Assembly: GCF_017352115.1 (NCBI RefSeq) | Contig: NZ_CP071448.1 | Location: forward strand, 992,001-1,056,000 | Length of the DNA: 64,000 nt | Reading direction: 5' to 3' | From: Flavobacterium endoglycinae | GTDB taxonomy: Bacteria; Bacteroidota; Bacteroidia; Flavobacteriales; Flavobacteriaceae | Shown here: piece after piece, positions 1 to 64,000 of the stretch | How positions within the stretch are numbered: position 1 is the stretch's first letter | Layout: each line of letters starts with the position of its first letter | Made by a program: the position numbers and the translations under genes | The notes under the pieces: model-generated | The model's input: only the letters and a program-made list of their open reading frames with translations | What the model was told of the DNA's origin: nothing | The model's database searches: none

Positions 1-482
1 AAAAAAAGAATTCAATCGATAAAATCGTTTTATTAAGTCCCGCACAGACTTTTAAATTCATAGATAAAGTCGGCAAAACCACTTCTGCTTTAATGTTAAA
101 ACTTTTTCCAAGCGAGAAGAAATTCAGCAAAACTTTATCAACCTTTTCAACACATCCTGAAAACATAAGTCCAGTTTATAAAAGACAATTCTATTTAGCC
201 AATAAATACGCCAAATCAAATTCGAGCATGCTTAAAATGCATCCATTTTCAGATAAGGAATTACAATCTATCGAAAATCCAGTTTTGGTTTTAATTGGCG
301 ATCAAGATGTTATTAATTCAAAAGAAAGTTTAGAACGAGCTCAGAAATACTTACCAAGAAGCAAAACAAAAATCATAAAAGATGCTGGACATTTTTTAAC
401 AATCGATCAGTCTAAAATTACCAATGATGCCGTCATTAATTTTTTAGATTCGAATGCAAACTTCGTATCTTTACAAAACTAA
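1..482 (+). CDS. alpha/beta hydrolase, C-terminal part (start lies before the window)
   Basis: The frame is open from the first bases (codons in phase with position 3), so the gene begins upstream and the first ATG at 93 is internal. The visible ~159 residues include a strand ending IVLLSPAQ, a late strand VLVLIGDQDV whose Asp fits the acid position of the triad, and DAGHFLTID with the catalytic-type His near the C-terminus. This is the usual layout of a small alpha/beta hydrolase; the nucleophile elbow is outside the window. The substrate cannot be told. The stop is 17 bases before uvrB, same strand, so the two may be cotranscribed. Confidence 0.8.
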   Translation, partial: KKNSIDKIVLLSPAQTFKFIDKVGKTTSALMLKLFPSEKKFSKTLSTFSTHPENISPVYKRQFYLANKYAKSNSSMLKMHPFSDKELQSIENPVLVLIGDQDVINSKESLERAQKYLPRSKTKIIKDAGHFLTIDQSKITNDAVINFLDSNANFVSLQN

Positions 483-499
483 ATTTTCAGCCCGCACAA

Positions 500-2491
500 A
501 TGAAATTTCAAGTAGCTTCAGAATACAGTCCAAAAGGAGATCAGCCGCAAGCCATACAAAAACTGGCGCAAGGGGTAATTGATGGAGATAAATATCAAAC
601 TTTATTGGGAGTTACAGGATCTGGAAAAACCTTTACTGTTGCCAATGTAATTCAGGAAATCCAGCGACCGACTTTGGTTTTAGCCCATAATAAAACATTG
701 GCTGCGCAATTGTATTCAGAGTTCAAGCAGTTCTTTCCAAACAATGCCGTTGAATATTTTGTTTCCTATTACGATTATTATCAGCCCGAAGCTTTTATGC
801 CAGTTACAGGAGTTTTTATTGAAAAGGATTTATCTATCAATGAAGAACTCGAAAAAATGCGTTTGAGCACTACCTCTGCCCTGCTTTCTGGACGACGAGA
901 TGTTTTGGTTGTCGCATCAGTTTCTTGTCTGTATGGTATTGGAAATCCAACAGAATTCAAAAAGAATGTAATTGAAGTATTTAGGGATCAGGTTATTTCT
1001 AGAACCAAATTATTACACGGTCTGGTACAAAGTTTATATGCTAGAACCGAAGCTGATTTTAATCCGGGAACTTTTAGAATTAAAGGAGATACAGTTGAAG
1101 TGTATCCAAGCTACGCGGATGATGCTTACCGAATTCACTTTTTTGGAGATGAAATCGAAGAAATTGAAGCTTTTGATGCTAAAACTTCTCAGGTAATCGA
1201 AAAATTTAAAAGACTGACCATTTATCCCGCGAATATGTTTGTGACTTCTCCCGAAGTTTTACAAGGTGCTATCTGGCAGATTCAGCAGGATTTAGTAAAA
1301 CAAGTTGATTATTTTAAAGAAATAGGAAAACATCTCGAAGCCAAACGTTTGGAAGAAAGAACCAATTTTGACTTAGAAATGATTCGCGAATTAGGATATT
1401 GTTCTGGAATCGAGAATTATTCAAGATACCTTGACGGACGTGAAGCTGGAACACGACCTTTCTGTTTATTGGATTATTTTCCAAGCGATTACTTAATGGT
1501 TATTGACGAAAGCCACGTTACGGTTTCACAGGTTCACGCCATGTACGGAGGTGACCGAAGCCGAAAAGAAAATCTTGTAGAATATGGTTTCCGCTTACCT
1601 GCTGCAATGGATAACAGACCATTAAAATTTGAAGAATTCGAAGCCATGCAGAATCAGGTAATATACGTTTCTGCAACACCAGCCGATTATGAATTACAAA
1701 AATCAGATGGTATTTATGTAGAACAGATTATCCGTCCAACCGGATTATTAGATCCAATTATTGAAGTACGTCCGAGTTTAAACCAGATTGATGATTTAAT
1801 TGAAGAAATCCAGGTTCGCTGCGAATTAGATGAAAGAGTTCTCGTAACAACTTTAACCAAAAGAATGGCCGAGGAACTAGCGAAATACTTGACCAAAGTA
1901 AGCATTCGTTGTCGTTATATCCACTCGGATATTGATACTTTAGAACGTATCGAAATCATGCAGGATTTACGAAAAGGACTTTTTGATGTTTTGATTGGTG
2001 TAAACTTGCTTCGTGAAGGTTTGGATTTACCCGAAGTTTCGCTGGTTGCGATTTTAGATGCCGATAAAGAAGGTTTCTTAAGAAATCACCGTTCTCTGAC
2101 CCAAACAATTGGTCGTGCTGCCCGAAATTTAAATGGAAAAGCAATCATGTATGCTGATAAAATTACAGCCAGTATGCAGAGAACTATTGACGAAACCAAT
2201 TACAGAAGAACCAAACAAATCAACTTTAACGTTGAAAACAATATAACACCACAGGCATTAAATAAAAAAATCGAAAGTGCCTTCACCAAAAATCCTTTGG
2301 TCGAATACGAATTAGGACACACTACAGCTATTGCCGCAGAACCAGAAACGGCGTATATGTCTAAAGCTGATTTAGAAAAAACAATTCGTGAAAAGCGTAA
2401 ATCAATGGAAAAAGCAGCTAAAGAATTAGATTTTATGCAAGCCGCAAAACTTCGCGATGAAATTAAGAAACTTCAGGAACAGCTTCCTTAA
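500..2491 (+). CDS. uvrB: UvrABC excision nuclease subunit B
   Basis: UvrB is the damage-verifying helicase-like subunit of bacterial nucleotide excision repair; UvrA loads it and it recruits UvrC. At 663 residues the length is normal. The Walker A motif GVTGSGKT is at residues 37-44, the beta-hairpin segment YYDYYQPEAF near residue 90-100 clamps DNA in the family, DESH is near 335, and helicase motifs VTTLTKRMAEE and QTIGRAARN follow. The C-terminal UVR helix pair (MEKAAKELDFMQAAKLRDEI) that contacts UvrC is intact. ATG at 500 matches the family start (MKFQVASEYSPKGDQPQAI). No SOS box was recognised upstream. Confidence 0.97.
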   Translation: MKFQVASEYSPKGDQPQAIQKLAQGVIDGDKYQTLLGVTGSGKTFTVANVIQEIQRPTLVLAHNKTLAAQLYSEFKQFFPNNAVEYFVSYYDYYQPEAFMPVTGVFIEKDLSINEELEKMRLSTTSALLSGRRDVLVVASVSCLYGIGNPTEFKKNVIEVFRDQVISRTKLLHGLVQSLYARTEADFNPGTFRIKGDTVEVYPSYADDAYRIHFFGDEIEEIEAFDAKTSQVIEKFKRLTIYPANMFVTSPEVLQGAIWQIQQDLVKQVDYFKEIGKHLEAKRLEERTNFDLEMIRELGYCSGIENYSRYLDGREAGTRPFCLLDYFPSDYLMVIDESHVTVSQVHAMYGGDRSRKENLVEYGFRLPAAMDNRPLKFEEFEAMQNQVIYVSATPADYELQKSDGIYVEQIIRPTGLLDPIIEVRPSLNQIDDLIEEIQVRCELDERVLVTTLTKRMAEELAKYLTKVSIRCRYIHSDIDTLERIEIMQDLRKGLFDVLIGVNLLREGLDLPEVSLVAILDADKEGFLRNHRSLTQTIGRAARNLNGKAIMYADKITASMQRTIDETNYRRTKQINFNVENNITPQALNKKIESAFTKNPLVEYELGHTTAIAAEPETAYMSKADLEKTIREKRKSMEKAAKELDFMQAAKLRDEIKKLQEQLP

Positions 2492-2612
2492 TTAGCGTTG
2501 TTATAAAATATTGAAAAGAAAAAAGAGGAATTTATTTTTTAAATTAATGAATAGAATTTTCAATTATACTTGTTAAAATTCATTAGTTTTAGCAAAATTT
2601 TTAAATTCTGAA

Positions 2613-3842
2613 ATGAAATATTACTTTCTCTTTTTTCTTTTTTTAATTTTTAATCCGCTTTTAAAAGCACAATTCGACAAAAGCAATTCTTGGAACGAAG
2701 AAATAGAAAACTCTTCAGATATTATAAAACCATACGTGCTTTCCACGCATCCCTTAGGAATTTACATTTCCAGACTCTACCATAATTTTAATGTTCGTTC
2801 TCCTGAAAAATACTCGTTTTTATTTGAAGTTTCAAGCGGAAATGTGGTATTGCCTTATGTAAAATCATACGAGTTAACAGATCCAAATGATCGTGAAATA
2901 TCCAAAAATATACCTTGGCATACCCGTGAATTTTCATTTGATTTAAATAAAGTTCCATCTAAAACCAAAGAGTTTACTGCTGACGGCGTTATCCGTTCGT
3001 ATAGATTCACTTTTTCATTACCTCTTACCATTCATCACGAACTAAATTTCAGTCTTCGTGCCAATTCTCTTGACCGAGGAAAATATCCTTTTTCTGTTTT
3101 TACTTCAGATGAAACAATAGAATGGTTTCATCGTAACATCGCAGGCGGAAAAGATCCATTTTCACGATATCATTACGGCATCAATCAAGCCGGAATATCG
3201 TATAAAGATGAAAACAATAAAGTTCTCACAATGAACAATAATGATTTCAGAATTCCGGGAATCGATATCAATTACAATTATTATCCCGAATTGGAAATGA
3301 ATAAAAAACACCGCATTTATTTAAATTTTGGTGCACAGCTTGGAATAAATACTTCTAGTTATAATCCATCGGCAGATATTGGCGTTTCTTCTTCTATTTT
3401 GAAAAAAATGATTGTAAAAGATAAAAATATTCTAAGTTTTGGTTTAAGTGCCGGAGCATTACGTCAGCATTTTATAGAATATGGCGATAGAGTAAATATC
3501 AGTAATCAAGATTTCCTGTATAGCTTTGAAGCCCTTTTCGACTACAAAGTCAAACTGAGAAACAACAATCGCATTTCGTACGGCATCAATTATAATTTTC
3601 AGACTTCGTACAACAAGAAAAAGGATTTAGACTATCTGGTTTTTACCGGAGAAAGAATCAACACACACTGGCAGAAGAGTATATATCATTTATATGAAGA
3701 TCTCGAAGGATGGAGTTTTATGTGCACCTATTCGACCAAGCGATTCTCTTATTTTGTATATTTCAGAGAAGATTTGAACCTTGACAATGCCCCAGATTTT
3801 CAAACAGGAATTGGCTTAAAAATGTCCATCAAAAGAAGTTAA
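2613..3842 (+). CDS. secreted or outer-membrane beta-barrel-like protein of unknown function
   Basis: A 409-residue protein. Residues 1-19 form a Sec signal peptide (MKYYFLFFLFLIFNPLLKAQ) with a cleavage-like site before FDKSN. The rest has alternating aromatic/polar strands, many Tyr, Asn and Phe residues, and a final strand (FQTGIGLKMSIKRS) like the closing strand of an outer-membrane barrel. It loosely resembles DUF3187-type proteins, but I cannot assign a family firmly. The stop lies 3 bases before the epimerase start, so the two are probably cotranscribed; no functional link is evident. Confidence 0.7.
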   Translation: MKYYFLFFLFLIFNPLLKAQFDKSNSWNEEIENSSDIIKPYVLSTHPLGIYISRLYHNFNVRSPEKYSFLFEVSSGNVVLPYVKSYELTDPNDREISKNIPWHTREFSFDLNKVPSKTKEFTADGVIRSYRFTFSLPLTIHHELNFSLRANSLDRGKYPFSVFTSDETIEWFHRNIAGGKDPFSRYHYGINQAGISYKDENNKVLTMNNNDFRIPGIDINYNYYPELEMNKKHRIYLNFGAQLGINTSSYNPSADIGVSSSILKKMIVKDKNILSFGLSAGALRQHFIEYGDRVNISNQDFLYSFEALFDYKVKLRNNNRISYGINYNFQTSYNKKKDLDYLVFTGERINTHWQKSIYHLYEDLEGWSFMCTYSTKRFSYFVYFREDLNLDNAPDFQTGIGLKMSIKRS

Positions 3843-3845
3843 TAT

Positions 3846-4856
3846 ATGGAACTGATTTTAAGAGAATACAATCTTAAACTAAAACATACTTTTAGAATTT
3901 CTCGAAAAACAATTGATTTTCAACCCACTTTAATTGTTGAATTACACGACAATGGATTTTCGGGATATGGCGAAGCTACCTCAAATCCGTATTACAATAT
4001 TACTATTGATATTCTTCAAAACGATATTGAGAAAATCAGAAATTTAGTAACGGAAACTTCCAACGAAACTCCCGAAGAATTCTGGTCTAAAATAAGTCCG
4101 TTTTTACAAGACAATCCTTTTGCGTTATGTGCGCTCGATAATGCGTATAACGATTTATATGCACGCAAAAAAGGGCAGAAACTATACGAACTATGGCATT
4201 ACAATATACATCATAATCCACTCACAAATTACACTATTGGGATTGACACTATTGAAAATATGGTTTTAAAAATGGAAGAACTTCCTTGGCCGATTTATAA
4301 AATCAAACTCGGAACTCCTGACGATATTTCGATTGTAAAAGAACTTAGAAAACACACTGACTCCGTTTTCAGGGTTGACGCCAATTGCGCTTGGACAGTT
4401 GAAGAAACACTTTTAAACGCAAAAGAATTCAAAAAATTAAATGTCGAATTTATCGAACAGCCTTTAAAAGCAGAAGATTGGGAAGGTCAGCGCGAAGTTT
4501 TTAAAAATACTGTTCTGCCCATAATCGCAGACGAAAGCTGTATTAGAGAAGAAGATGTCGCTAAATGTCATAATCATTTTCATGGCGTAAATATCAAATT
4601 GATGAAATGCGGAGGCACAACTCCCGGCCGAAGAATGATTACCGAAGCTAAAAAACTGGGTTTAAAAACCATGGTTGGCTGTATGACGGAATCTTCTGTT
4701 GGGATTTCTGCCATCGCACATCTACTTCCTGAACTGGATTATGTTGACATGGATGGTGCTTTATTATTAGCCGAAGATATTGCAAATGGCGTTAAAATTA
4801 TAAACGGAAAAACTTTTTATCCTGACAGAACTGGAAACGGTGTTATTTTATTCTGA
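3846..4856 (+). CDS. dipeptide epimerase of the enolase superfamily (L-Ala-D/L-Glu epimerase type)
   Basis: At 336 residues this is a full-length member of the muconate-lactonising subgroup of the enolase superfamily. The capping domain comes first, then the barrel with the catalytic KxK pair (YKIKLGT), the metal ligands in RVDANCAW, FIEQPL and ADES, and the second base Lys in VNIKLMKCGG. This set is that of L-Ala-D/L-Glu epimerases (YcjG/YkfB family), which act on murein-derived dipeptides during peptidoglycan turnover. Exact substrate specificity cannot be read from sequence; other dipeptides are possible. It is not adjacent to the peptidoglycan-recycling genes at the other end of the window. 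Confidence 0.85.
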   Translation: MELILREYNLKLKHTFRISRKTIDFQPTLIVELHDNGFSGYGEATSNPYYNITIDILQNDIEKIRNLVTETSNETPEEFWSKISPFLQDNPFALCALDNAYNDLYARKKGQKLYELWHYNIHHNPLTNYTIGIDTIENMVLKMEELPWPIYKIKLGTPDDISIVKELRKHTDSVFRVDANCAWTVEETLLNAKEFKKLNVEFIEQPLKAEDWEGQREVFKNTVLPIIADESCIREEDVAKCHNHFHGVNIKLMKCGGTTPGRRMITEAKKLGLKTMVGCMTESSVGISAIAHLLPELDYVDMDGALLLAEDIANGVKIINGKTFYPDRTGNGVILF

Positions 4857-4876
4857 GATTTACCTTGAAAATAATG

Positions 4877-4884
4877 TACCTTTG
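4877..4884 (+). promoter_or_regulatory. -7 promoter box for the DUF1456 gene
   Basis: TACCTTTGT matches the Bacteroidota -7 consensus TAnnTTTGY. Transcription would start about 3 bases later, 12 bases before the ATG at 4899. No good -33 TTTG is present at the usual 19-base spacing. Confidence 0.5.
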
Positions 4885-4898
4885 TAAAAAATAAAAAA

Positions 4899-5366
4899 AT
4901 GACGAACAACGATATATTAAAGAAACTTCGCGTGGCTCTGATGTTGCGTGACGATCAAATAGTTGAAATTTTAGAATTAGTAGATTTTAGAATTTCAAAA
5001 TCTGAACTTGGTGCTTTTTTTAGAGCCGAAGATCATCCAAATTATATGGAATGTGGCGATCAGGTTTTGAGAAACTTCCTAAACGGATTGGTAATTCACT
5101 TAAGGGGAACTAAAGAAAATCCGAAAAACCCAAATGAGGTTTTAGCAAAACATAAATCAGAAATTCCAAAGAAAGAAAATTCTAAAGAAAGACCTGAATT
5201 TAAGCCAACTCCAAAAGATTCTCAAAAATACAGAGGCGATCAAAGTCCATCAAAATCAGGTTCAGCATCTGGAAAACCTAAAAAGAAATCATTCCCAAAA
5301 GGAAATGGAAAACCAGTTGTGGTAGAAAAAGTGGTTTACAAAAACGGTAATAAGAAAAAATCTTAA
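4899..5366 (+). CDS. DUF1456 family protein (YehS-like)
   Basis: A 155-residue protein. Residues 1-70 fit one DUF1456 unit (NNDILKKLRVALMLRDDQIVEILELVDF; SKSELGAFFRAEDHPNY; CGDQVLRNFLNGLVIHLRG). E. coli YehS has two such units; here the second half is replaced by a Lys/Ser/Pro-rich, probably disordered basic tail that could bind nucleic acid. The function of the family is not established. It has its own -7 box and is convergent with the LytTR regulator, separated by a palindromic repeat. Confidence 0.8.
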   Translation: MTNNDILKKLRVALMLRDDQIVEILELVDFRISKSELGAFFRAEDHPNYMECGDQVLRNFLNGLVIHLRGTKENPKNPNEVLAKHKSEIPKKENSKERPEFKPTPKDSQKYRGDQSPSKSGSASGKPKKKSFPKGNGKPVVVEKVVYKNGNKKKS

Positions 5367-5375
5367 CTGGGAGAA

Positions 5376-5516
5376 TTAACCGCAAAGCACGCAAGGTTTT
5401 TTGCCAAGGATTTTGAATATAAACGTAAAGTTCGCAAAGCTATATGGATAAAGCTTTGCGAACTTTGCGTTTTTTAAGGCATCAAAAGTAAACAACCTTG
5501 CGTGCTTTGCGGTTAA
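5376..5516. repeat. nested palindromic repeat, family A copy 1
   Basis: The outer arms (5376-5398 and 5494-5516) are a perfect 23-bp inverted repeat. The inner arms (5422-5441 and 5452-5471) pair over 20 bp with one mismatch around a short loop. The inner core from about 5425 to 5470 is almost identical to the core of the copy at 8282-8423. The element lies between convergent genes. Its right end contains the TTA that is the stop codon of the LytTR regulator, so the regulator's reading frame ends inside the repeat. Confidence 0.9.
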
Positions 5517-6220
5517 ATCTTATTTTGATCAATTTCATCAAAAAAAGCATCTTTGTAAGTCGCACCTATTGGCAATTCTTTTCCATTTATAAAAACAGAA
5601 AAATTACCCGTTGATTCAATATGCTGCAACGAAATCACATAGGATTTATGTATTTGAATAAAATCAGTTGAAGGCAGTGATTCTATTACATTCTTTAAGG
5701 ACGAATGCGTAATAATCTGCTGTTTTAACGTATGAATACAAACATAATTCTGTAGACTTTCTACGTATAAAATATCATTCAAAAATACTTTCTGAAATTT
5801 ATTCTTTCCATCGGTTTTTATAAATAAAAAATCCGGCGCATTATTATTGCTTGAAACTTCAACTTTTGGCTCAGAATTTAATTTGGAAACGGCCTGATAA
5901 AAACGTTCAAACGAAATAGGTTTCAGCAAATAATCCACCGCATTTAACTCAAATCCTTCCAAAGCAAAATCGGGATAAGCAGTTGTAAAAATCACTTTTA
6001 TATCTTTTGAAATGATTCGGGAAATCTGCAATCCAGTTAATTGAGGCATTTGGATATCTAAGAAAATCACATCGACTTGCTGTGTGTTCAGAAATTCCAA
6101 AGCTTTCAATGCATCATTAAAAATGCCCACTTTTTCCAGAAAATTCACCTTCCCAATATAGTTTTCTAATATTCTCGTTGCAGGCGGTTCGTCATCGACT
6201 ATAATGCATTTAAAAATCAT
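5513..6220 (-). CDS. LytTR-family response regulator
   Basis: 235 residues. An N-terminal receiver domain has the acidic pair VDDEPPA, phosphoacceptor Asp in VIFLDIQMPQLTG (near residue 56), a conserved Thr in VIFTTAYP and Lys in YLLKPISFERF. A C-terminal LytTR DNA-binding domain follows (FIKTDGKNKFQKVFLNDILYVESLQNYVCIHT). It probably controls transcription in response to the adjacent kinase. The ATG overlaps the kinase stop by 4 bases (ATGA), the usual translational coupling. The last codon and stop fall in the family A repeat, so the natural C-terminus may have been altered slightly. Confidence 0.93.
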   Translation of the reverse strand: MIFKCIIVDDEPPATRILENYIGKVNFLEKVGIFNDALKALEFLNTQQVDVIFLDIQMPQLTGLQISRIISKDIKVIFTTAYPDFALEGFELNAVDYLLKPISFERFYQAVSKLNSEPKVEVSSNNNAPDFLFIKTDGKNKFQKVFLNDILYVESLQNYVCIHTLKQQIITHSSLKNVIESLPSTDFIQIHKSYVISLQHIESTGNFSVFINGKELPIGATYKDAFFDEIDQNKI

Positions 6221-7257
6221 TTTCTTAGTGGTATTTTGAGGTACGTTTTAAAGGTATTATTTTCTTCTGTTTTTTTCAGAATAAATTCATTTTTATAAGT
6301 GTATTCTAATCTTTTGGTGAGGTTGTCAAAACCAATTCCAGTTGAAGAATAATTCTCCCCATCCAAACAATAATTAAAGGTTGAAATCTCCAGAAAATCA
6401 TTTTTTATTTCGATGGAAATCATTGCTTTTTTGGTTTCATCGTTCAATTTTCCATGCTTAAAAACATTTTCAACAAAATGAATTAAAGCCGATGAAATAA
6501 TCTTTTCGTTTGCATAATTTCCTTCAACTTTAAAATCCAAAAACAGCTGATCTTCAAAACGTTTCTTCTGTAAATGAATATAATTTTTAATAAACTGAAT
6601 TTCTTTCGAAAGCACCGCTTCATCTTTATCTGTTTCGGTAATAACATACCGCAGCAAATCTGAAAGCACCAAAACATCATCAGCCATTTTATCATCTTTC
6701 AGAATCAATTGACTATAAAAAGAATTCAAGGTATTAAACAAAAAATGCGGACTAACCTGCGCTTTCAACATTTGAAATTCAGCCTTTTTATTCTCTAAAA
6801 GCAATTCCTGATTTTGATGTTGTGCAGTCTGAAATTGCCAAAACAAAAAAGTCAATGCACTTAAAATCACAGCTGGCAATCCGTAAAAAAAATTATCTTT
6901 TATGTAATAGGTAATTTCTCTAGCTTCTTCATAATAGTTGTGTACTCCGGTAATATTATACACAACAACTTCTTCCACAAAATACCGAACAGCCGTAAAA
7001 AGTAATAACGAAACTGGAATGGTCAGAATATAAAAAAGTAATTTCTTTTTGTTTAAAAACCATTCACAAAAGAAATAAAAATTAAGAACATAAATACAAA
7101 ATAGGGACAGCATGTAAGTTGATGTAACACCATAATAAATTCCTTTCATTATGATTTCTATTTTCCTGTCATTAAGTCCAATATCCCATAAAATATAAGT
7201 TATAAATAATAAAAAGAAAAAGACAATATGATAGTAAAAGGGGATTTTTGATTTCAT
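6217..7257 (-). CDS. membrane sensor histidine kinase, LytS/YehU type
   Basis: 346 residues. The N-terminal ~140 residues contain about four hydrophobic helices with no extracellular sensor domain of note. Then comes the His_kinase module with the phosphoacceptor in QVSPHFLFNTLNS, followed by an ATPase-like region (FVENVFKHG; STGIGFDNLTKRLEYTY). It is the cognate partner of the overlapping LytTR regulator. The ligand is unknown. A minus-strand TATTTTTGA box (complement of 7276-7283) about 20 bases before the ATG is a candidate -7 promoter element for the pair. Confidence 0.92.
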   Translation of the reverse strand: MKSKIPFYYHIVFFFLLFITYILWDIGLNDRKIEIIMKGIYYGVTSTYMLSLFCIYVLNFYFFCEWFLNKKKLLFYILTIPVSLLLFTAVRYFVEEVVVYNITGVHNYYEEAREITYYIKDNFFYGLPAVILSALTFLFWQFQTAQHQNQELLLENKKAEFQMLKAQVSPHFLFNTLNSFYSQLILKDDKMADDVLVLSDLLRYVITETDKDEAVLSKEIQFIKNYIHLQKKRFEDQLFLDFKVEGNYANEKIISSALIHFVENVFKHGKLNDETKKAMISIEIKNDFLEISTFNYCLDGENYSSTGIGFDNLTKRLEYTYKNEFILKKTEENNTFKTYLKIPLRK

Positions 7258-7273
7258 AATTTTTGATAATTAA

Positions 7274-7435
7274 CTCAAAAATACAACTAAGCCTGAAATA
7301 GAAAATTATATTTATTTGAAAGATGCTTTTTTATGGACAAACTATCAAAAACGTTATACGAAATTATTAGGATATAAATTTCATCAGTTTGTAAAACAAA
7401 ATCCATGGTTCATCAAATACAAAAAAAGGAGGTAA
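7274..7435 (+). pseudogene. possible coding remnant without a start codon
   Basis: A 53-codon open stretch between stop codons at 7271 and 7433 with no ATG. Its translation looks protein-like, rich in Tyr, Trp, Lys and Phe (KDAFLWTNYQKRY; LGYKFHQFVKQNPWF). It could be the 3' end of a decayed gene (possibly glycosyltransferase-like) or chance. I would not predict a product. Confidence 0.3.
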
Positions 7436-7445
7436 AAAGATAGAA

Positions 7446-7453
7446 TACATTTG
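7446..7453 (+). promoter_or_regulatory. -7 promoter box for the DUF5694-like gene
   Basis: TACATTTGC fits TAnnTTTGY. Transcription would begin at about 7456, which makes the first ATG (7456) leaderless and favours the ATG at 7477. Confidence 0.45.
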
Positions 7454-7476
7454 CCATGAATTTAAAAACGAAAATC

Positions 7477-8274
7477 ATGCAAAAAATCATTTTATTAATA
7501 GCTCTTATTACATTTAACGTTGCCTCTTCTCAAACTAAGAAAAAGCAAATTTTATTGGTTGGAACTTTTCATTATGCCAATCCAGGTCTTGACGTTGCGA
7601 AACTAAATAATTTTAATATCATGTCTGAAAAGAGCCAAAAAGAACTCGAAATAATGAGTGACAAAATCAAAAAATTTGGTCCAGATAAAATATTTGTAGA
7701 ATGGGAATTTAGCAAACAAGCCGATTTAGATAAGTTTTACAACAAAAACACAGATAGTCTTTTTAAAGCCAACAAAAGCGAAATAACACAACTAGCTCTG
7801 CGTACTGCTAAAAAACTGAATCATAAAAAATTATACGGAATGAATCTTTACACTCCTTTTCGCTATGATAGTTTAATGATAGCAATGGAAAAAGCAGACC
7901 AGAAGGATTTAATAGCGAAAAATAAGCTGACAACAGAAAGTTTCGAAAAAAATCACAATGAGAAAATTAACAAAAGCTCATTACAAGAAATGATGTTGTA
8001 CTACAATACAAAACAAGCCGAGAATGAAAATCTTCAATGGTATTTGGAAATAGCAAACAGAGCCGGAAATCCAGACGATTTTACAGGACCATCCTTAGTT
8101 GCAAATTGGTACAAAAGAAATTTATACATGTATTCTTTAATTCAGAAATTAACGGAAAGTACAGATAATAAAATAATGATTTTAGTTGGTGCCGGTCATG
8201 CTTCCATCATTAGAGAATTTATAATACACGATCCAACATTTGAAATTGTAGAATTGTCAACTGTCTTGAAATAA
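7477..8274 (+). CDS. secreted DUF5694-like protein
   Basis: 265 residues from the chosen ATG at 7477; an upstream in-frame ATG at 7456 would sit on the predicted transcription start. The chosen start begins directly with a signal peptide (MQKIILLIALITFNVASSQ). The mature part opens with ILLVGTFHYANPG and ends with MILVGAGHASIIREF. This G-T-x-H near the start and G-x-x-H near the end recalls the TraB/GumN-type fold (GTxH and GxxH motifs) and the DUF5694 family of Bacteroidota. If so, a metal-dependent hydrolase is possible, but this is inference. It stands alone, followed by a family A repeat. Confidence 0.65.
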   Translation: MQKIILLIALITFNVASSQTKKKQILLVGTFHYANPGLDVAKLNNFNIMSEKSQKELEIMSDKIKKFGPDKIFVEWEFSKQADLDKFYNKNTDSLFKANKSEITQLALRTAKKLNHKKLYGMNLYTPFRYDSLMIAMEKADQKDLIAKNKLTTESFEKNHNEKINKSSLQEMMLYYNTKQAENENLQWYLEIANRAGNPDDFTGPSLVANWYKRNLYMYSLIQKLTESTDNKIMILVGAGHASIIREFIIHDPTFEIVELSTVLK

Positions 8275-8281
8275 TTGTTTT

Positions 8282-8423
8282 TTAACCGCAAAGCACGCAA
8301 GGAATTTTACCTAAAAGACTTAATATAAAACGCAAAGTTCGCAAAGCTATATGGATAAAGCTTTGCGAACTTTGCGTTTGTATTCACAATACTTGAAAAA
8401 ATCTTAGCGTGCTTTGCGGTTAA
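8282..8423. repeat. nested palindromic repeat, family A copy 2
   Basis: The outer arms start TTAACCGCAAAGCACGC (8282) and end with its complement (8423), less perfect than in copy 1. The inner arms around 8330-8378 pair almost fully and match the copy 1 core. As with copy 1, it lies between convergent genes (the DUF5694-like gene and sucC). Confidence 0.9.
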
Positions 8424-8425
8424 AA

Positions 8426-8456
8426 AAAATCCATTCCGCAAAACGGAATGGATTTT
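8426..8456. terminator. bidirectional intrinsic terminator (sucC end)
   Basis: A 13-bp perfect stem (8426-8438 with 8444-8456) around a 5-base loop, with A-rich and T-rich sides, 27 bases beyond the sucC stop on the minus strand. Confidence 0.85.
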
Positions 8457-8482
8457 CTATATAAATTGATTTCTTATTTTAA

Positions 8483-9676
8483 TTAAGAAAGAGCAGCTTT
8501 AACTTGGTCAGCAGCTTCTTGGAATTGAACTGCAGATAAGATTGGCATACCAGAGTTGTCAATTAATTCTTTTGCAATTTCAGCATTTGTTCCTTGCAGA
8601 CGAACGATAATTGGCACTTTAATAGCGTCTCCCATGTTTTTGTAAGCATCAACAACACCTTGAGCAACACGGTCACAACGAACGATACCTCCAAAGATGT
8701 TAATTAAGATAGCTTTTACGTTTGGATCTTTCAAGATAATTCTGAAAGCTGTTTCAACACGCTTAGCATCAGCAGTTCCTCCTACGTCAAGGAAGTTAGC
8801 AGGCTCAAAACCAGCGTATTTAATTAAGTCCATAGTTGCCATTGCAAGACCAGCTCCGTTTACCATACATCCTACAGTACCATCAAGGTCAACATAGTTA
8901 AGACCAACTTCTTTAGCTTCAACTTCGATTGGATTCTCCTCACGGATATCTCTCATTTCAGCATATTTAGGTTGTCTGTATAAAGCGTTATCGTCGATAT
9001 TTACTTTAGCATCAACTGCTAAGATCTTGTTGTCAGAAGTTTTTAATACAGGGTTGATTTCGAACATAGAAGCATCAGAACCAATGTAAGCATTGTAAAG
9101 TGCATCGATGAATTTCACCATTTCTTTAAAAGCATTTCCAGAAAGTCCTAAGTTAAAAGCAATTCTTCTAGCTTGGAAACCTTGCAATCCAACAGAAGGG
9201 TCGATTTCTTCTGTAAAGATTAAGTGTGGAGTGTGCTCAGCAACTTCTTCGATATCCATACCACCTTCAGTAGAATACATAATCATGTTGCGTCCTGTAC
9301 CTCTATTCAATAAAACAGAAACATAAAATTCAGAAGTTTCGCTTTCTCCAGGATAGTAAACATCTTCAGCTACTAATACTTTGTTAACTTTTTTACCTTC
9401 AGGCGGAGTCTGAGGTGTAATTAACTGCATTCCGATGATTTGTTCTGCTAACTCTTCAACTTGTTGTAAGTTTTTTGCCAGCTTCACTCCACCACCTTTT
9501 CCACGACCACCTGCGTGAATTTGTGCTTTAATTACATGCAGTCCTGTTCCCGTTTCGGCAGTTAATTGTTTTGCAGCGGCCACAGCTTCAACTGCATTAT
9601 TAGCCACGATTCCGCGTTGTACGCGTACTCCGTAACTCGCTAAAATTTCTTTTCCTTGATATTCGTGTATGTTCAT
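8483..9676 (-). CDS. sucC: succinyl-CoA synthetase (ADP-forming) beta subunit
   Basis: With the alpha subunit SucD this enzyme makes ATP or GTP from succinyl-CoA in the TCA cycle. The 397-residue product starts [17 protein letters not shown], the exact family start. The open frame extends 20 codons further upstream, but a -7 box lies inside that extension. ATP-grasp features are present: [19 protein letters not shown] near residue 45, the Mg-binding EINPVL region, and the CoA-ligase beta-domain segment ([27 protein letters not shown]). sucD is not in the window next to it, so the subunits are encoded apart, as is common in Flavobacteria. Confidence 0.96.
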
Positions 9677-9724
9677 AATATAGAATTTGTCTGGTTCTGA
9701 ATTTATTTCAGAATAAAAGTGCGA

Positions 9725-9732
9725 CAAAAGTA
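9725..9732 (-). promoter_or_regulatory. -7 promoter box for sucC
   Basis: Read on the minus strand this is TACTTTTGT, matching TAnnTTTGY. It gives a leader of about 46 bases to the ATG at 9676 and excludes the longer open-frame start. The divergent region to gltB (9677-10091, 415 bp) otherwise holds AT-rich sequence and the gltB box. Confidence 0.55.
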
Positions 9733-10066
9733 GCAAAATTCAACTTAATAGTAAAATCTTTTTTAAATTAATAATGGCTCCTTTACACATTCTACATCTC
9801 AATAAATCGAAAGAAAAATTATCATTAAACAATTGTATCTAAAAAGTTAACACAAAACCGCTAAAACGTTTGAGATTTAACAAAAACTTCAACGATATCA
9901 ATAGCTAACAGACGATTTTTCTTAATATATTTTAAAGGGAATTATCATTTTATTAATTCGCAATGGTTTATATAACAATATTACTAAATAAGAACCCTTT
10001 TTCTAATATTACAACAAAAATGAAAGCAAAATCATAAATTCAATACATTATGTTTAACAAAATCTT

Positions 10067-10074
10067 TATTTTTG
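10067..10074 (+). promoter_or_regulatory. -7 promoter box for gltB
   Basis: TATTTTTGT fits TAnnTTTGY. Transcription would begin near 10077, after the first in-frame ATG (10050) but 15 bases before the ATG at 10092, which therefore is the likely start. Confidence 0.55.
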
Positions 10075-10091
10075 TAAAAAAAATATCAAGA

Positions 10092-13000
10092 ATGAGAGTT
10101 AAAGAACAAGGGCTTTATCTGCCTGAATTTGAACACGACAATTGTGGTGCAGGATTTATTTGTAATTTGAATGGTATTAAGTCAAATGATATTATTCACA
10201 AAGCATTAGACATCTTAATTAAATTAGAACATCGTGGTGCCGTAAGTTCTGATGGAAGAACTGGAGACGGAGCCGGAATTTTATTCGACATTCCTCATGA
10301 TTTTTTTAAGAAAGTTTGTGACTTTGAAATCCCTGAAGCACGTGAGTATGCAGTAGGAATGGTTTTTTTACCAAAAAGCAAAAACCAGGTTTCTTTTTGC
10401 ATCAATGCATTTGAAGCAACTATTAAAGACCAGAACTTAAAAGTTTTAGGTTGGAGAGATGTGCCAGTTGAAGTTGAAAATTTAGGTGAAATCGCCGCAG
10501 AAAAAGAACCAACAGTTAAACAGGTTTTCGTTTCTAAAAACGGTCAAGATTTAACTGAACAAGAATTTAATGCAAAACTTTTTGCAGCTAGAAAAATTGC
10601 TGAACATGCCGTAAGAGGATCTAAAACTTCTGAAAGCCACATGTTTTACTTCTCTAGCTTATCGACCACTACTATAATATATAAAGGTCTATTGATGCCA
10701 GAAGACATCAGCCGTTATTATGTAGATTTGAAAGATCCAGACTTGGTAACTCGTCTTGCACTTGTACATCAACGTTTCTCTACCAATACATTCCCTTCTT
10801 GGGACTTAGCTCAGCCGTTTAGATACATGTGTCATAATGGTGAGATCAATACCCTTCGTGGAAACGTAAGCCGTATGCGTGCTCGTGAAGAGCTTATGCA
10901 GAGCAAAGTTTTTGGCGATGATATCAAAAAACTATTCCCAATTATCTTAGAAGGAAAATCAGATTCTGCTTCTATGGATATGGTAATTGAACTTTTATTA
11001 ATGACAGGCCGTTCTCTTCCTGAAGCAATGATGATGGTAGTTCCTGAAGCTTGGGAAAAACACCAAACCATGTCTGAAGAGAAAAGAGCTTTCTATGAGT
11101 ACAACGCTTGTATCATGGAGCCTTGGGATGGTCCTGCTTCTATTCCGTTTACAGATGGTAACGTAATTGGAGCTTTATTAGACAGAAATGGTCTTCGTCC
11201 TTCTCGTTATACTTTAACCAAAAGCGGATTCGTAATTATGTCTTCTGAAATTGGTGTATTAGACATCGATCCAGAAGATGTAATACAGCACGGTCGTTTA
11301 GAGCCAGGAAAAATGTTCTTGGTGGATATGAACGAAGGCCGTATCATTGAAGATGATGAAGTTAAAAAAGCGATAGTTACAAAACGTCCTTATAAAGAAT
11401 GGGTTGATGCTAACTTATTGCCATTAGCCAAAGTTCCTTACACAAACAACCCTACTCCTGTTGAAAAATTAGATTTCTTAACAAGACAACGTTTGTTTGG
11501 ATATACTATTGAAGATTTAAAAACAATCATCAACCCAATGGGTAGCGACGGAGCTGAAGCCATCAGTTCTATGGGTAACGACACGCCGTTAGCTGTATTG
11601 TCAGATCAGCCACAATTGTTATACAACTATTTCAAACAATTGTTTGCACAGGTTACAAACCCGCCGTTGGATGGTATTCGTGAAGAAATCATTACCGATA
11701 TCAGTTTAGCAATTGGAGGAGATTTCAATATTTTCGAAATCGAATCGAAACAATGTAAAAAATTAAAAATCCAAAATCCGGTTATTTCTAATGAGGATTT
11801 GGATAAAATTAGAAATATCGATCACGCAGATTTCAAATCGGCTACCATTTCTACTTTATATAAAATAGAAAAAGGAGTTAACGGTTTAGAGCGTGCTCTT
11901 GAAAAATGTGTTCAGGCGACTTTTAAAGCGGTTAATGAAGGATGCAACATCATTATCTTATCAGATAGAGGTGTGAGCGAAGAATTGGCTCCAATCCCAA
12001 TGCTATTGGCTTGTTCTTACATTCACCACTCATTAAATATTTTACAAGTTCGTTCTAAATTCGGAATCATCATCGAATCTGCTGAGCCACGCGAACCTCA
12101 CCATTTTGCTTTATTGTTTGGATATGGCGCAAGTGCGATCAATCCTTACATGGTAAACGAAATCATTCACGATCAAGTCGAAAAAGGTTTCATTACAAAA
12201 GTAAAAGCAGATTACGCAGTTGTAAATTACAACAAAGCAATCGCAAAAGGAATCGTAAAAATCATGAACAAAATTGGTATCTCTACATTACATTCGTATA
12301 GAGCTGCTCAAATTTTCGAGATTTTAGGATTAAACAAAACATTTACCTCTAAATATTTTCCTTACACACCTTCTAGAATCGAAGGAATTGGTTTAATGGA
12401 AGTGGAAAAAGAAGTGAAAAAACGTTTCCAAAAAGCTTTCCCAAATTCAAAAATTGCAAACTTGCTTTCTCTTGAAATTGGAGGTATTTACAGATGGAGA
12501 CGTGGTGGTGAAAAACATATGTTTAACCCAACTACGATTTCTAAACTACAGCAAGCAGTTCGTTTAAACAGCCCAGAAAGCTATAAAGAATATGCTAATG
12601 CGGTAAACGAGCAAAGCTCAAACCTAATGACTATTAGAGGTTTATTTGAATTCAACAATTTAGATCCAATTTCTATTGACGAAGTGGAACCTTGGACAGA
12701 AATCGTTAAGAAGTTCAAAACTGGAGCAATGTCTTATGGTTCTATCAGCCAGGAAGCTCACGAGAACTTAGCCATTGCAATGAACAGAATTGGCGGAAAA
12801 AGTAACTCTGGAGAAGGTGGAGAAGATCCAAAACGTTTCCAGAAAGAAATTAACGGAGATTCTAGAAACTCTGCCATCAAACAAGTAGCTTCAGGACGTT
12901 TTGGTGTTTCGATCAACTATTTGACAAATGCTAGAGAAATCCAAATCAAAATGGCTCAGGGAGCAAAACCTGGAGAAGGTGGACAGCTGCCTGGAGAAAA

Positions 13001-14609
13001 AGTAGTGCCTTGGATTGCCGAAACTAGAAACTCTACGCCTTATGTAGGTTTGATTTCGCCTCCGCCTCACCACGACATTTACTCTATTGAGGATTTATCT
13101 CAGTTGATTTATGATTTGAAAAATGCAAACCGTGAAGCTCGCATCAACGTAAAACTAGTTTCTGAAGTTGGAGTTGGAACAATCGCTGCCGGTGTTGCCA
13201 AAGCAAAAGCTGACGTGATCTTGATCTCTGGTTATGATGGAGGAACAGGTGCTGCACCATTAACTTCATTACAGCACACAGGTATTCCGTGGGAACTTGG
13301 TTTAGCTGAAGCACAGCAAACACTTATCTTGAATGACTTAAGAAGCCGTGTAGTTTTAGAATGTGACGGACAATTAAAAACAGGACGTGACGTAGCGATC
13401 GCAGCTTTATTAGGTGCCGAAGAATTCGGTTTCGCAACGGCTCCACTTGTAGCTTCTGGATGTATCATGATGAGAGCTTGTCACTTAAATACTTGCCCGG
13501 TTGGTATTGCAACTCAGGATCCTGAATTGAGAAAAAATTTCAAAGGAACTCCAGAGCACGTAATCAACTTCATGTATTTCATTGCTGAAGAGTTAAGAGA
13601 GATCATGGCTCAATTAGGTTTCAGAACTTTAAAAGAAATGGTAGGTCAGTCTCAAAAATTAAACGTAGACAAAGCCATCAAACATTATAAAGCGAATGGT
13701 TTAGACTTATCGACTATTCTATACAAACCGGAAAAAGCGAAAACAGTTCCAAATCATAATACAACAACTCAAGATCACGCTCTTGAAAACGTATTAGATT
13801 TCGACATCATCAAAGAAGCTATTCCATCTATCTATAGAAAAGAGAAAACGAGAGTTACCTTCAAAATTAAAAATACAGACCGTTCTGTAGGTGCGATTTT
13901 GAGTAACGAAATCTCAAAAATTTATGGCGCACAAGGATTACCAGATGACACTATTTTAGTTGATTTTGAAGGTTCTGCCGGACAAAGTTTTGGTGCATTT
14001 GCAACAAACGGATTGTCATTTAAAATTCACGGAAACTGTAATGATTACTTAGGAAAAGGTCTTTCTGGAGGAAAACTAATTGTAAAAGTACCTCCTACTG
14101 CAACTTTCAATCCTGAAGACAACATCATTATTGGAAACGTTGCCCTTTACGGAGCTATTACCGGAGAGGCTTATATTAATGGTATCGCAGGAGAACGTTT
14201 CTGTGTGAGAAACTCTGGAGCAACAGCAGTTGTAGAAGGAATTGGAGATCACGGATGCGAGTACATGACAGGTGGTACAGTTGTAGTTTTAGGAAAAACT
14301 GGAAGAAACTTCGCTGCTGGTATGAGCGGTGGTGTAGCTTACATTTACGATCCGAACAAAAAATTCGATTCGACAGTATGTAACATGGAAATGGTTGCAT
14401 TCGATCCAATGGAAGAAGAAGATCTTACTAAACTAAGAAAACTGATCAAAAATCATTCGTTGTACACCAGCAGTCCATTAGCAAAAAGAATTTTAGCAGA
14501 CTGGGAAAATCAAACACAGCACTTCGTAAAAGTAATGCCGACAGATTACAAAAAAGCATTAAAACGAATTGCGGAAGAAAAACAAATAGAAGAATTAATA
14601 GCGGGATAA
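10092..14609 (+). CDS. gltB: glutamate synthase large (alpha) subunit
   Basis: Converts glutamine plus 2-oxoglutarate to two glutamates, with GltD supplying electrons. From ATG 10092 the protein has 1505 residues, normal for the family. The class II glutaminase nucleophile is Cys18 in DNCGAGFICN, exposed after removal of a 17-residue propeptide. Then come the central and FMN-binding synthase domains (GAKPGEGGQLPGEKV; SGYDGGTGAAPLTS), the 3Fe-4S ligands Cys1124, Cys1130 and Cys1135 (C-x5-C-x4-C), and the C-terminal GXGXG beta-helix (TGGTVVVLGKTGRNFAAGMSGG). It is followed after 131 bp by gltD; a short repeat lies between. Confidence 0.97.
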   Translation: MRVKEQGLYLPEFEHDNCGAGFICNLNGIKSNDIIHKALDILIKLEHRGAVSSDGRTGDGAGILFDIPHDFFKKVCDFEIPEAREYAVGMVFLPKSKNQVSFCINAFEATIKDQNLKVLGWRDVPVEVENLGEIAAEKEPTVKQVFVSKNGQDLTEQEFNAKLFAARKIAEHAVRGSKTSESHMFYFSSLSTTTIIYKGLLMPEDISRYYVDLKDPDLVTRLALVHQRFSTNTFPSWDLAQPFRYMCHNGEINTLRGNVSRMRAREELMQSKVFGDDIKKLFPIILEGKSDSASMDMVIELLLMTGRSLPEAMMMVVPEAWEKHQTMSEEKRAFYEYNACIMEPWDGPASIPFTDGNVIGALLDRNGLRPSRYTLTKSGFVIMSSEIGVLDIDPEDVIQHGRLEPGKMFLVDMNEGRIIEDDEVKKAIVTKRPYKEWVDANLLPLAKVPYTNNPTPVEKLDFLTRQRLFGYTIEDLKTIINPMGSDGAEAISSMGNDTPLAVLSDQPQLLYNYFKQLFAQVTNPPLDGIREEIITDISLAIGGDFNIFEIESKQCKKLKIQNPVISNEDLDKIRNIDHADFKSATISTLYKIEKGVNGLERALEKCVQATFKAVNEGCNIIILSDRGVSEELAPIPMLLACSYIHHSLNILQVRSKFGIIIESAEPREPHHFALLFGYGASAINPYMVNEIIHDQVEKGFITKVKADYAVVNYNKAIAKGIVKIMNKIGISTLHSYRAAQIFEILGLNKTFTSKYFPYTPSRIEGIGLMEVEKEVKKRFQKAFPNSKIANLLSLEIGGIYRWRRGGEKHMFNPTTISKLQQAVRLNSPESYKEYANAVNEQSSNLMTIRGLFEFNNLDPISIDEVEPWTEIVKKFKTGAMSYGSISQEAHENLAIAMNRIGGKSNSGEGGEDPKRFQKEINGDSRNSAIKQVASGRFGVSINYLTNAREIQIKMAQGAKPGEGGQLPGEKVVPWIAETRNSTPYVGLISPPPHHDIYSIEDLSQLIYDLKNANREARINVKLVSEVGVGTIAAGVAKAKADVILISGYDGGTGAAPLTSLQHTGIPWELGLAEAQQTLILNDLRSRVVLECDGQLKTGRDVAIAALLGAEEFGFATAPLVASGCIMMRACHLNTCPVGIATQDPELRKNFKGTPEHVINFMYFIAEELREIMAQLGFRTLKEMVGQSQKLNVDKAIKHYKANGLDLSTILYKPEKAKTVPNHNTTTQDHALENVLDFDIIKEAIPSIYRKEKTRVTFKIKNTDRSVGAILSNEISKIYGAQGLPDDTILVDFEGSAGQSFGAFATNGLSFKIHGNCNDYLGKGLSGGKLIVKVPPTATFNPEDNIIIGNVALYGAITGEAYINGIAGERFCVRNSGATAVVEGIGDHGCEYMTGGTVVVLGKTGRNFAAGMSGGVAYIYDPNKKFDSTVCNMEMVAFDPMEEEDLTKLRKLIKNHSLYTSSPLAKRILADWENQTQHFVKVMPTDYKKALKRIAEEKQIEELIAG

Positions 14610-14668
14610 AAATCAATTTCAAAAAATAAAATTCCAAATTCCAATGGCAATATCAATGTCAACGAAAA

Positions 14669-14693
14669 TGTCTTCCTGAGCGGAGTCGAAGGA
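14669..14693 (+). repeat. short dispersed repeat, family E copy
   Basis: A stretch with the core CTGAGCGGAGTCGAAGG, in the gltB-gltD gap. Related stretches occur at 56089-56112 (same strand) and, inverted, at 45333-45357. Three similar copies in 64 kb indicate a dispersed element. Confidence 0.75.
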
Positions 14694-14740
14694 TTGGAAT
14701 TTGGAAATTTAAAGAAATTGGAATTTAATTTAAGAAAGTC

Positions 14741-16195
14741 ATGGGTAAAATAGGCGGATTTAAAGAATACAATAGAGCCGACGAAAGTAATTTAGCAGTT
14801 GCAGAACGTGTTTCCAACTACAACGAATTTACTATTCCGGTACCAAAAGATAAATTAAAAGAACAAGGATCAAGATGTATGGACTGTGGTATTCCTTTTT
14901 GCCACAGTGGATGTCCGTTAGGAAATTTAATTCCTGACTTCAACGACATGGTGCATCAGGAAGAATGGCAGAGTGCATTAGAGATTTTGCAGTCTACAAA
15001 CAACTTTCCAGAATTTACAGGTCGTTTATGCCCTGCTCCATGTGAGAAATCATGTGTATTAGGAATCATCAAAGATCCAGTTTCTATCGAAAACATCGAA
15101 AAAAGCATCGTAGAAAGAGGTTTTGCTGAAGGATGGATTAAACCACAGCCACCAAAATCTAGAACTGGAAAAACTGTTGCCGTAATTGGTTCGGGACCTG
15201 CGGGTCTTGCAGCTGCTCAGCAATTAAACAGAGCGGGTCACACGGTTACTGTTTTTGAAAGAGACAACGCAATTGGAGGTTTATTACGTTACGGAATTCC
15301 AAACTTCAAATTAGAAAAAGGAATTATCGACCGTCGTGTAGCTATTCTTGAAGCAGAAGGAATCACTTTCAAAACAAATGTGAATGTTGGGGTTAACTTC
15401 AGCGTTGAAGAATTAAACCAATTCGATTCTATCGTTTTATGTGGAGGAGCAACTGAAAGAAGAAGTTTACCAACTAAAGGAATCGAAAGCAAAGGCGTAG
15501 TTCAAGCAATGGATTTCTTAACGCAACAAACTAAAGTTTTATACGGAGAGTCTATTCCAGACCAAGTTAAAGCAACTGGTAAAGATGTAATCGTTATTGG
15601 CGGTGGAGATACAGGTTCTGACTGTATTGGAACTTCTAACAGACACGGAGCTAAATCGGTAACGAACTTTGAGATTTTACCAAAACCTCCAGTTGGAAGA
15701 AGCGAAACAACTCCATGGCCTTTCTGGCCGTTACAGTTAAAAACATCTTCTTCTCACGAAGAAGGTTGCGACAGAAACTGGTTAATCAATACGAAAGAAT
15801 TCATCTCCAACGAAAAAGGGGAATTAACTGGATTGAAAACGGTTGAAGTACAATGGAAAATGACTCCAGGTCAAAGACCAGAACTTATTGAAAAAGAAGG
15901 TTCTGAGAAAATCTGGCCTTGCGACTTAGCGTTGTTAGCTCTTGGATTTACAGGTCCAGAGAAAACATTAAGCGAGCAGTTAGGTATCGAAACTGATGTG
16001 AGAAGCAACTATAAAGCACACAACTATCAGACAAACGTTCCTCACATTTTCACTGCCGGTGATATGAGAAGAGGACAATCATTAATTGTATGGGCTATTT
16101 CAGAAGGTCGCGAAGCAGCAAGAGAAGTAGATTTATTCCTTATGGGATCTACAAACTTGCCTACTAAAGGAAAAGGAGATCTTCCTAGCTTGTAA
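14741..16195 (+). CDS. gltD: glutamate synthase small (beta) subunit
   Basis: 484 residues. GltD oxidises NAD(P)H with FAD and passes electrons through 4Fe-4S clusters to GltB. The N-terminal cluster domain has Cys motifs SRCMDCGIPFCHSGCPLGN (near 46-60) and CPAPCEKSCV (near 98-107). FAD-binding GSGPAGLAAAQQLNRAG follows at about 150, a nucleotide-binding GGGDTGSDCIGT near 288, and the second FAD contact in IFTAGDMRRGQSLIVWAI. ATG 14741 fits the family start (MGKIGGFKEYNR). It forms an operon with gltB; a terminator follows at 16306. Confidence 0.96.
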   Translation: MGKIGGFKEYNRADESNLAVAERVSNYNEFTIPVPKDKLKEQGSRCMDCGIPFCHSGCPLGNLIPDFNDMVHQEEWQSALEILQSTNNFPEFTGRLCPAPCEKSCVLGIIKDPVSIENIEKSIVERGFAEGWIKPQPPKSRTGKTVAVIGSGPAGLAAAQQLNRAGHTVTVFERDNAIGGLLRYGIPNFKLEKGIIDRRVAILEAEGITFKTNVNVGVNFSVEELNQFDSIVLCGGATERRSLPTKGIESKGVVQAMDFLTQQTKVLYGESIPDQVKATGKDVIVIGGGDTGSDCIGTSNRHGAKSVTNFEILPKPPVGRSETTPWPFWPLQLKTSSSHEEGCDRNWLINTKEFISNEKGELTGLKTVEVQWKMTPGQRPELIEKEGSEKIWPCDLALLALGFTGPEKTLSEQLGIETDVRSNYKAHNYQTNVPHIFTAGDMRRGQSLIVWAISEGREAAREVDLFLMGSTNLPTKGKGDLPSL

Positions 16196-16200
16196 TTTTT

Positions 16201-16219
16201 AAGGTTCTGAGATGCTAAG
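16201..16219 (+). repeat. post-stop repeat, family G copy
   Basis: AAGGTTCTGAGATGCTAAG begins 5 bases after the gltD stop. The same 19-mer, or a one-base variant, is found just behind or across three other stop codons in sense orientation (lrp, the methionine gamma-lyase-type gene, mscS). An inverted relative lies at about 16510-16548, before lysA. Confidence 0.85.
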
Positions 16220-16305
16220 ATTCTAAGGGACTAAGGTTTTCTTGTATGCGTGATCTTTAGAACTAAAAATTAAAACTATAAAAACAACAACACATACTAT
16301 TTGAC

Positions 16306-16345
16306 AAACCCTTGAATTTCCTTTCAGGGGTTTTGTTTTTTTTGT
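16306..16345 (+). terminator. intrinsic terminator of gltBD
   Basis: Arms 16306-16316 and 16323-16333 pair over 11 bp (one G-T) around a 6-base loop, followed by a long T-rich run. Confidence 0.8.
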
Positions 16346-16353
16346 TTTTTTTC

Positions 16354-16502
16354 CGCCACGAATTCACGAATTTTTCTTTTTTTTACTTTGCGCAACAATA
16401 GCCAAAGCCATTGGCTATATTTTAAGTATAATTCGTGAGATTAAAGCAAAGGATAATTTTCAGCGTAATGTAGGAATTAGAAAAATTCGTGAATTCGTGG
16501 CG
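16354..16502. repeat. palindromic repeat, family B complete copy
   Basis: Perfect 22-bp outer inverted repeat (16354-16375 and 16481-16502; core GCCACGAATTCACGAATT) with a small inner hairpin at about 16398-16418 (ATAGCCAA/TTGGCTAT). It fills most of the gltD-lysA gap. Related copies are at 38946, 50311, 51768 and 58423. Confidence 0.9.
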
Positions 16503-16629
16503 AAAAAAACTTAGTATCTTAGCACCTCAGAACCTTAGCATCTTAAAAAAGGTTACAAAACTCCAAATACAACAACTTTTTGTTTAAAATAAAACAATTT
16601 GTTATAATTTGTTATTTTTCTACAATTAA

Positions 16630-16660
16630 TTTGCAGTTACTCAAAAGAGTAATAACTTTG
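16630..16660 (+). promoter_or_regulatory. complete -33/-7 promoter of lysA
   Basis: TTTG at 16630-16633, then exactly 19 bases, then TAACTTTGC at 16653-16661. This is the full Bacteroidota housekeeping promoter pattern. Transcription would start near 16663, 16 bases before the lysA ATG at 16679, and it excludes the in-frame ATG at 16580. Confidence 0.8.
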
Positions 16661-16678
16661 CTCAAAATAAGTTTAAAA

Positions 16679-17902
16679 ATGCAAGCAAAAGATTTACTGC
16701 AGTTAGCAGACCAATTTGGAAGTCCATTGTATGTTTACGATGCTGAAAAAATCCAATCTCAGTACAACAGATTAACTAAAGCTTTCTCTAAGGTAGAAAA
16801 CTTAAGAGTTAATTACGCCATGAAGGCATTGTCTAATGTTGCGATTCTACAGTTATTAAAGAACATGGGGTCTGGATTAGACACTGTATCGATTCAGGAA
16901 GTTTTATTAGGACTTCATGCTGGCTATGAACCCGAAAGAATTTTCTTTACACCAAACGGAGTTTCTTTAGAAGAAATTGAAGAAGTTGCCGCAATGGGTG
17001 TACAAATCAATATCGACAATTTATCTATTCTGGAGCAATTCGGAACAAAACATCCACATATTCCGGTATGTATTCGTATCAATCCGCACGTAATGGCGGG
17101 TGGAAATGCTAATATTTCTGTTGGGCATATCGATAGTAAATTCGGAATCTCTGTTCACCAAATTCCGCATATTTTGCGAATTGTGGAGAACACAAAAATG
17201 AGCATTGTGGGTATTCACATGCACACAGGATCTGATATTTTAGATATTGAAGTATTCTTGTATGCAGCTGAAATCCTTTTCGATACAGCGAAACATTTCA
17301 AAGATTTACAATTTTTAGATTTCGGAAGTGGATTCAAAGTACCTTACAAAAAAGACGATATCGAAACCGATATTGAAGAATTAGGTAAAAAATTATCTAA
17401 AAGATTCAACGCTTTCTGTTCTGAATACGGAAGAGATTTAACGTTGATTTTCGAACCTGGAAAATTCTTGGTGAGCGAAGCAGGTCATTTCTTAGTAAAA
17501 GTAAACGTAGTAAAACAAACCACTTCTACCGTATTTGCAGGAATCGATAGTGGTTTCAACCACTTAATCCGTCCAATGTTTTACGGATCTTCACACCATA
17601 TCGAAAACATTTCGAATCCAAAAGGAAAAGAGCGTTTTTACTCTGTTGTAGGATACATTTGCGAAACCGATACTTTTGCAAACAACCGTAGAATCGCGGA
17701 AATTACAGAAGGAGATATTCTAGAGTTCAGAAACGCTGGAGCATACTGTTTCTCAATGTCTTCAAACTACAACTCAAGATACAAACCAGCTGAAGTGCTA
17801 TGGATGAACGGACAAGGAATCTTGATTCGCCAAGCTGAAACATTTGAAGATTTACTTAAAAATCAAATTCCGTTGCCACAAGAAATTGCTGCTACGGTTT
17901 AA
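16679..17902 (+). CDS. lysA: diaminopimelate decarboxylase
   Basis: Decarboxylates meso-diaminopimelate to L-lysine, the last step of the pathway; PLP-dependent, alanine racemase-like fold. 407 residues from the ATG placed by the promoter (MQAKDLLQLADQFGSPLYVYD). PLP Lys49 is in NYAMKALSN; other features are GSGLDTVS, GIHMHTGSD, the substrate-binding FEPGK, and the dimer-interface CETDTFANN and AGAYCFSMSS. It is monocistronic, with its own promoter and a terminator at 17932. Confidence 0.93.
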   Translation: MQAKDLLQLADQFGSPLYVYDAEKIQSQYNRLTKAFSKVENLRVNYAMKALSNVAILQLLKNMGSGLDTVSIQEVLLGLHAGYEPERIFFTPNGVSLEEIEEVAAMGVQINIDNLSILEQFGTKHPHIPVCIRINPHVMAGGNANISVGHIDSKFGISVHQIPHILRIVENTKMSIVGIHMHTGSDILDIEVFLYAAEILFDTAKHFKDLQFLDFGSGFKVPYKKDDIETDIEELGKKLSKRFNAFCSEYGRDLTLIFEPGKFLVSEAGHFLVKVNVVKQTTSTVFAGIDSGFNHLIRPMFYGSSHHIENISNPKGKERFYSVVGYICETDTFANNRRIAEITEGDILEFRNAGAYCFSMSSNYNSRYKPAEVLWMNGQGILIRQAETFEDLLKNQIPLPQEIAATV

Positions 17903-17931
17903 CAATAGAAAAAAAGAGAATATCACCGAAG

Positions 17932-17962
17932 TCCCGTTTCTTAATTGAGGCGGGATTTTTTT
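17932..17962 (+). terminator. intrinsic terminator of lysA
   Basis: TCCCGTTTC/GAGGCGGGA stem (two G-T pairs) followed by a T run, 30 bases after the lysA stop. A near-copy follows the gene ending at 21581. The rest of the 17903-18245 gap is AT-rich with no other feature seen. Confidence 0.8.
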
Positions 17963-18245
17963 GTTTTTAGATCCCTTAGATGTTAGACTTTTTAGATTGT
18001 TTACTAACTTTTTTATCAGATTGAACGTTCCAAGACTTTAATGAAATCCACATAAAATAACCTTTCTTTTGTGATTCCGAGAAATGAGAAGTTTTACAAC
18101 AAATTTTACAAAATTATATTATTCTTAAATAATATAAAATATCTCTTTTCTTAGTTAGGTTTTATAAGAAAAAAAATATTAATAAAAATATTATATTTGA
18201 AAAAAAAAACTGCACTAAACTAACACAAAACCAACAATTTAAACA

Positions 18246-18980
18246 ATGATTAAAAACCAACCTATAAAAGATTCTGTCGTAAAAGATTCTATCGAAATTG
18301 TAAAAGAAATTAAAAAAAGTTCAGATCACTTAACAGAGAATACTGAATTAATTTCTAATCTAATAAAGCTTATAGATGTTTTAAAATGGCCTATATTAAT
18401 TTTAATAATAGTTTTAATTTTAAAAAAGCAAATCTTAGAATTAATTTCTAAAATAAAAAAAATTGGTCAAGGAGGAATAGCAGTAGAAATTGAACAACAA
18501 ACTATTGCAATTATATTAGAAAAAAAACCTGTTTCGAATGTGGATAAAGCATTAGGTTTATTTAGAGAAGAAACTATCACCTTTTTTAGGAATGCAGTTT
18601 TACAAGAAACTGATATCCAAGCATACAAATCGGATGGAGAAAAAGCTCAACATTTATTAAATTATTCAATTGCTTTATACATAAACAAGCATTTTGATAT
18701 GTTGTATAATTTAATTTATGGGTCTCAACTTCAAATTTTACAATTACTCAACTCAAATTATTCAAATGAAAATATGCAAACGTTAAAACGATTTTACGAT
18801 ATTGCAGTAGAAACTTATCCTAACTTCTATACTAACTATCCTTTTGATGAATATATTAATTTTTTAATTTCAGCGAATTTAATTGTTGAAGAAAAAACAG
18901 AAGTTAAAATAATATCTTTAGGTATAGATTTTCTTAAATACTTGACGGAAACTAGTCGCAGTTTTGATAAATCAAAATAG
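18246..18980 (+). CDS. hypothetical membrane-anchored protein
   Basis: 244 residues. A polar N-terminus of about 45 residues is followed by one hydrophobic helix (LKWPILILIIVLILKKQIL), a short basic linker and a soluble C-terminal region, predicted mostly helical, of about 160 residues. Family not recognised. Codon use is very AT-rich (Ile, Lys, Asn, Leu), like the split small gene that follows, so this patch may be accessory DNA. The start MIKNQPIKDS is the only reasonable ATG. Confidence 0.6.
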   Translation: MIKNQPIKDSVVKDSIEIVKEIKKSSDHLTENTELISNLIKLIDVLKWPILILIIVLILKKQILELISKIKKIGQGGIAVEIEQQTIAIILEKKPVSNVDKALGLFREETITFFRNAVLQETDIQAYKSDGEKAQHLLNYSIALYINKHFDMLYNLIYGSQLQILQLLNSNYSNENMQTLKRFYDIAVETYPNFYTNYPFDEYINFLISANLIVEEKTEVKIISLGIDFLKYLTETSRSFDKSK

Positions 18981-19027
18981 ATTCGATTAATAATAGAATT
19001 AGAAAAATATTTTGAGAAATTATATTT

Positions 19028-19308
19028 ATGAGAAATTTTGACTTTGAAGAATTTAACAATAATATTAATAAAAATCTTATTTCAGCACAAAAATTAATTA
19101 GTGTTATCGAAAACGTACAATGGGACGAAATCCCGATAGCGCGGATTTGTAATCCGTGCCCGCATAGATGAGCACATTCTTCTTCATTGATTTTCTTTAT
19201 GGGCACGGATTACAAATCCGCGCTAACGATTCTAAGAAAGTTGAACTTCGTACTTATTTACATAAGAAAAACCGTATTTTTGTTTTGTTCAAAATAGTAA
19301 CTTACTAA
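19028..19308 (+). pseudogene. small gene split by a palindromic repeat
   Basis: An ATG at 19028 opens a frame (MRNFDFEEFNNNINKNLIS...) that runs into the family C repeat at 19137 and stops inside it at 19169-19171. Beyond the repeat, from 19225, a different frame gives a protein-like tail (NDSKKVELRTYLHKKNRIF) ending at 19306-19308. Joined without the repeat, the two halves would make a continuous protein of about 60 residues (…ENVQWDE + NDSKKVELR…). I infer one small gene interrupted by the element. The original function is unknown. The stretch 18981-19366 holds nothing else. Confidence 0.5.
19137..19225. repeat. palindromic repeat, family C copy 1
   Basis: Perfect 25-bp inverted repeat (19137-19161 and 19201-19225; core GCGCGGATTTGTAATCCGTG) with about 39 bases between. 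The second copy is at 56142-56247. It appears inserted in a small coding region. Confidence 0.92.
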
Positions 19309-19354
19309 AACCCCATGTTTTTCACCAACCTCTATTTTTTCAGAAAAAATTAAA

Positions 19355-19362
19355 TACCTTTG
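19355..19362 (+). promoter_or_regulatory. candidate -7 box for the XRE gene
   Basis: TACCTTTGA fits TAnnTTTG and ends only 4 bases before the ATG at 19367, which would give an almost leaderless mRNA. There is no -33 element at the expected spacing. Confidence 0.35.
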
Positions 19363-19366
19363 AAAT

Positions 19367-19756
19367 ATGAGTACAGCAATAAAACCAAAACATATCGGTA
19401 GAAATATCAGCCGAATCAGAGAGCTTAAAGATATGAAGCAGGAAGCGCTTGCGTATGCAATTGGTTCAAGTCAGCAGACTATATCTATTATTGAAAACAG
19501 CGAAATTGTGGATAAAGATAAACTTGAAAAAATTGCAGAAGCACTTGGAGTTACAGTTGAAGCTATTGAAAATTTTTCAGAAGAAAATGTCATAAACTAT
19601 TTTAATACTTTTCATGAATCTGTTTCTGGAAGTTTTATAACAAACAATTCTTGTACTTTCAATCCTCTTGATAAAGTTGTAGAACTTTATGAACGTTTGG
19701 TTCAAGCTGAAAAAGAGAAAAACGAATATTTAGAGAAATTATTAAACGGAAAATAA
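19367..19756 (+). CDS. XRE-family helix-turn-helix regulator
   Basis: 129 residues. An N-terminal HTH_3 domain covers residues ~8-66 (ISRIRELKDMKQEALAYAIGSSQQTISIIEN...KLEKIAEALGV), followed by a short acidic linker and a C-terminal coiled-coil-like segment (VVELYERLVQAEKEKNEYLEKLL) that may dimerise. Single-domain XRE proteins of this kind usually repress nearby or mobile genes; no target is evident here. It sits just behind the split gene and repeat. Confidence 0.85.
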   Translation: MSTAIKPKHIGRNISRIRELKDMKQEALAYAIGSSQQTISIIENSEIVDKDKLEKIAEALGVTVEAIENFSEENVINYFNTFHESVSGSFITNNSCTFNPLDKVVELYERLVQAEKEKNEYLEKLLNGK

Positions 19757-19953
19757 TTTACTTCAACAATATCAATTTTATAAAAGCACAAGTATCATTT
19801 ACTTTGTGCTTTTTTTGTAATCAAAAAAACAGAAATTAAAAAAATAACAGATAAATAAAATTTGATTTCATATATTTCCAGATAATATAATATTTTAGCA
19901 CCTTAAAACAGATTTTCTGAAACCCATTTACATTCTTAAAACTAAATTTAATT

Positions 19954-21036
19954 TTGAAAATTCAGCAACTTACATTTACAAGATTCATTGCGGCAATATC
20001 AATTGTAATCTTCCATTATGGTACAAAAAACTTTTTATTCGACAATTTCATTTTTAAACAAGCAAGTGTAGGAGTTAGTTATTTTTTTATGTTGTCTGGA
20101 TTCGTAATGATTATTTCTTACGGAAACTTAGAGAAAATTGATTTTTTTGAATATCTTAAAAACAGACTTGCCAGAATTTATCCTCTGTATGCTTTAGCAG
20201 CATTATCTGTTATGGTCTCAAATCAATTTAAGAATGTCAATATTGAAAACGTTTTAATTCACTTTTCGATGTTACAAAGCTGGATTCAAGGACAAGCTCC
20301 AAAAATTAATCCGCCTGGCTGGTCATTATCTGCAGAATTATTCTTTTATATTACTTTTCCTTTTTTTGCAAACAAATTTTATTCGAAACTAAAATTAAAA
20401 ACAAATGCCCTTTGGATTATTTCATTCTGGATTATTAGTTTAGTACTTTTTAATTGCATATTGTATGGTATTATAAGTTTTAAGAGTTTTCCTCCAGATC
20501 TTAACGCTTATTATCCTTTAATGTATTTAAATACATTCCTGATTGGTAATCTGGCTGGTCTCTATTTTATCAATCATCTTAAAAACCAACAGGGAAATTA
20601 TTTAATTCCCATATTAATATGCCTACTGTTTTTAATTCTAGCATTGCGTTATCCAACAGGAATTGATCATCATAACGGATTGTTTGCTGTTATTTTTATT
20701 CCGCTTATAATTTTTATATCTCTAAGCACAGATAAACTAACTACATTTTTTTCTCGAAAGGAATTTGTGTTTTTAGGTGAAATTAGTTTTGGCATTTATA
20801 TACTTCAATATCCTGTGTGGATTATTTTTTCAGATTTTAGATTAAATAAATTTTTAGGAACCGACAGAGAAGCAGATTATACTTTAAACTTTTTCATTAG
20901 GTTACTTATTTTAATCGCTGCATCAGCTTTAAGCTATCTGTATTTTGAGAAACCAATGAGAAATCTGATAAAAAGTTTCGGGAAACGAAAACTCGAAAAT
21001 AAACAAATAAATACAACAGAAAGCATTCAAGCTTGA
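19954..21036 (+). CDS. acyltransferase family 3 membrane protein (TTG start)
   Basis: 360 residues, about ten membrane helices. The family opening is present at the very start (KIQQLTFTRFIAAISIVIFHYG, with the conserved R/H pair), followed by FFMLSGFVM, RLARIYPLYALA, and late helices ending LSYLYFEKPMRNLIK. Such enzymes O-acylate surface sugars or lipids; the substrate is unknown. The start codon is TTG at 19954: no ATG lies between the upstream in-frame stop at 19918 and the conserved motif. It stands alone. Confidence 0.88.
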   Translation: MKIQQLTFTRFIAAISIVIFHYGTKNFLFDNFIFKQASVGVSYFFMLSGFVMIISYGNLEKIDFFEYLKNRLARIYPLYALAALSVMVSNQFKNVNIENVLIHFSMLQSWIQGQAPKINPPGWSLSAELFFYITFPFFANKFYSKLKLKTNALWIISFWIISLVLFNCILYGIISFKSFPPDLNAYYPLMYLNTFLIGNLAGLYFINHLKNQQGNYLIPILICLLFLILALRYPTGIDHHNGLFAVIFIPLIIFISLSTDKLTTFFSRKEFVFLGEISFGIYILQYPVWIIFSDFRLNKFLGTDREADYTLNFFIRLLILIAASALSYLYFEKPMRNLIKSFGKRKLENKQINTTESIQA

Positions 21037-21128
21037 GAAGAATAATATTTTTTTTACAATTTCTCATATAAAACAAAATCCGATAAATTTAAATTAAAAA
21101 ACTACTTTAGCCACACAAACCCAAATCC

Positions 21129-21581
21129 ATGAAATTTACAATTACTCTATCAACCCTACTCCTACTATTTACAACCAATTTATTCAGCCAAACCATTGCT
21201 GATTTAAAACTAAAACCAAAAGAAATTCCAAAAGGTGGTTATATGGTAAGCGACGGAAATATTTGCATTACGCCGCAAGCCTGCACTTTTTATAATGATA
21301 TCGAAACCTACAGCAATATTGTGGGAACTGTGAAAGGTAAAGCGATTCAGAGTTTTAAAAGCAAAGCAGATCGTGGTTCTATTATGTATTTTGAATTTGA
21401 TCACGTTTTTAAAGGCGAGCGTTTTCTGCAAGGTTTATTATGGGGAAAAGACGGTCAGCCAACAGCAGAACATCCAGAAGAATATATTGCAAAAGGAAAA
21501 TTTCTGGTTATTTGGAGTTTACAGCCAGATAGTCCGTTAAGAGAAAAATCCGAAACTAAAATTGAAGCGATTTTAGAATAA
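21129..21581 (+). CDS. hypothetical secreted protein
   Basis: 150 residues with a clear signal peptide (MKFTITLSTLLLLFTTNLFSQ, cleavage near 21). The mature part contains two close Cys residues (NICITPQACTF) that could form a disulfide, and strands compatible with a small beta protein. No family recognised. The terminator starts at the stop codon. Confidence 0.65.
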   Translation: MKFTITLSTLLLLFTTNLFSQTIADLKLKPKEIPKGGYMVSDGNICITPQACTFYNDIETYSNIVGTVKGKAIQSFKSKADRGSIMYFEFDHVFKGERFLQGLLWGKDGQPTAEHPEEYIAKGKFLVIWSLQPDSPLREKSETKIEAILE

Positions 21582-21616
21582 AAAATCCCGTTTCTTTATT
21601 GAAGCGGGATTTTTTA
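21581..21616 (+). terminator. intrinsic terminator
   Basis: AATCCCGTTTC/GAAGCGGGATT stem with A and T flanks, directly behind the stop at 21581; can act in both directions. Very similar to the terminator behind lysA. Confidence 0.85.
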
Positions 21617-21647
21617 TTATTCCTTAAATGGTATTCTTTATTAATGA

Positions 21648-21773
21648 TTATGCATTTTTTCGTAAAAACTTGACTAATAAATATAATAGATACAGTAAAA
21701 ACAAACCAAAGCCCAGAATTACAATCTGCCAAATAAATAGTCCTAACTCAAAATCATTAATTAAATTTTCCAT
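21648..21773 (-). CDS. small single-helix membrane protein
   Basis: 41 residues from the inner ATG at 21773 (MENLINDFELGLFIWQIVIL). The open frame continues upstream to 21851, but that part is AT-rich and not protein-like. It has a short N-terminal amphipathic part, one long hydrophobic helix, and a basic end KFLRKNA. The first ~20 residues resemble the N-terminal anchor of Bacteroidota AtpF (FxLGLFxWQ), possibly by convergence. Small proteins of this type are easily missed; the call is moderate. Confidence 0.5.
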   Translation of the reverse strand: MENLINDFELGLFIWQIVILGFGLFLLYLLYLLVKFLRKNA

Positions 21774-21855
21774 AATTTTATCTTTTAAATATCTTATTTG
21801 GTAAAGTACAAATAAACGAAAAAGCTTTATCATTTTAAAAGTAAAAAACACAAAA

Positions 21856-22218
21856 ATGAAACTACAAATACGAATTCTGTTTTACTCCATTTTATTCTTT
21901 TTATATCTAACCCTAACGCAGTTTATTTTATCATTAGGTGGAAAATTAAAAACAGATCCTTACATCACTTTAGGTTGTGGTTTTGCCGTTTTAAATCTTA
22001 TTTATGCCTTTTTAGGCCTAAAATGGAAACCTCTTTTAAATATACTTTTTGCGATAGGAATCGCAGCTTTGGCATTGTTTCTGGCTTTAAAATTTACCGA
22101 CTTACATTTGGTTATCGATTACGATCCGTATCAGGTTAAAACGGTAATATTTGCCAATGCGATTTTCTCTATTATTTTTTGGGAAATTGTGTATCAGATT
22201 AAAATTAGAAAAAAATAA
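21856..22218 (+). CDS. hypothetical four-helix membrane protein
   Basis: 120 residues with four hydrophobic segments (residues ~7-25, 35-53, 60-78, 96-113) and short polar loops. No catalytic motif; family not recognised. Divergent from the small membrane gene at 21648-21773. A hairpin terminator follows. Confidence 0.65.
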   Translation: MKLQIRILFYSILFFLYLTLTQFILSLGGKLKTDPYITLGCGFAVLNLIYAFLGLKWKPLLNILFAIGIAALALFLALKFTDLHLVIDYDPYQVKTVIFANAIFSIIFWEIVYQIKIRKK

Positions 22219-22224
22219 TTTTTG

Positions 22225-22258
22225 AATTGCCTTCAGCTTCAACTGGAGGCAATTTTTA
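22225..22258 (+). terminator. intrinsic terminator / hairpin
   Basis: AATTGCCTTCAG/CTGGAGGCAATT stem behind the stop at 22218, followed by T residues. The same arm sequence appears within the large nested repeat at 44371-44502, so this may be a co-opted dispersed element. Confidence 0.75.
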
Positions 22259-22363
22259 TTAAGCGATTGATAGAACGCTGCTCATTACGTTAGAAAATCA
22301 TATATTTTCGTACGTATTTTTTTATATTAGCGCTGAATTTTTCTAAGCCAAAATAGAATTAAT

Positions 22364-22921
22364 ATGAAAATTAGAATTGTACTTCTTCTCTCTTTATTAG
22401 CCATTTCTTGTAAAAAAGAAACCAATCCTGAAACCGAAAAACCTCAAATCGTTTCAAAAGATACTATTGAAGTTTCTGAAAAACCCGAACAAGAAGCTCA
22501 AAAAAACGATACTGTTGTAATATCAACCAAACACAAAATCAACAAAATAGTCTGCGATCTCGATGGCGATAAATTAAATGAAATCGTCGAAATTGTACGA
22601 AGCACTTTAAGCGGTAAAAGTGGTCTTCGAATTACCTATGGAAACGGAAAAAAGACTGATTATTTGGGTTTGGGAAATGATGTTCTAAAACAAGGTTTTG
22701 ATGAAATCGATTGGGTTGGAATATTTGAAAAAGCACCAAAAAACGAAATATATTACAACAATGTAAACGATGAAGGCGAAATTATTGGTGAAGAAGATGT
22801 AAAAGAGGAAGACAAAATAAAACTGCCAAATGACGGAATTTTTATTCATGCCGATGAAAGTTGCGGCGGCGGAATTATTTACCTGAAGAACGGAAAATAC
22901 GAGTGGATTCAGCAAGAATGA
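22364..22921 (+). CDS. hypothetical lipoprotein
   Basis: 185 residues. The lipoprotein signal is MKIRIVLLLSLLAISCKKE, lipid-attached Cys16, followed by a Lys/Glu/Pro-rich linker. The later part has KIVCDLDGDKLNEIVEIV, like an FG-GAP/VCBS calcium-binding repeat (DxDGD), and a C-terminal ESCGGGIIYLKNGKYEWIQQE. Bacteroidota lipoproteins with this build are usually outer-membrane anchored. Function unknown. The lipoprotein at 62008 has a similar DINGDNLKDFVI unit. Confidence 0.7.
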   Translation: MKIRIVLLLSLLAISCKKETNPETEKPQIVSKDTIEVSEKPEQEAQKNDTVVISTKHKINKIVCDLDGDKLNEIVEIVRSTLSGKSGLRITYGNGKKTDYLGLGNDVLKQGFDEIDWVGIFEKAPKNEIYYNNVNDEGEIIGEEDVKEEDKIKLPNDGIFIHADESCGGGIIYLKNGKYEWIQQE

Positions 22922-22929
22922 ATCTGTAA

Positions 22930-22937
22930 TACCTTTG
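22930..22937 (+). promoter_or_regulatory. candidate -7 box for the gene at 22991
   Basis: TACCTTTGA fits TAnnTTTG; it lies 53 bases before the ATG. No convincing -33 element. Confidence 0.3.
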
Positions 22938-22990
22938 AATATGAAAAGTACGAAATTGGCATTTTAGATAATCTTCATATATAAAACATC

Positions 22991-23353
22991 ATGAAAAACG
23001 AGATAAGTAATCTAACGAATAATTTGCGTTCCAATGATGAGATGTTTATCACCTTATTTGAAAATGGAATTCTTCGTAAAAAACTCAATCAATTTCTGCT
23101 TGAGTATACTTTTGCAAAACAAAATCAAGATGGATTTATTGTAATGCTTAATACAGATGAAAACAAAAACGCTTTTATTTCTGCAAACAGCGAGTTTTCA
23201 TTGTATGCAATAAGGTCAATATCAGTTATTGAAAATGGTGATTTTTATTTTCATATCGTTTTAAATTTAAAAGATGATTATCAAGAAAAATTTTTCCTCA
23301 CAATGTATATGAATTATGATCTTTCTGTCTACGATATTGAATTGAGCAGATAA
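22991..23353 (+). CDS. hypothetical cytoplasmic protein
   Basis: 120 residues, no signal peptide or membrane helix. Acidic, mixed alpha/beta. Family not recognised. The sequence includes LLEYTFAKQNQDGFIVMLN and a C-terminal FFLTMYMNYDLSVYDIELSR. Coding is supported by the continuous frame and protein-like composition only. Confidence 0.55.
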   Translation: MKNEISNLTNNLRSNDEMFITLFENGILRKKLNQFLLEYTFAKQNQDGFIVMLNTDENKNAFISANSEFSLYAIRSISVIENGDFYFHIVLNLKDDYQEKFFLTMYMNYDLSVYDIELSR

Positions 23354-23434
23354 ATTCTTTTATTTATATTTTAAAACTTTTCTCTCAAATTAGGAGAATT
23401 TAGTATATTTATTTAAAATTATAAACTTCTAAAA

Positions 23435-23800
23435 ATGAGAAAATTAATCTTAGGTTTTGTATTCTTAATTGGTTTATCAGTATCGGCGCAGACCTCTAAA
23501 GAGTTGATTGGAAAATGGCAGCTTATAAAATGGACCAAAAACGGAAAAGACAAAAGCATTCAAGAACGTTTTAAAACAGATCAGGTTTTTCAGGTTTTTA
23601 AACAAAATGGTGATTTCGAAAGTGTTATTGGCACTGAATCACATAAAGCATCTTGGAAACTATCTCCAGATAATTCAGAACTTACTATTATTTCTGTTTT
23701 ATTGCCTATTAAATTCAAAATTGACTATTTCGATCCTCAAAAACGAATTATAAGCACACCAGGACTTGGAACTCTGGAATATAAAAAGGTGGCAGAATAA
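23435..23800 (+). CDS. secreted lipocalin-like protein
   Basis: 121 residues with a signal peptide (MRKLILGFVFLIGLSVSAQ). The mature part starts SKELIGKWQLIKWTKNGK, the GxW of lipocalin-like beta barrels, and continues with alternating strands (FQVFKQNGDFESVIGTE; ASWKLSPDNSELTI). It fits the small lipocalin-like families common in Bacteroidota. Ligand unknown. Confidence 0.65.
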   Translation: MRKLILGFVFLIGLSVSAQTSKELIGKWQLIKWTKNGKDKSIQERFKTDQVFQVFKQNGDFESVIGTESHKASWKLSPDNSELTIISVLLPIKFKIDYFDPQKRIISTPGLGTLEYKKVAE

Positions 23801-23847
23801 TTCTTTTGCATAATATAAGTTTCTTATGAAAATAACAAGATCTTATC

Positions 23848-23930
23848 TAGCCCCGATGGAAGCGATATCCTTTTGTGGCAATCTCCACAACAGTTGGAAG
23901 CCACAAAAGATTTAGCGTACAGCGGGACAG
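23848..23930. repeat. dispersed palindromic repeat, family D copy 1
   Basis: Begins TAGCCCCGATGGAAGCG and ends AGCGTACAGCGGGACAG. The inner arms ATCCTTTTGTGGC and GCCACAAAAGAT form a stem with one bulge. A diverged copy is at 45250-45329. From memory such elements are frequent in Flavobacterium intergenic DNA, but that was not checked here. Confidence 0.7.
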
Positions 23931-24036
23931 TTAGTTCTTGTAAAAATGAGACCATCTGCTCCTAAAAATAATTTTAAAAAAGGCATAGTTGTTGAAAGTT
24001 AAAAAAGATATATTTACACCTTCAAATGTGACTACT

Positions 24037-25224
24037 ATGCAAAAAACTACTTTACTATTTTCTATATTCTTTTTAGTCCTTTCATCATGCGGGGTCAAAA
24101 CAACGCAGTCACTTTTAAGCGATGGTGATTATGATGGTGCTATAAATCGTGCAGTTGAAGCTTTGCGTACCAAAAAAGATTCTAAAGGGAAACAAGATTA
24201 TGTATATTTACTCGAAGAAGCATTTGCCAAAGCCAAAGACCGCGATCTGCGTAATCTTGAAATGATGGCTAAAGAAGGTAATCCAGCCAATTCTGAACGC
24301 ATTTACAATACGTATTTACAATTGAATAGCCGTCAGGAAAAAATCAGACCTTTATTACCGCTTCCGTTATTAAAACAAGGAAAAAATGCTTATTTCCCGT
24401 TTGATAATTATTCGGATCAAATTGTAAGCAGCAAAAACGAACTTTCGAAATATTTATACGAAAACGCCTCTGCCCTTTTGAAATCAAAAAACAAAATGGA
24501 TTTTAGAAAAGCATATGACGATTTTTTCTATTTGGAAAGTATAAATCCGGGGTATAAAAACACCAAAAAATTAATGGACGATGCGCAGTTTAAAGGAACT
24601 GATTTTGTAGATGTTTATGCTAAAAATGAAACTGAAATGGTGATTCCAAAACTGCTTCAGGAGGATTTACTAGATTTTAAAACGTATGGATTAAATGATA
24701 AATGGACGGTTTACCACAACGCCAGACAAAAAAACGTTACATACGATTATAGTTTGATTATCAATTTCAGACAAATTTTAATTTCTCCTGAACAGATTAA
24801 AGAAAAGGAATTCATTAAAGAAAGGCAGATAAAAGATGGTGTTAAAACACTTCTTGACAGCCGCGGCAGACCTGTAAAAGACAGTTTGGGTAAAGAAATT
24901 AAAGTTGATAATTACAGAACACTTCGTGCGAATGTGTACGAGTTCAGACAATTTAAATCTTGTCAGGTTACTGCTAAAATTGATTACATTGATTTACGAA
25001 CAAATCAATTAGTACAGACATTTCCGGTAAGCAGCGAATTTGTGTTTGAGAATATTTATTCGACATATAAAGGCGATAAAAATGCCTGCGAGGATAATTA
25101 TATTGCATATTTTAACAAAAGAGCGGTTCCTTTTCCGAATAACGAGCAAATGGTTTTCGACACTGGTGAAGATCTAAAAGCCAAGCTGAAAGACATTATT
25201 GTCCGCAATAAAATAAGGCAGTAA
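24037..25224 (+). CDS. hypothetical lipoprotein with TPR-like helices
   Basis: 395 residues from ATG 24037; the frame extends to a TTG at 23989, but the lipoprotein signal starts at MQKTTLLFSIFFLVLSSCGVKTT (Cys at residue 18). The next ~150 residues are helical, with a DGDYDGAINRAVEALRTKK opening like a TPR hairpin. The C-terminal half is beta-rich. Probably anchored to a membrane, facing the periplasm. Family not firmly recognised. Confidence 0.7.
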   Translation: MQKTTLLFSIFFLVLSSCGVKTTQSLLSDGDYDGAINRAVEALRTKKDSKGKQDYVYLLEEAFAKAKDRDLRNLEMMAKEGNPANSERIYNTYLQLNSRQEKIRPLLPLPLLKQGKNAYFPFDNYSDQIVSSKNELSKYLYENASALLKSKNKMDFRKAYDDFFYLESINPGYKNTKKLMDDAQFKGTDFVDVYAKNETEMVIPKLLQEDLLDFKTYGLNDKWTVYHNARQKNVTYDYSLIINFRQILISPEQIKEKEFIKERQIKDGVKTLLDSRGRPVKDSLGKEIKVDNYRTLRANVYEFRQFKSCQVTAKIDYIDLRTNQLVQTFPVSSEFVFENIYSTYKGDKNACEDNYIAYFNKRAVPFPNNEQMVFDTGEDLKAKLKDIIVRNKIRQ

Positions 25225-25310
25225 CCACATAAACAATCATTTAAAGACGCATTCAAAAGATGCGTCTTTTTTTTTTAACACTCAAAATTATAAAAAAATC
25301 GAAAAAACAT

Positions 25311-25340
25311 TTTGCGCAACCAAAAAGTTGCGTATATTTG
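25311..25340 (+). promoter_or_regulatory. -33/-7 promoter of the arsR-type operon
   Basis: TTTG at 25311-25314, 18 bases, then TATATTTGC at 25333-25341. Transcription would start near 25343, 30 bases before the ATG at 25373. The spacer and the start site are occupied by two operator-like sites. Confidence 0.75.
25316..25331. promoter_or_regulatory. operator-like inverted repeat, site 1
   Basis: GCAAC-N6-GTTGC (extendable by one pair to CGCAAC/GTTGCG), sitting exactly between the -33 and -7 boxes. Confidence 0.7.
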
Positions 25341-25355
25341 CAACTGATTAGTTGC
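25340..25355. promoter_or_regulatory. operator-like inverted repeat, site 2
   Basis: GCAAC-N6-GTTGC again, same spacer length, overlapping the last base of the -7 box and the predicted transcription start. Centre-to-centre distance to site 1 is 24 bp. Confidence 0.7.
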
Positions 25356-25372
25356 TTATTTATTTTATTAAA

Positions 25373-25699
25373 ATGAAACGAGATATTTTTCAGGCTATTG
25401 CCGATCCGACCCGCAGAGCAATTCTGGTTTTGATTTCTTCAAGTGCGTTAACTCCAAATGCAATTGCAGAACAATTTCAAACTACCAGACAAGCGGTTTC
25501 TAAACACATTAAAATACTAAGTGAATGTGATTTACTACAAGAAAAAAAAGTAGGAAGAGAAATTTATTATCAACTAAAAATCGATAAAATGAAAGAAATA
25601 GATCACTGGCTGGAACAATTCAAGAAAATATGGGAAAGCCGATTTAGTCAATTAGACCAAGTATTATTGAATTTAAAATCTAAAGAAAATGAAATCTAA
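25373..25699 (+). CDS. ArsR-type winged-helix repressor
   Basis: 108 residues from ATG 25373; a longer frame would begin at a TTG inside operator site 2. The start MKRDIFQAIADPTRRAIL, the recognition helix region AIAEQFQTTRQAVSKHIKIL and wing KKVGREIYYQL are typical of the ArsR subfamily that is paired with SRPBCC genes. It lacks the CxC metal site, so it is probably not a metal sensor. Its end overlaps the first SRPBCC gene by 11 bases. Autoregulation through the two GCAAC-N6-GTTGC sites is likely. Confidence 0.88.
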   Translation: MKRDIFQAIADPTRRAILVLISSSALTPNAIAEQFQTTRQAVSKHIKILSECDLLQEKKVGREIYYQLKIDKMKEIDHWLEQFKKIWESRFSQLDQVLLNLKSKENEI

Positions 25700-26189
25700 T
25701 CTGTTAATGAATTTTTCCATAGATAAGGAAAATAAAACTGTAAATGTAAAACGCGAATTCAACGCGTCATTGTCTAATGTATGGTCGGCTTGGACAGAAG
25801 CTGAAATCCTAGATCAATGGTGGGCGCCGGCTCCTATGAAATCCAAAACGAAAAGTATGGAATTTAAGGAAGGAGGCAGAAGACTTTACGCCATGATTGC
25901 CCCTGACGGCATTGAACGCTGGAGTACTTTTGATTATTCTTCGATTTCACCTAAAACAAATTTCAAATACGCTGCTACTTTTTGTGACGCTGATGGAAAT
26001 CCAAATTCAGAATTTGGAAGTTCTTATTGGGATATAACATTCTCTGAGCAAGGAGATTCAACTTTTGTCGATATTGTGATTACAAGAGACAGTTTGGAAG
26101 AATTAGAAAAAATAGTCGAAATGGGCTTCAAACAAGGATTTACAGCGGCTATGGAAAGTTTGGATAAAATCTTTGAAACAAGAAAGTAA
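25689..26189 (+). CDS. SRPBCC (AHSA1-like) protein, first of a tandem pair
   Basis: 166 residues. The START/SRPBCC fold is indicated by REFNASLSNVWSAWTEAEILDQWWAP and the closing helix GFKQGFTAAMESLDKIF; this fold holds a hydrophobic ligand. The ATG at 25689 lies within the repressor gene; an ATG at 25707 is an alternative. The following gene is a close paralogue. ArsR plus SRPBCC is a common bacterial pairing of unsettled function. Confidence 0.88.
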   Translation: MKSNLLMNFSIDKENKTVNVKREFNASLSNVWSAWTEAEILDQWWAPAPMKSKTKSMEFKEGGRRLYAMIAPDGIERWSTFDYSSISPKTNFKYAATFCDADGNPNSEFGSSYWDITFSEQGDSTFVDIVITRDSLEELEKIVEMGFKQGFTAAMESLDKIFETRK

Positions 26190-26245
26190 AACACACATTA
26201 TCATATAATTAAATAAATTATTAACGACTAAAAAACCGAACGAAA

Positions 26246-26749
26246 ATGAAATCAAATTTGTTAATGAATTTTACTGTTGATAAGGAAAATAAGGCCGTAA
26301 ATGTGAAACGCGAATTCAACGCGTCATTATCCAATGTTTGGTCGGCATGGACAGAAGCAGAAATTCTCGATCAATGGTGGGCACCTGCTCCGTGGAAATC
26401 AAAAACTAAAAGCATAGAATTTAAAGAAGGCGGAAGAAGACTTTACGCAATGGTTGGACCTGAAGGTGAAGAACATTGGGCAATTGCCGATTATACTTCG
26501 ATAAACCCAAAAACAAATATCAAATGGCTGGATGCTTTTTCCGACAGCAACGGAAATTTAAACAAAGAATTTCCGCGTTCTGACTGGGATATTACTTTCT
26601 CAGAAAAAGACAATTCAACTTTTGTTGATATAGTTATTAAACATGAAAAACTTTCTGATCTTGAAATGATTATTCAAATGGGATTCAAAGAAGGTTTCAC
26701 AATTGCAATGGAAGGTTTGGACGCTATTTTTGCCAAACAAACAAAATAG
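26246..26749 (+). CDS. SRPBCC (AHSA1-like) protein, second of a tandem pair
   Basis: 167 residues, a paralogue of the preceding gene. The first ~75 residues differ at few positions (for example PAPM versus PAPW, IAPDG versus VGPEG), while the C-terminal half has diverged more (FKYAATFCD versus IKWLDAFSD), which fits a change of ligand pocket after tandem duplication. The gap to the first copy is 56 bp, with no terminator seen. Confidence 0.88.
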   Translation: MKSNLLMNFTVDKENKAVNVKREFNASLSNVWSAWTEAEILDQWWAPAPWKSKTKSIEFKEGGRRLYAMVGPEGEEHWAIADYTSINPKTNIKWLDAFSDSNGNLNKEFPRSDWDITFSEKDNSTFVDIVIKHEKLSDLEMIIQMGFKEGFTIAMEGLDAIFAKQTK

Positions 26750-26840
26750 TGCAGTACCAGATAAAAGCCAAGGCAAAAAAGCAAAGTGAACTAGTATTAA
26801 ATTCGTATTTTCGTTTAATAATCACTTTTATTCTATTAAA

Positions 26841-27713
26841 ATGAATCGTCTTTTTGCCCTGGCTTTCTTATTTTTAATTTCGATTACAGCTTTCAGTCAA
26901 AACAAAAAATCTAAAACAACCGAAACCACAAAACCTTTTGTTTTAGGTATAATCGATGAAATTCAGTCCAAAGAATTGGGCGAAAACAGAATCCTAAACA
27001 TTTATCTTCCTGAAGATTATAATCCGGCGGATGCTGTAAAATATCCTGTTATTTATTTACTAGATGGTTCTGCCGATGAAGATTTTATTCATATTGCTGG
27101 ATTGGTTCAGTTTAATAGTTTCGAATGGATCAATCAAGTTCCAAAATCAATTGTGATAGGAATTGCAACTGTCGACAGAAAAAGAGACTTTACCTTCCCT
27201 ACTACGCTTGAAAAGGACAAAACCCGTTTTCCAACAACAGGGCACTCCGATACATTTATCTCATTTATCGAAAAAGAATTACAACCTTTCATTGAAAAAA
27301 AATACAAAACAACTGAATCTAAAATGCTTATCGGACAGTCTCTTGGTGGATTGTTGGGCTCAGAAATTCTGCTTAAAAAACCTTCTCTTTTCAATAAATA
27401 TGTGATTGTAAGTCCAAGTATTTGGTGGGATAATGGTTCTATACTCAACTTAGATGCAGCAATTCTTCAGGAAAATTTTAAACAGCCTACAGAAGTATAT
27501 ATCGCAGTTGGCAAAGAAGGTTTAACGCCAACCGAAATTCCTAGAGTAATGGAAGTTGATGCAAATTTATTAGCTGAAAAAGTACAAGCGTCTAAAAGCA
27601 AAAATATCAAAGTTTATTTCGACTATTTTCCGAATGAAAACCATGGATCAGCTCTGCATCAAGCCGTTTCAAATTCTTTTAAATTCTTTTATCCGCAACT
27701 AGAGAATAAATAA
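26841..27713 (+). CDS. secreted esterase of the alpha/beta hydrolase fold (putative esterase D/IroE-like)
   Basis: 290 residues. The signal peptide MNRLFALAFLFLISITAFSQ is followed by a catalytic domain: YPVIYLLDGSADE, nucleophile elbow GQSLGGLLG (Ser near residue 167), and His in NENHGSALHQ near the C-terminus. The family includes ferric-siderophore esterases and acyl-ester hydrolases; no siderophore genes are adjacent, so the substrate is open. It is probably a separate transcription unit. Confidence 0.85.
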   Translation: MNRLFALAFLFLISITAFSQNKKSKTTETTKPFVLGIIDEIQSKELGENRILNIYLPEDYNPADAVKYPVIYLLDGSADEDFIHIAGLVQFNSFEWINQVPKSIVIGIATVDRKRDFTFPTTLEKDKTRFPTTGHSDTFISFIEKELQPFIEKKYKTTESKMLIGQSLGGLLGSEILLKKPSLFNKYVIVSPSIWWDNGSILNLDAAILQENFKQPTEVYIAVGKEGLTPTEIPRVMEVDANLLAEKVQASKSKNIKVYFDYFPNENHGSALHQAVSNSFKFFYPQLENK

Positions 27714-27779
27714 TTTCTTCATATTTTCAAAAAAATGTAAATTTATTATTCATTTTACTTTTCAAAAATTAAACACAAA

Positions 27780-28211
27780 ATGAAGTTTCCAACGACAGCA
27801 GAAGATATCAAAGATGAGCTTTTTAAATCTGTGGATATGATAGATAAACTTGGAGATTTAAGAATTCAACAATTAATTGAAATTTTACACAAAGTAAAAG
27901 ATTCAATAATTATTGAAGGCATTATTCAGATTTTTGAGAATGAAGAAAGAACTAATTCTATTTATACCGACCAAAAATATGCTGGATTGATTCTAAAAAA
28001 AATTAATCCAAAAACAGAAGAAAATATTGAATTATTAATACATCGAGTTTTAAAAAATTGGAATAAAAGTGTTGAAGAATTACCTTTTTGGCTAAAAGAT
28101 AATTATGGCTTTGAAAATCTAAAAAAAGCTTTTTTTGATATTGAAAGCAAAGGTTTATCACAATTAGAATTGGAGAATTTAAAAACAATGAAATGGTTCT
28201 TAAGAATCTAA
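27780..28211 (+). CDS. hypothetical helical protein
   Basis: 143 residues, soluble, all-alpha by appearance, acidic and Lys/Leu/Ile-rich (MIDKLGDLRIQQLIEILHKV; LPFWLKDNYGFENLKKAFFDI). No signal peptide. Family not recognised; such single small proteins are sometimes immunity proteins, but nothing here proves it. Confidence 0.55.
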   Translation: MKFPTTAEDIKDELFKSVDMIDKLGDLRIQQLIEILHKVKDSIIIEGIIQIFENEERTNSIYTDQKYAGLILKKINPKTEENIELLIHRVLKNWNKSVEELPFWLKDNYGFENLKKAFFDIESKGLSQLELENLKTMKWFLRI

Positions 28212-28229
28212 AATATTAATTTTTAAAAT

Positions 28230-28597
28230 ATGACACCAAATAAACAAACCGTAAACGAATATATGGAAGCTTTTAGAGTAAGCGACCATAAAAGAATTTT
28301 AGATTTTTGACCGATGATATTATTTGGGAAATGCCTGGAATTTATCAGCATGTAGGCAAAGAAGAATTTGATAAAGAAATCGAAAATGAAAACTTTGTGG
28401 GAAGTCCAACCATTCAAATTTTTAAATTAATTGAAGAAAACAATACCGTAATTGCTGAAGGAGCTGTTCAGGGAAATATGACAAATGGAGGCAAACTTGA
28501 TGCCGTTTTCTGCGATGTTTTTGAAATGGAAAACGGAAAAATTAAAAAACTTACCTCCTATTTAATGTCGAAAAATGCTAATTTAAAATTTGAATAA
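28230..28597 (+). pseudogene. SnoaL-like (NTF2 fold) gene with a frameshift
   Basis: ATG 28230 opens MTPNKQTVNEYMEAFRVSDHKRILDF and stops at TGA 28308-28310. The other frame continues directly with LTDDIIWEMPGIYQHVGKEEFD and runs to 28597. Adding one T to the five-T run at 28304-28308 would give one continuous SnoaL-like protein of about 122 residues (nuclear-transport-factor-2 fold, common in small polyketide cyclase-like and unknown proteins). Either a real disabling mutation, a slippage-prone tract, or a sequencing error. Confidence 0.75.
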
Positions 28598-28630
28598 TCG
28601 ACACTTCTGAATCATCAAAAAATATTTTTA

Positions 28631-28638
28631 TATCTTTG
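28631..28638 (+). promoter_or_regulatory. -7 promoter box for the ABC-F gene
   Basis: TATCTTTGC matches TAnnTTTGY. Transcription would start near 28641, leaving a 110-base leader before the ATG at 28751. Confidence 0.5.
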
Positions 28639-28649
28639 CATCATTAAAT

Positions 28650-28718
28650 AAGCCGCACAATCTCTATGTGAATAAAAATTTCTTTCGGACAATTTTAAGG
28701 TAAGCTGAAAATCGGCTT
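28650..28718 (+). promoter_or_regulatory. possible attenuator leader of the ABC-F gene
   Basis: AAGCTGA (28702-28708) and TCGGCTT (28712-28718) form a 7-bp hairpin with a 3-base loop followed by T-rich sequence. AAGCCG at 28650-28655 can pair instead with CGGCTT (28713-28718), so two structures compete. A minimal ATG-TGA pair lies between them. Attenuated leaders are known for several antibiotic-responsive ABC-F genes; here this is inference. Confidence 0.35.
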
Positions 28719-28750
28719 GCATATTTGTTTATTCCTTTAAGAAAGAAATT

Positions 28751-30337
28751 ATGGTTATTTTACAGAATATCTCATACGCGCATGCGAACAAAGAACTTTT
28801 GTTTGATGCAATCACTTTTACAATCAACAATCAGGATAAAATTGCCTTAATTGGCAATAACGGTGTTGGAAAATCAACTTTATTAAAAATTATCGCTGGA
28901 GAATTACAGACTTCAGAAGGTCTTATAAAAACCGATGCCGTGCCTTATTACATTCCGCAGATTTTCGGACAGTTTAATCATTTAACAATTGCTCAGGCAT
29001 TAAATGTCGAAGAAAAACTAAATGCCTTTCAGGAAATTCTAATTGGAAATGTTTCCGAAGAAAACCTTAACCTGCTAAACGACGACTGGACAATCGAAGA
29101 TCGCTGTAATGAAGCTTTACACTATTGGCAGCTTGATAATTTACAACTCGATCAAAAACTGGAAACGCTTAGCGGCGGACAAAAAACAAAAGTTTTTCTG
29201 GCCGGAATTTCGATTCATCAACCTGAACTTGTTTTGTTAGATGAACCGAGTAATCATTTAGATACTGCAGGCCGAAAACTATTATATGATTTTATTAAAA
29301 GTACTTCAAGTACCTTACTAATAGTGAGTCATGATCGAAAATTGCTGAATTTATTACCTTCCGTTTTTGAGCTTACGAAACACGGAATCAATGTTTATGG
29401 CGGAAATTACGATTTTTATACAGAACAAAAGCAAATCGAAAATAATGCTTTAAGCCACGATATTCAAAGTAAAGAAAAAGCACTTCGTAAAGCCAAAGAA
29501 AAAGAGCGTGAAACGCTTGAACGCCAGAACAAACTAGATTCACGAGGCGAGAAAAAACAAAAGAAAGCCGGAGTTTCGCGCATTATGATGAATACGCTGC
29601 GAAATAATGCCGAAAACAGTACCGCAAAAACAAAAGGGGTTCATGCAGAAAAAATAGGTGGTATTGCTAAAGATTTGCAAGATCTTCGTTCGGCTTTGCC
29701 AGAAATTGACAAAATGAAATTTGGTTTCGAAAAAACGGATCTTCATAAAGGTAAAATCCTTTTCACAGCCAAAAATATTAACCATAATTTTAAAGATCAA
29801 TTATTATGGAAAGAACCTCTTGATATTCAAATTACAAGCGGTGAAAGAATTGCGATAAAAGGGTTAAATGGTTCTGGAAAAACAACTTTAATCAAAATGA
29901 TCACTGGGAAAATTGAACCCAAAATGGGAACAATTTCTAAAGCGGAAGCCAAAATAATTTATATCGATCAAGATTATTCCTTAATCGAAAACGAATTGAC
30001 GGTTTACGAGCAGGTTCAAAAATTTAACGATTCAGGTTTAGAAGAACATACCTTAAAAATGAAACTGAATAAATTTCTATTCTCTCAAAATGATTGGGAC
30101 AAATCTTGTACCGCTTTAAGCGGAGGCGAAAAAATGCGTTTATTACTTTGCTGTTTAACCATTAATACAAAAGCGCCGGATATCATTATTTTAGACGAAC
30201 CAACAAACAATCTTGATATTCAGAATATCGAAATCCTAACAGCCGCAATCAACGAATATCAGGGAACTTTAATTGTAGTTTCGCATGATGATTTGTTTTT
30301 AGAAGAAATAGGAATCGAGGAGTTTATACAGGTTTAG
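28751..30337 (+). CDS. ABC-F family ATPase (ribosome-acting)
   Basis: 528 residues, two ATP-binding cassettes and no membrane part. Walker A GNNGVGKST at ~35-43 and GLNGSGKTT near 370, signatures LSGGQKTKV near 140 and LSGGEKMRL near 455, Walker B LVLLDEPSNHLD and IIILDEPTNNLD. The linker between cassettes is long, basic and helical (KALRKAKEKERETLERQ), which in the family reaches the ribosomal P/E-site region. Members either rescue stalled ribosomes or protect from antibiotics; the exact subfamily cannot be decided by eye. The leader may attenuate expression. Confidence 0.9.
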   Translation: MVILQNISYAHANKELLFDAITFTINNQDKIALIGNNGVGKSTLLKIIAGELQTSEGLIKTDAVPYYIPQIFGQFNHLTIAQALNVEEKLNAFQEILIGNVSEENLNLLNDDWTIEDRCNEALHYWQLDNLQLDQKLETLSGGQKTKVFLAGISIHQPELVLLDEPSNHLDTAGRKLLYDFIKSTSSTLLIVSHDRKLLNLLPSVFELTKHGINVYGGNYDFYTEQKQIENNALSHDIQSKEKALRKAKEKERETLERQNKLDSRGEKKQKKAGVSRIMMNTLRNNAENSTAKTKGVHAEKIGGIAKDLQDLRSALPEIDKMKFGFEKTDLHKGKILFTAKNINHNFKDQLLWKEPLDIQITSGERIAIKGLNGSGKTTLIKMITGKIEPKMGTISKAEAKIIYIDQDYSLIENELTVYEQVQKFNDSGLEEHTLKMKLNKFLFSQNDWDKSCTALSGGEKMRLLLCCLTINTKAPDIIILDEPTNNLDIQNIEILTAAINEYQGTLIVVSHDDLFLEEIGIEEFIQV

Positions 30338-30419
30338 TTTCAAGTTTCAAGTTTCAGGTTTCACGTTATTTTTTTGGAGTTATAAGCTTAATTAACTTGA
30401 AACTTGAAACTTGAAACCT
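30337..30419. repeat. inverted repeat, family F
   Basis: The stop of the ABC-F gene runs into GTTTCAAGTTTCAAGTTTC (from 30337), and its complement (TTGAAACTTGAAACTTGAAAC) lies at about 30397-30418. The arms are built of a 7-base unit. Lies between convergent genes. Confidence 0.8.
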
Positions 30420-30442
30420 AAAACAAAATCTTAAACAAAACC

Positions 30443-31978
30443 TTATCCCAGCCATCCTTCTCGATCCAGACTTCTGTATTGAATAGCTTCAGAAATATGA
30501 TACGAAACCACATTTTCAGAATGATCTAAATCAGCGATTGTGCGTGCCACTTTCAATATTCTGTCATAAGCTCTCGCAGAAAGATTCAAGCGTTCCATGG
30601 CATTTTTCAGAAGTTCTTTTAATTGTTCATCCAAAACACAAAACTCACGGATTAGTTTACTACTCATTTGCGCATTGTAATGTATGTTTTCGATTCCTTC
30701 AAAACGTTTGGTTTGAATTTCTCTAGCGGCCGTTACACGTTTTCGGATTTCAACACTACTTTCGGCTTTGCGGTCATCAGCTAACTTTTCGAAAGAAACT
30801 GGTGTTACTTCAATATGAATATCGATTCGATCTAAAAGCGGACCTGAAATCTTGCTCATGTATCGCTGCATTTCATGCGGAGAGGAAGTATTCGGCATAC
30901 TCGGATCGTTAAAAAATCCGCTTGGACTTGGATTCATACTAGCCACCAACATAAATGACGATGGATACGTAACCGTAAATTTCGCTCTTGAAATCGTAAC
31001 TTCACGATCTTCAAGCGGCTGACGCATTACTTCTAAAACATCTCTTTTAAATTCCGGTAATTCATCTAAAAACAAAACACCATTATGTGCCATTGAAATT
31101 TCGCCTGGCTGTGGATAACTTCCGCCACCCACAAGTGCAACATTCGAAATAGTATGATGCGGACTTCTAAACGGACGCTGATTCATCAAACCTACTTCTT
31201 TCAGCTTTCCTGCCACACTATGAATTTTTGTTGTTTCGAGTGCTTCACGCAAGGTCATAGGCGGTAAAATACTCGGGACACGTTTTGCAAGCATGGTTTT
31301 TCCTGCTCCCGGCGGACCTATTAAAATGATGTTATGTCCCCCTGCTGCTGCAATTTCCATACAACGTTTGATGCTTTCTTGTCCGCGGACATCTGAAAAG
31401 TCAAATTCTGGAAAATCTAATGTTTTGTAAAATTCGGCGCGAGTATCGATAACGGTAGGTTCAAGAGTGCCTTTTCCATTGAAGAAATCAATTATTTCCT
31501 GAAGATTAGAAACGCCATATACATCTAAATCTGATACGATTGCGGCTTCTTTTACATTTTGAATGGGCAGAAAAAAACCTTTATATCCTTCTTCTTTTGC
31601 TTTTATGGCAATAGGCAAAGCCCCTCGAATAGGCTGTAAACTTCCGTCAAGCGAAAGTTCTCCCATAATTATATATTGTTCGATTTCAGGGGCTTCTATT
31701 TGATCTGAACCAACCAAAATCCCCATAGCAAGTGGCAAATCATAAGCAGAGCCTTCTTTTCTTAGATCAGCAGGAGCCATATTTATCGTGATTTTTTTTC
31801 CTGGAAAACTTAATCCGTTGTTTTTTAAAGCGGCTGCGATTCGGTAACTGCTTTCTTTTATGGCATTATCCGGAAGTCCAACTAAATGATAACCAATCCC
31901 TTTATCCATGTGCACTTCGATTGTAATAGTTGTAGCTTCAACTCCAAAAACGGCACTTCCGTAAATTTTTACTAACAT
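30443..31978 (-). CDS. comM: YifB/ComM family Mg-chelatase-like AAA+ ATPase
   Basis: 511 residues, usual length. The N-terminal ChlI-like domain (MLVKIYGSAVFGVEATTITIEVH; GLPDNAIKESSYR) is followed by an AAA+ module with Walker A GPPGAGKTMLAKR near residue 220 and Walker B GVLFLDELPEF, then a C-terminal Mg_chelatase_C helical domain (LNLSARAYDRILKVARTIADL). ComM homologues are branch-migration helicases that help integrate DNA during natural transformation in some Proteobacteria; the role in Bacteroidota is inferred. Ordinary intact copy. Confidence 0.9.
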   Translation of the reverse strand: MLVKIYGSAVFGVEATTITIEVHMDKGIGYHLVGLPDNAIKESSYRIAAALKNNGLSFPGKKITINMAPADLRKEGSAYDLPLAMGILVGSDQIEAPEIEQYIIMGELSLDGSLQPIRGALPIAIKAKEEGYKGFFLPIQNVKEAAIVSDLDVYGVSNLQEIIDFFNGKGTLEPTVIDTRAEFYKTLDFPEFDFSDVRGQESIKRCMEIAAAGGHNIILIGPPGAGKTMLAKRVPSILPPMTLREALETTKIHSVAGKLKEVGLMNQRPFRSPHHTISNVALVGGGSYPQPGEISMAHNGVLFLDELPEFKRDVLEVMRQPLEDREVTISRAKFTVTYPSSFMLVASMNPSPSGFFNDPSMPNTSSPHEMQRYMSKISGPLLDRIDIHIEVTPVSFEKLADDRKAESSVEIRKRVTAAREIQTKRFEGIENIHYNAQMSSKLIREFCVLDEQLKELLKNAMERLNLSARAYDRILKVARTIADLDHSENVVSYHISEAIQYRSLDREGWLG

Positions 31979-32157
31979 AAATAAATTCTTATAAAAAGGT
32001 AAAAATATCTAATTAAAAAAGAATGAGAAAAAATATTTGTAAATATTTTATTACTTTTTATAATTAAATAAAATTCTAATCTTAAATTTCTATAAATGAT
32101 TTCATTATTTTATTTATGTTTATAAAATAATTCTAACGACAACCAAAAACTCAATTA

Positions 32158-32694
32158 ATGAAAAAAACTTTACTTTTAATTCTTATCGCTACAGCCACCA
32201 TTGGATCTACGTTTGCTTTAGTATATTATATTAAAATAGATAAGTTTTCATTTGCCTGGGCTTTAAACTTTTTGCTGATGCTTTTTGTAACTTACTTTAC
32301 GGATGCACTAAAAAGCCCGCTTGCTTCTTCGTATTACGATGAAAAAACTTGGGAAAAAAGAGGAAAGGTTTACGAGAATCTTGGTATAAATATTTTTAGA
32401 AAATTATTAGTTTTGGTTGGCTGGGAAAAAGTAATCCGAAAAACTTTTCCAATCGAAAAAAACACAAAATCTTTAGAGAAACTATATTATCAAACCAAAA
32501 AATCAGAACTGGATCATCTTATAATTTTAATTATAGTATTAGGATTTAATGTTTTCGTGGCACTTGAATTTGGATTTGTCAAATCGCTATCATTATTAGT
32601 ATTAAATCTGCTGCTTAATCTTTATCCAATTTTCCTTCAAAGATATAATCGTCCAAGAATTGCGAAGGCGCTCAGATTAAGTTTGAGAAAATAA
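32158..32694 (+). CDS. hypothetical membrane protein
   Basis: 178 residues with helices at about residues 4-24, 32-48 and two more in residues ~120-162. The middle is a soluble basic loop (YDEKTWEKRGKVYENLGINIFRKLLVLVGWEKV). It resembles the four-helix 'glycosyl-4,4'-diaponeurosporenoate acyltransferase-like' CrtO family only in the loop N-x-G-x-x-x-F-R-K, so I leave it unnamed. It is convergent with the oxidoreductase gene; only 2 bases separate the two stop codons. Confidence 0.6.
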   Translation: MKKTLLLILIATATIGSTFALVYYIKIDKFSFAWALNFLLMLFVTYFTDALKSPLASSYYDEKTWEKRGKVYENLGINIFRKLLVLVGWEKVIRKTFPIEKNTKSLEKLYYQTKKSELDHLIILIIVLGFNVFVALEFGFVKSLSLLVLNLLLNLYPIFLQRYNRPRIAKALRLSLRK

Positions 32695-32696
32695 CT

Positions 32697-33659
32697 TTAT
32701 GATCTAATTCTAACTTCCTCAACTATTCTGCTTAAATCCAAACTATTTTGATGCGACCAAAGTTTGCTTTCAATTTGATTGTTTCGAATACAGGTATGGC
32801 ATTCGATAATTTCATGTGAATATCCTTTTCCTAAAGTTGGCAAAGTAAAAACAGCTTCTTTTTCTTCGTTTTTAAATAAAGAATAACCATCGGCTACAAA
32901 CCAAGGAGCATTTAATTCTATTCTTCCCAATGTTCCTGAGATTATAGCTTTCATATCAGAATCAGAAACAATAGACGCATGCAAAATCGCCTGCGCCGAT
33001 TCGTATTGAAGTATTATCGAAGTCTGTAAATCAATATCGTTGGCATGTTTTATCGCTTTTGCTAGAATCTCTTTGGGTTTTCCAAGTAATAAATAAGACA
33101 GAAACAGCGGATAAACTCCAATATCAAACAGCGCTCCTCCTCCTAATTCTTTATCGAAAAGACGTTTGTGTTCGGTTTCACTTCCGTAGAAGGCAAAATC
33201 GGCTTTAATGTAATTTACCTTTCCAATATTACCATCATTTATTTTCTGTAAAACATCTTGAACAGATGGAATAAAACGTGTCCAGAATGCTTCCATAAAA
33301 AAGGTATTGTATTTTTTAGAAACTTCTATCATGCGTTCAGCATCTTTATAAGATAATGCCATTGGTTTTTCACATAAAACATGTTTATTATTTTCGAGTG
33401 CCTTTATTGATAATTCGGCATGTGAATTATGAGGCGTTGCAATGTACACAATATCAACTTCAGGATCATTAAAAAGTAAATCATAAGATTTGTAAGCTTT
33501 AGGGGCTTTGTATTTTTCTGCAAATTCTTTGGCTTTAGAAAGGTCTCTCGAGGCCACAGCAATTAATTGTGCATCTTCAATTAATAATAAGTCTGCTGCG
33601 AATTGATGTGCAATATTTCCGAGGCCGACAATTCCCCATTTAATCTTATGATTTTTCAT
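32697..33659 (-). CDS. Gfo/Idh/MocA family oxidoreductase, cytoplasmic
   Basis: 320 residues. The N-terminal Rossmann fold has KWGIVGLGNIAHQFAADL (NAD(P)-binding GxGxxA variant), and the conserved ELSIKALENNKHVLCEKPMAL carries the catalytic-type Lys of EKP. The C-terminal domain contains GGGALFDIGVYPLFLS with Asp/His-type residues near the active site. Probable sugar or dihydrodiol dehydrogenase (trans-1,2-dihydrobenzene-1,2-diol dehydrogenase-like). No signal peptide, unlike the paralogue at 50601. Divergent from the ammonium transporter. Confidence 0.9.
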   Translation of the reverse strand: MKNHKIKWGIVGLGNIAHQFAADLLLIEDAQLIAVASRDLSKAKEFAEKYKAPKAYKSYDLLFNDPEVDIVYIATPHNSHAELSIKALENNKHVLCEKPMALSYKDAERMIEVSKKYNTFFMEAFWTRFIPSVQDVLQKINDGNIGKVNYIKADFAFYGSETEHKRLFDKELGGGALFDIGVYPLFLSYLLLGKPKEILAKAIKHANDIDLQTSIILQYESAQAILHASIVSDSDMKAIISGTLGRIELNAPWFVADGYSLFKNEEKEAVFTLPTLGKGYSHEIIECHTCIRNNQIESKLWSHQNSLDLSRIVEEVRIRS

Positions 33660-33975
33660 TCTTAAATTTTAATTACAAAATTTGTTAAAAACATCAAATA
33701 TACTTCATCAAACTTAACTATTAGATGTTTTTAAGCATTAAACTTCAACTTTAACTCAAAAAAACGTATCAAAAAATTAAGAAAAATAACCAATTTAAAA
33801 GCAATAGAAAAAAAATTGCTGCTAAAATGTAAATTTTAAGTTTGTTTTAAGAAATTCATGCAAATTTTAAGGGGTCAAATTTTAAAATTAACAAAAATTA
33901 AACATTAAACCCTATTTTTTTAGGGGGTATCAAATCATTTTATACTTTTATCAAAAATTTTAAAACTAAATAACT

Positions 33976-35292
33976 ATGCGAAAAATTATTTTAAGTGTGA
34001 TTCTTATCACTATTTTGGTACTAACCTTTATATCAAACTTTATTATTGCTGACAACCCCATTCCAGCAGAAGCTGTAAAGTTTGATACAGGAGATACTGC
34101 CTGGATGATCGTTGCAACTGCATTTGTATTGTTAATGACTCCTGGTTTAGGATTTTTCTATGGAGGTATGGTTGGTAAGAAAAACGTAATTAGTACTATG
34201 CTGCAAAGTTTTATGGCAATGGTAATTGTTACAATTTTATGGACTGTTGTTGCTTTTGGTTTGGCTTTTGGACCAACAATTGGAGGAATTATCGGAAACC
34301 CTTCTGAGAATTTGTTCTTTGCAGGAGTTGGAACTAATACTGCATGGAGCCTTGCACCAACGATTCCATTTATTTTATTCGCATTATTCCAGGCAAAATT
34401 CGCTATCATTACTCCTGCATTAATTACAGGTGCATTTGCAGAGCGTGTACGTTTCTGGGCTTATTTATTATTCATGGTTTTATTTATATTATTGATATAT
34501 GCGCCGCTTGCTCATATGACTTGGCATCCTGATGGAGTTTTCTTTAAAATGGGAGTATTAGACTTCGCTGGTGGAACAGTAGTTCACATGAGTGCTGGAT
34601 GGGCTGCATTAGCGGGAGCTATCTTCTTAGGAAAAAGAAAAGTTCAAAAAGTGAATCCTGCGAGAATTACATATGTATTATTAGGAACAGGTTTACTTTG
34701 GTTTGGATGGTTTGGTTTTAACGCTGGATCTGCATTAGGAGCAAATGGTCTTGCTGCTCAAGCTTTAGGAACCACTACGGTTGCTGCCGCTGCCGCTGCA
34801 ATGGCTTGGGTTTTCCTTGATAAAATTTTAGGTCACAAATTATCTGCTCTTGGAGCTTGTATTGGAGCTGTTGTAGGTCTTGTGGCTATCACACCTGCTG
34901 CTGGTTTCGTAAGTATCCCTCACGCAATCTTCATCGGTTTATTCTCTGCAATTGTAAGTAACATTGTAGTAAGCAAATTCCCTAAAGGTAAAATTGATGA
35001 TGCCCTTGATGTATTTGCTTGTCACGGTGTTGGTGGTATGGTAGGTATGCTTTTAACTGGTGTTTTCGCTTCAAAAGCAATCAATCCTGCTGTTGGAGAT
35101 AATCAAGGTTTAATCTTCGGAACTCCAACATTATTCATCAATCAGTTAATTGCTTTAGTTGTCGTTTCAATCTTCGCATTTGTAGCTTCTTATGTATTGT
35201 TTTTCATTGTAAACAAAATTACACCGCTAAGAGTTACTGAAGAAAAAGAAGAACTAGGATTAGATATTTCTCAACACGGAGAATTCTTATAA
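33976..35292 (+). CDS. amtB: ammonium transporter, Amt family
   Basis: 438 residues. A cleavable-type first hydrophobic segment (IILSVILITILVLTFISNFIIADN) precedes about 11 membrane helices, as in AmtB. The twin His of the pore are visible in GTVVHMSAGWAAL and DVFACHGVGGMVGMLLTG; the phenylalanine gate region (AFAERVRFWAYLLFM) is also present. Brings in ammonium for the GltB/GltD route. No glnK follows, unlike most amtB loci. The 33660-33975 gap has a short hairpin (CCCT/AGGG at ~33910-33925) and a weak TACTTTTA box, otherwise nothing. Confidence 0.95.
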   Translation: MRKIILSVILITILVLTFISNFIIADNPIPAEAVKFDTGDTAWMIVATAFVLLMTPGLGFFYGGMVGKKNVISTMLQSFMAMVIVTILWTVVAFGLAFGPTIGGIIGNPSENLFFAGVGTNTAWSLAPTIPFILFALFQAKFAIITPALITGAFAERVRFWAYLLFMVLFILLIYAPLAHMTWHPDGVFFKMGVLDFAGGTVVHMSAGWAALAGAIFLGKRKVQKVNPARITYVLLGTGLLWFGWFGFNAGSALGANGLAAQALGTTTVAAAAAAMAWVFLDKILGHKLSALGACIGAVVGLVAITPAAGFVSIPHAIFIGLFSAIVSNIVVSKFPKGKIDDALDVFACHGVGGMVGMLLTGVFASKAINPAVGDNQGLIFGTPTLFINQLIALVVVSIFAFVASYVLFFIVNKITPLRVTEEKEELGLDISQHGEFL

Positions 35293-35320
35293 GATTTAAT
35301 TTTCACTTTCGTTACTTGAT

Positions 35321-35357
35321 AAAAAAAGCACTCTAAATTTGACTTAGAGTGCTTTTT
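35321..35357 (+). terminator. intrinsic terminator of amtB
   Basis: AAAAAGCACTCTAA/TTAGAGTGCTTTTT stem with a short loop, 29 bases after the amtB stop; can act in both directions. Confidence 0.88.
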
Positions 35358-35460
35358 GATTATAAAATATTTTAGATTGTAGATTGATGATTGCTGATTT
35401 TAGATTGTGGATTTTAAATTTTCTAATATAGCTGCAGATTATAAGATAGTGTTTAAACCC

Positions 35461-35495
35461 AAACAACAAACAACAAACAACAAACAACAAACAAC
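35461..35495. repeat. heptanucleotide tandem repeat (AAACAAC)5
   Basis: Five exact tandem copies of AAACAAC end 2 bases before the dsbD-like gene stop (35498, minus strand). Nothing else notable is in the gap. Confidence 0.9.
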
Positions 35496-35497
35496 TA

Positions 35498-37573
35498 CTA
35501 CTTAAAATTCGAAATCCCTTCTTTCAGCCATTTCAAATATTCATCAGCACTTACGTAACTGATTGTTGGTTTAGAAGCGTTTAAATTGTTTGCTTCCAAA
35601 TCTGTAATTACATATAAAGGCTGTGTGTTAGTTTTATATTTTGAAATCATAAAATCTGTCCATTTATCTCCTGCCGTAATGATTTTATCTCCAGCTTCAG
35701 TTGTAAACTGCTCTTCTTTTGGCAATTCACGTTTGTCATCTACATAAAGCGAAATCAAAACCACATCATTTTTCAGAATGGGAAGAATCGTTGGTTCAGA
35801 CCAAACATTATTCTCCATTTTTCTACAGTTTACGCAAGCATACCCAGTAAAATCAAGCATAATTGGTTTATTAATTGCTTTTGCGTAAGCTAATCCATCC
35901 TCATAATCGTGAAAAACCATAATTCCGTGCGGACCTAATTCGGCACCTTCCGGCATTCCTTTTCCAGCTTCAGAAGAAACTCCATTAACAGAACCTCCTA
36001 CTCCAAACGGGCTTTCACTGTAGGTTGGAGGCGGCGGAAATGCACTTATTAATTTCAAAGGTGCACCCCAAAGTCCTGGAATTAAATACATCGTGAACAC
36101 TAAAGTCAACAATCCTAAATACAGTCTTCCAACCGAAATATGATGCGTAGGACTATCATGAGGCAATGTAATTTTTCCGAATAAATATAAAGTAAGCGCA
36201 CCGAAAATAGCAATCCAAATCGCAATAAAAACTTCTCTTTCTAAGAAATGCAATTGTAAAACTAAATCAGCGTTTGATAAAAATTTGAATGCGAAAGCCA
36301 ATTCTAAAAACCCTAGGACCACTTTTACTGTATTCAGCCATCCGCCAGATTTTGGTAATGAATTTAACCAGCCCGGGAACATAGCAAATAACATAAACGG
36401 AAGTGCCAGTGCAGATGAGAATCCTAACATTCCCACAATTGGAGCAATTCCTCCGTTTGAAGCCGCATCCACTAATAACGTTCCTACAATTGGTCCTGTG
36501 CAAGAAAATGATACAATTGCAAGCGCCAATGCCATAAATAAGATTCCAACTATACCGCCTTTATCTGCTTGTTGATCTGCTTTGTTTGCCCATGAATTTG
36601 GAAGCATAATTTCGAAAGCCCCCAAAAATGATGTAGCAAAAACCACTAAAATCACAAAGAAAATCAGGTTAAACCAAACATCTGTAGACAAAGCGTTTAA
36701 AGCATCGGCACCAAATATTTTAGTCACGATAAGACCTAAAATCACATAAATAGCAATAATTGAAAGTCCGTAGAAAATAGCATTTCTAATTCCTTTTGCT
36801 CGGCTTTTACTTTGTTTAGTGAAGAAGCTCACCGTCATAGGAATCATTGGGAAAACGCATGGCGTTAATAATGCCGCGAATCCTGATATAAAAGCTATAA
36901 AAAAGATTGACCACAAACTTCTTGCTGGTGCAGAGGCAGGGATTTCTTCTTTTGCTGTTTGTGCTGTTTCAGTTTTTGGCTGTGCTGCTGCTTCTTTTTT
37001 AATAGTATCAATCGCCAGACCTGTCACTTTTGTTTCATCCAATTTAGCTTCTGTTAAAGCAGGAACTTCATCCATTTTGAAAGTAGAAGGTACTGAAATT
37101 GAAAATTTCTTGCTTGAATTGATACAAACTTCTTTACAAACCTGAAAATCAAAATCAACATCAACCGTTTTTAAGTTTGGATTGATGATTTTTATTTCTT
37201 GTTCGATGTGTGCTTTTCCTTCAAAGAAAGTCTCGTCTACACCGAAAACATCATTAAAAGCCGTTCTGGTTTTACCTTCTTTGGCTTTTCCAACTAACTC
37301 ATAATTTCCTTTCTGGTTTTTAAACGTAATTTCCAAAGCTAGAGGTCCGCCATCTGGTGTAAACTGCGAATACATATGCCAGTCTTTTTCGATTACGGCA
37401 TCAAAAATCAATAAGGCATTGTTTCCTTTTTTCTCAATTTTTGACGTCCATTTTACAGGTTCGAGTATTTGGGCATTACTATTTAAAGCAAAAAAGAAAA
37501 ACAGTAAAAAAACTGTGATTCTGTTCCAGATACTTCTTGAAGTTATCGTGTTTAGGTTTTGATTAAAGTTCAT
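35498..37573 (-). CDS. DsbD-like thiol:disulfide interchange protein
   Basis: 691 residues. Signal peptide, then an N-terminal periplasmic domain with a Cys pair (VCKEVCINSS), a central eight-helix domain with the two membrane Cys (LLTPCVFPMIPM and SFSCTGPIVGT) and a C-terminal thioredoxin domain with Cys580 and Cys583 (YACVNCRKME). This is the complete three-part DsbD architecture carrying reducing power from the cytoplasm to the periplasm for protein repair or cytochrome maturation. The ATG shares its A with the tilS stop (TAATG), so translation is coupled. Confidence 0.92.
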   Translation of the reverse strand: MNFNQNLNTITSRSIWNRITVFLLFFFFALNSNAQILEPVKWTSKIEKKGNNALLIFDAVIEKDWHMYSQFTPDGGPLALEITFKNQKGNYELVGKAKEGKTRTAFNDVFGVDETFFEGKAHIEQEIKIINPNLKTVDVDFDFQVCKEVCINSSKKFSISVPSTFKMDEVPALTEAKLDETKVTGLAIDTIKKEAAAQPKTETAQTAKEEIPASAPARSLWSIFFIAFISGFAALLTPCVFPMIPMTVSFFTKQSKSRAKGIRNAIFYGLSIIAIYVILGLIVTKIFGADALNALSTDVWFNLIFFVILVVFATSFLGAFEIMLPNSWANKADQQADKGGIVGILFMALALAIVSFSCTGPIVGTLLVDAASNGGIAPIVGMLGFSSALALPFMLFAMFPGWLNSLPKSGGWLNTVKVVLGFLELAFAFKFLSNADLVLQLHFLEREVFIAIWIAIFGALTLYLFGKITLPHDSPTHHISVGRLYLGLLTLVFTMYLIPGLWGAPLKLISAFPPPPTYSESPFGVGGSVNGVSSEAGKGMPEGAELGPHGIMVFHDYEDGLAYAKAINKPIMLDFTGYACVNCRKMENNVWSEPTILPILKNDVVLISLYVDDKRELPKEEQFTTEAGDKIITAGDKWTDFMISKYKTNTQPLYVITDLEANNLNASKPTISYVSADEYLKWLKEGISNFK

Positions 37574-38883
37574 TATTGCATTTCTATTTTAAGTATTTTA
37601 TTTGTGGTATTTTCAATTTTAAAACGTTCGTCCTGTCTGATTCCGATTACCCATACAATTTTATCTCCCGACCATAAAATCCATGTTTTTTCTTTTTCAA
37701 TCAGGGATAATTTCTCGTCTTTAAAAAGTTTGCTGACTTTTTTTGACTTACCATTCATTCCAAAAGGCTGGAAAATATCACCCTCATTCCATTTACGTAA
37801 TATAAGTGGAAAATGGATTTTTTCAGCGTCGACAAATATAGTTCTATTTGAACCGAATGTTGTGTGACCTACGTTACAAAGTGTCATTTTTAAGGGAAAA
37901 TTAACTTCTGTATCGTTTTCAGAAATTTCAAATTCTTCTTTTTCTGATGTTCCCGAAAAGGGCGTTAAAATCAACATTTCTCTGTTTTTCAACAATCTGA
38001 ATTCTTCTGCAAAAATTTGTTTTCCAGACTGTCCTTCCACTAAATCATAGATATCGTTCCAAGCCGAAAATCCAAATTCTTTCAGCCATTGGTACAAATA
38101 TGATTTATAATTCGGAAGTTTTTTAAGCTGATTCAAATCGAAATGAATATCATCTCCAGCTTCTTTAGCAACTTGCTGATATACCATAATTGAAGCATCT
38201 TCCACCATTTCATTTGATTCCTGCAGAAAAGATTGTGTTTTCTGAAAAGCATCCAAAAAATTAGGATTGATTTCTTTTAAAATGGGAACTAAATCATGAC
38301 GAATTTTATTTCGAAGATATTTAGTCGAAGCATTACTGCTGTCTTCTCTCCATTCTATTTTGTGCTCTTCAGCGTATTTCAAGATTTCATCTCTAGAAAA
38401 TGGAAGCAGCGGACGGATTATTTTATCGTTTTGTTCTGGAATTCCAGTTAATCCTTCTAATCCAGTTCCTCGCGTTAAGTTGATAATAAAAGTTTCCAGA
38501 TTATCATCGGCGTGATGAGCAGTTAATAGAAAATCAAAGTTTTTTTCTTCTAAAAGTTCATAAAACCAGCTGTAGCGAAGTTCTCTTGCTGCAACTTGTA
38601 TCGAAACTTTGTAATCATTGGCAAAAGCTTCGGTATCAAATTGGGTCGTAAAAATTTTGATATTGTTTTGATCGCAATAGTTTTGAATAAATTCTTGATC
38701 TCCAAAACTTTCTAGTCCGCGAAGCTGAAAATTGCAATGCAGAACTGCTATTTCGTAGTTTAATTGTTTAAATAAATGCAATAAAACCATACTGTCTAAT
38801 CCGCCGCTTACAGCGAGAAAAAGCTTTTTCTCTGCCAAAAAAGGAAAACGGGAAACGATATGATTTTTGAATTTTGAAAACAT
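37573..38883 (-). CDS. tilS: tRNA(Ile)-lysidine synthetase
   Basis: 436 residues from MFSKFKNHIVSRF; the open frame goes 25 codons further up but the family begins here. TilS modifies C34 of the CAU-anticodon tRNA(Ile) to lysidine so it reads AUA; essential in most bacteria. The PP-loop ATP-binding SGGLDS is at residues 26-31, the N-type ATPase continues through LLTAHHADDNLETFIINLTRGTGLEGL, and a C-terminal TilS domain (KWNEGDIFQPFGMNGKSKKVSKLF) is present. It is followed by the overlapping dsbD-like gene. Confidence 0.95.
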   Translation of the reverse strand: MFSKFKNHIVSRFPFLAEKKLFLAVSGGLDSMVLLHLFKQLNYEIAVLHCNFQLRGLESFGDQEFIQNYCDQNNIKIFTTQFDTEAFANDYKVSIQVAARELRYSWFYELLEEKNFDFLLTAHHADDNLETFIINLTRGTGLEGLTGIPEQNDKIIRPLLPFSRDEILKYAEEHKIEWREDSSNASTKYLRNKIRHDLVPILKEINPNFLDAFQKTQSFLQESNEMVEDASIMVYQQVAKEAGDDIHFDLNQLKKLPNYKSYLYQWLKEFGFSAWNDIYDLVEGQSGKQIFAEEFRLLKNREMLILTPFSGTSEKEEFEISENDTEVNFPLKMTLCNVGHTTFGSNRTIFVDAEKIHFPLILRKWNEGDIFQPFGMNGKSKKVSKLFKDEKLSLIEKEKTWILWSGDKIVWVIGIRQDERFKIENTTNKILKIEMQ

Positions 38884-38945
38884 TCTATAAAAGTAAAAAA
38901 TTAAATTCGATCTATTTTTAAATGAAATGTTAAGCATTGTTTTCT

Positions 38946-39080
38946 GCCACGAATTCACGAATTATTTTTTTTATGCAGATGGCGCAATTTTTACCACAAA
39001 TTAGCGCAAATTATTTTTACGTTGCGATTATTAATAATTCGTAACCCGAGCGATAGCGAATAGACGAAGTAATTCGTGGC
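38946..39080. repeat. palindromic repeat, family B copy with a mini-insert in its right arm
   Basis: The left arm GCCACGAATTCACGAATTA is at 38946-38964. The complementary right arm (ends AATTCGTGGC at 39080) is interrupted at about 39043-39070 by a ~28-bp segment whose core CCCGAGCGATAGCGAA recurs at 50319 and 51776. Lies between pabB and tilS, both minus strand. Confidence 0.85.
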
Positions 39081-39089
39081 GAAAAAAAA

Positions 39090-40376
39090 TTATTGTAAAA
39101 CTTCGTGCATTGCTTTTGCTTTCAGTAAACATTCTTCGTATTCTTTTTCAGGGACAGACTGCGATGTTATGGCACTTCCTACTGAAAATGAAACGTATTG
39201 TTTTTCTTGATTGTATAAAATACTTCTGATTACGACATTAAAATCAAAATCACCTTCTGGCGAAAAATAACCAACCGCACCGCTGTACAGTCCGCGTTTG
39301 GTTTCTTCGAGGTTTTCAATAATCTTCATTACAGAAATCTTGGGAGCTCCGGTCATACTTCCCATTGGAAAAGTGGATTTTAAAACATCAACAGCCGAAT
39401 ATTGCTGATCTAATTTTGAAATAACCGTTGAAATCATTTGGTGTACCTGCAGAAACGAATAAATTCCGCAGAGTTCTTTTACCTCAACCGAACCTTTTTG
39501 CGCTGTGTGCGAAAGATCGTTACGTACCAAATCTGTTATCATGATATTTTCAGCACGCTCTTTTTCGTCTGAAGCTAAACTATTTTTTGATTTTTCATCT
39601 TCAATTGGATCAGCAAATCTTCTAGAGGTTCCTTTGATTGGCTGAGAAATAATGGTTTCTCCAACTTTTTTCAAATACCTTTCCGGCGATGCTGAAAGCA
39701 GAAAATGTTTGTGATTTTTAAAGAAAACTGAAAACGGCGCTTGTGAAATTTCATTTAGTTTTCTGAATTTTTCTAACGGATTTATAATGGCATTTTCGGC
39801 ATAAAATTCCATACAGAAATTTGCTTCATACATATCACCAATATGAATGTGATGCAGCATTTGATTTACTTTTTCTACATATACATCTTTTGAAATTCGC
39901 TGTTTAATTTCAATTTTATTTAATGAGGCAAAAGATTCAGAATAGGTTTGTATAATTTCAGTAAAATCATCTTCAAATTCATCATCACAAAAACGCAGAT
40001 ATTGCATTTCAAGCTGATTCTCTTTCAATAAAAAAACTTTTTTAGGCTGAAAGAAAAATAAATCGGGAAATTCTAATCCGTCAAAATTATTGGATTTTAA
40101 ATCCTCAATATCATTTTTTAAGTCATACGACAAATAACCAAAAAGCCAGTCTTTAGTCGTTTGCTTGTATTGTTTTAAATCATCAAATGCATTGTGAAAA
40201 TCAGTTTTAATTGATGTAAAAGCATCAACTGCCAGAATGCAATCGAAACTCGAATATTCTTCTGGATAGCCATTGCCTTCCAAAAAAACAACCTCCCGAA
40301 ACTGCTGTGACCACGTTAAAAGCTGTTGTTTAAAATCGGAAGGATTTGAAATATGTTTATGAATAGAAACTCTCAA
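39090..40376 (-). CDS. pabB: aminodeoxychorismate synthase component I (PabB)
   Basis: 428 residues from a TTG start at 40376. The open frame also offers TTG at 40400, but that codon is part of a -7 box (TAATTTTG, complement of 40398-40405); no ATG is available. Chorismate-binding domain: HIGDMYEANFCMEF, PIKGTSRR near residue 248 (Lys in PIKGT marks PabB; anthranilate synthase has PIAGT), DLVRNDLS, FPMGSMTGAPK and FSVGSAIT. Makes 4-amino-4-deoxychorismate for folate. The glutaminase partner (PabA) is not nearby. Confidence 0.88.
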   Translation of the reverse strand: MRVSIHKHISNPSDFKQQLLTWSQQFREVVFLEGNGYPEEYSSFDCILAVDAFTSIKTDFHNAFDDLKQYKQTTKDWLFGYLSYDLKNDIEDLKSNNFDGLEFPDLFFFQPKKVFLLKENQLEMQYLRFCDDEFEDDFTEIIQTYSESFASLNKIEIKQRISKDVYVEKVNQMLHHIHIGDMYEANFCMEFYAENAIINPLEKFRKLNEISQAPFSVFFKNHKHFLLSASPERYLKKVGETIISQPIKGTSRRFADPIEDEKSKNSLASDEKERAENIMITDLVRNDLSHTAQKGSVEVKELCGIYSFLQVHQMISTVISKLDQQYSAVDVLKSTFPMGSMTGAPKISVMKIIENLEETKRGLYSGAVGYFSPEGDFDFNVVIRSILYNQEKQYVSFSVGSAITSQSVPEKEYEECLLKAKAMHEVLQ

Positions 40377-40397
40377 AAATGATATTTTTTTAAACTT

Positions 40398-40405
40398 CAA
40401 AATTA
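40398..40405 (-). promoter_or_regulatory. -7 promoter box for pabB
   Basis: TAATTTTG on the minus strand fits TAnnTTTG. Start of transcription near 40395 leaves about 19 bases before the TTG at 40376. Confidence 0.45.
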
Positions 40406-40553
40406 CAACAAAAAAAATCCTTCGATAAAAGAATATCTAAAATTATTGGCACGCTTTTTAGTCTATCGATTTTGAATCGATTCATAAAATATTTTACACA
40501 ATCAGAAACCTTTTAACCAACAAAAGTTTATTTAATCAAATTTTTAACCTTTT

Positions 40554-41441
40554 ATGAAAACAATTACAAAACTAGGATTAACCACTTTGGTAATCACTAC
40601 ATTGCTTTTTTCGTGTAAAAAAGCAGATTATGCTACATCTGAAACTGCTGATTATGCGGTAGACAGTACCGCAATTTCTTCATCGGCTGCTGTTGAAAAA
40701 AAAGACAGTAATCAGAAATTTATCCGAACCGCCGATTTAAAGTTCAAGGTTAAGAATGTGGTCAAATCAACTTATGCAATCGAAAATGCGGTTCAGAAAT
40801 TTGGAGGTTTTGTAACCTATACAAATCTGCAAAGTACTATTCAGGACCAGATTAAAACTAAAATAAGTCAGGACAGCACGCTGGAAACAACCAAATTTAC
40901 GGTTGAAAATAACATTACTATTAGAGTTCCTAATACGCAATTAGATACTGTAATTAAAACCATTGCAAGACAAATTGACTTTTTGGATTTTAGAGTGATT
41001 AAAGCCGATGATGTTTCGTTGAAATTATTAGGCAATCAGCTTTCTCAAAAAAGAAATAGTGAAAGTGCTGACCGAATTACAAAAGCAATTGACAACAAAG
41101 GCAAAAAAGTAAATGATATTGTTGATGCCGAAAATACACTAGCAAATCAAAAGGAAGCTAATGATAATGCTGTTTTAAACAATCTTTCTTTAAAAGATCA
41201 GATTAATTTCAGCACTGTTACTTTACAGCTTTATCAAAATCAAACCGTAAAACAAGAAGTAACGGCAAGTGAAAAAGACGGCAGCAGCTATGAGCCTAAT
41301 TTAGGAATTCAAATTGTCGATGCTTTAAAAAATGGTTTGTATATCATTCAGGCAGTTTTTGTCTTTTTCCTTAATTTATGGCCTTTTATATTAATTGCAA
41401 TTGGATGTTATTTAGCCTATAAAAAATATTTCAAAAAATAA
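40554..41441 (+). CDS. DUF4349 family lipoprotein
   Basis: 295 residues. Lipoprotein signal MKTITKLGLTTLVITTLLFSCKKA (Cys21), a Ser/Ala-rich linker, then a DUF4349 domain beginning KFIRTADLKFKVKNV and with NNITIRVPNTQLDTVIKTI, a helical coil, and one C-terminal membrane helix (GLYIIQAVFVFFLNLWPFILIAIGCYLAY). So it spans from a lipid anchor to an inner-membrane helix. Family function unknown. Confidence 0.85.
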   Translation: MKTITKLGLTTLVITTLLFSCKKADYATSETADYAVDSTAISSSAAVEKKDSNQKFIRTADLKFKVKNVVKSTYAIENAVQKFGGFVTYTNLQSTIQDQIKTKISQDSTLETTKFTVENNITIRVPNTQLDTVIKTIARQIDFLDFRVIKADDVSLKLLGNQLSQKRNSESADRITKAIDNKGKKVNDIVDAENTLANQKEANDNAVLNNLSLKDQINFSTVTLQLYQNQTVKQEVTASEKDGSSYEPNLGIQIVDALKNGLYIIQAVFVFFLNLWPFILIAIGCYLAYKKYFKK

Positions 41442-41650
41442 TCAAAACTGTTAAAATTCAGCAATTTAGTAAGCAAAAAAATCATTATATTTGATATAGC
41501 ATTTAAACTAATCCCAAAATAGAATATTATTGATTATTGAATTCTCAGTAAAGTGATTCTAAAAATAGATTTTCTTTTTATTTGAGAATATAGATTTTGC
41601 ATTTTCAGCACACTAATTATATCTATTAACCTATTCAAATTTTAAGTATT

Positions 41651-42025
41651 ATGAAAATTGCTACTATTATTGTCCGCGTTTTGATTGGTCTTTTACTACT
41701 CTTTGCTTCCATTTCGTTTTTTCTAAAATTAGCTCCAGAACCGGAAACAACGGGGAATTTTAAGGCCTTTAATATGGGTTTAGTTGCTTCGACTTATTTA
41801 CTGCCACTGGCAAAAACTGTTGAATTACTGTGTGGAATTTCGTTTGTAACAGGACGTTTTGTTACGTTAGCAAACATTTTAATTCTTCCAATTACAATTA
41901 ATATTTTGTTTATCAATTACTTTTTAGCTCCAGATGGGCTTCCAGTTGCCGTACTTCTGTTCATCGGTAATTTATTTTTGATTTATAGATATTGGGATAA
42001 TTACAAAACGGTTTTCACTCCTTGA
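41651..42025 (+). CDS. DoxX-like membrane protein
   Basis: 124 residues, four helices, with the DoxX-type opening MKIATIIVRVLIGLLLLFASISFFLKL and the later LPLAKTVELLCGISFVTGRFVTLANI. The family is linked to oxidoreductase or quinone functions in some species but is largely uncharacterised. Shares a bidirectional terminator with the convergent lipocalin gene. Confidence 0.75.
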   Translation: MKIATIIVRVLIGLLLLFASISFFLKLAPEPETTGNFKAFNMGLVASTYLLPLAKTVELLCGISFVTGRFVTLANILILPITINILFINYFLAPDGLPVAVLLFIGNLFLIYRYWDNYKTVFTP

Positions 42026-42044
42026 TTTTTCAAAACTAAAAATA

Positions 42045-42077
42045 AAAAACCCGGTTCTTTACGACCGGGTTTCTTTT
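42045..42077. terminator. bidirectional intrinsic terminator
   Basis: AAACCCGGT/ACCGGGTTT stem with A-rich and T-rich flanks, between the convergent DoxX-like and lipocalin genes; it reaches the lipocalin stop codon. Confidence 0.88.
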
Positions 42078-42619
42078 TAATTTGTTTTATCGTGTTTTAC
42101 CCAAACTAAATCGGTTACGTTATATCCAATATCTTGAGCTTTGATCAGAAATTCTGCTTTGACACTTTCTGGAATTGTTTTTTCTCTTGAAAGTATCCAC
42201 ATATATTTTAAACTTTCGCCTGCTACAAGAGCATATTTATACTCTGTATCTATGGCAATAACATTGTATCCTGAATAAAAAGGACCAAAAAATGAGACCT
42301 TAAGCATACCAATATTGTCTTTTTTGACAAATTTGGCTTTCCCGATGCTTTCTTCCCACTTGTCTTTTTTGACATCATAGCCCTTATTATCGACTTTTAT
42401 GGTGCCGTTATCATTCAAAGAATATTCGGCTGTAACATTGTTTAAATCTCTTTCCCATTTGTAATCTAATCTGGCAATTTCATACCATTTACCTAAATAT
42501 CTGGCTTTGTCAAAATTAGTTACAGGTTTTGCTTTATCCGGAATTCCTCCTCCACAAGAACTCAGCGCGATTCCGATTCCTGCTCCAATTAAAACTGGAA
42601 CTATATATTTGCTTTTCAT
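42077..42619 (-). CDS. bacterial lipocalin (Blc-like) lipoprotein
   Basis: 180 residues. Lipoprotein signal MKSKYIVPVLIGAGIGIALSSCGGG. The lipocalin motif YLGKWYEIARLDYKWERDLNNVTAEYSL (GxW) and the later LVAGESLKYMWILSREKTIP are those of Blc, which binds lysophospholipids at the outer membrane and helps in membrane repair. Length and motif order match Blc. Confidence 0.9.
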   Translation of the reverse strand: MKSKYIVPVLIGAGIGIALSSCGGGIPDKAKPVTNFDKARYLGKWYEIARLDYKWERDLNNVTAEYSLNDNGTIKVDNKGYDVKKDKWEESIGKAKFVKKDNIGMLKVSFFGPFYSGYNVIAIDTEYKYALVAGESLKYMWILSREKTIPESVKAEFLIKAQDIGYNVTDLVWVKHDKTN

Positions 42620-42710
42620 AACGCTATCTTTTTAAATACCATAAAGATAGCACCCGAAATACACATCTAATTTACAAAATTATTTTTGAATATTATATTT
42701 TGTGAAGCAT

Positions 42711-42744
42711 AAAAAAACCGTCTCGTTTTTTAATGAGACGGTTT
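42711..42744. terminator. intrinsic terminator of lpdA
   Basis: AAACCGTCTC/GAGACGGTTT stem between the lpdA stop and the lipocalin start; on the minus strand it ends in a T run. Confidence 0.85.
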
Positions 42745-42767
42745 ATAAATATGATTTAAAGTAAAAA

Positions 42768-44171
42768 TTATACGTGTAAAGCTCTATTTTCTGTAGCTGC
42801 CAATGCTGCCTCTTTTACCGCTTCCGCGAAAGTTGGGTGCGCATGGCTCATTCTTGAAATGTCTTCAGCAGAAGCTTTGAATTCCATTGCAGTAACTGCT
42901 TCAGCAATTAAATCTGCTGTACGAGCACCAATCATGTGAACTCCTAAAACCTCATCTGTTTTCTCATCAGCCAAGATTTTTACGAATCCGTCTAAGTCAG
43001 CACTTGCTCTCGCACGTCCTAAAGCTTTGAATGGGAAACTTCCTGATTTGTATTTAACTCCAGCCGCTTTCAATTGCTCTTCAGTTTGTCCAACTGCAGC
43101 AACTTCTGGCCAAGTGTAAACTACACCAGGAATTAAGTTATAATCGATATGTGGTTTTTGGCCCGCTAAGATTTCAGCAACCATCACTCCTTCTTCTTCC
43201 GCTTTGTGTGCCAACATCGCTCCGCGAACAACATCACCAATTGCGTAGATATTTGGAGTACTGGTTTGTAAATGATCATTTACTTCAACTTGTCCTCTAT
43301 CTGAAATTTTAACTCCAGCTTTATCAGCGTTTAATCCGTCTGTGTAAGGACGACGACCAACAGAAACTAATGAATAATCTCCTTCAAGAGTAATAGTTTC
43401 TCCTTTTGCGTTTTCAGCTTGAACTACAACAGCATCACCGTTTCTTTCAACTGATTTTACTTTGTGAGAAACATAGAATTTCATTCCTTGTTTTTTCAAT
43501 ACTTTAGTTAATTCTTTAGAAAGCGCCCCGTCCATTCCTGGAATAATTCTGTCCATGAATTCTACTACAGAAACCTGAGCTCCTAAACGAAGATACACTT
43601 GTCCAAGCTCGATTCCGATAACTCCTCCACCAATAATAACTAAGTGTTTTGGAACTTCTTTTAAAGCTAAAGCTTCAGTCGAAGTGATGATTCTTTCTTT
43701 ATCAATTTTGATGAATGGCAAAGAAGATGGTTTTGATCCTGTAGCAATTACAGTATATTTTGCTTCAATAGTTTCTGAAGTTCCGTCAGCTTTTGCAACA
43801 GCAATGTGAGTTGCGTCTACGAAAGAACCTATACCATTGAAAACAGTGATTTTATTTTTATCCATTAAGTAGTTGATTCCACCTACGGTTTGATCTACAA
43901 CAGCTTGTTTGCGCGCGATCATTTTCTCTAAATTGATTTTTACATCACCAGAAACTTCGATTCCGTGATCTGCAAAATGAGCAATTTCTGAATAGTGGTG
44001 AGAAGATGATAATAATGCTTTTGAAGGAATACAACCTACGTTAAGGCAAGTTCCGCCTAATGAAGTATATTTTTCTACAATAGCAGTTTTGAAACCTAAT
44101 TGTGCGCAACGAATTGCTGATACATATCCGCCAGGACCTGAACCTATAATGACTACGTCAAATGAACTCAT
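42768..44171 (-). CDS. lpdA: dihydrolipoyl dehydrogenase
   Basis: 467 residues. FAD-binding GSGPGGYVSAIRCAQLG near residue 10, redox pair Cys42/Cys47 in GGTCLNVGCIPSK, NAD-binding IGGGVIGIELGQVY near 178, second FAD site TSTPNIYAIGDVV, and the C-terminal His-Glu pair in HAHPTFAEAVKEAAL. It is the E3 subunit of 2-oxoacid dehydrogenase complexes (pyruvate, 2-oxoglutarate, branched-chain) or the glycine cleavage system. No E1/E2 gene is adjacent. A minus-strand TAAATTTGT box is at 44199-44206. Confidence 0.96.
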   Translation of the reverse strand: MSSFDVVIIGSGPGGYVSAIRCAQLGFKTAIVEKYTSLGGTCLNVGCIPSKALLSSSHHYSEIAHFADHGIEVSGDVKINLEKMIARKQAVVDQTVGGINYLMDKNKITVFNGIGSFVDATHIAVAKADGTSETIEAKYTVIATGSKPSSLPFIKIDKERIITSTEALALKEVPKHLVIIGGGVIGIELGQVYLRLGAQVSVVEFMDRIIPGMDGALSKELTKVLKKQGMKFYVSHKVKSVERNGDAVVVQAENAKGETITLEGDYSLVSVGRRPYTDGLNADKAGVKISDRGQVEVNDHLQTSTPNIYAIGDVVRGAMLAHKAEEEGVMVAEILAGQKPHIDYNLIPGVVYTWPEVAAVGQTEEQLKAAGVKYKSGSFPFKALGRARASADLDGFVKILADEKTDEVLGVHMIGARTADLIAEAVTAMEFKASAEDISRMSHAHPTFAEAVKEAALAATENRALHV

Positions 44172-44198
44172 AGTTTATCTATTTTATTTTAAGCGTCA

Positions 44199-44206
44199 CA
44201 AATTTA
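44199..44206 (-). promoter_or_regulatory. -7 promoter box for lpdA
   Basis: TAAATTTGT on the minus strand fits TAnnTTTGY, about 27 bases before the ATG. Confidence 0.45.
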
Positions 44207-44271
44207 AGGAATAAAGTTTTGTTTAAAGTTTAAATTTCAATGTTTTTTGCGTGAAATTTGGGGTTTTTATT

Positions 44272-44551
44272 AACCGCAAAGAGCGCTAAGATTTACGCAA
44301 GGTTCGCTAAGTTTTATTTTATCGTGACAAAATTTTGCTCGCAAAGACGCTAAGTCGCAAAATTTTTTTTGAATTGCCTTCCTGCTTTAGCTGGAGGTTT
44401 CAAATTGAAAACATATCAGGCTTTAGCCAAACTTTGAGAATTTTGACTAAAGCCTCTTGCTTATAACTATACTTTACATCTAGCTAAAGCTGGACGCAAT
44501 TCAGCTATACAAAATTCACAAAAGAACTTCGCGACTTAGCGTCTTTGCGAG
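44272..44551. repeat. large nested inverted repeat
   Basis: Opens with TAACCGCAAAGAGCGCTAAG, related to the family A arm. A perfect 21-bp inverted repeat follows (44338-44358 and 44531-44551), and inside it a second, imperfect pair (44371-44392 and 44481-44502; GAATTGC...GCTTTAGCT) related to the hairpin at 22225. It fills the gap between lpdA and lrp (both minus strand). Confidence 0.85.
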
Positions 44552-44560
44552 ATTAAAAAA

Positions 44561-44579
44561 CTTAGCATCTCAGAACCTT
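44561..44579 (-). repeat. post-stop repeat, family G copy (behind lrp)
   Basis: On the minus strand AAGGTTCTGAGATGCTAAG, beginning 5 bases after the lrp stop codon; identical to the copy behind gltD and in the same sense relative to the gene. Confidence 0.85.
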
Positions 44580-44584
44580 AAACC

Positions 44585-45043
44585 TTAAAAAGAAATCACC
44601 GTAGAGTTCTTCACTTCGCTAATCATAAACATACTTTGTGTGCTCCCGATATGCTGTAAAGAAGTTAGTTTGGTTACTAAAAATTCTCGATAGGCTTCCA
44701 TATCTTTTACTAGAACTTTTAAAATATAATCGTAATCGCCGCTTACGTGGTGGCATTCTAAAACTTCATTTAGTTTGATGACTTCACTTTCGAATTTGGT
44801 TAAGAATTCTTTGGTATGCTGAATCAATTTTAAATGACAGAAAACTACAAATCCTTTTTCGATTTTAGATTTATCGACTAAAGCCGCATAGTTTTTTATA
44901 ATGCCTTCGCGCTCCAGCTTTTTAATTCGTTCATAAACTGCTGTTACAGAAAGATTCAATTTTAAAGACAATTCTTTATTGGTCTTTTTGCTGTCGGTTT
45001 GAAGCAAAACGAGGAGTTTTTTATCTATTTCGTCAAGAGTCAT
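44585..45043 (-). CDS. Lrp/AsnC family transcriptional regulator
   Basis: 152 residues. N-terminal HTH (TLDEIDKKLLVLLQTDSKKTNKELSLKLNLSVTAVYERIKKLEREGII) and C-terminal ligand-binding RAM domain (HHVSGDYDYILKVLVKDMEAYREFLVTKL). Amino-acid-responsive regulator. Divergent from the methionine gamma-lyase-type gene at 45392, a frequent pairing in Bacteroidota, so that gene is the probable target. A minus-strand TAAATTTGT box (45121-45128) lies 75 bases upstream. Confidence 0.92.
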   Translation of the reverse strand: MTLDEIDKKLLVLLQTDSKKTNKELSLKLNLSVTAVYERIKKLEREGIIKNYAALVDKSKIEKGFVVFCHLKLIQHTKEFLTKFESEVIKLNEVLECHHVSGDYDYILKVLVKDMEAYREFLVTKLTSLQHIGSTQSMFMISEVKNSTVISF

Positions 45044-45120
45044 TTTGGTTGATTGTTTTTACTTGATTGTTGATGGATTACTTAAGTGAAAGAAAATCTA
45101 TTGACATGTATTTTTTAGAA

Positions 45121-45128
45121 CAAATTTA
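45121..45128 (-). promoter_or_regulatory. candidate -7 box for the lrp-type gene
   Basis: TAAATTTGT on the minus strand. The remaining intergenic stretch to 45391 is mostly repeats D and E, with no clear promoter recognised for the plus-strand gene. Confidence 0.4.
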
Positions 45129-45249
45129 GATTAAAAATCATTATTAATTTAATTTAATAGTTTTAAAATCTAAATAAAAACGAAACAATTGATTAATTAT
45201 CTAAAACACTCTTTCTTTGACTGGAATTTCTTTTGAAAAACAAATGTCC

Positions 45250-45329
45250 TAGCCCTGATAGAAGTGGAAATCCTTTTGCTTTTTTCTTTAAAAAGTAAAA
45301 GATTGAAACGGATAGCAGGAAGCAGCTCC
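45250..45329. repeat. dispersed palindromic repeat, family D copy 2
   Basis: Begins TAGCCCTGATAGAAGTGGAA and ends GATAGCAGGAAGCAGCTCC, with the inner ATCCTTTTGCTTTTT facing AAAAAGTAAAAGAT. Diverged from the copy at 23848. Confidence 0.7.
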
Positions 45330-45332
45330 TTA

Positions 45333-45357
45333 TCCTTCGACTTTGCTCAGGATGACA
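45333..45357 (-). repeat. short dispersed repeat, family E copy (inverted)
   Basis: Reads TGTCATCCTGAGCAAAGTCG on the minus strand; related to 14669-14693 and 56089-56112. Sits directly behind the family D copy. Confidence 0.75.
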
Positions 45358-45391
45358 ATGGCAACTTGAAACTAACAAAAAACTAACTATA

Positions 45392-46621
45392 ATGAAAGAC
45401 TTTAATCCAGCAGATAAAATTCAGGATTTGCAATACTTTGGGGAATTTGGCGGTGTGAATCCATCAATTTCTGATTCTTCTACTTATACTTTTTTATCGG
45501 CAAAAACGATGTTCGATACTTTTGAAGGCAATATGGAAGGCTGTTATTTGTATTCGCGCCATTCTTCACCAAGTAATTTGTACTTGGATCAGGCTTTGGC
45601 CGCAATGGAGGGAACAGAAACGGCAAATGTTTCAGCTTCTGGTATGGGCGCTATTACACCTACTCTATTGCAATTATGCGGTGCGGGAGATCATATCGTT
45701 TCAAGCCGAACGATTTATGGCGGTACCTATGCTTTTTTGAAGAATTTTACGCCTCGTTTTGGTATCGAAACCACTTTTGTTGACATTACTAAACTGGATG
45801 TTGTAGAAGCTGCAATTACTTCTAAAACTAAAGTTTTGTACTGCGAAACCGTAAGTAATCCGTTATTGGAAGTAGCAGATATTCGTGGTTTGGCTGCAAT
45901 TGCCAAAAAGCACCATTTGAAATTAGTTGTAGACAACACGTTTTCTCCATTATCAGTTTCTCCTGCAAAATTGGGGGCTGATATTGTAATTCACAGTTTG
46001 ACGAAATACATTAACGGAAGCAGTGATACCGTTGGTGGTGTAACGTGTGCTTCGAAAGAATTTATTAATTCGCTGAAAACTGTCAACACTGGCGCAAGCA
46101 TGCTTTTAGGACCAACAATGGACAGTTTGCGTTCTGCAAGTGTGATGAAAAACCTGAGAACACTTCATATTAGAATTAAACAGCACAGTCATAATGCGCA
46201 TTTTCTAGCAGATCAATTTGAAAAAGACGGTTTAAAAACGGTTTATCCGGGATTGAAAAGTCATCCGAGTCATGAATTGTATAAAACGATGATTAATCCC
46301 GAATATGGTTTTGGTGGTATGCTGACCATTGATGTTGGATCTTTGGAAAAAGCTAATGAATTAATGGAATTAATGCAGGATAGAAATCTGGGTTATTTAG
46401 CAGTAAGTTTAGGTTTTTATAAAACGTTATTCAGTGCACCGGGAACTTCAACTTCAAGTGAAATTCCGTTAGAAGAACAAAAAGAAATGGGATTGACTGA
46501 TGGTTTGATTCGTTTTTCTATTGGTTTAGACAATGATATTCAGCGTACTTACGAAATGATGAAAGCTTGTATGATTGAACTTGGGGTTTTACAAAAAGAT
46601 TCTAAGGTTCTGAGCTGCTAA
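45392..46621 (+). CDS. Cys/Met metabolism PLP enzyme, methionine gamma-lyase type
   Basis: 409 residues. Trans-sulfuration family: CYLYSRHSSPSNLYLDQALAAMEGTE at the PLP phosphate site, SGMGAITPTLLQL, VVDNTFSPLSVSPAKLGADIVIHSLTKYINGSSD with PLP Lys205, and the C-terminal LIRFSIGLDN. Methionine gamma-lyase, cystathionine gamma-synthase and O-acetylhomoserine sulfhydrylase share this fold; lack of other Met-biosynthesis genes nearby and the divergent Lrp regulator favour a catabolic lyase, as inference. The last residues (SKVLSC) and the stop lie in a family G repeat, so the native C-terminus was probably shorter. Confidence 0.82.
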   Translation: MKDFNPADKIQDLQYFGEFGGVNPSISDSSTYTFLSAKTMFDTFEGNMEGCYLYSRHSSPSNLYLDQALAAMEGTETANVSASGMGAITPTLLQLCGAGDHIVSSRTIYGGTYAFLKNFTPRFGIETTFVDITKLDVVEAAITSKTKVLYCETVSNPLLEVADIRGLAAIAKKHHLKLVVDNTFSPLSVSPAKLGADIVIHSLTKYINGSSDTVGGVTCASKEFINSLKTVNTGASMLLGPTMDSLRSASVMKNLRTLHIRIKQHSHNAHFLADQFEKDGLKTVYPGLKSHPSHELYKTMINPEYGFGGMLTIDVGSLEKANELMELMQDRNLGYLAVSLGFYKTLFSAPGTSTSSEIPLEEQKEMGLTDGLIRFSIGLDNDIQRTYEMMKACMIELGVLQKDSKVLSC

Positions 46622-46622
46622 G
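46604..46622 (+). repeat. post-stop repeat, family G copy overlapping a stop codon
   Basis: AAGGTTCTGAGCTGCTAAG differs by one base from the gltD and lrp copies. The TAA stop of the preceding gene (46619-46621) lies within it. Confidence 0.85.
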
Positions 46623-46768
46623 GTTCTAAGTTTTTTAATCCTCTTGCTGATCTTGCTGATCTTTTTCTTAGCAAATAATCTGTTTAATCGGCGAGAGAAA
46701 AAATTACCCACAATAAATAGGAAACATTACTTTATAAATAAATTTGCATCATTTTTTTAGATTGTTTC

Positions 46769-46804
46769 AAATCCGCTGGAGATTTTCTCTAAGCGGATTT
46801 TTTA
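46769..46804 (+). terminator. intrinsic terminator
   Basis: AAATCCGCT/AGCGGATTT stem followed by T residues, about 150 bases behind the methionine gamma-lyase-type gene. Confidence 0.7.
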
Positions 46805-46820
46805 TTTTGAAGTTTGAGTA

Positions 46821-46852
46821 AAAAAGCCGTTCTGAATATTCAGAACGGCTTT
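46821..46852. terminator. intrinsic terminator of the DUF695-like gene
   Basis: AAAGCCGTTCTGAA/TTCAGAACGGCTTT, an almost loop-free perfect palindrome, 5 bases after the minus-strand stop. Confidence 0.88.
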
Positions 46853-46856
46853 ATAA

Positions 46857-47951
46857 TTATCTAGGCTCGTAACCTCTAAATGTTCGCCAATATTTGTCTT
46901 TATAAATTTCGTAGCTTATCTCAAAAGTGCCATTGAATTTTTTAATTAATTCATCGGCTATTTTAGTTGGTTTTCTGAAATCTTTACACGCAAAAAAGAT
47001 TTCTCTTTTATTGGTGCGTGTTTCTCTTCCTATGTTCAAATAACCATCCAAATCTTTAAGTTCCAATACTACATCATCCTCAATTTCATTTAATAATTGA
47101 TATGTTTCTTTATCCGGCATTCCGCTATTGTTGCTTCCATCAAATGGAATTGTAATAATAAATACCCACGGATGAGATGCTTTTTTATCCCATTGTAAAA
47201 TATCACTATTTATAATGGCGATAATAGCCCCACCATCTTTTGCAGTACCCTCAAGACTTGAATAATTATCATTTTCTGTATTATGTCTCGTGCCTTCATA
47301 TTTCTCAACAAATTCCTTCTCTCTCCAGATTAAATAATCTTTTAATTTTTCGATTGGAATTAATTCTTCTGAAATTTCATTAGATCCAACAACATTCATG
47401 TTATCTATCAATGTCAAAGAATTTAGTTCTCCTAAATAATTATCTAGAAAAATATAAACCCCGTTTGTTACTTTTCCTTTTTCTTCTTCAACAAATCCAT
47501 CGTATACTATTGTCAAATCTATTTCGTCTGGATAACCTTCGTGAATATTAGGGTAAAATTTTAAATTCTCTTTATCAAATTTGAAATTTTCATACTCAAT
47601 ACCAACACCCTTAATATCTGAAGCTGGTTTAAGAGCAGTAATTTTCCATCCTACCATTTTTGGAGCCGCATTTACCAGCTCTTCTATAGCATAAATATTT
47701 CTGATTGCTCCATCTGGCGTTAAGATTAATTCAACTGTATTGTCATCAAACATTCCAGTTAAAAAATAAATTCCGTAGTGAACTTCATCTAGTTTCGGAG
47801 CTAATTTTTCAAAAAAACCTTGGTGGATATTTCCTCTGTTTTTAACGATTTTAAAAAACTCTTTTTCCTTTTTTAGAAACCAATTCCAGAAGTCATTATT
47901 AGATTGTATTGGAGCATCATTTTTGCCCAATATTTTATCAAGAAAACTCAT
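46857..47951 (-). CDS. DUF695-containing protein
   Basis: 364 residues, soluble, no signal peptide. The N-terminal half (FWNWFLKKEKEFFKIVKNRGNIHQGFFEKLAPKL) and the C-terminal half with IITIPFDG...GMPDKETYQLLNEIED...REIFFACKDFRKP and KDKYWRTFRGYEPR match the DUF695-type layout as I know it. Function unknown; related proteins often occur near toxin-immunity genes, but nothing here shows that. Confidence 0.7.
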   Translation of the reverse strand: MSFLDKILGKNDAPIQSNNDFWNWFLKKEKEFFKIVKNRGNIHQGFFEKLAPKLDEVHYGIYFLTGMFDDNTVELILTPDGAIRNIYAIEELVNAAPKMVGWKITALKPASDIKGVGIEYENFKFDKENLKFYPNIHEGYPDEIDLTIVYDGFVEEEKGKVTNGVYIFLDNYLGELNSLTLIDNMNVVGSNEISEELIPIEKLKDYLIWREKEFVEKYEGTRHNTENDNYSSLEGTAKDGGAIIAIINSDILQWDKKASHPWVFIITIPFDGSNNSGMPDKETYQLLNEIEDDVVLELKDLDGYLNIGRETRTNKREIFFACKDFRKPTKIADELIKKFNGTFEISYEIYKDKYWRTFRGYEPR

Positions 47952-48193
47952 TTATTACAAATTATATTTTAAAATTTACTGAAAACAAACTTAAGGAAAA
48001 GCCTTTTAAAACATAAGATTATTTGTATAAAAATTAGAACATTTTAAAACACTCTCAACCAGAATGAGTTAAGTTCATAAAAATCATTTTTACCCAGATT
48101 TAAAGAGATTAAGGCAGATTTAAACTGATTTTTTATATAAAAATCCAAACTAGATCTGCTACAATCATTTAAAATCTGCGCGCAAATATCCCA

Positions 48194-48227
48194 TAAAAAA
48201 AGCCGTTCTGAAATTATTCAGAACGGC
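48194..48227. terminator. intrinsic terminator behind the APC permease gene
   Basis: AGCCGTTCTGAA/TTCAGAACGGCT stem, the same stem sequence as the terminator at 46821. The 47952-48252 gap holds nothing else clear. Confidence 0.85.
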
Positions 48228-48252
48228 TCACTTCTAATTTATAACTCTTAAC

Positions 48253-50187
48253 TTATAACTTCTCCACGAAGTTCAATTTACTATTTTTTCGGCTGTAGCC
48301 AAAGTAAATCAGCAGTCCGATTATTAACCAAACGGTAAAATAAATCCAGTTCCAAACGCTTAATTCGGCCATCATATACAAACAGCAGATTAATCCTAAA
48401 AGCGGAATCAGAGAAAGATTTTTTCTGAAAGCCCAAACTGCCAATCCAACTAACACAAACAAGAAAATCCACATTGGAATTTTATGTTTGAATAACTGAA
48501 ATCCCGTTTCGTATTTTAATGAATCTTTAATTGGAAGTCCTTTTACAACCTCAGCATATTTAACTTCATCATCCTGATATTGGCTTAACAAATGCTCTAA
48601 ATCTGAAGTTTCAGAAGTTTTGTTGGTGGCATCTATACTTTTTAAATAATTAAACACTTTTTCAGAATCTTCTTTGTCTAAAGACGTTACAATAGATGTG
48701 GCATCAAAAGTTTGTGCCTCATTATTAATAAATGCCATTGTTGCTTTATTATTGAACGCAAAAGCATAATATAAACCAGCGATAATTAAAACTGGTAAAA
48801 TGTATTTTGAATTGATGTAAGGCGTTTTGAATTTTCCTCTTGGGATTTCAGGTTTATTCTGCAATACTAAAACTCCGGCACAAACCAATACAAAGGCAAA
48901 TAAAGTCCCGATACTGCATAAATCAGTAACCATTGTCAAGTTTAAAAATAATGCTGGAATCGCTACTACAAATCCTGTAACAATAGTGGCAAAAGACGGT
49001 GTTTTGAATCTTGGGTGAACGGTTGAGAATTTCTTTGGCAATAATCCGTCACGGCTCATACTCATCCAGATACGAGGCTGTCCCATTTGAAAAACCAATA
49101 AAACGCTTGCCATTGCTACTACAGCACTCACCGCAATAATTCCTGACATCCATTTTAAATCTAATTTATCGAAAACAAATGCTAGAGGATCTCCAACATT
49201 TAATTCGTGATATTTTACCATTCCAGTTAAAACCAAAGCAATAGCAATGTATAAAAGGGTACAAATGATAATCGCCCACATCATTCCGCGTGGTAAATCT
49301 CTTTGCGGATTTTTACATTCTTCTGCTGTTGTAGAAATAGCATCAAAACCAATATAAGCAAAGAAAACTGCCGATACACCTTTTAAAACCCCGCTAACTC
49401 CATTTGGCGCAAACGGATCCCAATTGGCAGTATCTACATAAAACACTCCAACTGCAATTACCAGCAGCACCACACAAAGTTTTACAACCACCATTAAATT
49501 ACTTGCATTACGAGATTCTTTCATTCCTCTGTAAACCAAAGCGGTAATCAAAATAATGATGAATAAAGCTGGTAAATCAGTCACAAAGTGAAATGATCCT
49601 ATTGTTGGTGCTGTTTGCCAAGCTGTATGCGCTTGTTGTAAAGCTGTGCTTAAATTTTCGAATGATTTTCCGCCTCGCATTAAAGCTTCAGCATCTTTAA
49701 AACCGTTTGAAGCGGTTAAGTAATCCATTTGAATCCATTGCGGTAAATGTATTCCGCCACTCTGGAGAAGTCCTGTAAAATAATCACTCCACGATATGGC
49801 AACCGTTATATTTCCTACAGCATATTCCATGATTAAAGCCCAACCGATAATCCAGGCAATGATTTCTCCAAAAGCTACATACGAATACGTGTAAGCACTT
49901 CCAGAAACGGGAACCATTGATGCAAACTCGGCATAAGCAAAGGCCGCAAAACTACAGGCAAGAGCAGTAAAAAGAAACAAAAATATTACGGCTGGTCCTC
50001 CGTCGGCACTCGCTTTTCCGATGGTGCTGAAAATTCCCGCTCCCACAATTGCAGCAATTCCGAAAGCAGTTAAATCTTTGGTTGTAAGATGCTTTCCTAA
50101 TGCTTCATGCCCATCTGCTTCATTCTTTGCAACCTGTTTCAGAATATCCTGCACTGTTTTTTTTCGGAATAAACTTGAAAATGCCAT
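48253..50187 (-). CDS. APC family amino acid permease (cationic amino acid transporter type)
   Basis: 644 residues, about 14 hydrophobic helices. Helix 1 has TAFGIAAIVGAGIFSTIGKA (GxG substrate-backbone contact), then ALIMEYAVGNITVAISWSDYF and the helix 6-like VFFAYIGFDAISTTAEECKNPQRDLP. Two soluble insertions stand out: residues ~160-200 and a helical, acidic loop of about 60 residues near 505-560 (LDKEDSEKVFNYLKSIDA...). Substrate probably a basic or neutral amino acid; exact type undecided. Confidence 0.88.
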   Translation of the reverse strand: MAFSSLFRKKTVQDILKQVAKNEADGHEALGKHLTTKDLTAFGIAAIVGAGIFSTIGKASADGGPAVIFLFLFTALACSFAAFAYAEFASMVPVSGSAYTYSYVAFGEIIAWIIGWALIMEYAVGNITVAISWSDYFTGLLQSGGIHLPQWIQMDYLTASNGFKDAEALMRGGKSFENLSTALQQAHTAWQTAPTIGSFHFVTDLPALFIIILITALVYRGMKESRNASNLMVVVKLCVVLLVIAVGVFYVDTANWDPFAPNGVSGVLKGVSAVFFAYIGFDAISTTAEECKNPQRDLPRGMMWAIIICTLLYIAIALVLTGMVKYHELNVGDPLAFVFDKLDLKWMSGIIAVSAVVAMASVLLVFQMGQPRIWMSMSRDGLLPKKFSTVHPRFKTPSFATIVTGFVVAIPALFLNLTMVTDLCSIGTLFAFVLVCAGVLVLQNKPEIPRGKFKTPYINSKYILPVLIIAGLYYAFAFNNKATMAFINNEAQTFDATSIVTSLDKEDSEKVFNYLKSIDATNKTSETSDLEHLLSQYQDDEVKYAEVVKGLPIKDSLKYETGFQLFKHKIPMWIFLFVLVGLAVWAFRKNLSLIPLLGLICCLYMMAELSVWNWIYFTVWLIIGLLIYFGYSRKNSKLNFVEKL

Positions 50188-50310
50188 ATATTTTTCGCTA
50201 TTATAAATTGATTTAATTCAGTCGTTCTGGTTTTATTTTGCAAATAATGCAAAAATTATCCTGATTTCAAATATATAAAACGATTTTGTTTTTTTGTGAT
50301 TTTTTTTTCA

Positions 50311-50363
50311 TGCCACGACCCGAGCGATAGCGAACAGGCGAAGCAATTCACGAATTATTTTTT
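50311..50363. repeat. family B arm with mini-insert, direct copy 1 of 2
   Basis: 53 bp identical to 51768-51820: TGCCACGA, then a 27-bp mini-insert (50319-50345, core CCCGAGCGATAGCGAA), then ATTCACGAATTATTTTTT. The same stretch lies on the other side of the Gfo/Idh/MocA gene. Confidence 0.92.
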
Positions 50364-50383
50364 CAAATCTTTGTCTTTAAATT

Positions 50384-50526
50384 TTCTCTCGCAGATTGAG
50401 CAGATTTGATTTTAAAATCTACATAAATATTTTCATCACAACAAAAATCTGCATTATCTGCCAAATCTGCGAGAGAAATAAAATCTTTGTGAACTTTGCG
50501 TAATTCTTTGCGCTCTTTGCGGTTAA
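50384..50526. repeat. degenerate inverted repeats in the APC-Gfo gap
   Basis: TTTCTCTCGCAGATT at about 50384-50398 faces AATCTGCGAGAGAAA at about 50465-50479. Right behind it, 50490-50526 carries a family A-like arm (CTCTTTGCGGTTAA). The rest of the 50188-50600 gap shows nothing more. Confidence 0.65.
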
Positions 50527-50600
50527 ATAAATTGCAAGTGTAACATTTCTCAAAATGAGCTTACTAATACAAGTAGTATTTAATTTAAAGAATCATTTTT

Positions 50601-51761
50601 ATGGAAAAAATCACGAGACGTTCTTTTGTAAATAAATTTGGACTTGGCGTTGGCGCTTCTGTTGTCATGACTTCACTTCCTTCTTTTATCACCGAAACAG
50701 AAAAGGTTCACAAACCCTACTCTGGAAAAAAATTAAATATTGCACTGTGCGGTTTAGGAAACTACGCTTCGTTATTAGCCGATGGTCTTCAGGTTTCTGA
50801 ATACTGCCAGCTTGCCGGAATCGTTACAGGAACGCCTTCTAAAGCGGAAACTTGGAAAAAGAAGTATAACATTCCAGAGAAAAATATTTACAACTACGAA
50901 AACTTCGATTCAATCGTAAAAAACAAAGATATTGATTTGGTGTATGTTGTAACTCCAAACTCACTTCATAAAGAATTTACTGTTCGCGCTGCAAAAGCAG
51001 GGAAACATGTTATTGTTGAAAAACCAATGGCCATTACAGTTGAAGATTGTAAAGAAATGATAAAAGCCTGCAACGATAATAATGTACAACTGGCAATGGG
51101 TTATCGTTTGCATTACGAACCGAATCATTTAGAAGTAAAACGATTGGGACAAGAAAAAGTTTTAGGGCAAGTTAGATATATAGAAGCTTCTCTAGGTTAC
51201 AGCACTTATGACATTCATGACGTAAATAAACCTGTTGATTTAAATGCCCGTAACGAATGGAGATTGACTAAAAAGTTTGCAGGCGGTGGTGCATTGATTA
51301 ATTTAGGAGTTTATTGCATTCAGGTTTCGCGTTATGTTTTAGGCGAAGAACCAATTGCAGTTACGGCACAATTTGGAACTGTAAACAACAAAAATAGATT
51401 TGCTCAGGTTGAAGAAAATATCACTTGGCAAATGGAATTTCCAAGCGGTGCTGTTGCTAATTGCTGCAGTTCGTATGGTTTTGGCATTGATAGATTTCAC
51501 GCTGCTGCGGATGAAGGTTTCTTCGAAATGAGTCCTGCTGTAAGCTATGGGCCTTTTGTAGGTAAAAGATCTGACGGAAAATCATTTAATTTTCCTGTCA
51601 TAAATCAGCAGCAAACTCAAATGGATGAGATTTGTAAAGTGATTTTAGCCAACCAGAAACTCCCAAATCACATTACAGGTGAAGAAGGCATTAAAGATGT
51701 TAGAATTATCAATGCTATTTATAAAGCCGCTGAAACAGGAAAAAAAGTTAGTCTGAAGTAG
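50601..51761 (+). CDS. Tat-exported Gfo/Idh/MocA family oxidoreductase
   Basis: 386 residues. A twin-arginine signal (MEKITRRSFVNKFGLGVGAS) precedes a Rossmann domain (LNIALCGLGNYASLLADGL), the EKP motif in VIVEKPMAI and a C-terminal domain with GGGALINLGVYCIQVSRYVLG. The layout is that of periplasmic glucose-fructose oxidoreductase-like enzymes, which export with NADP bound. The substrate is unknown, likely a sugar or cyclitol. The gene is framed by two identical 53-bp repeats. Confidence 0.9.
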   Translation: MEKITRRSFVNKFGLGVGASVVMTSLPSFITETEKVHKPYSGKKLNIALCGLGNYASLLADGLQVSEYCQLAGIVTGTPSKAETWKKKYNIPEKNIYNYENFDSIVKNKDIDLVYVVTPNSLHKEFTVRAAKAGKHVIVEKPMAITVEDCKEMIKACNDNNVQLAMGYRLHYEPNHLEVKRLGQEKVLGQVRYIEASLGYSTYDIHDVNKPVDLNARNEWRLTKKFAGGGALINLGVYCIQVSRYVLGEEPIAVTAQFGTVNNKNRFAQVEENITWQMEFPSGAVANCCSSYGFGIDRFHAAADEGFFEMSPAVSYGPFVGKRSDGKSFNFPVINQQQTQMDEICKVILANQKLPNHITGEEGIKDVRIINAIYKAAETGKKVSLK

Positions 51762-51767
51762 TTTTTC

Positions 51768-51924
51768 TGCCACGACCCGAGCGATAGCGAACAGGCGAAG
51801 CAATTCACGAATTATTTTTTTTTGCGTAAAATATTTTTTTAATGACGAATTAAAGAATTACTCAAATTTTTTAATTTGTGAAATCAGCGCAAAGTATAAT
51901 TTGTGTAATTCGTGTAATTTGTGG
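51768..51924. repeat. family B repeat with mini-insert, direct copy 2 of 2
   Basis: The first 53 bp are identical to 50311-50363 (mini-insert at 51776-51802); then a variable middle and a degenerate right arm (TAATTCGTGTAATTTGTGGC) that ends exactly at the stop codon of the minus-strand dehydrogenase gene. Confidence 0.88.
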
Positions 51925-54834
51925 CTAACTTTTTAAACAGCTACGCAGAATACTAACCGGATGCTGCGCTTCACGACTCGTTCCATCATAAATTTGATGG
52001 CGACAGCTTGTTCCTGCTGCAGCGATTTTTACGTTTTCAGCTGTTGCACGGACTTTTGGAAATAAAGTGTCCTCGCCCATTTGCATGCTCACTTGATAGT
52101 GCTCTTTTTCATAACCAAAAGAACCTGCCATTCCGCAACAGCCCGAATTGTAAATCGTAACCGTATTATTTTTAGGAAGATTCAGCATGGCGAAAGTCGC
52201 TTCAACAGAACTTAAAGATTTCTGATGGCAATGTCCGTGGATTTTGATTTCTTTAGTTTCTTCTGAAAAAGAATCGGCTGTGATTTTTCCGTCTATGATT
52301 TCTTTTTTGAAGAATTCTTCGATTGTAAAAGCATTTCTTGATAACTTTTCCGCAGCTTCTTTATCATCAGCTAAACGAAGATATTCATCTCTAAAAGTCA
52401 AAATCGCTGAAGGTTCAATTCCGATTAAAGGTGCATTTGCCAAAACCAAATCTTTAAAAACACTTACATTATGATTGGCTATTTTTTTCGCTTCTTCTAG
52501 AAATCCTTTTGAAAGATACGTTCTGCCACTTTCTTCATGATCAACAACTAAAACTTGATAACCTAATTTCGTCAATAATTCAAAAGCATCGATTCCGATA
52601 TTTACATCATAATAATTCGTGAATTCGTCTACAAACAAATACAATCTTCCGTTTGGAAAATCTGTTTGTGATGGTTTATTATTGGAATACCATTTTCTAA
52701 AAGTCTTTTTCGCCAATAACGGAACTTGTCTTTCAGGTGCAATTCCCATAGTTTTTTTGACCAAAGACTGATTTGAAATAAAATTCGTAATCGCTGGGAA
52801 TTTGCTTCCCATCTTGTTCAATTTGGCATTGTTGGCAAAAATCTTATTTCGGATTGAAAAGCCGTTTGCTTTTTGATATTGGTATAAAAATTCGGCTTTT
52901 AAAGTGGCTACGTCTACGTTACTCGGACATTCGCTTGCGCAGGCTTTACAGCTTACACACAACTCAAAAACTTCGTATAATTCTTTCTGGTCAAATTTAT
53001 TTTCTTTTTCAGAATACGTTAAATATTCTCTCAAAGCATTTGCTCTTGCACGCGTAGTTTCTTTCTCGTTTCTCGTCGCACGATAACTCGGACACATCGC
53101 TCCTCCGCCCGACGGCAATTTTCGGCAGTCGCCGGAACCGTTGCATTTTTCGGCAGCACGTAAAATTCCTAAACTGTCTGAGAAATCCTGAAACGTTTTA
53201 ATATCTGGTTCTACCCTTCCCGAAACCACACGATGGTTTTCGTCCATTTTCAGAGCGTTTACAATCTTACCGATATTTAGAACCGAGTTGGGATCAAATG
53301 CCAGTTTGATTCTTTTCAGCAATTCGTAATTCTTGTCGCCAATCATAAACGGAATAAACTCACCACGCACAATTCCATCGCCGTGTTCACCGCTTAACGA
53401 ACCTCTATATTTTTTTACCAAATGCGCTACTTCTGTCGCAATGGTTCTGAATAATTTTAAATCAGATGTTTTCTTCAAATTCAAAACCGGACGAAGGTGC
53501 AATTCTCCCGCACCAGCATGAGCGTAGTAAATCGCTTCTTGTCCGTGGCTTAACATCATCGCCGAAAACTCTGCAATATAATTTGGCAAATCGCTCAATT
53601 CAACCGCAGTATCTTCAATAGAATCGGCTGCTTTATCATCGCCAACAATACTTCCCAAAAGTCCAAGACCTGCTTTTCTTAGTTCGTTGGCTTTGTCAAT
53701 ATCATTTCCGTAGATTTTTACTCGAGCGTAGCCAAAATTGTTGTTCTCTAAATCGGCAATCAAAGCATCGGCTTGTTTTTCGGCATCTTCCAAAGTGTGC
53801 GATGCCACTTCAAACAACATAATCGCTTTTGGTTCTCCAACCAAAAAGAAACGGTTTTTAATGTGCTCGCGATTCGTTTTCGTACAATCCAAAATTGTGT
53901 CGTCGATCATTTCGCAAGTGTACAAATGATGTTTCATCGCTACCACAACCGATTCTAAAGATTCCTGAATCGTATGATAATGCCCAACGACCATAATACT
54001 GTGAGGCGGCGGCAGATCATCAACTTTCAGCGTTACTTCGGTTGTAAAAGCCAAAGTTCCTTCGCTTCCGCAAAGTAGTTTTCCTAGATTTATGGTTGGT
54101 TCGGTTCCGCCAAATAATTCCGATTTCAAAAGAATATCAACCGCATAACCTGTATTTCTTCTGTGAATTTCTGGTTTCGGAAACTCTTTTACAATTTCTT
54201 CCTGCGCTTCTTTTATCGAAAGTTCATCATAAATTGTTTTGTATATTTTATTTTCTAAAGAATCGCCTTTTGTTTTTTCCATGAACTCAGCCGAAGTCAG
54301 GTCTTTAAAAACGACTTCAGAACCGTCACTTAAAAGTGCTTTTACTTCTGCAATTTTATCGCGCGTAACGCCGTATCGAATCGAAGTTGTTCCCGAAGAA
54401 TTATTTCCCACCATTCCGCCAATCATCGCGCGGTTTGAGGTTGATGTAATTGGGGCAAAAAATACGCCGTGAGGTTTTAAGAACAAATTCAGCTCATCGC
54501 GAATTACGCCAGGCTGAACCGTTACCGTTTTCTTTTCGGCATTGTAGGAAATGATTTTTGTAAAATGTTTCGACACATCAACCACCAATCCATCTCCTAC
54601 TGCTTGTCCTGCCAGTGAAGTTCCCGCAGTTCTTGGCGTAATCGACAGCTTATGTTCTGCCGCGAACTTAATCAGCTTGGCAATATCTTCGGTTGTTTTA
54701 GGAATTGCCACCGCATTCGGTTTAATTCGGTACACCGAAGCATCTGTGGAATAAAGCGTTTTATGAAGTTCATCGAATAAAAGGGTACCTTCGAGACTCG
54801 CGGATAATTGCTCTAAATGAGATTGGGTCAACAT
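51925..54834 (-). CDS. FAD-binding oxidase fused to an Fe-S (CCG-domain) reductase, YdiJ/GlcD-GlpC type
   Basis: 969 residues. An N-terminal FAD_binding_4 domain (AEHKLSITPRTAGTSLAGQAVGDGLVVDVSKHF) and FAD-oxidase C domain (AGAGELHLRPVLN; YRGSLSGEHGDGI) are followed by ferredoxin-like Cys motifs (CNGSGDCRKLPSGGGAMCPS; CVSCKACASECPSN) and a cysteine-rich C-terminal domain (GHCHQKSL; NSGCCGMAGSFG). Such fusions oxidise 2-hydroxy acids such as D-lactate or D-2-hydroxyglutarate and feed the quinone pool; the exact substrate is open. The stop abuts the repeat at 51924. Confidence 0.9.
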   Translation of the reverse strand: MLTQSHLEQLSASLEGTLLFDELHKTLYSTDASVYRIKPNAVAIPKTTEDIAKLIKFAAEHKLSITPRTAGTSLAGQAVGDGLVVDVSKHFTKIISYNAEKKTVTVQPGVIRDELNLFLKPHGVFFAPITSTSNRAMIGGMVGNNSSGTTSIRYGVTRDKIAEVKALLSDGSEVVFKDLTSAEFMEKTKGDSLENKIYKTIYDELSIKEAQEEIVKEFPKPEIHRRNTGYAVDILLKSELFGGTEPTINLGKLLCGSEGTLAFTTEVTLKVDDLPPPHSIMVVGHYHTIQESLESVVVAMKHHLYTCEMIDDTILDCTKTNREHIKNRFFLVGEPKAIMLFEVASHTLEDAEKQADALIADLENNNFGYARVKIYGNDIDKANELRKAGLGLLGSIVGDDKAADSIEDTAVELSDLPNYIAEFSAMMLSHGQEAIYYAHAGAGELHLRPVLNLKKTSDLKLFRTIATEVAHLVKKYRGSLSGEHGDGIVRGEFIPFMIGDKNYELLKRIKLAFDPNSVLNIGKIVNALKMDENHRVVSGRVEPDIKTFQDFSDSLGILRAAEKCNGSGDCRKLPSGGGAMCPSYRATRNEKETTRARANALREYLTYSEKENKFDQKELYEVFELCVSCKACASECPSNVDVATLKAEFLYQYQKANGFSIRNKIFANNAKLNKMGSKFPAITNFISNQSLVKKTMGIAPERQVPLLAKKTFRKWYSNNKPSQTDFPNGRLYLFVDEFTNYYDVNIGIDAFELLTKLGYQVLVVDHEESGRTYLSKGFLEEAKKIANHNVSVFKDLVLANAPLIGIEPSAILTFRDEYLRLADDKEAAEKLSRNAFTIEEFFKKEIIDGKITADSFSEETKEIKIHGHCHQKSLSSVEATFAMLNLPKNNTVTIYNSGCCGMAGSFGYEKEHYQVSMQMGEDTLFPKVRATAENVKIAAAGTSCRHQIYDGTSREAQHPVSILRSCLKS

Positions 54835-55038
54835 GTAAATGTGCTTTTTATAAAAATATTTCCTGAAAAAACTCAGACCACAAAGATAAAAATATCACAA
54901 GGTAAAACGATTCTATTTTTGTGAATTTATCTAACAACTCCGTCAATATTTTATAAAATTCGAAGAGAATCCTGTAAGTGTTTTATTTACTAAAAAAGTA
55001 ATTTTAGAATTTTCGTTTGTTGGACGAAATAATTTTAA

Positions 55039-55185
55039 ACACATAGAAACATAGATTTATTTCTTTAAATTCTGAGAATAGTTGAAAAAATCTAGATTTT
55101 AACACATAGCACTTTACGTTAAGCTATGTGAATTGAAACAAATGAAATGCCTTTAAGTGCAAACAAAAACTATGTTTCTATATGT
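55039..55185. repeat. nested inverted repeat, family H
   Basis: Outer arms ACACATAGAAACATAG (55039-55054) and CTATGTTTCTATATGT (55170-55185) with one mismatch; inner hairpin CACATAGC/GCTATGTG (55103-55110 and 55123-55130). In the divergent 54835-55231 gap upstream of mscS; no promoter recognised with confidence. Confidence 0.75.
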
Positions 55186-55231
55186 TAAAAAAACAACTCA
55201 GCGAGTTTAAACATTTTACGCCTTAATTATT

Positions 55232-56044
55232 ATGGAAAATTTCTTTCAGGACGTCATTAATCACCTCGAAGGTTACTACAATAGCATTGTCGATCTTACG
55301 CCAAAATTTATTTTAGCAATTTTGGTCATTCTGGTTTCATGGTTTATTGCGAGCCGTGTGGGTATTTTTGCAGGAAACCGACTCAAAGCTAAAATGCACG
55401 ATCGTTTGCTTGCCATTTTTATTGCCCGTTTAATTAAATCGGTTTTGATTATTATCGGAATCTTATTTATGTTCCGAATTATTGGTCTCGAAGGCGTTGC
55501 ACAAAGTATGTTGGCTGGTGCGGGAATCTCGGCTTTTGTAATTGGTTTTGCGCTTAAAGATATTGGCGAAAATTTCCTTGCCGGAATTCTGCTGGCTTTC
55601 AAAAGACCATTTTCTATTGGCGATATTATCGAAAGTAATGGTGTAAAAGGAGAAGTCATCAATCTTAATCTTCGTGATACTGAGGTCAAAAGCGATTCAA
55701 AAATCATTTATATTCCCAACGCACTTCTTATAAAAAACACGCTCATTAACTACAACAGCGAAGGTTTTCTGCTTCAGACTTTCACCGTCGGACTTGAATA
55801 TGGTTCTGATTATACGCGAGCGATTGAACTTGTTAAAGAGATTCTAGGAAAGGACGAAAATGTAACTGAAAAAGACCACGAAAACGCCGCCGTAATTACC
55901 GATGTTATTGCTGGAGGTATTATTCAGCTTAATATTCGATATTGGGTTAAAACGGCATCAACAACCGAAAATTCAGAATGCCGATCTAAAATTATTGCTG
56001 CTGTTTTGAAAAAGTTGAAGGAAAATGGATTTATACTTAAATAA
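55232..56044 (+). CDS. mscS: small-conductance mechanosensitive channel, MscS family
   Basis: 270 residues. Three N-terminal helices, the third being the pore helix with its Gly/Ala pattern (AQSMLAGAGISAFVIGFALKDIGENFLAG), then the beta domain (RPFSIGDIIESNGVKGEVINLNLRDTEVKSDSKIIYIPNALL) and a C-terminal alpha/beta domain. Length and layout match E. coli MscS: it opens under membrane tension to release solutes after hypo-osmotic shock. A family G repeat follows the stop after 7 bases. Confidence 0.94.
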   Translation: MENFFQDVINHLEGYYNSIVDLTPKFILAILVILVSWFIASRVGIFAGNRLKAKMHDRLLAIFIARLIKSVLIIIGILFMFRIIGLEGVAQSMLAGAGISAFVIGFALKDIGENFLAGILLAFKRPFSIGDIIESNGVKGEVINLNLRDTEVKSDSKIIYIPNALLIKNTLINYNSEGFLLQTFTVGLEYGSDYTRAIELVKEILGKDENVTEKDHENAAVITDVIAGGIIQLNIRYWVKTASTTENSECRSKIIAAVLKKLKENGFILK

Positions 56045-56051
56045 AGGTTCT

Positions 56052-56070
56052 AAGGTACTGAGATGCTAAG
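56052..56070 (+). repeat. post-stop repeat, family G copy (behind mscS)
   Basis: AAGGTACTGAGATGCTAAG, one base different from the gltD and lrp copies, 7 bases behind the mscS stop and in sense orientation. Confidence 0.85.
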
Positions 56071-56088
56071 TTTTCTTTAAACACGATT

Positions 56089-56112
56089 GTCACCCTGAGC
56101 GTAGTCGAAGGC
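56089..56112 (+). repeat. short dispersed repeat, family E copy
   Basis: TGTCACCCTGAGCGTAGTCG plus four bases; related to 14669-14693 and the inverted copy at 45333. Confidence 0.75.
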
Positions 56113-56141
56113 TTATGAAATCTAAAATTTACTAACTATTA

Positions 56142-56247
56142 CCGATAGCGCGGATTTGCAATCCGTGCACGTAAAGTATATTTTTTTTTACTTATAATCT
56201 GTCCAATCCAATCTATGCGTGCACGGATTGCAAATCCGCGCTATCGG
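56142..56247. repeat. palindromic repeat, family C copy 2
   Basis: Perfect 29-bp inverted repeat (56142-56170 and 56219-56247; core GCGCGGATTTGCAATCCGTG) with a 48-base T-rich middle. Same element as at 19137-19225. Confidence 0.93.
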
Positions 56248-56445
56248 GTTGACGATTCTCTTTGCAGAATCCCGCGTGTGATTTCTCGTTCCTCGAAATG
56301 ACAAACTCTCTGGAAATTTACTTCCGTTTATCTTTTCTCAAAATAACGTTTTATATTTACCGTGCAGAGATGATTTACTGCAAGGAAATTATTTTTAAAT
56401 ATAATATTTTTCTTACTTAAAATATTTTTTTTGATATCTTTACAA

Positions 56446-56460
56446 TCCTAAACACAAAGA
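56446..56460 (+). promoter_or_regulatory. duplicated pre-start element, copy 1
   Basis: TCCTAAACACAAAGA, ending 2 bases before the ATG at 56463. The exact 15-mer recurs at 56565-56579, again ending 2 bases before an ATG. It probably sets translation start for both genes. A TATCTTTAC box ~10 bases upstream of copy 1 is a near-match to the -7 consensus. Confidence 0.6.
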
Positions 56461-56462
56461 AA

Positions 56463-56570
56463 ATGATATCAAAAAAACTTTTGCCCGTATGGTATGGTGG
56501 CGGTATTGGAAACAACTGCAACGCACTTTGTGGCGTAGGACACCTTAGCTGTACGGGTTTCTTTTCCTAA
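56463..56570 (+). CDS. small Gly/Cys-rich peptide (candidate precursor or leader peptide)
   Basis: 35 codons plus TAA. After a basic, hydrophobic start (MISKKLLPVWY) comes GGGIGNNCNALCGVGHLSC, with three Cys at residues 19, 23 and 30, and a short end TGFFS. It is locally richer in G+C than its surroundings. The YGGGIGNNCNALCGV stretch superficially recalls the YGNGVxC box of pediocin-like bacteriocins, but this may be coincidence. There is no LanB/LanM, radical SAM or transporter gene nearby. It may be a modified peptide precursor, a metal-binding peptide, or a leader peptide regulating the next gene. Family not recognised. Confidence 0.5.
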   Translation: MISKKLLPVWYGGGIGNNCNALCGVGHLSCTGFFS

Positions 56571-56579
56571 ACACAAAGA
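56565..56579 (+). promoter_or_regulatory. duplicated pre-start element, copy 2
   Basis: The same 15-mer as at 56446; it includes the stop codon of the peptide gene and ends 2 bases before the ATG at 56582. Confidence 0.6.
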
Positions 56580-56581
56580 TT

Positions 56582-56815
56582 ATGAGTATTAACACAATTT
56601 CACGAGAAACTGAAATTCGACTTTTGAATTTTTTCAGCGACAGAATCCTGCCCGAAGAAATGGCAAAAACACTAAGGCAGATTAATTTCACATTAGCTTT
56701 AGGCATTATGAGCGAGCACGAAACACTTCAAAATGAAATCGCAAAATTAAGAGACGGTTTATACTGGCTCAATGAATTAGCTGAAACTTTAAATCCTTAT
56801 TTGGATTTGGAGTAG
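56582..56815 (+). CDS. small helical protein encoded with the Gly/Cys peptide
   Basis: 77 residues, predicted wholly helical, acidic, soluble (ETEIRLLNFFSDRILPEEMAKTLRQINFTLALGIM; LRDGLYWLNELAETLNPYLDLE). Family not recognised. Only 11 bases separate it from the peptide gene, and the two share the pre-start element, so they are probably one transcription unit. A partner, immunity or regulatory role for the peptide is possible but unproven. A terminator follows at 56831. Confidence 0.6.
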   Translation: MSINTISRETEIRLLNFFSDRILPEEMAKTLRQINFTLALGIMSEHETLQNEIAKLRDGLYWLNELAETLNPYLDLE

Positions 56816-56830
56816 AAGTTTAAAAAATGA

Positions 56831-56862
56831 AAAACCTCGAATTAAAAAATCGAGGTTTCTTT
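56831..56862 (+). terminator. intrinsic terminator of the peptide unit
   Basis: AAACCTCGA/TCGAGGTTT stem, 15 bases after the stop at 56815, flanked by A and T residues. Confidence 0.85.
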
Positions 56863-56956
56863 ATATTATTGATAGCGTGAATTTTATTTTATATTATAAT
56901 CCAGCTTTTAGAGAAGTTCATATTTATAACAAAATTATTTTTCACCTATAATTATT

Positions 56957-57011
56957 TCGCTCCAAATGAAATATTTCTTTAAACTCATATTTCATTTGGA
57001 GCGATTTTTTT
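56957..57011. terminator. long perfect hairpin followed by a T run
   Basis: Perfect 18-bp stem (56957-56974 and 56987-57004; CGCTCCAAATGAAATAT) with a 12-base loop and seven T residues. It lies between the peptide unit terminator and anmK, with no further gene to end on the plus strand. Confidence 0.8.
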
Positions 57012-57111
57012 AGTTTGAAAAAATAAAATTCAAAGTTTATTTACCTTTATATCCGAAATAACCTGATTTTAGCGTTACTAATAAAATGACTTCTATAAAA
57101 CCTCATTTTAA

Positions 57112-58317
57112 ATGAATAAAAATATATCCGCACTTTATACTATAGCTCAAAAAGAAACCCGAAAAATACTGGGTTTAATGTCTGGAACTTCTCTCGACGG
57201 ACTTGACATTGCTTTGTGCGCTGTTTCTGGTTCTGGCGAAAACACAGATGTAAAAATCCTTGAATTTGAAACGATTTCTTATTCTGAAGATATTAAAAAT
57301 GAAATCAGAAAAGTATTTGCCCAAAGAACAATCGATTTTCAGCATTTGGCTTTGTTAAATGAGTGGATCGGAATATTGCATAGCGGCATGATTAACGATT
57401 GTTTGAAAAAATGGAATATTTCGTCAAGCGAAGTAGATTTAATTGCTTCGCACGGGCAAACAGTTTTGCACGCTCCGAAGTTTTTGCATCAGCAGGAAAA
57501 ATTTCCAGATGCGACTTTACAAATTGGCGACGGCGATCATATTGCGGTGAAAACGGGAATTATTACACTATCCGATTTCAGACAAAAACACGTTGCGGCT
57601 GGTGGCGAAGGCGCGCCTTTGGCGGTTTACGGCGATTATTTATTATTTGGAAAAAAAGGCGAAAACAGAATCATGCTCAACATGGGCGGAATTGCAAATT
57701 ATACCTATCTCCCAGCCTCTCTAAACGCCGAAGAAGTTTTTGTAACCGATACTGGAACAGCAAATACGTTAATCGACATTTTTACCAAACATTATTTCCC
57801 TAAAAAAAGTTACGATAAAGATGCTGAAATCGCCAAGCAAGGAACTGTAAATCAAGAACTTTTAGAGGAACTTAAAAAAGATGATTTCTTCCAGAAAAGT
57901 TTCCCAAAATCGATTGGACAAGAGTTATTTAATTTCGGTTTTGTACAGTCGGCTTTGGTAAAATGCAGTTTAGAAAACATTTCGGCATCAGATTTGCTGG
58001 CGACTTTAACGCGCTTAAGTGCTGAAACTATTGCAGAAGCGATTTATTTCACCATACAAAAAACTTCAATTCTGGCAGAAGATTTTCATATTTACATGTC
58101 GGGAGGCGGGACTAATAATCCGTTATTGGTAAAATGGCTGAAAGAATTATTGCCTTGTCAATTTCACACTAGCGACGATTTGGGCATTTTAAGCGATGCG
58201 AAAGAAGCCGTTTTATTTGCGCTTTTAGCAAATGAAACAGTTGCTGGAGGCGATTACAATTTTGGAAACAGCAAAATCCCATCTGTGACAATGGGAAAAA
58301 TTTCGTTTCCTGATTAA
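57112..58317 (+). CDS. anmK: anhydro-N-acetylmuramic acid kinase
   Basis: 401 residues. Phosphorylates and opens 1,6-anhydroMurNAc to MurNAc-6-phosphate in peptidoglycan recycling. The ATP-binding opening GLMSGTSLDGLDIALC is near residue 22, SHGQTVLHAP carries the substrate His region, GGEGAPLAVYGD and RIMLNMGGIANYTYLP follow, and YMSGGGTNNPLL is near the C-terminus. Heads a run of same-strand cell-wall genes; an imperfect TACCTTTA box lies about 65 bases upstream. Confidence 0.95.
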   Translation: MNKNISALYTIAQKETRKILGLMSGTSLDGLDIALCAVSGSGENTDVKILEFETISYSEDIKNEIRKVFAQRTIDFQHLALLNEWIGILHSGMINDCLKKWNISSSEVDLIASHGQTVLHAPKFLHQQEKFPDATLQIGDGDHIAVKTGIITLSDFRQKHVAAGGEGAPLAVYGDYLLFGKKGENRIMLNMGGIANYTYLPASLNAEEVFVTDTGTANTLIDIFTKHYFPKKSYDKDAEIAKQGTVNQELLEELKKDDFFQKSFPKSIGQELFNFGFVQSALVKCSLENISASDLLATLTRLSAETIAEAIYFTIQKTSILAEDFHIYMSGGGTNNPLLVKWLKELLPCQFHTSDDLGILSDAKEAVLFALLANETVAGGDYNFGNSKIPSVTMGKISFPD

Positions 58318-58422
58318 AAAAGATATCCATGAGTTGACGAATTATTTTTAATGATTGAATATAATCCAATCGGCATAATTCGTTTTTAATTAGTAACGTT
58401 TTTTCGAATAGGTGATAACGAA

Positions 58423-58441
58423 ATTCGTGAATTCGTGGCGG
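58423..58441. repeat. family B right arm, partial copy
   Basis: AATTCGTGAATTCGTGGCG, the right arm of the family B palindrome, between anmK and the GHL10 gene; a degenerate left arm (GACGAATTATTTTTAATG) is at about 58335. Confidence 0.75.
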
Positions 58442-58487
58442 AAAAACTTTGATTAAAAAAAAATCGTGGCAGAAAAAAAATTAAACC

Positions 58488-58495
58488 TATTTTTG
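58488..58495 (+). promoter_or_regulatory. -7 promoter box for the GHL10 gene
   Basis: TATTTTTG fits TAnnTTTG; transcription would start near 58498, 20 bases before the ATG. Suggests the hydrolase-permease genes can be expressed apart from anmK. Confidence 0.45.
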
Positions 58496-58517
58496 ATTCC
58501 TGTTAAAAAACAATAAA

Positions 58518-60086
58518 ATGCATAAAAAACAGCACTTAATATTTTCACTTTTATCTCTATTTTTCTTCACTTCGTTTATGAATGCGCAGGAAAACCTGCA
58601 TCCTAAAAATGAATTCAGAGGTGTCTGGATTGCAACGGTTGTAAATATCGACTGGCCTAAAACGGCAATAGACAACGTAGAAAAAGAAAAAGCTGATTAT
58701 CTTGAGATTCTGGAAACGTATAAAAAGTTAAATTACAACGCTGTCATTGTCCAAATTAGAAGCGTTGGCGATGCTTTTTATCCGTCAGAAATGGCGCCTT
58801 GGTCACGTTTTTTAACAGGTAAAGAAGGTCAAGCTCCAAATCCGTATTATGATGCTTTGGCTTGGATGATCGAAGAAGCCCACAACAGAGGTTTTGAATT
58901 TCATGCTTGGCTGAATCCGTATCGTGCAACTTTCGATTTAAACAAAAATCTTTTGAGTCCAAATCACGATATTTTCAAACATCCGGAATGGATGATCGAA
59001 TACGGCGGAAAATACTATTACGATCCTGCATTACCTGAAGTGCAGACACATTTGACAAAAGTAGTTAAAGAAGTGGTTGACAAATACGATATCGATGCTA
59101 TTCATTTTGATGATTATTTCTATCCATATGCCGTTCCTGGAAAAGTTTTTAACGATACCGCATCTTATAAAAAATACGGTGCAGGCTTAAGCCTTGCCGA
59201 CTGGCGTCGAGCTAACGTGAGCAACTTCGTTCATACAATTTCAACTACCATAAAAACGAGTAAACCTTGGGTTCAGTTTGGAATTAGTCCGTTTGGGGTT
59301 TGGCGAAATAAATCGCAGGATCCTAGAGGTTCAGAAACACAGTCAACCTCTAATTACGACGATTTATATGCTGATCCTGTTTTATGGATGGAACAAAAAT
59401 GGATCGATTATATTCTGCCTCAATTATATTGGAGTATGAACAACCCGAGAGCCAATTATTCAAAATTGGTAAAATGGTGGTCTGAAAATTCAAACAATAC
59501 AGCTGTTTACATTGGTCACGCCTCTTATAAAATTAGAGGAGATGCTGATAAAAGCTGGAATTTTGCTACCGAAATTCCAAATCAAGTTGATTTTGCAAGA
59601 AGTTTTAAAAATGTTTCCGGAAGTGCATATTTCAGCGCTAAATGGTTCATGGATAAAAACTTCGACATTACACGTCTTTTAGCAGAAAACCAATATAAAT
59701 ATCCCGCACTTCCTGCAGCTGTTCCGAATTTAAAACGCATTATCATTGATAATCCTGTTTTTACTGAATTTACAAAAGACAGTTTAAAATATACTTTTTC
59801 GCTGAAAAGTCCGCTGAATACAAAAGTACGTTACATTGTAATTTATGGAGGTGAACACATGTCAAAAGTGAATACAAATGATGCAACTAAAATAATTGAC
59901 AAAGTAAGAGCCATTGAAAAAGATGGCGAGATAAGCTTTTCAATTCCTGCTGAAAAAATCCGTCAGTATAAAGCTTGCGCTGTGACATTTATTGATTATT
60001 TTGCAAACGAAAGCACACCAGCTTCAGCCGACATAAAAAAGAATTTTAAAATCTATTCACCTGCTCAGCCAAATGAAAACAGATAA
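58518..60086 (+). CDS. GHL10-type glycoside hydrolase (DigH/YddW-like)
   Basis: 522 residues. Signal peptide MHKKQHLIFSLLSLFFFTSFMNAQ. The catalytic barrel opens with EFRGVWIATVVNIDWP and has VIVQIRSVGDAFYPSEMAPWS, FEFHAWLNPYRAT, AIHFDDYFYPY (acidic catalytic region) and FGISPFGVWRN, then a C-terminal Ig-like domain. Homologues such as DigH act on denuded peptidoglycan glycan strands. The setting between anmK and an AmpG-like permease supports a cell-wall role. Its end overlaps the permease start by 14 bases. Confidence 0.88.
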   Translation: MHKKQHLIFSLLSLFFFTSFMNAQENLHPKNEFRGVWIATVVNIDWPKTAIDNVEKEKADYLEILETYKKLNYNAVIVQIRSVGDAFYPSEMAPWSRFLTGKEGQAPNPYYDALAWMIEEAHNRGFEFHAWLNPYRATFDLNKNLLSPNHDIFKHPEWMIEYGGKYYYDPALPEVQTHLTKVVKEVVDKYDIDAIHFDDYFYPYAVPGKVFNDTASYKKYGAGLSLADWRRANVSNFVHTISTTIKTSKPWVQFGISPFGVWRNKSQDPRGSETQSTSNYDDLYADPVLWMEQKWIDYILPQLYWSMNNPRANYSKLVKWWSENSNNTAVYIGHASYKIRGDADKSWNFATEIPNQVDFARSFKNVSGSAYFSAKWFMDKNFDITRLLAENQYKYPALPAAVPNLKRIIIDNPVFTEFTKDSLKYTFSLKSPLNTKVRYIVIYGGEHMSKVNTNDATKIIDKVRAIEKDGEISFSIPAEKIRQYKACAVTFIDYFANESTPASADIKKNFKIYSPAQPNENR

Positions 60087-61614
60087 TACTAAACCGTGGT
60101 TTTGGATTCCGCTTCTTAATTTTGCCTCAGGATTACCATATGCCGTAATAATTTCGGTTTCGGTATTGATGTACAAAAATCTCGGAATCAGCAACGAAGA
60201 CATTGGTCTTTATACCAGTTTATTATATCTGCCTTGGGTTATTAAACCGCTTTGGAGTCCGTTTATTGAACTCACAGGAACCAAAAGAAAATGGTTTTTA
60301 TCGATGCAGCTGTTAATTTCAATTGCATTTCTTCTAGTTGGTTTTACGATTCCAACAAACGGATTTTTCATGATGACTTTGGCAATTTTCTGGGTTGCCG
60401 CTTTTGCTTCGGCTTCAAATGATATTGCGAGCGATGGTTTTTATTTATTGGTTTTACCAAAAGAACAGCAGTCTTTTTTCCTCGGAATCAGAAGTACTTT
60501 TTACAGATTATCCATGCTGGCAGGAAACGGATTAATCGTCCTTTTTGCTGGATATCTAGAACATAAATACAGTGACAATACAAAAGCATGGTCATACACC
60601 ATGATTTGTGTGGGCTTGCTAATGACTTTTATTACGATTTACAATTTTATTTTTACACCTAAAAACGAAATTAATCCAGCTGAAAATAGCGAACACCATC
60701 ATCAAAACTTTGGAACTATTTTCATTAGCTTTTTTAAGAAAAAACAAATCGCTGTTGTTTTAATTTTTATTCTGGTTTTTAGATTAGGAGAATCACAGTT
60801 ATTAAAAATGCTGACGCCATTTTTGATTGATCCTATTAAATATGAATTAGTAGAAAAAAGCTCAGATTTAGATGAAAATAAGGCTTTAGAATTATATAAT
60901 ACTAAAGTAAAAGCAGGTATAAAACTTGAAAATTCAGAATTAGAACTATTATATTCAAAACTACCAGTAGTGGTTGAAACTAGAAAAGGTAAAAAACCTA
61001 TAGCAGAAACTAAACCTAAAGCGAATGAAGAATATAAAAAAGTAAATGAAGCAAGAGTTAGTTTTATTGATGGATTGATTTCTAAAAATGGAAATCAAAA
61101 AACCGTTCAAGTAGGCGGAATGGGTCTTGACACTGAAGACGTTGGTTTGATATATGGAACTTTGGGATTAATTGCTTTAACGATTGGAGGAATTTTGGGC
61201 GGAATCGCAATCTCAAAACAAGGACTTACTAAATGGATGTTTCCAATGTTTCTGGCTATGCACCTTCCAATTTTAGGTTTTATTTTATTGGCTTTCTTTC
61301 ATCCTTCATTCATTTATTACATTTATGCCGTTGTAATTTTAGAACAATTTGGCTATGGTTTTGGCTTTACGGGCTTTATGATGTATTTAATTCATGTTGC
61401 CGAAGGAGAATCAAAAACAGCACATTATGCACTAGCAACTGGATTTATGGCATTAGGAATGATGCTTCCAGGAATGTTAAGCGGTTTTATACAAAAATAT
61501 TTAGGCTATCAAAACTTCTTTATTTGGGTTTTTATTGCCACAATTCCAGGTCTAATTTTATCTCGTTTTTTAATTTTCCCGAAAGATTTTGGGAAAAAAT
61601 CTGAAGAAGTTTAA
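60073..61614 (+). CDS. MFS permease, AmpG-like (muropeptide uptake)
   Basis: 513 residues, 12 predicted helices. Opening WFWIPLLNFASGLPYAVIISVSVLMYKNLGISNEDIGLYTSLLYLPWVIKPLWSP is AmpG-like (GLPY; KPLWSP), and ASNDIASDGFYLLVL matches the family's D-x-x-x-D segment. An insertion of about 110 residues, largely charged and helical, sits between helices 6 and 7 (KSSDLDENKALELYNTKVKAGIK...); E. coli AmpG lacks it. Predicted to import anhydro-muropeptides, by motif and context. Confidence 0.85.
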   Translation: MKTDNTKPWFWIPLLNFASGLPYAVIISVSVLMYKNLGISNEDIGLYTSLLYLPWVIKPLWSPFIELTGTKRKWFLSMQLLISIAFLLVGFTIPTNGFFMMTLAIFWVAAFASASNDIASDGFYLLVLPKEQQSFFLGIRSTFYRLSMLAGNGLIVLFAGYLEHKYSDNTKAWSYTMICVGLLMTFITIYNFIFTPKNEINPAENSEHHHQNFGTIFISFFKKKQIAVVLIFILVFRLGESQLLKMLTPFLIDPIKYELVEKSSDLDENKALELYNTKVKAGIKLENSELELLYSKLPVVVETRKGKKPIAETKPKANEEYKKVNEARVSFIDGLISKNGNQKTVQVGGMGLDTEDVGLIYGTLGLIALTIGGILGGIAISKQGLTKWMFPMFLAMHLPILGFILLAFFHPSFIYYIYAVVILEQFGYGFGFTGFMMYLIHVAEGESKTAHYALATGFMALGMMLPGMLSGFIQKYLGYQNFFIWVFIATIPGLILSRFLIFPKDFGKKSEEV

Positions 61615-61636
61615 ACCCAAATCAAACTCTTACAAT

Positions 61637-61978
61637 ATGGAAATCAATGAAAATTTGCAGGCCGAACGCAATCTAAAAGGAGCTGAGTTCGAAAAAACAG
61701 GAGATTTTGAAAAAGCTATTGCTTTGTATGAAGAAAATGTAACTGAAGGTTTTAAAGGAAATCATCCTTATGATCGATTAGCTACAATATACAAAAACCA
61801 AAACGATTTGGATAATGAAATCCGCGTTTTAGAAAAAGCTATTATTGTTTACGAAGAAATCACGATCGAAGATCGATTAGAAGGACTTCCAAAACTTTTT
61901 CGTTTTAAAAACCGATTAGAAAAAGCAATTGAAACCAAAAAACAATTGGCTAAGCAAAAGAAAGCGAAATTGAAATAA
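61637..61978 (+). CDS. TPR-like helical protein
   Basis: 113 residues from ATG 61637; the frame extends back into the permease gene, but this start fits the gap. Helical repeats: ERNLKGAEFEKTGDFEKAIALYEENV and HPYDRLATIYKNQNDLDNEIRVLEKAI are two TPR-type hairpins, with a basic coiled tail (KQLAKQKKAKLK). Probably a scaffold; partner unknown. 22 bases behind the permease gene. Confidence 0.7.
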   Translation: MEINENLQAERNLKGAEFEKTGDFEKAIALYEENVTEGFKGNHPYDRLATIYKNQNDLDNEIRVLEKAIIVYEEITIEDRLEGLPKLFRFKNRLEKAIETKKQLAKQKKAKLK

Positions 61979-62007
61979 AAGAATAATCTCAAAATCTTCA
62001 ATAAACG

Positions 62008-62892
62008 ATGAAAACAAAGATTTACATAATAACATTCATAATGTTAATATTATCTTGTGGACAAACTAATGAGAAGAAAAACAAAATATTGGATAAAAAA
62101 CAGCCTGTTGTAAAAACGTTTGAGCAAAGAGAAAAAGATCGTTTAAAGAAAAGAGCTAAAATTGAAAAAGAGGAAAAAATAGATAGCATAAGGTTAGATA
62201 AAGTTTTATCTGACGCTTTGAAAATAGCTTCTCTGGAAATCAAACAAAATAAATTTCAAAAGAAATATAAAGTTAGACCTGATAACGAATATGATGTTGA
62301 AGTTGAAATAAATATAGGTGATTATTTCATAAAAAATAATCCTCAACTTATTATCCGAAGATTAGAACCTAATAATGTACATATAGATATTTATTCTAAG
62401 GATGGAAATAAATTTAAAAAAGTTCTATCTCATAAACAATGGAATTTAACATACGTAAATGACACAATCAGAGATATTAATGGAGACAATTTAAAAGATT
62501 TTGTTATTAATTGGTATGGTGCAACTGGATGTTGCTTAAAAGGATTTAGCGATGTTTACTTGCTTAGAAATGATAAGAAAACATTTTCTAAAAATTTTGA
62601 ATTTATCAATCCTACTTTCTCTCCTCGTGAAAAAATAATAAGAGGAGTTACTTATGGTCATCCTGGACATACTGAAATGTATAAATATAAATGGAATGGC
62701 GAGACAGTTGACACCTTAGAGTATGTCTATTATGAAACTATCGAGAATGAGAAAAAAACTGGAAAAATAGTTATTTCAAAAAAAAGAGCTTACAGCAAAG
62801 ATAAAAAAAACATAAAAAAACTAAACTCAATACCTGCTGAATATAAAAAAATTGAAGGTTTTGATTGGTTTACTGGAAATTTCCTTAAATAG
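62008..62892 (+). CDS. hypothetical lipoprotein
   Basis: 294 residues. Lipoprotein signal MKTKIYIITFIMLILSCGQ with Cys17, then a highly charged coiled stretch (residues ~20-70), and a C-terminal domain with DINGDNLKDFVINWYG (FG-GAP/VCBS-like calcium loop) and GATGCCLKGFSDVYLL with two adjacent Cys. The AT-rich, Lys/Asn-rich codon use differs from its neighbours, so it may be a later insertion into the cell-wall operon. Function unknown. Confidence 0.65.
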   Translation: MKTKIYIITFIMLILSCGQTNEKKNKILDKKQPVVKTFEQREKDRLKKRAKIEKEEKIDSIRLDKVLSDALKIASLEIKQNKFQKKYKVRPDNEYDVEVEINIGDYFIKNNPQLIIRRLEPNNVHIDIYSKDGNKFKKVLSHKQWNLTYVNDTIRDINGDNLKDFVINWYGATGCCLKGFSDVYLLRNDKKTFSKNFEFINPTFSPREKIIRGVTYGHPGHTEMYKYKWNGETVDTLEYVYYETIENEKKTGKIVISKKRAYSKDKKNIKKLNSIPAEYKKIEGFDWFTGNFLK

Positions 62893-62910
62893 AAAAATAT
62901 AAGATAGGAT

Positions 62911-63360
62911 ATGATTAACCTAAATCGTACAAATTCAGACGATATTGATTTTATCAATCTGGTTGCTTTATTAGATCAAGATTTGGCTATTAGAGACGGA
63001 GATGATCATGCGTTTTACAATCAGTTTAATAAAACCGATAAAATAAAACGCACAATTGTTTATTACGAAAACGGAGTTCCTGTTGGCTGTGGCGCTTTTC
63101 GTGAAAAAGAAAGTGACAAAACCGAAATCAAAAGAATGTATGTTCATCCTGATTATCGCAAAAAAGGAATTGCATCAGCGGTTTTAAACGAATTAGAAAT
63201 CTGGGCTAAAGAAGTCGGTTATAGTTATACGATTCTCGAAACCGGAAAAAATCAGCCTGAAGCCATCAACTTATATCAAAAATTAAATTATACCATAATA
63301 CCGAATTATCCGCCTTACGAGAAAATGGATAATAGTGTCTGCATGCAAAAGACTTTATAA
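62911..63360 (+). CDS. GNAT family N-acetyltransferase
   Basis: 149 residues. GNAT fold: VYYENGVPVGCGAFREKESDKTEIKRMYVHPDYRKKGIASAVLNELEIWAKE, with the acetyl-CoA pyrophosphate loop R-K-K-G-I-A, then YTILETGKNQPEAINLYQKLNY. Acceptor unknown. 18 bases behind the lipoprotein gene and 8 bases before the GH3 gene, so probably in the same transcript. Confidence 0.88.
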   Translation: MINLNRTNSDDIDFINLVALLDQDLAIRDGDDHAFYNQFNKTDKIKRTIVYYENGVPVGCGAFREKESDKTEIKRMYVHPDYRKKGIASAVLNELEIWAKEVGYSYTILETGKNQPEAINLYQKLNYTIIPNYPPYEKMDNSVCMQKTL

Positions 63361-63368
63361 TAATAAAA

Positions 63369-64000
63369 ATGACAGCTGAAGCTCTACGACAAAGAATAGG
63401 ACAATTTTTCTTTCCTGCAGTATTCATCAACGATACTGAAGAAAATATTCAAGAAACCGAACGTCTCATTAAAGAATATAATATTGGCGGACTTACCTTT
63501 TTCCATAGTCGTGCAAGCGCTGCCACAAATTACGAAAGCAAGCAAAAAATTGTTTTTAACGATGACAGTTACGAAAAAATCAAAGCGTTAATTGTTCGTT
63601 ATCAAAAAGCTGCTTCCACTCCACTTTTAATTAGTATTGATGCCGAATGGGGTTTGGCAATGCGCATCGAGAAAACACCGCAATATCCGTATGCGATTAC
63701 GCTTGGCGCTTTGCCGGAGAATAAATCAAATTTGGTTTACGAAGTGGGAAAACAAATTGGTTTGGATTTAAAAGCTGCTGGAATTCATTACAATTTGTCG
63801 CCTTTGGCAGATATCAATAATAATCCGAACAATCCGGTTATTGGCTATCGTTCTTTTGGTGAAAACAAAGAAAAAGTTGCCAATTTTGCTGTTGAATATC
63901 TAAAAGGAATGTCGGAAGTTGGCGTTTTGGGCTGTCTGAAACATTTTCCCGGACACGGAAATACCAATGTAGATTCGCATTTAGGATTACCGGTTTTAAA
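63369..64000 (+). CDS. GH3 beta-N-acetylhexosaminidase, NagZ-like (cut by window end)
   Basis: The first ~210 residues are visible. ALRQRIGQFFFPAVF opens the domain, STPLLISIDAEWGLAMRI is the sugar-binding Asp region, and KHFPGHGNTNVDSHLGLP contains the NagZ signature (KHFPGHGxTxxDSH) whose His serves as acid/base with Asp. NagZ-type enzymes release GlcNAc from muropeptides, giving the anhydroMurNAc that AnmK uses. No signal peptide is seen, so it may be cytoplasmic; some Bacteroidota homologues are followed by a beta-lactamase-like domain, which lies beyond the window. Confidence 0.9.
   Translation, partial: MTAEALRQRIGQFFFPAVFINDTEENIQETERLIKEYNIGGLTFFHSRASAATNYESKQKIVFNDDSYEKIKALIVRYQKAASTPLLISIDAEWGLAMRIEKTPQYPYAITLGALPENKSNLVYEVGKQIGLDLKAAGIHYNLSPLADINNNPNNPVIGYRSFGENKEKVANFAVEYLKGMSEVGVLGCLKHFPGHGNTNVDSHLGLPVL

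Follow-up and report, generated by a model that had tools for sequence, protein, structure and literature searches.

Within the window, by which we mean the whole stretch of 64,000 nucleotides that was analysed, a gene for a 77-residue acidic protein (56582 to 56815, with its stop codon at 56813 to 56815) lies between an MscS-type channel gene and, downstream, anmK; this gene and the cassette elements ahead of it are on the forward strand. A 35-codon ORF with three cysteines (56463 to 56570) ends 11 bases ahead of its ATG, and an exact 15-bp duplicate, TCCTAAACACAAAGA, is found at 56446 to 56460 (copy 1) and 56565 to 56579 (copy 2), 119 bp apart, each copy stopping 2 bases short of an ATG. These features had been noticed in an earlier, sequence-only reading of the window, and all are present. 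The terminator with which it closed the pair corresponds to a terminator-like hairpin at about 56831 to 56859, with arms AACCTCGA...TCGAGGTTTCTTT (laid out as AACCTCGA-attaaaaaa-TCGAGGTT followed by TTCTTT), which was read by eye because its 9-nt loop exceeds the limits of the scan; a similar hairpin lies 3' of the gene at the related loci L016 and L005. The immediate neighbours being a channel and AnmK, the remark that no modification enzyme or exporter is nearby also holds. A search for the repeat elsewhere in the 5.51-Mb genome, which had been suggested and which was run with its 14-mer core, returned exact matches at these two places only, and one-mismatch sites at about the level of a reversed-pattern control.

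Other repeats and RNAs occur in the window. Inverted copies of GCACGGATTGCAAATCCG, about 70 bp apart, lie upstream of the cassette at 56143 to 56247 and again at 19142 to 19220; a similar stretch also follows the cassette of L005, and the element is a dispersed palindromic repeat. Two Flavo-1 RNAs (RF01705), members of an orphan structured RNA family of Bacteroidetes, are found at 23845 to 23933 and 45247 to 45326.

The c4-2 RNA and its flanking targets

What looked like a 35-codon "peptide" ORF is a short structured RNA, a relative of phage P1 C4. The 78 nt from 56483 to 56560 match the Rfam family c4-2 (RF02944) over the full model (1 to 79) with 70.2 bits, against a gathering threshold of 41 bits, and c4-2 shares an Rfam clan, CL00128, with C4 and c4-a1b1. 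The fold has a closing stem (56483 to 56492 with 56549 to 56558), an inner stem (56496 to 56499 with 56541 to 56544) and two hairpins, and in a comparison of 12 sequences 12 of its 25 pairs show compensatory changes. It is on this covariation that the structural case rests, the whole leader having an unremarkable free-energy z-score. Searched by sequence and structure, the c4-2 model detected neither P1 C4 nor the hairpin of a viral contig discussed below (L236), and the links to these two therefore rest on architecture and on the Rfam clan. The architecture is that of a C4-type RNA: a length of 75 to 80 nt, a closing stem with two internal hairpins, and a loop and linker complementary to both flanking targets. 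The family is said to have been first described by Weinberg et al. in 2017; in the sources that we covered, which do not include that original account, we found no earlier description of its targets, partner genes or alleles.

Covariation lends very strong support to pairing between the RNA and both repeat copies. The RNA's specificity loop ACTTTGTG (56525 to 56532), the topological equivalent of P1 b', is antisense to CACAAAG in both copies, and its linker guide strand GTAGGA (56535 to 56540), the topological equivalent of P1 a', is antisense to TCCTA. Put together, loop CTTTGTG (56526 to 56532) and linker TAGGA (56536 to 56540) are antisense to TCCTAaaCACAAAG, which holds the TCCTA and CACAAAG parts of the repeat. 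The duplex is short, at 7 + 5 pairs, with a predicted energy of -14.5 kcal/mol for the guide and copy 2. We gathered 164 homologous sites from some 50 genomes of the genus, including 140 sites of the same type (type A) with distinct RNA sequences and 75 distinct loops, and most of these 140 carry flanking copies of a locus-specific sequence. Upstream flanks matched their own loop with a mean of 6.95, against 5.16 when permuted (z = 16.3), and downstream flanks with 6.84 against 4.78 (z = 18.1), in both cases with 0 of 20,000 permutations doing as well; control windows farther from the RNA gave z of 1.0 and 1.2. Predicted duplex energies were -13.5 kcal/mol for own and -8.9 kcal/mol for other pairings (z = -18, control 0). 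The duplicate is thus above chance, because flanking copies recur at most of the 140 sites and covary with the RNA loop.

The downstream match ends 2 to 3 nt before the ATG in 95 of 117 cases. The sequence-only reading had taken the duplicate for a shared translation signal or a duplicated regulatory site, and in part this stands: it is a regulatory element at a translation start. It is the target of the intervening RNA, however, and not a ribosome-binding consensus, since its sequence varies between cassettes and covaries with the loop. Translation in Bacteroidota often proceeds without Shine-Dalgarno sequences. A second type of RNA (type B, n = 8) precedes a different small protein, and its guide is antisense to the ATG and codons 2 and 3 in all eight. 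There the codons vary with the guide: ATG-ACT-AAA is found with TTTAGTCA, ATG-ACA-AAA (or ATG-ACA-AGA) with TTTTGTCA, and ATG-CAA-AAA with TTTTGCA.

Copy 1 appears to sit at the very start of the transcript. A base-frequency profile of 122 homologous upstream regions has a TAnnTTTG-like box that ends about 4 nt before copy 1, represented in the window by the predicted sigma-A -7 box TATCTTTA (56435 to 56442); in Flavobacterium psychrophilum the consensus TAnnTTTG lies at -12 to -5 (PMC9723704). From the box position and this spacing we infer a transcript start at copy 1, at about 56446 to 56447. Copy 1 would then form the 5' end, in the position of the annotated a1/b1 of phage P1, and copy 2 would be the counterpart of a2b2. 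At about two thirds of the sites with a copy-1 match, copy 1 leads into an ORF that has a start codon; it may be no more than a duplicate of the initiation region.

Private codes and alleles

A single Flavobacterium genome can have as many as eight cassettes, every one with a matching code of its own. The genome of the window has five of type A, whose loops are all different, and four of the five guides are predicted to bind their own downstream target best; for the guide of L001, in the same genome, predicted binding to other targets is about as good as to its own. Across 38 genomes, 115 of 141 guides match the target of their own cassette better than any other in the genome. With a private loop and target for each cassette, cassettes that share a genome would mostly not cross-regulate.

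The position between mscS and anmK is conserved as a cassette site in at least a dozen species. At this locus L164 and its kin have the guide CTTTGTG with CACAAAG in both flanks, and L156, L160, L166 and L168 have the guide TTGTAG with CTACAA in both flanks (both flanking genes were seen for L166 and L168); in L169, L170 and L174, where the anmK side was seen, the guide is GTCGTAG and the target CTACGAC. The proteins that flank L168 are very similar, 97% and 95% identical, and yet its code differs. At one syntenic position, species differ in their guide/target alleles, and the guide and both targets are switched together.

Some leaders have departed from this layout. In L158, L173, L175, L177, L178 and L179, mostly at the mscS-anmK locus, the c4-2 RNA is gone and TCCTAAACACAAAGA is kept about 120 nt before the 77-residue gene. 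In the three that were folded (L158, L173 and L177), TCCTAAA can pair in cis with TTTAGGA beside the start codon, with folding z-scores of -4.5 for L177, -3.4 for L158 and only -0.9 for L173, and it seems that a cis hairpin has replaced the antisense RNA. Elsewhere c4-2 RNAs are in tandem or closely spaced (L053, L074, L103, L116, L134, L136 and others), some without an intact gene behind them, possibly through duplication and decay.

The 77-residue protein and readings of the cassette

That the downstream gene is real, as had been supposed, and conserved is borne out by dN/dS values of 0.08 to 0.25 against its nearest homologues (median 0.18, 80 comparisons). Its acidic product is predicted to form a three-helix bundle (pLDDT 83). 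We found no relative of it in Pfam, NCBIfam, PHROGs, PADLOC or the PDB, and a fold search with the model against PDB and viral structures gave no match at E <= 0.001. Among 395 sampled genomes of the phylum, members of the family were detected in the genus alone, and its named relatives are nearly all from Flavobacterium. Of seven copies in the genome of the window, five follow c4-2 RNAs and two do not; the solitary two are L153 (2111935 to 2112150) and L154 (4181321 to 4181539), and upstream of one of them is a divergent ORF that by eye resembles an XRE-type regulator. At least three further families of small proteins are found behind other c4-2 RNAs. Profile comparison of two of these other families with the 77-residue protein and with each other detected no similarity, family look-ups of the other small proteins returned nothing usable, and the structure model of a family-2 protein is poor.

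Outside the genus, a sample of 237 genera of the family yielded c4-2 RNAs in 9, and related RNAs in other genera are accompanied by unrelated small proteins. For ten loci from other genera together with viral contig L236 (n = 11), the longest run complementary to the own flank is 7.9 nt upstream and 7.2 nt downstream, against 5.2 and 4.3 nt for flanks of other loci (0 of 20,000 permutations). A small ORF follows close behind the RNA in nine of the ten loci from other genera, L259 having none. Tyrosine recombinases precede L263 and L264, which have YefM-YoeB or PIN genes as neighbours. L265 to L267 are surrounded by phage-like genes; a named tail-protein match is seen for L266 alone, so L265 and L267 are assigned to phages by likeness.

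In the viral contig L236, a C4-like hairpin is followed by a relative of the 77-residue protein (35% identical to that of the window) and, 4 bases later, by an AntA/AntB antirepressor gene (E 1.6e-25), and the hairpin loop matches 11 nt over the start codon of the relative. In at least one virus, this order places the 77-residue family in the icd slot of a P1-like operon, without similarity to Icd. Among 2.9 million viral contigs only one other relative was found (L237), following a weak Bro-N match. No relative of the 77-residue protein was found upstream of seven other viral AntA loci, and no family-2 protein was found in the viral contigs. A protein search of phage and plasmid collections with the 77-residue protein gave no convincing match; a match in phage Goslar was rejected (E 0.2, without an adjoining antirepressor). 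A pattern scan of the viral contigs returned 12 contigs with one convincing c4-2-like RNA (53.7 bits), on IMGVR_UViG_3300035540_000181 (L280), where it lies near a tRNA-like end and is followed by a 67-residue ORF unlike the others.

We put at about four in five the probability that the locus is a C4-type antisense-RNA cassette whose RNA represses translation of the 77-residue gene; from position and by analogy, antisense repression of translation is the most likely reading. A single transcript would run from copy 1 through the c4-2 RNA and copy 2 into the 77-residue gene, and the RNA would be freed from it by processing or partial termination, with loop CTTTGTG and linker TAGGA exposed. By pairing with TCCTAaaCACAAAG immediately before the start codon, these would keep ribosomes from entering, both in cis on the RNA's own transcript and in trans on sister transcripts, such that the protein would be produced only while the RNA is in short supply or titrated away. 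As the 5' copy, copy 1 could act as a second target, as a1b1 does in P1. The protein itself is, by the same analogy, probably an effector that modulates growth or replication and has to be kept low; more narrowly, a growth-modulating effector, Icd-like or toxin-like, is our leading guess for its role, and a tentative one.

A related reading, with the same pairing, takes the cassette for a type-I-like toxin-antitoxin or addiction module, with the RNA as antitoxin and the 77-residue protein as growth inhibitor, that serves self-maintenance or defence. In the equivalent slot P1 has Icd, which inhibits host cell division (PMC8198154), and several copies per genome with private codes, one RNA chassis with interchangeable unrelated small proteins behind it, and the location of some cassettes on recombinase elements next to YefM-YoeB or PIN genes would all suit such a module, as would the cis hairpins that pair with the region before the start codon where the RNA is lost. 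The 77-residue protein is soluble-looking and acidic, however, unlike the classical hydrophobic type I toxins, and two solitary paralogues persist without the RNA, so that we regard a toxin-antitoxin module as a serious candidate but would sooner bet against it.

We think it unlikely that the cassette is a domesticated relic of phage immunity, its RNA acting mainly in trans on those transcripts of incoming phages that match it and the resident gene being a by-product or decoy. C4 mediates the heteroimmunity of P1 and P7, a related protein does occur next to Ant in a phage operon, and allele switching at a single locus resembles immunity groups; but purifying selection on the resident gene is clear, a search of 50,697 phage records found no near relative of the cassette, and of the 2.9 million viral contigs those two alone yielded relatives of its protein. 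Somewhat less likely again is that the RNA acts by terminating transcription, as the CI RNA of satellite phage P4 does on seqA and seqC. P4 too has complementary sites on both sides of its RNA, and the U-rich run after the c4-2 closing stem could itself terminate, but the downstream target lies 2 to 3 nt before the ATG, and covers it in type B and in the viral contig, a position that points to translation.

A Gly/Cys-rich bacteriocin-like or modified peptide, or a leader peptide controlling the small gene, both of which the sequence-only reading had proposed, is highly improbable, since, for all the start-codon ORFs that follow copy 1, neither frame nor length nor cysteines are conserved and the region is a structured RNA of which the ORF is a shadow. 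That reading had made conservation of the frame decisive, and among the 140 homologous sites the first leader ATG falls in phase 0, 1 or 2 relative to the RNA in 45, 6 and 41 and is absent in 48. ORFs in the phase of the window are 3 to 120 codons long, only three of 41 have three cysteines, and in the close relative L016 the same frame extends to 64 codons. Some caution is in order more generally, as GC-rich structured RNAs in AT-rich genomes can mimic Gly/Cys-rich small peptides.

Comparison with known systems

If the antisense-RNA cassette is the right reading, the orphan family c4-2 gains a target and a partner gene as well as a mechanism open to test, and the principle of P1 C4, hitherto tied to proteobacterial phages and their relatives, is carried into Bacteroidota chromosomes. 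The 75 natural loop/target pairs also provide a data set for the rules that govern how specific short antisense pairing is close to start codons. At somewhat less than even odds, we would go further and propose that Flavobacteriaceae have a modular, multi-allelic class of cassettes, unrecognised as a class, where a common antisense-RNA chassis, each time fitted with a private loop and two matching targets, controls interchangeable, unrelated small helical effectors, codes coexist within a genome, and alleles are exchanged at fixed sites as guide-target sets; this would be a C4-derived, RNA-coded system of toxin-antitoxin, immunity or discrimination.

The closest known system is the C4 RNA of P1 and P7 (RF01695) with a1b1 (RF03163), in the immI operon c4-icd-ant. 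C4 blocks translation of icd and ant, in the case of ant by pairing near its ribosome-binding site (PMC12197685), and its a' loop confers specificity (PMC5320573). The P1 record reads a1, b1, C4 (77 nt), a2, b2, icd (73 aa), ant1, and the order target, RNA, target, small gene (73 vs 77 aa) is shared, as are an RNA of 77 to 78 nt with a closing stem and two hairpins, guides formed by the second hairpin loop and the linker after it, a target copy adjoining the start of the small gene, and allele-specific loops. In contrast to immI, the cassette of the window has no ant gene, its target parts are 2 nt apart and its promoter is of the Bacteroidota kind, and the cassettes are chromosomal, several per genome, at syntenic housekeeping positions. 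The 77-residue protein is also unrelated to Icd: profile comparison found no similarity between them, and Icd matches NF033153 whereas the 77-residue protein matches nothing in NCBIfam. A search of the genome of the window found no AntA gene, and with neither Icd similarity nor AntA the output of the cassette cannot be copied from P1.

Satellite phage P4 offers a likeness of layout, in that its CI RNA is a processed RNA with a complementary site both upstream and downstream of it (seqA and seqC) in the same transcript (PMC4825925). The P4 RNA differs in acting through premature termination of transcription. Type III toxin-antitoxin systems (ToxIN) have a repeat-containing RNA gene upstream of a protein gene; the repeats of the window, in contrast, flank a single structured RNA as its antisense targets, and its short protein has no ToxN match. 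Acinetobacter baumannii, with its Group 1 C4-like sRNAs (PMC5320573), likewise has many chromosomal C4-like RNAs whose a' loops differ; their targets were unknown there, whereas in Flavobacterium the cognate target is found on both sides of the RNA. Finally, the RNA of the window is a member of Rfam c4-2 (RF02944, 70.2 bits), which the sources covered give only as a structured RNA family of the C4 clan, and to which the present analysis adds targets, partner proteins, covariation and alleles.
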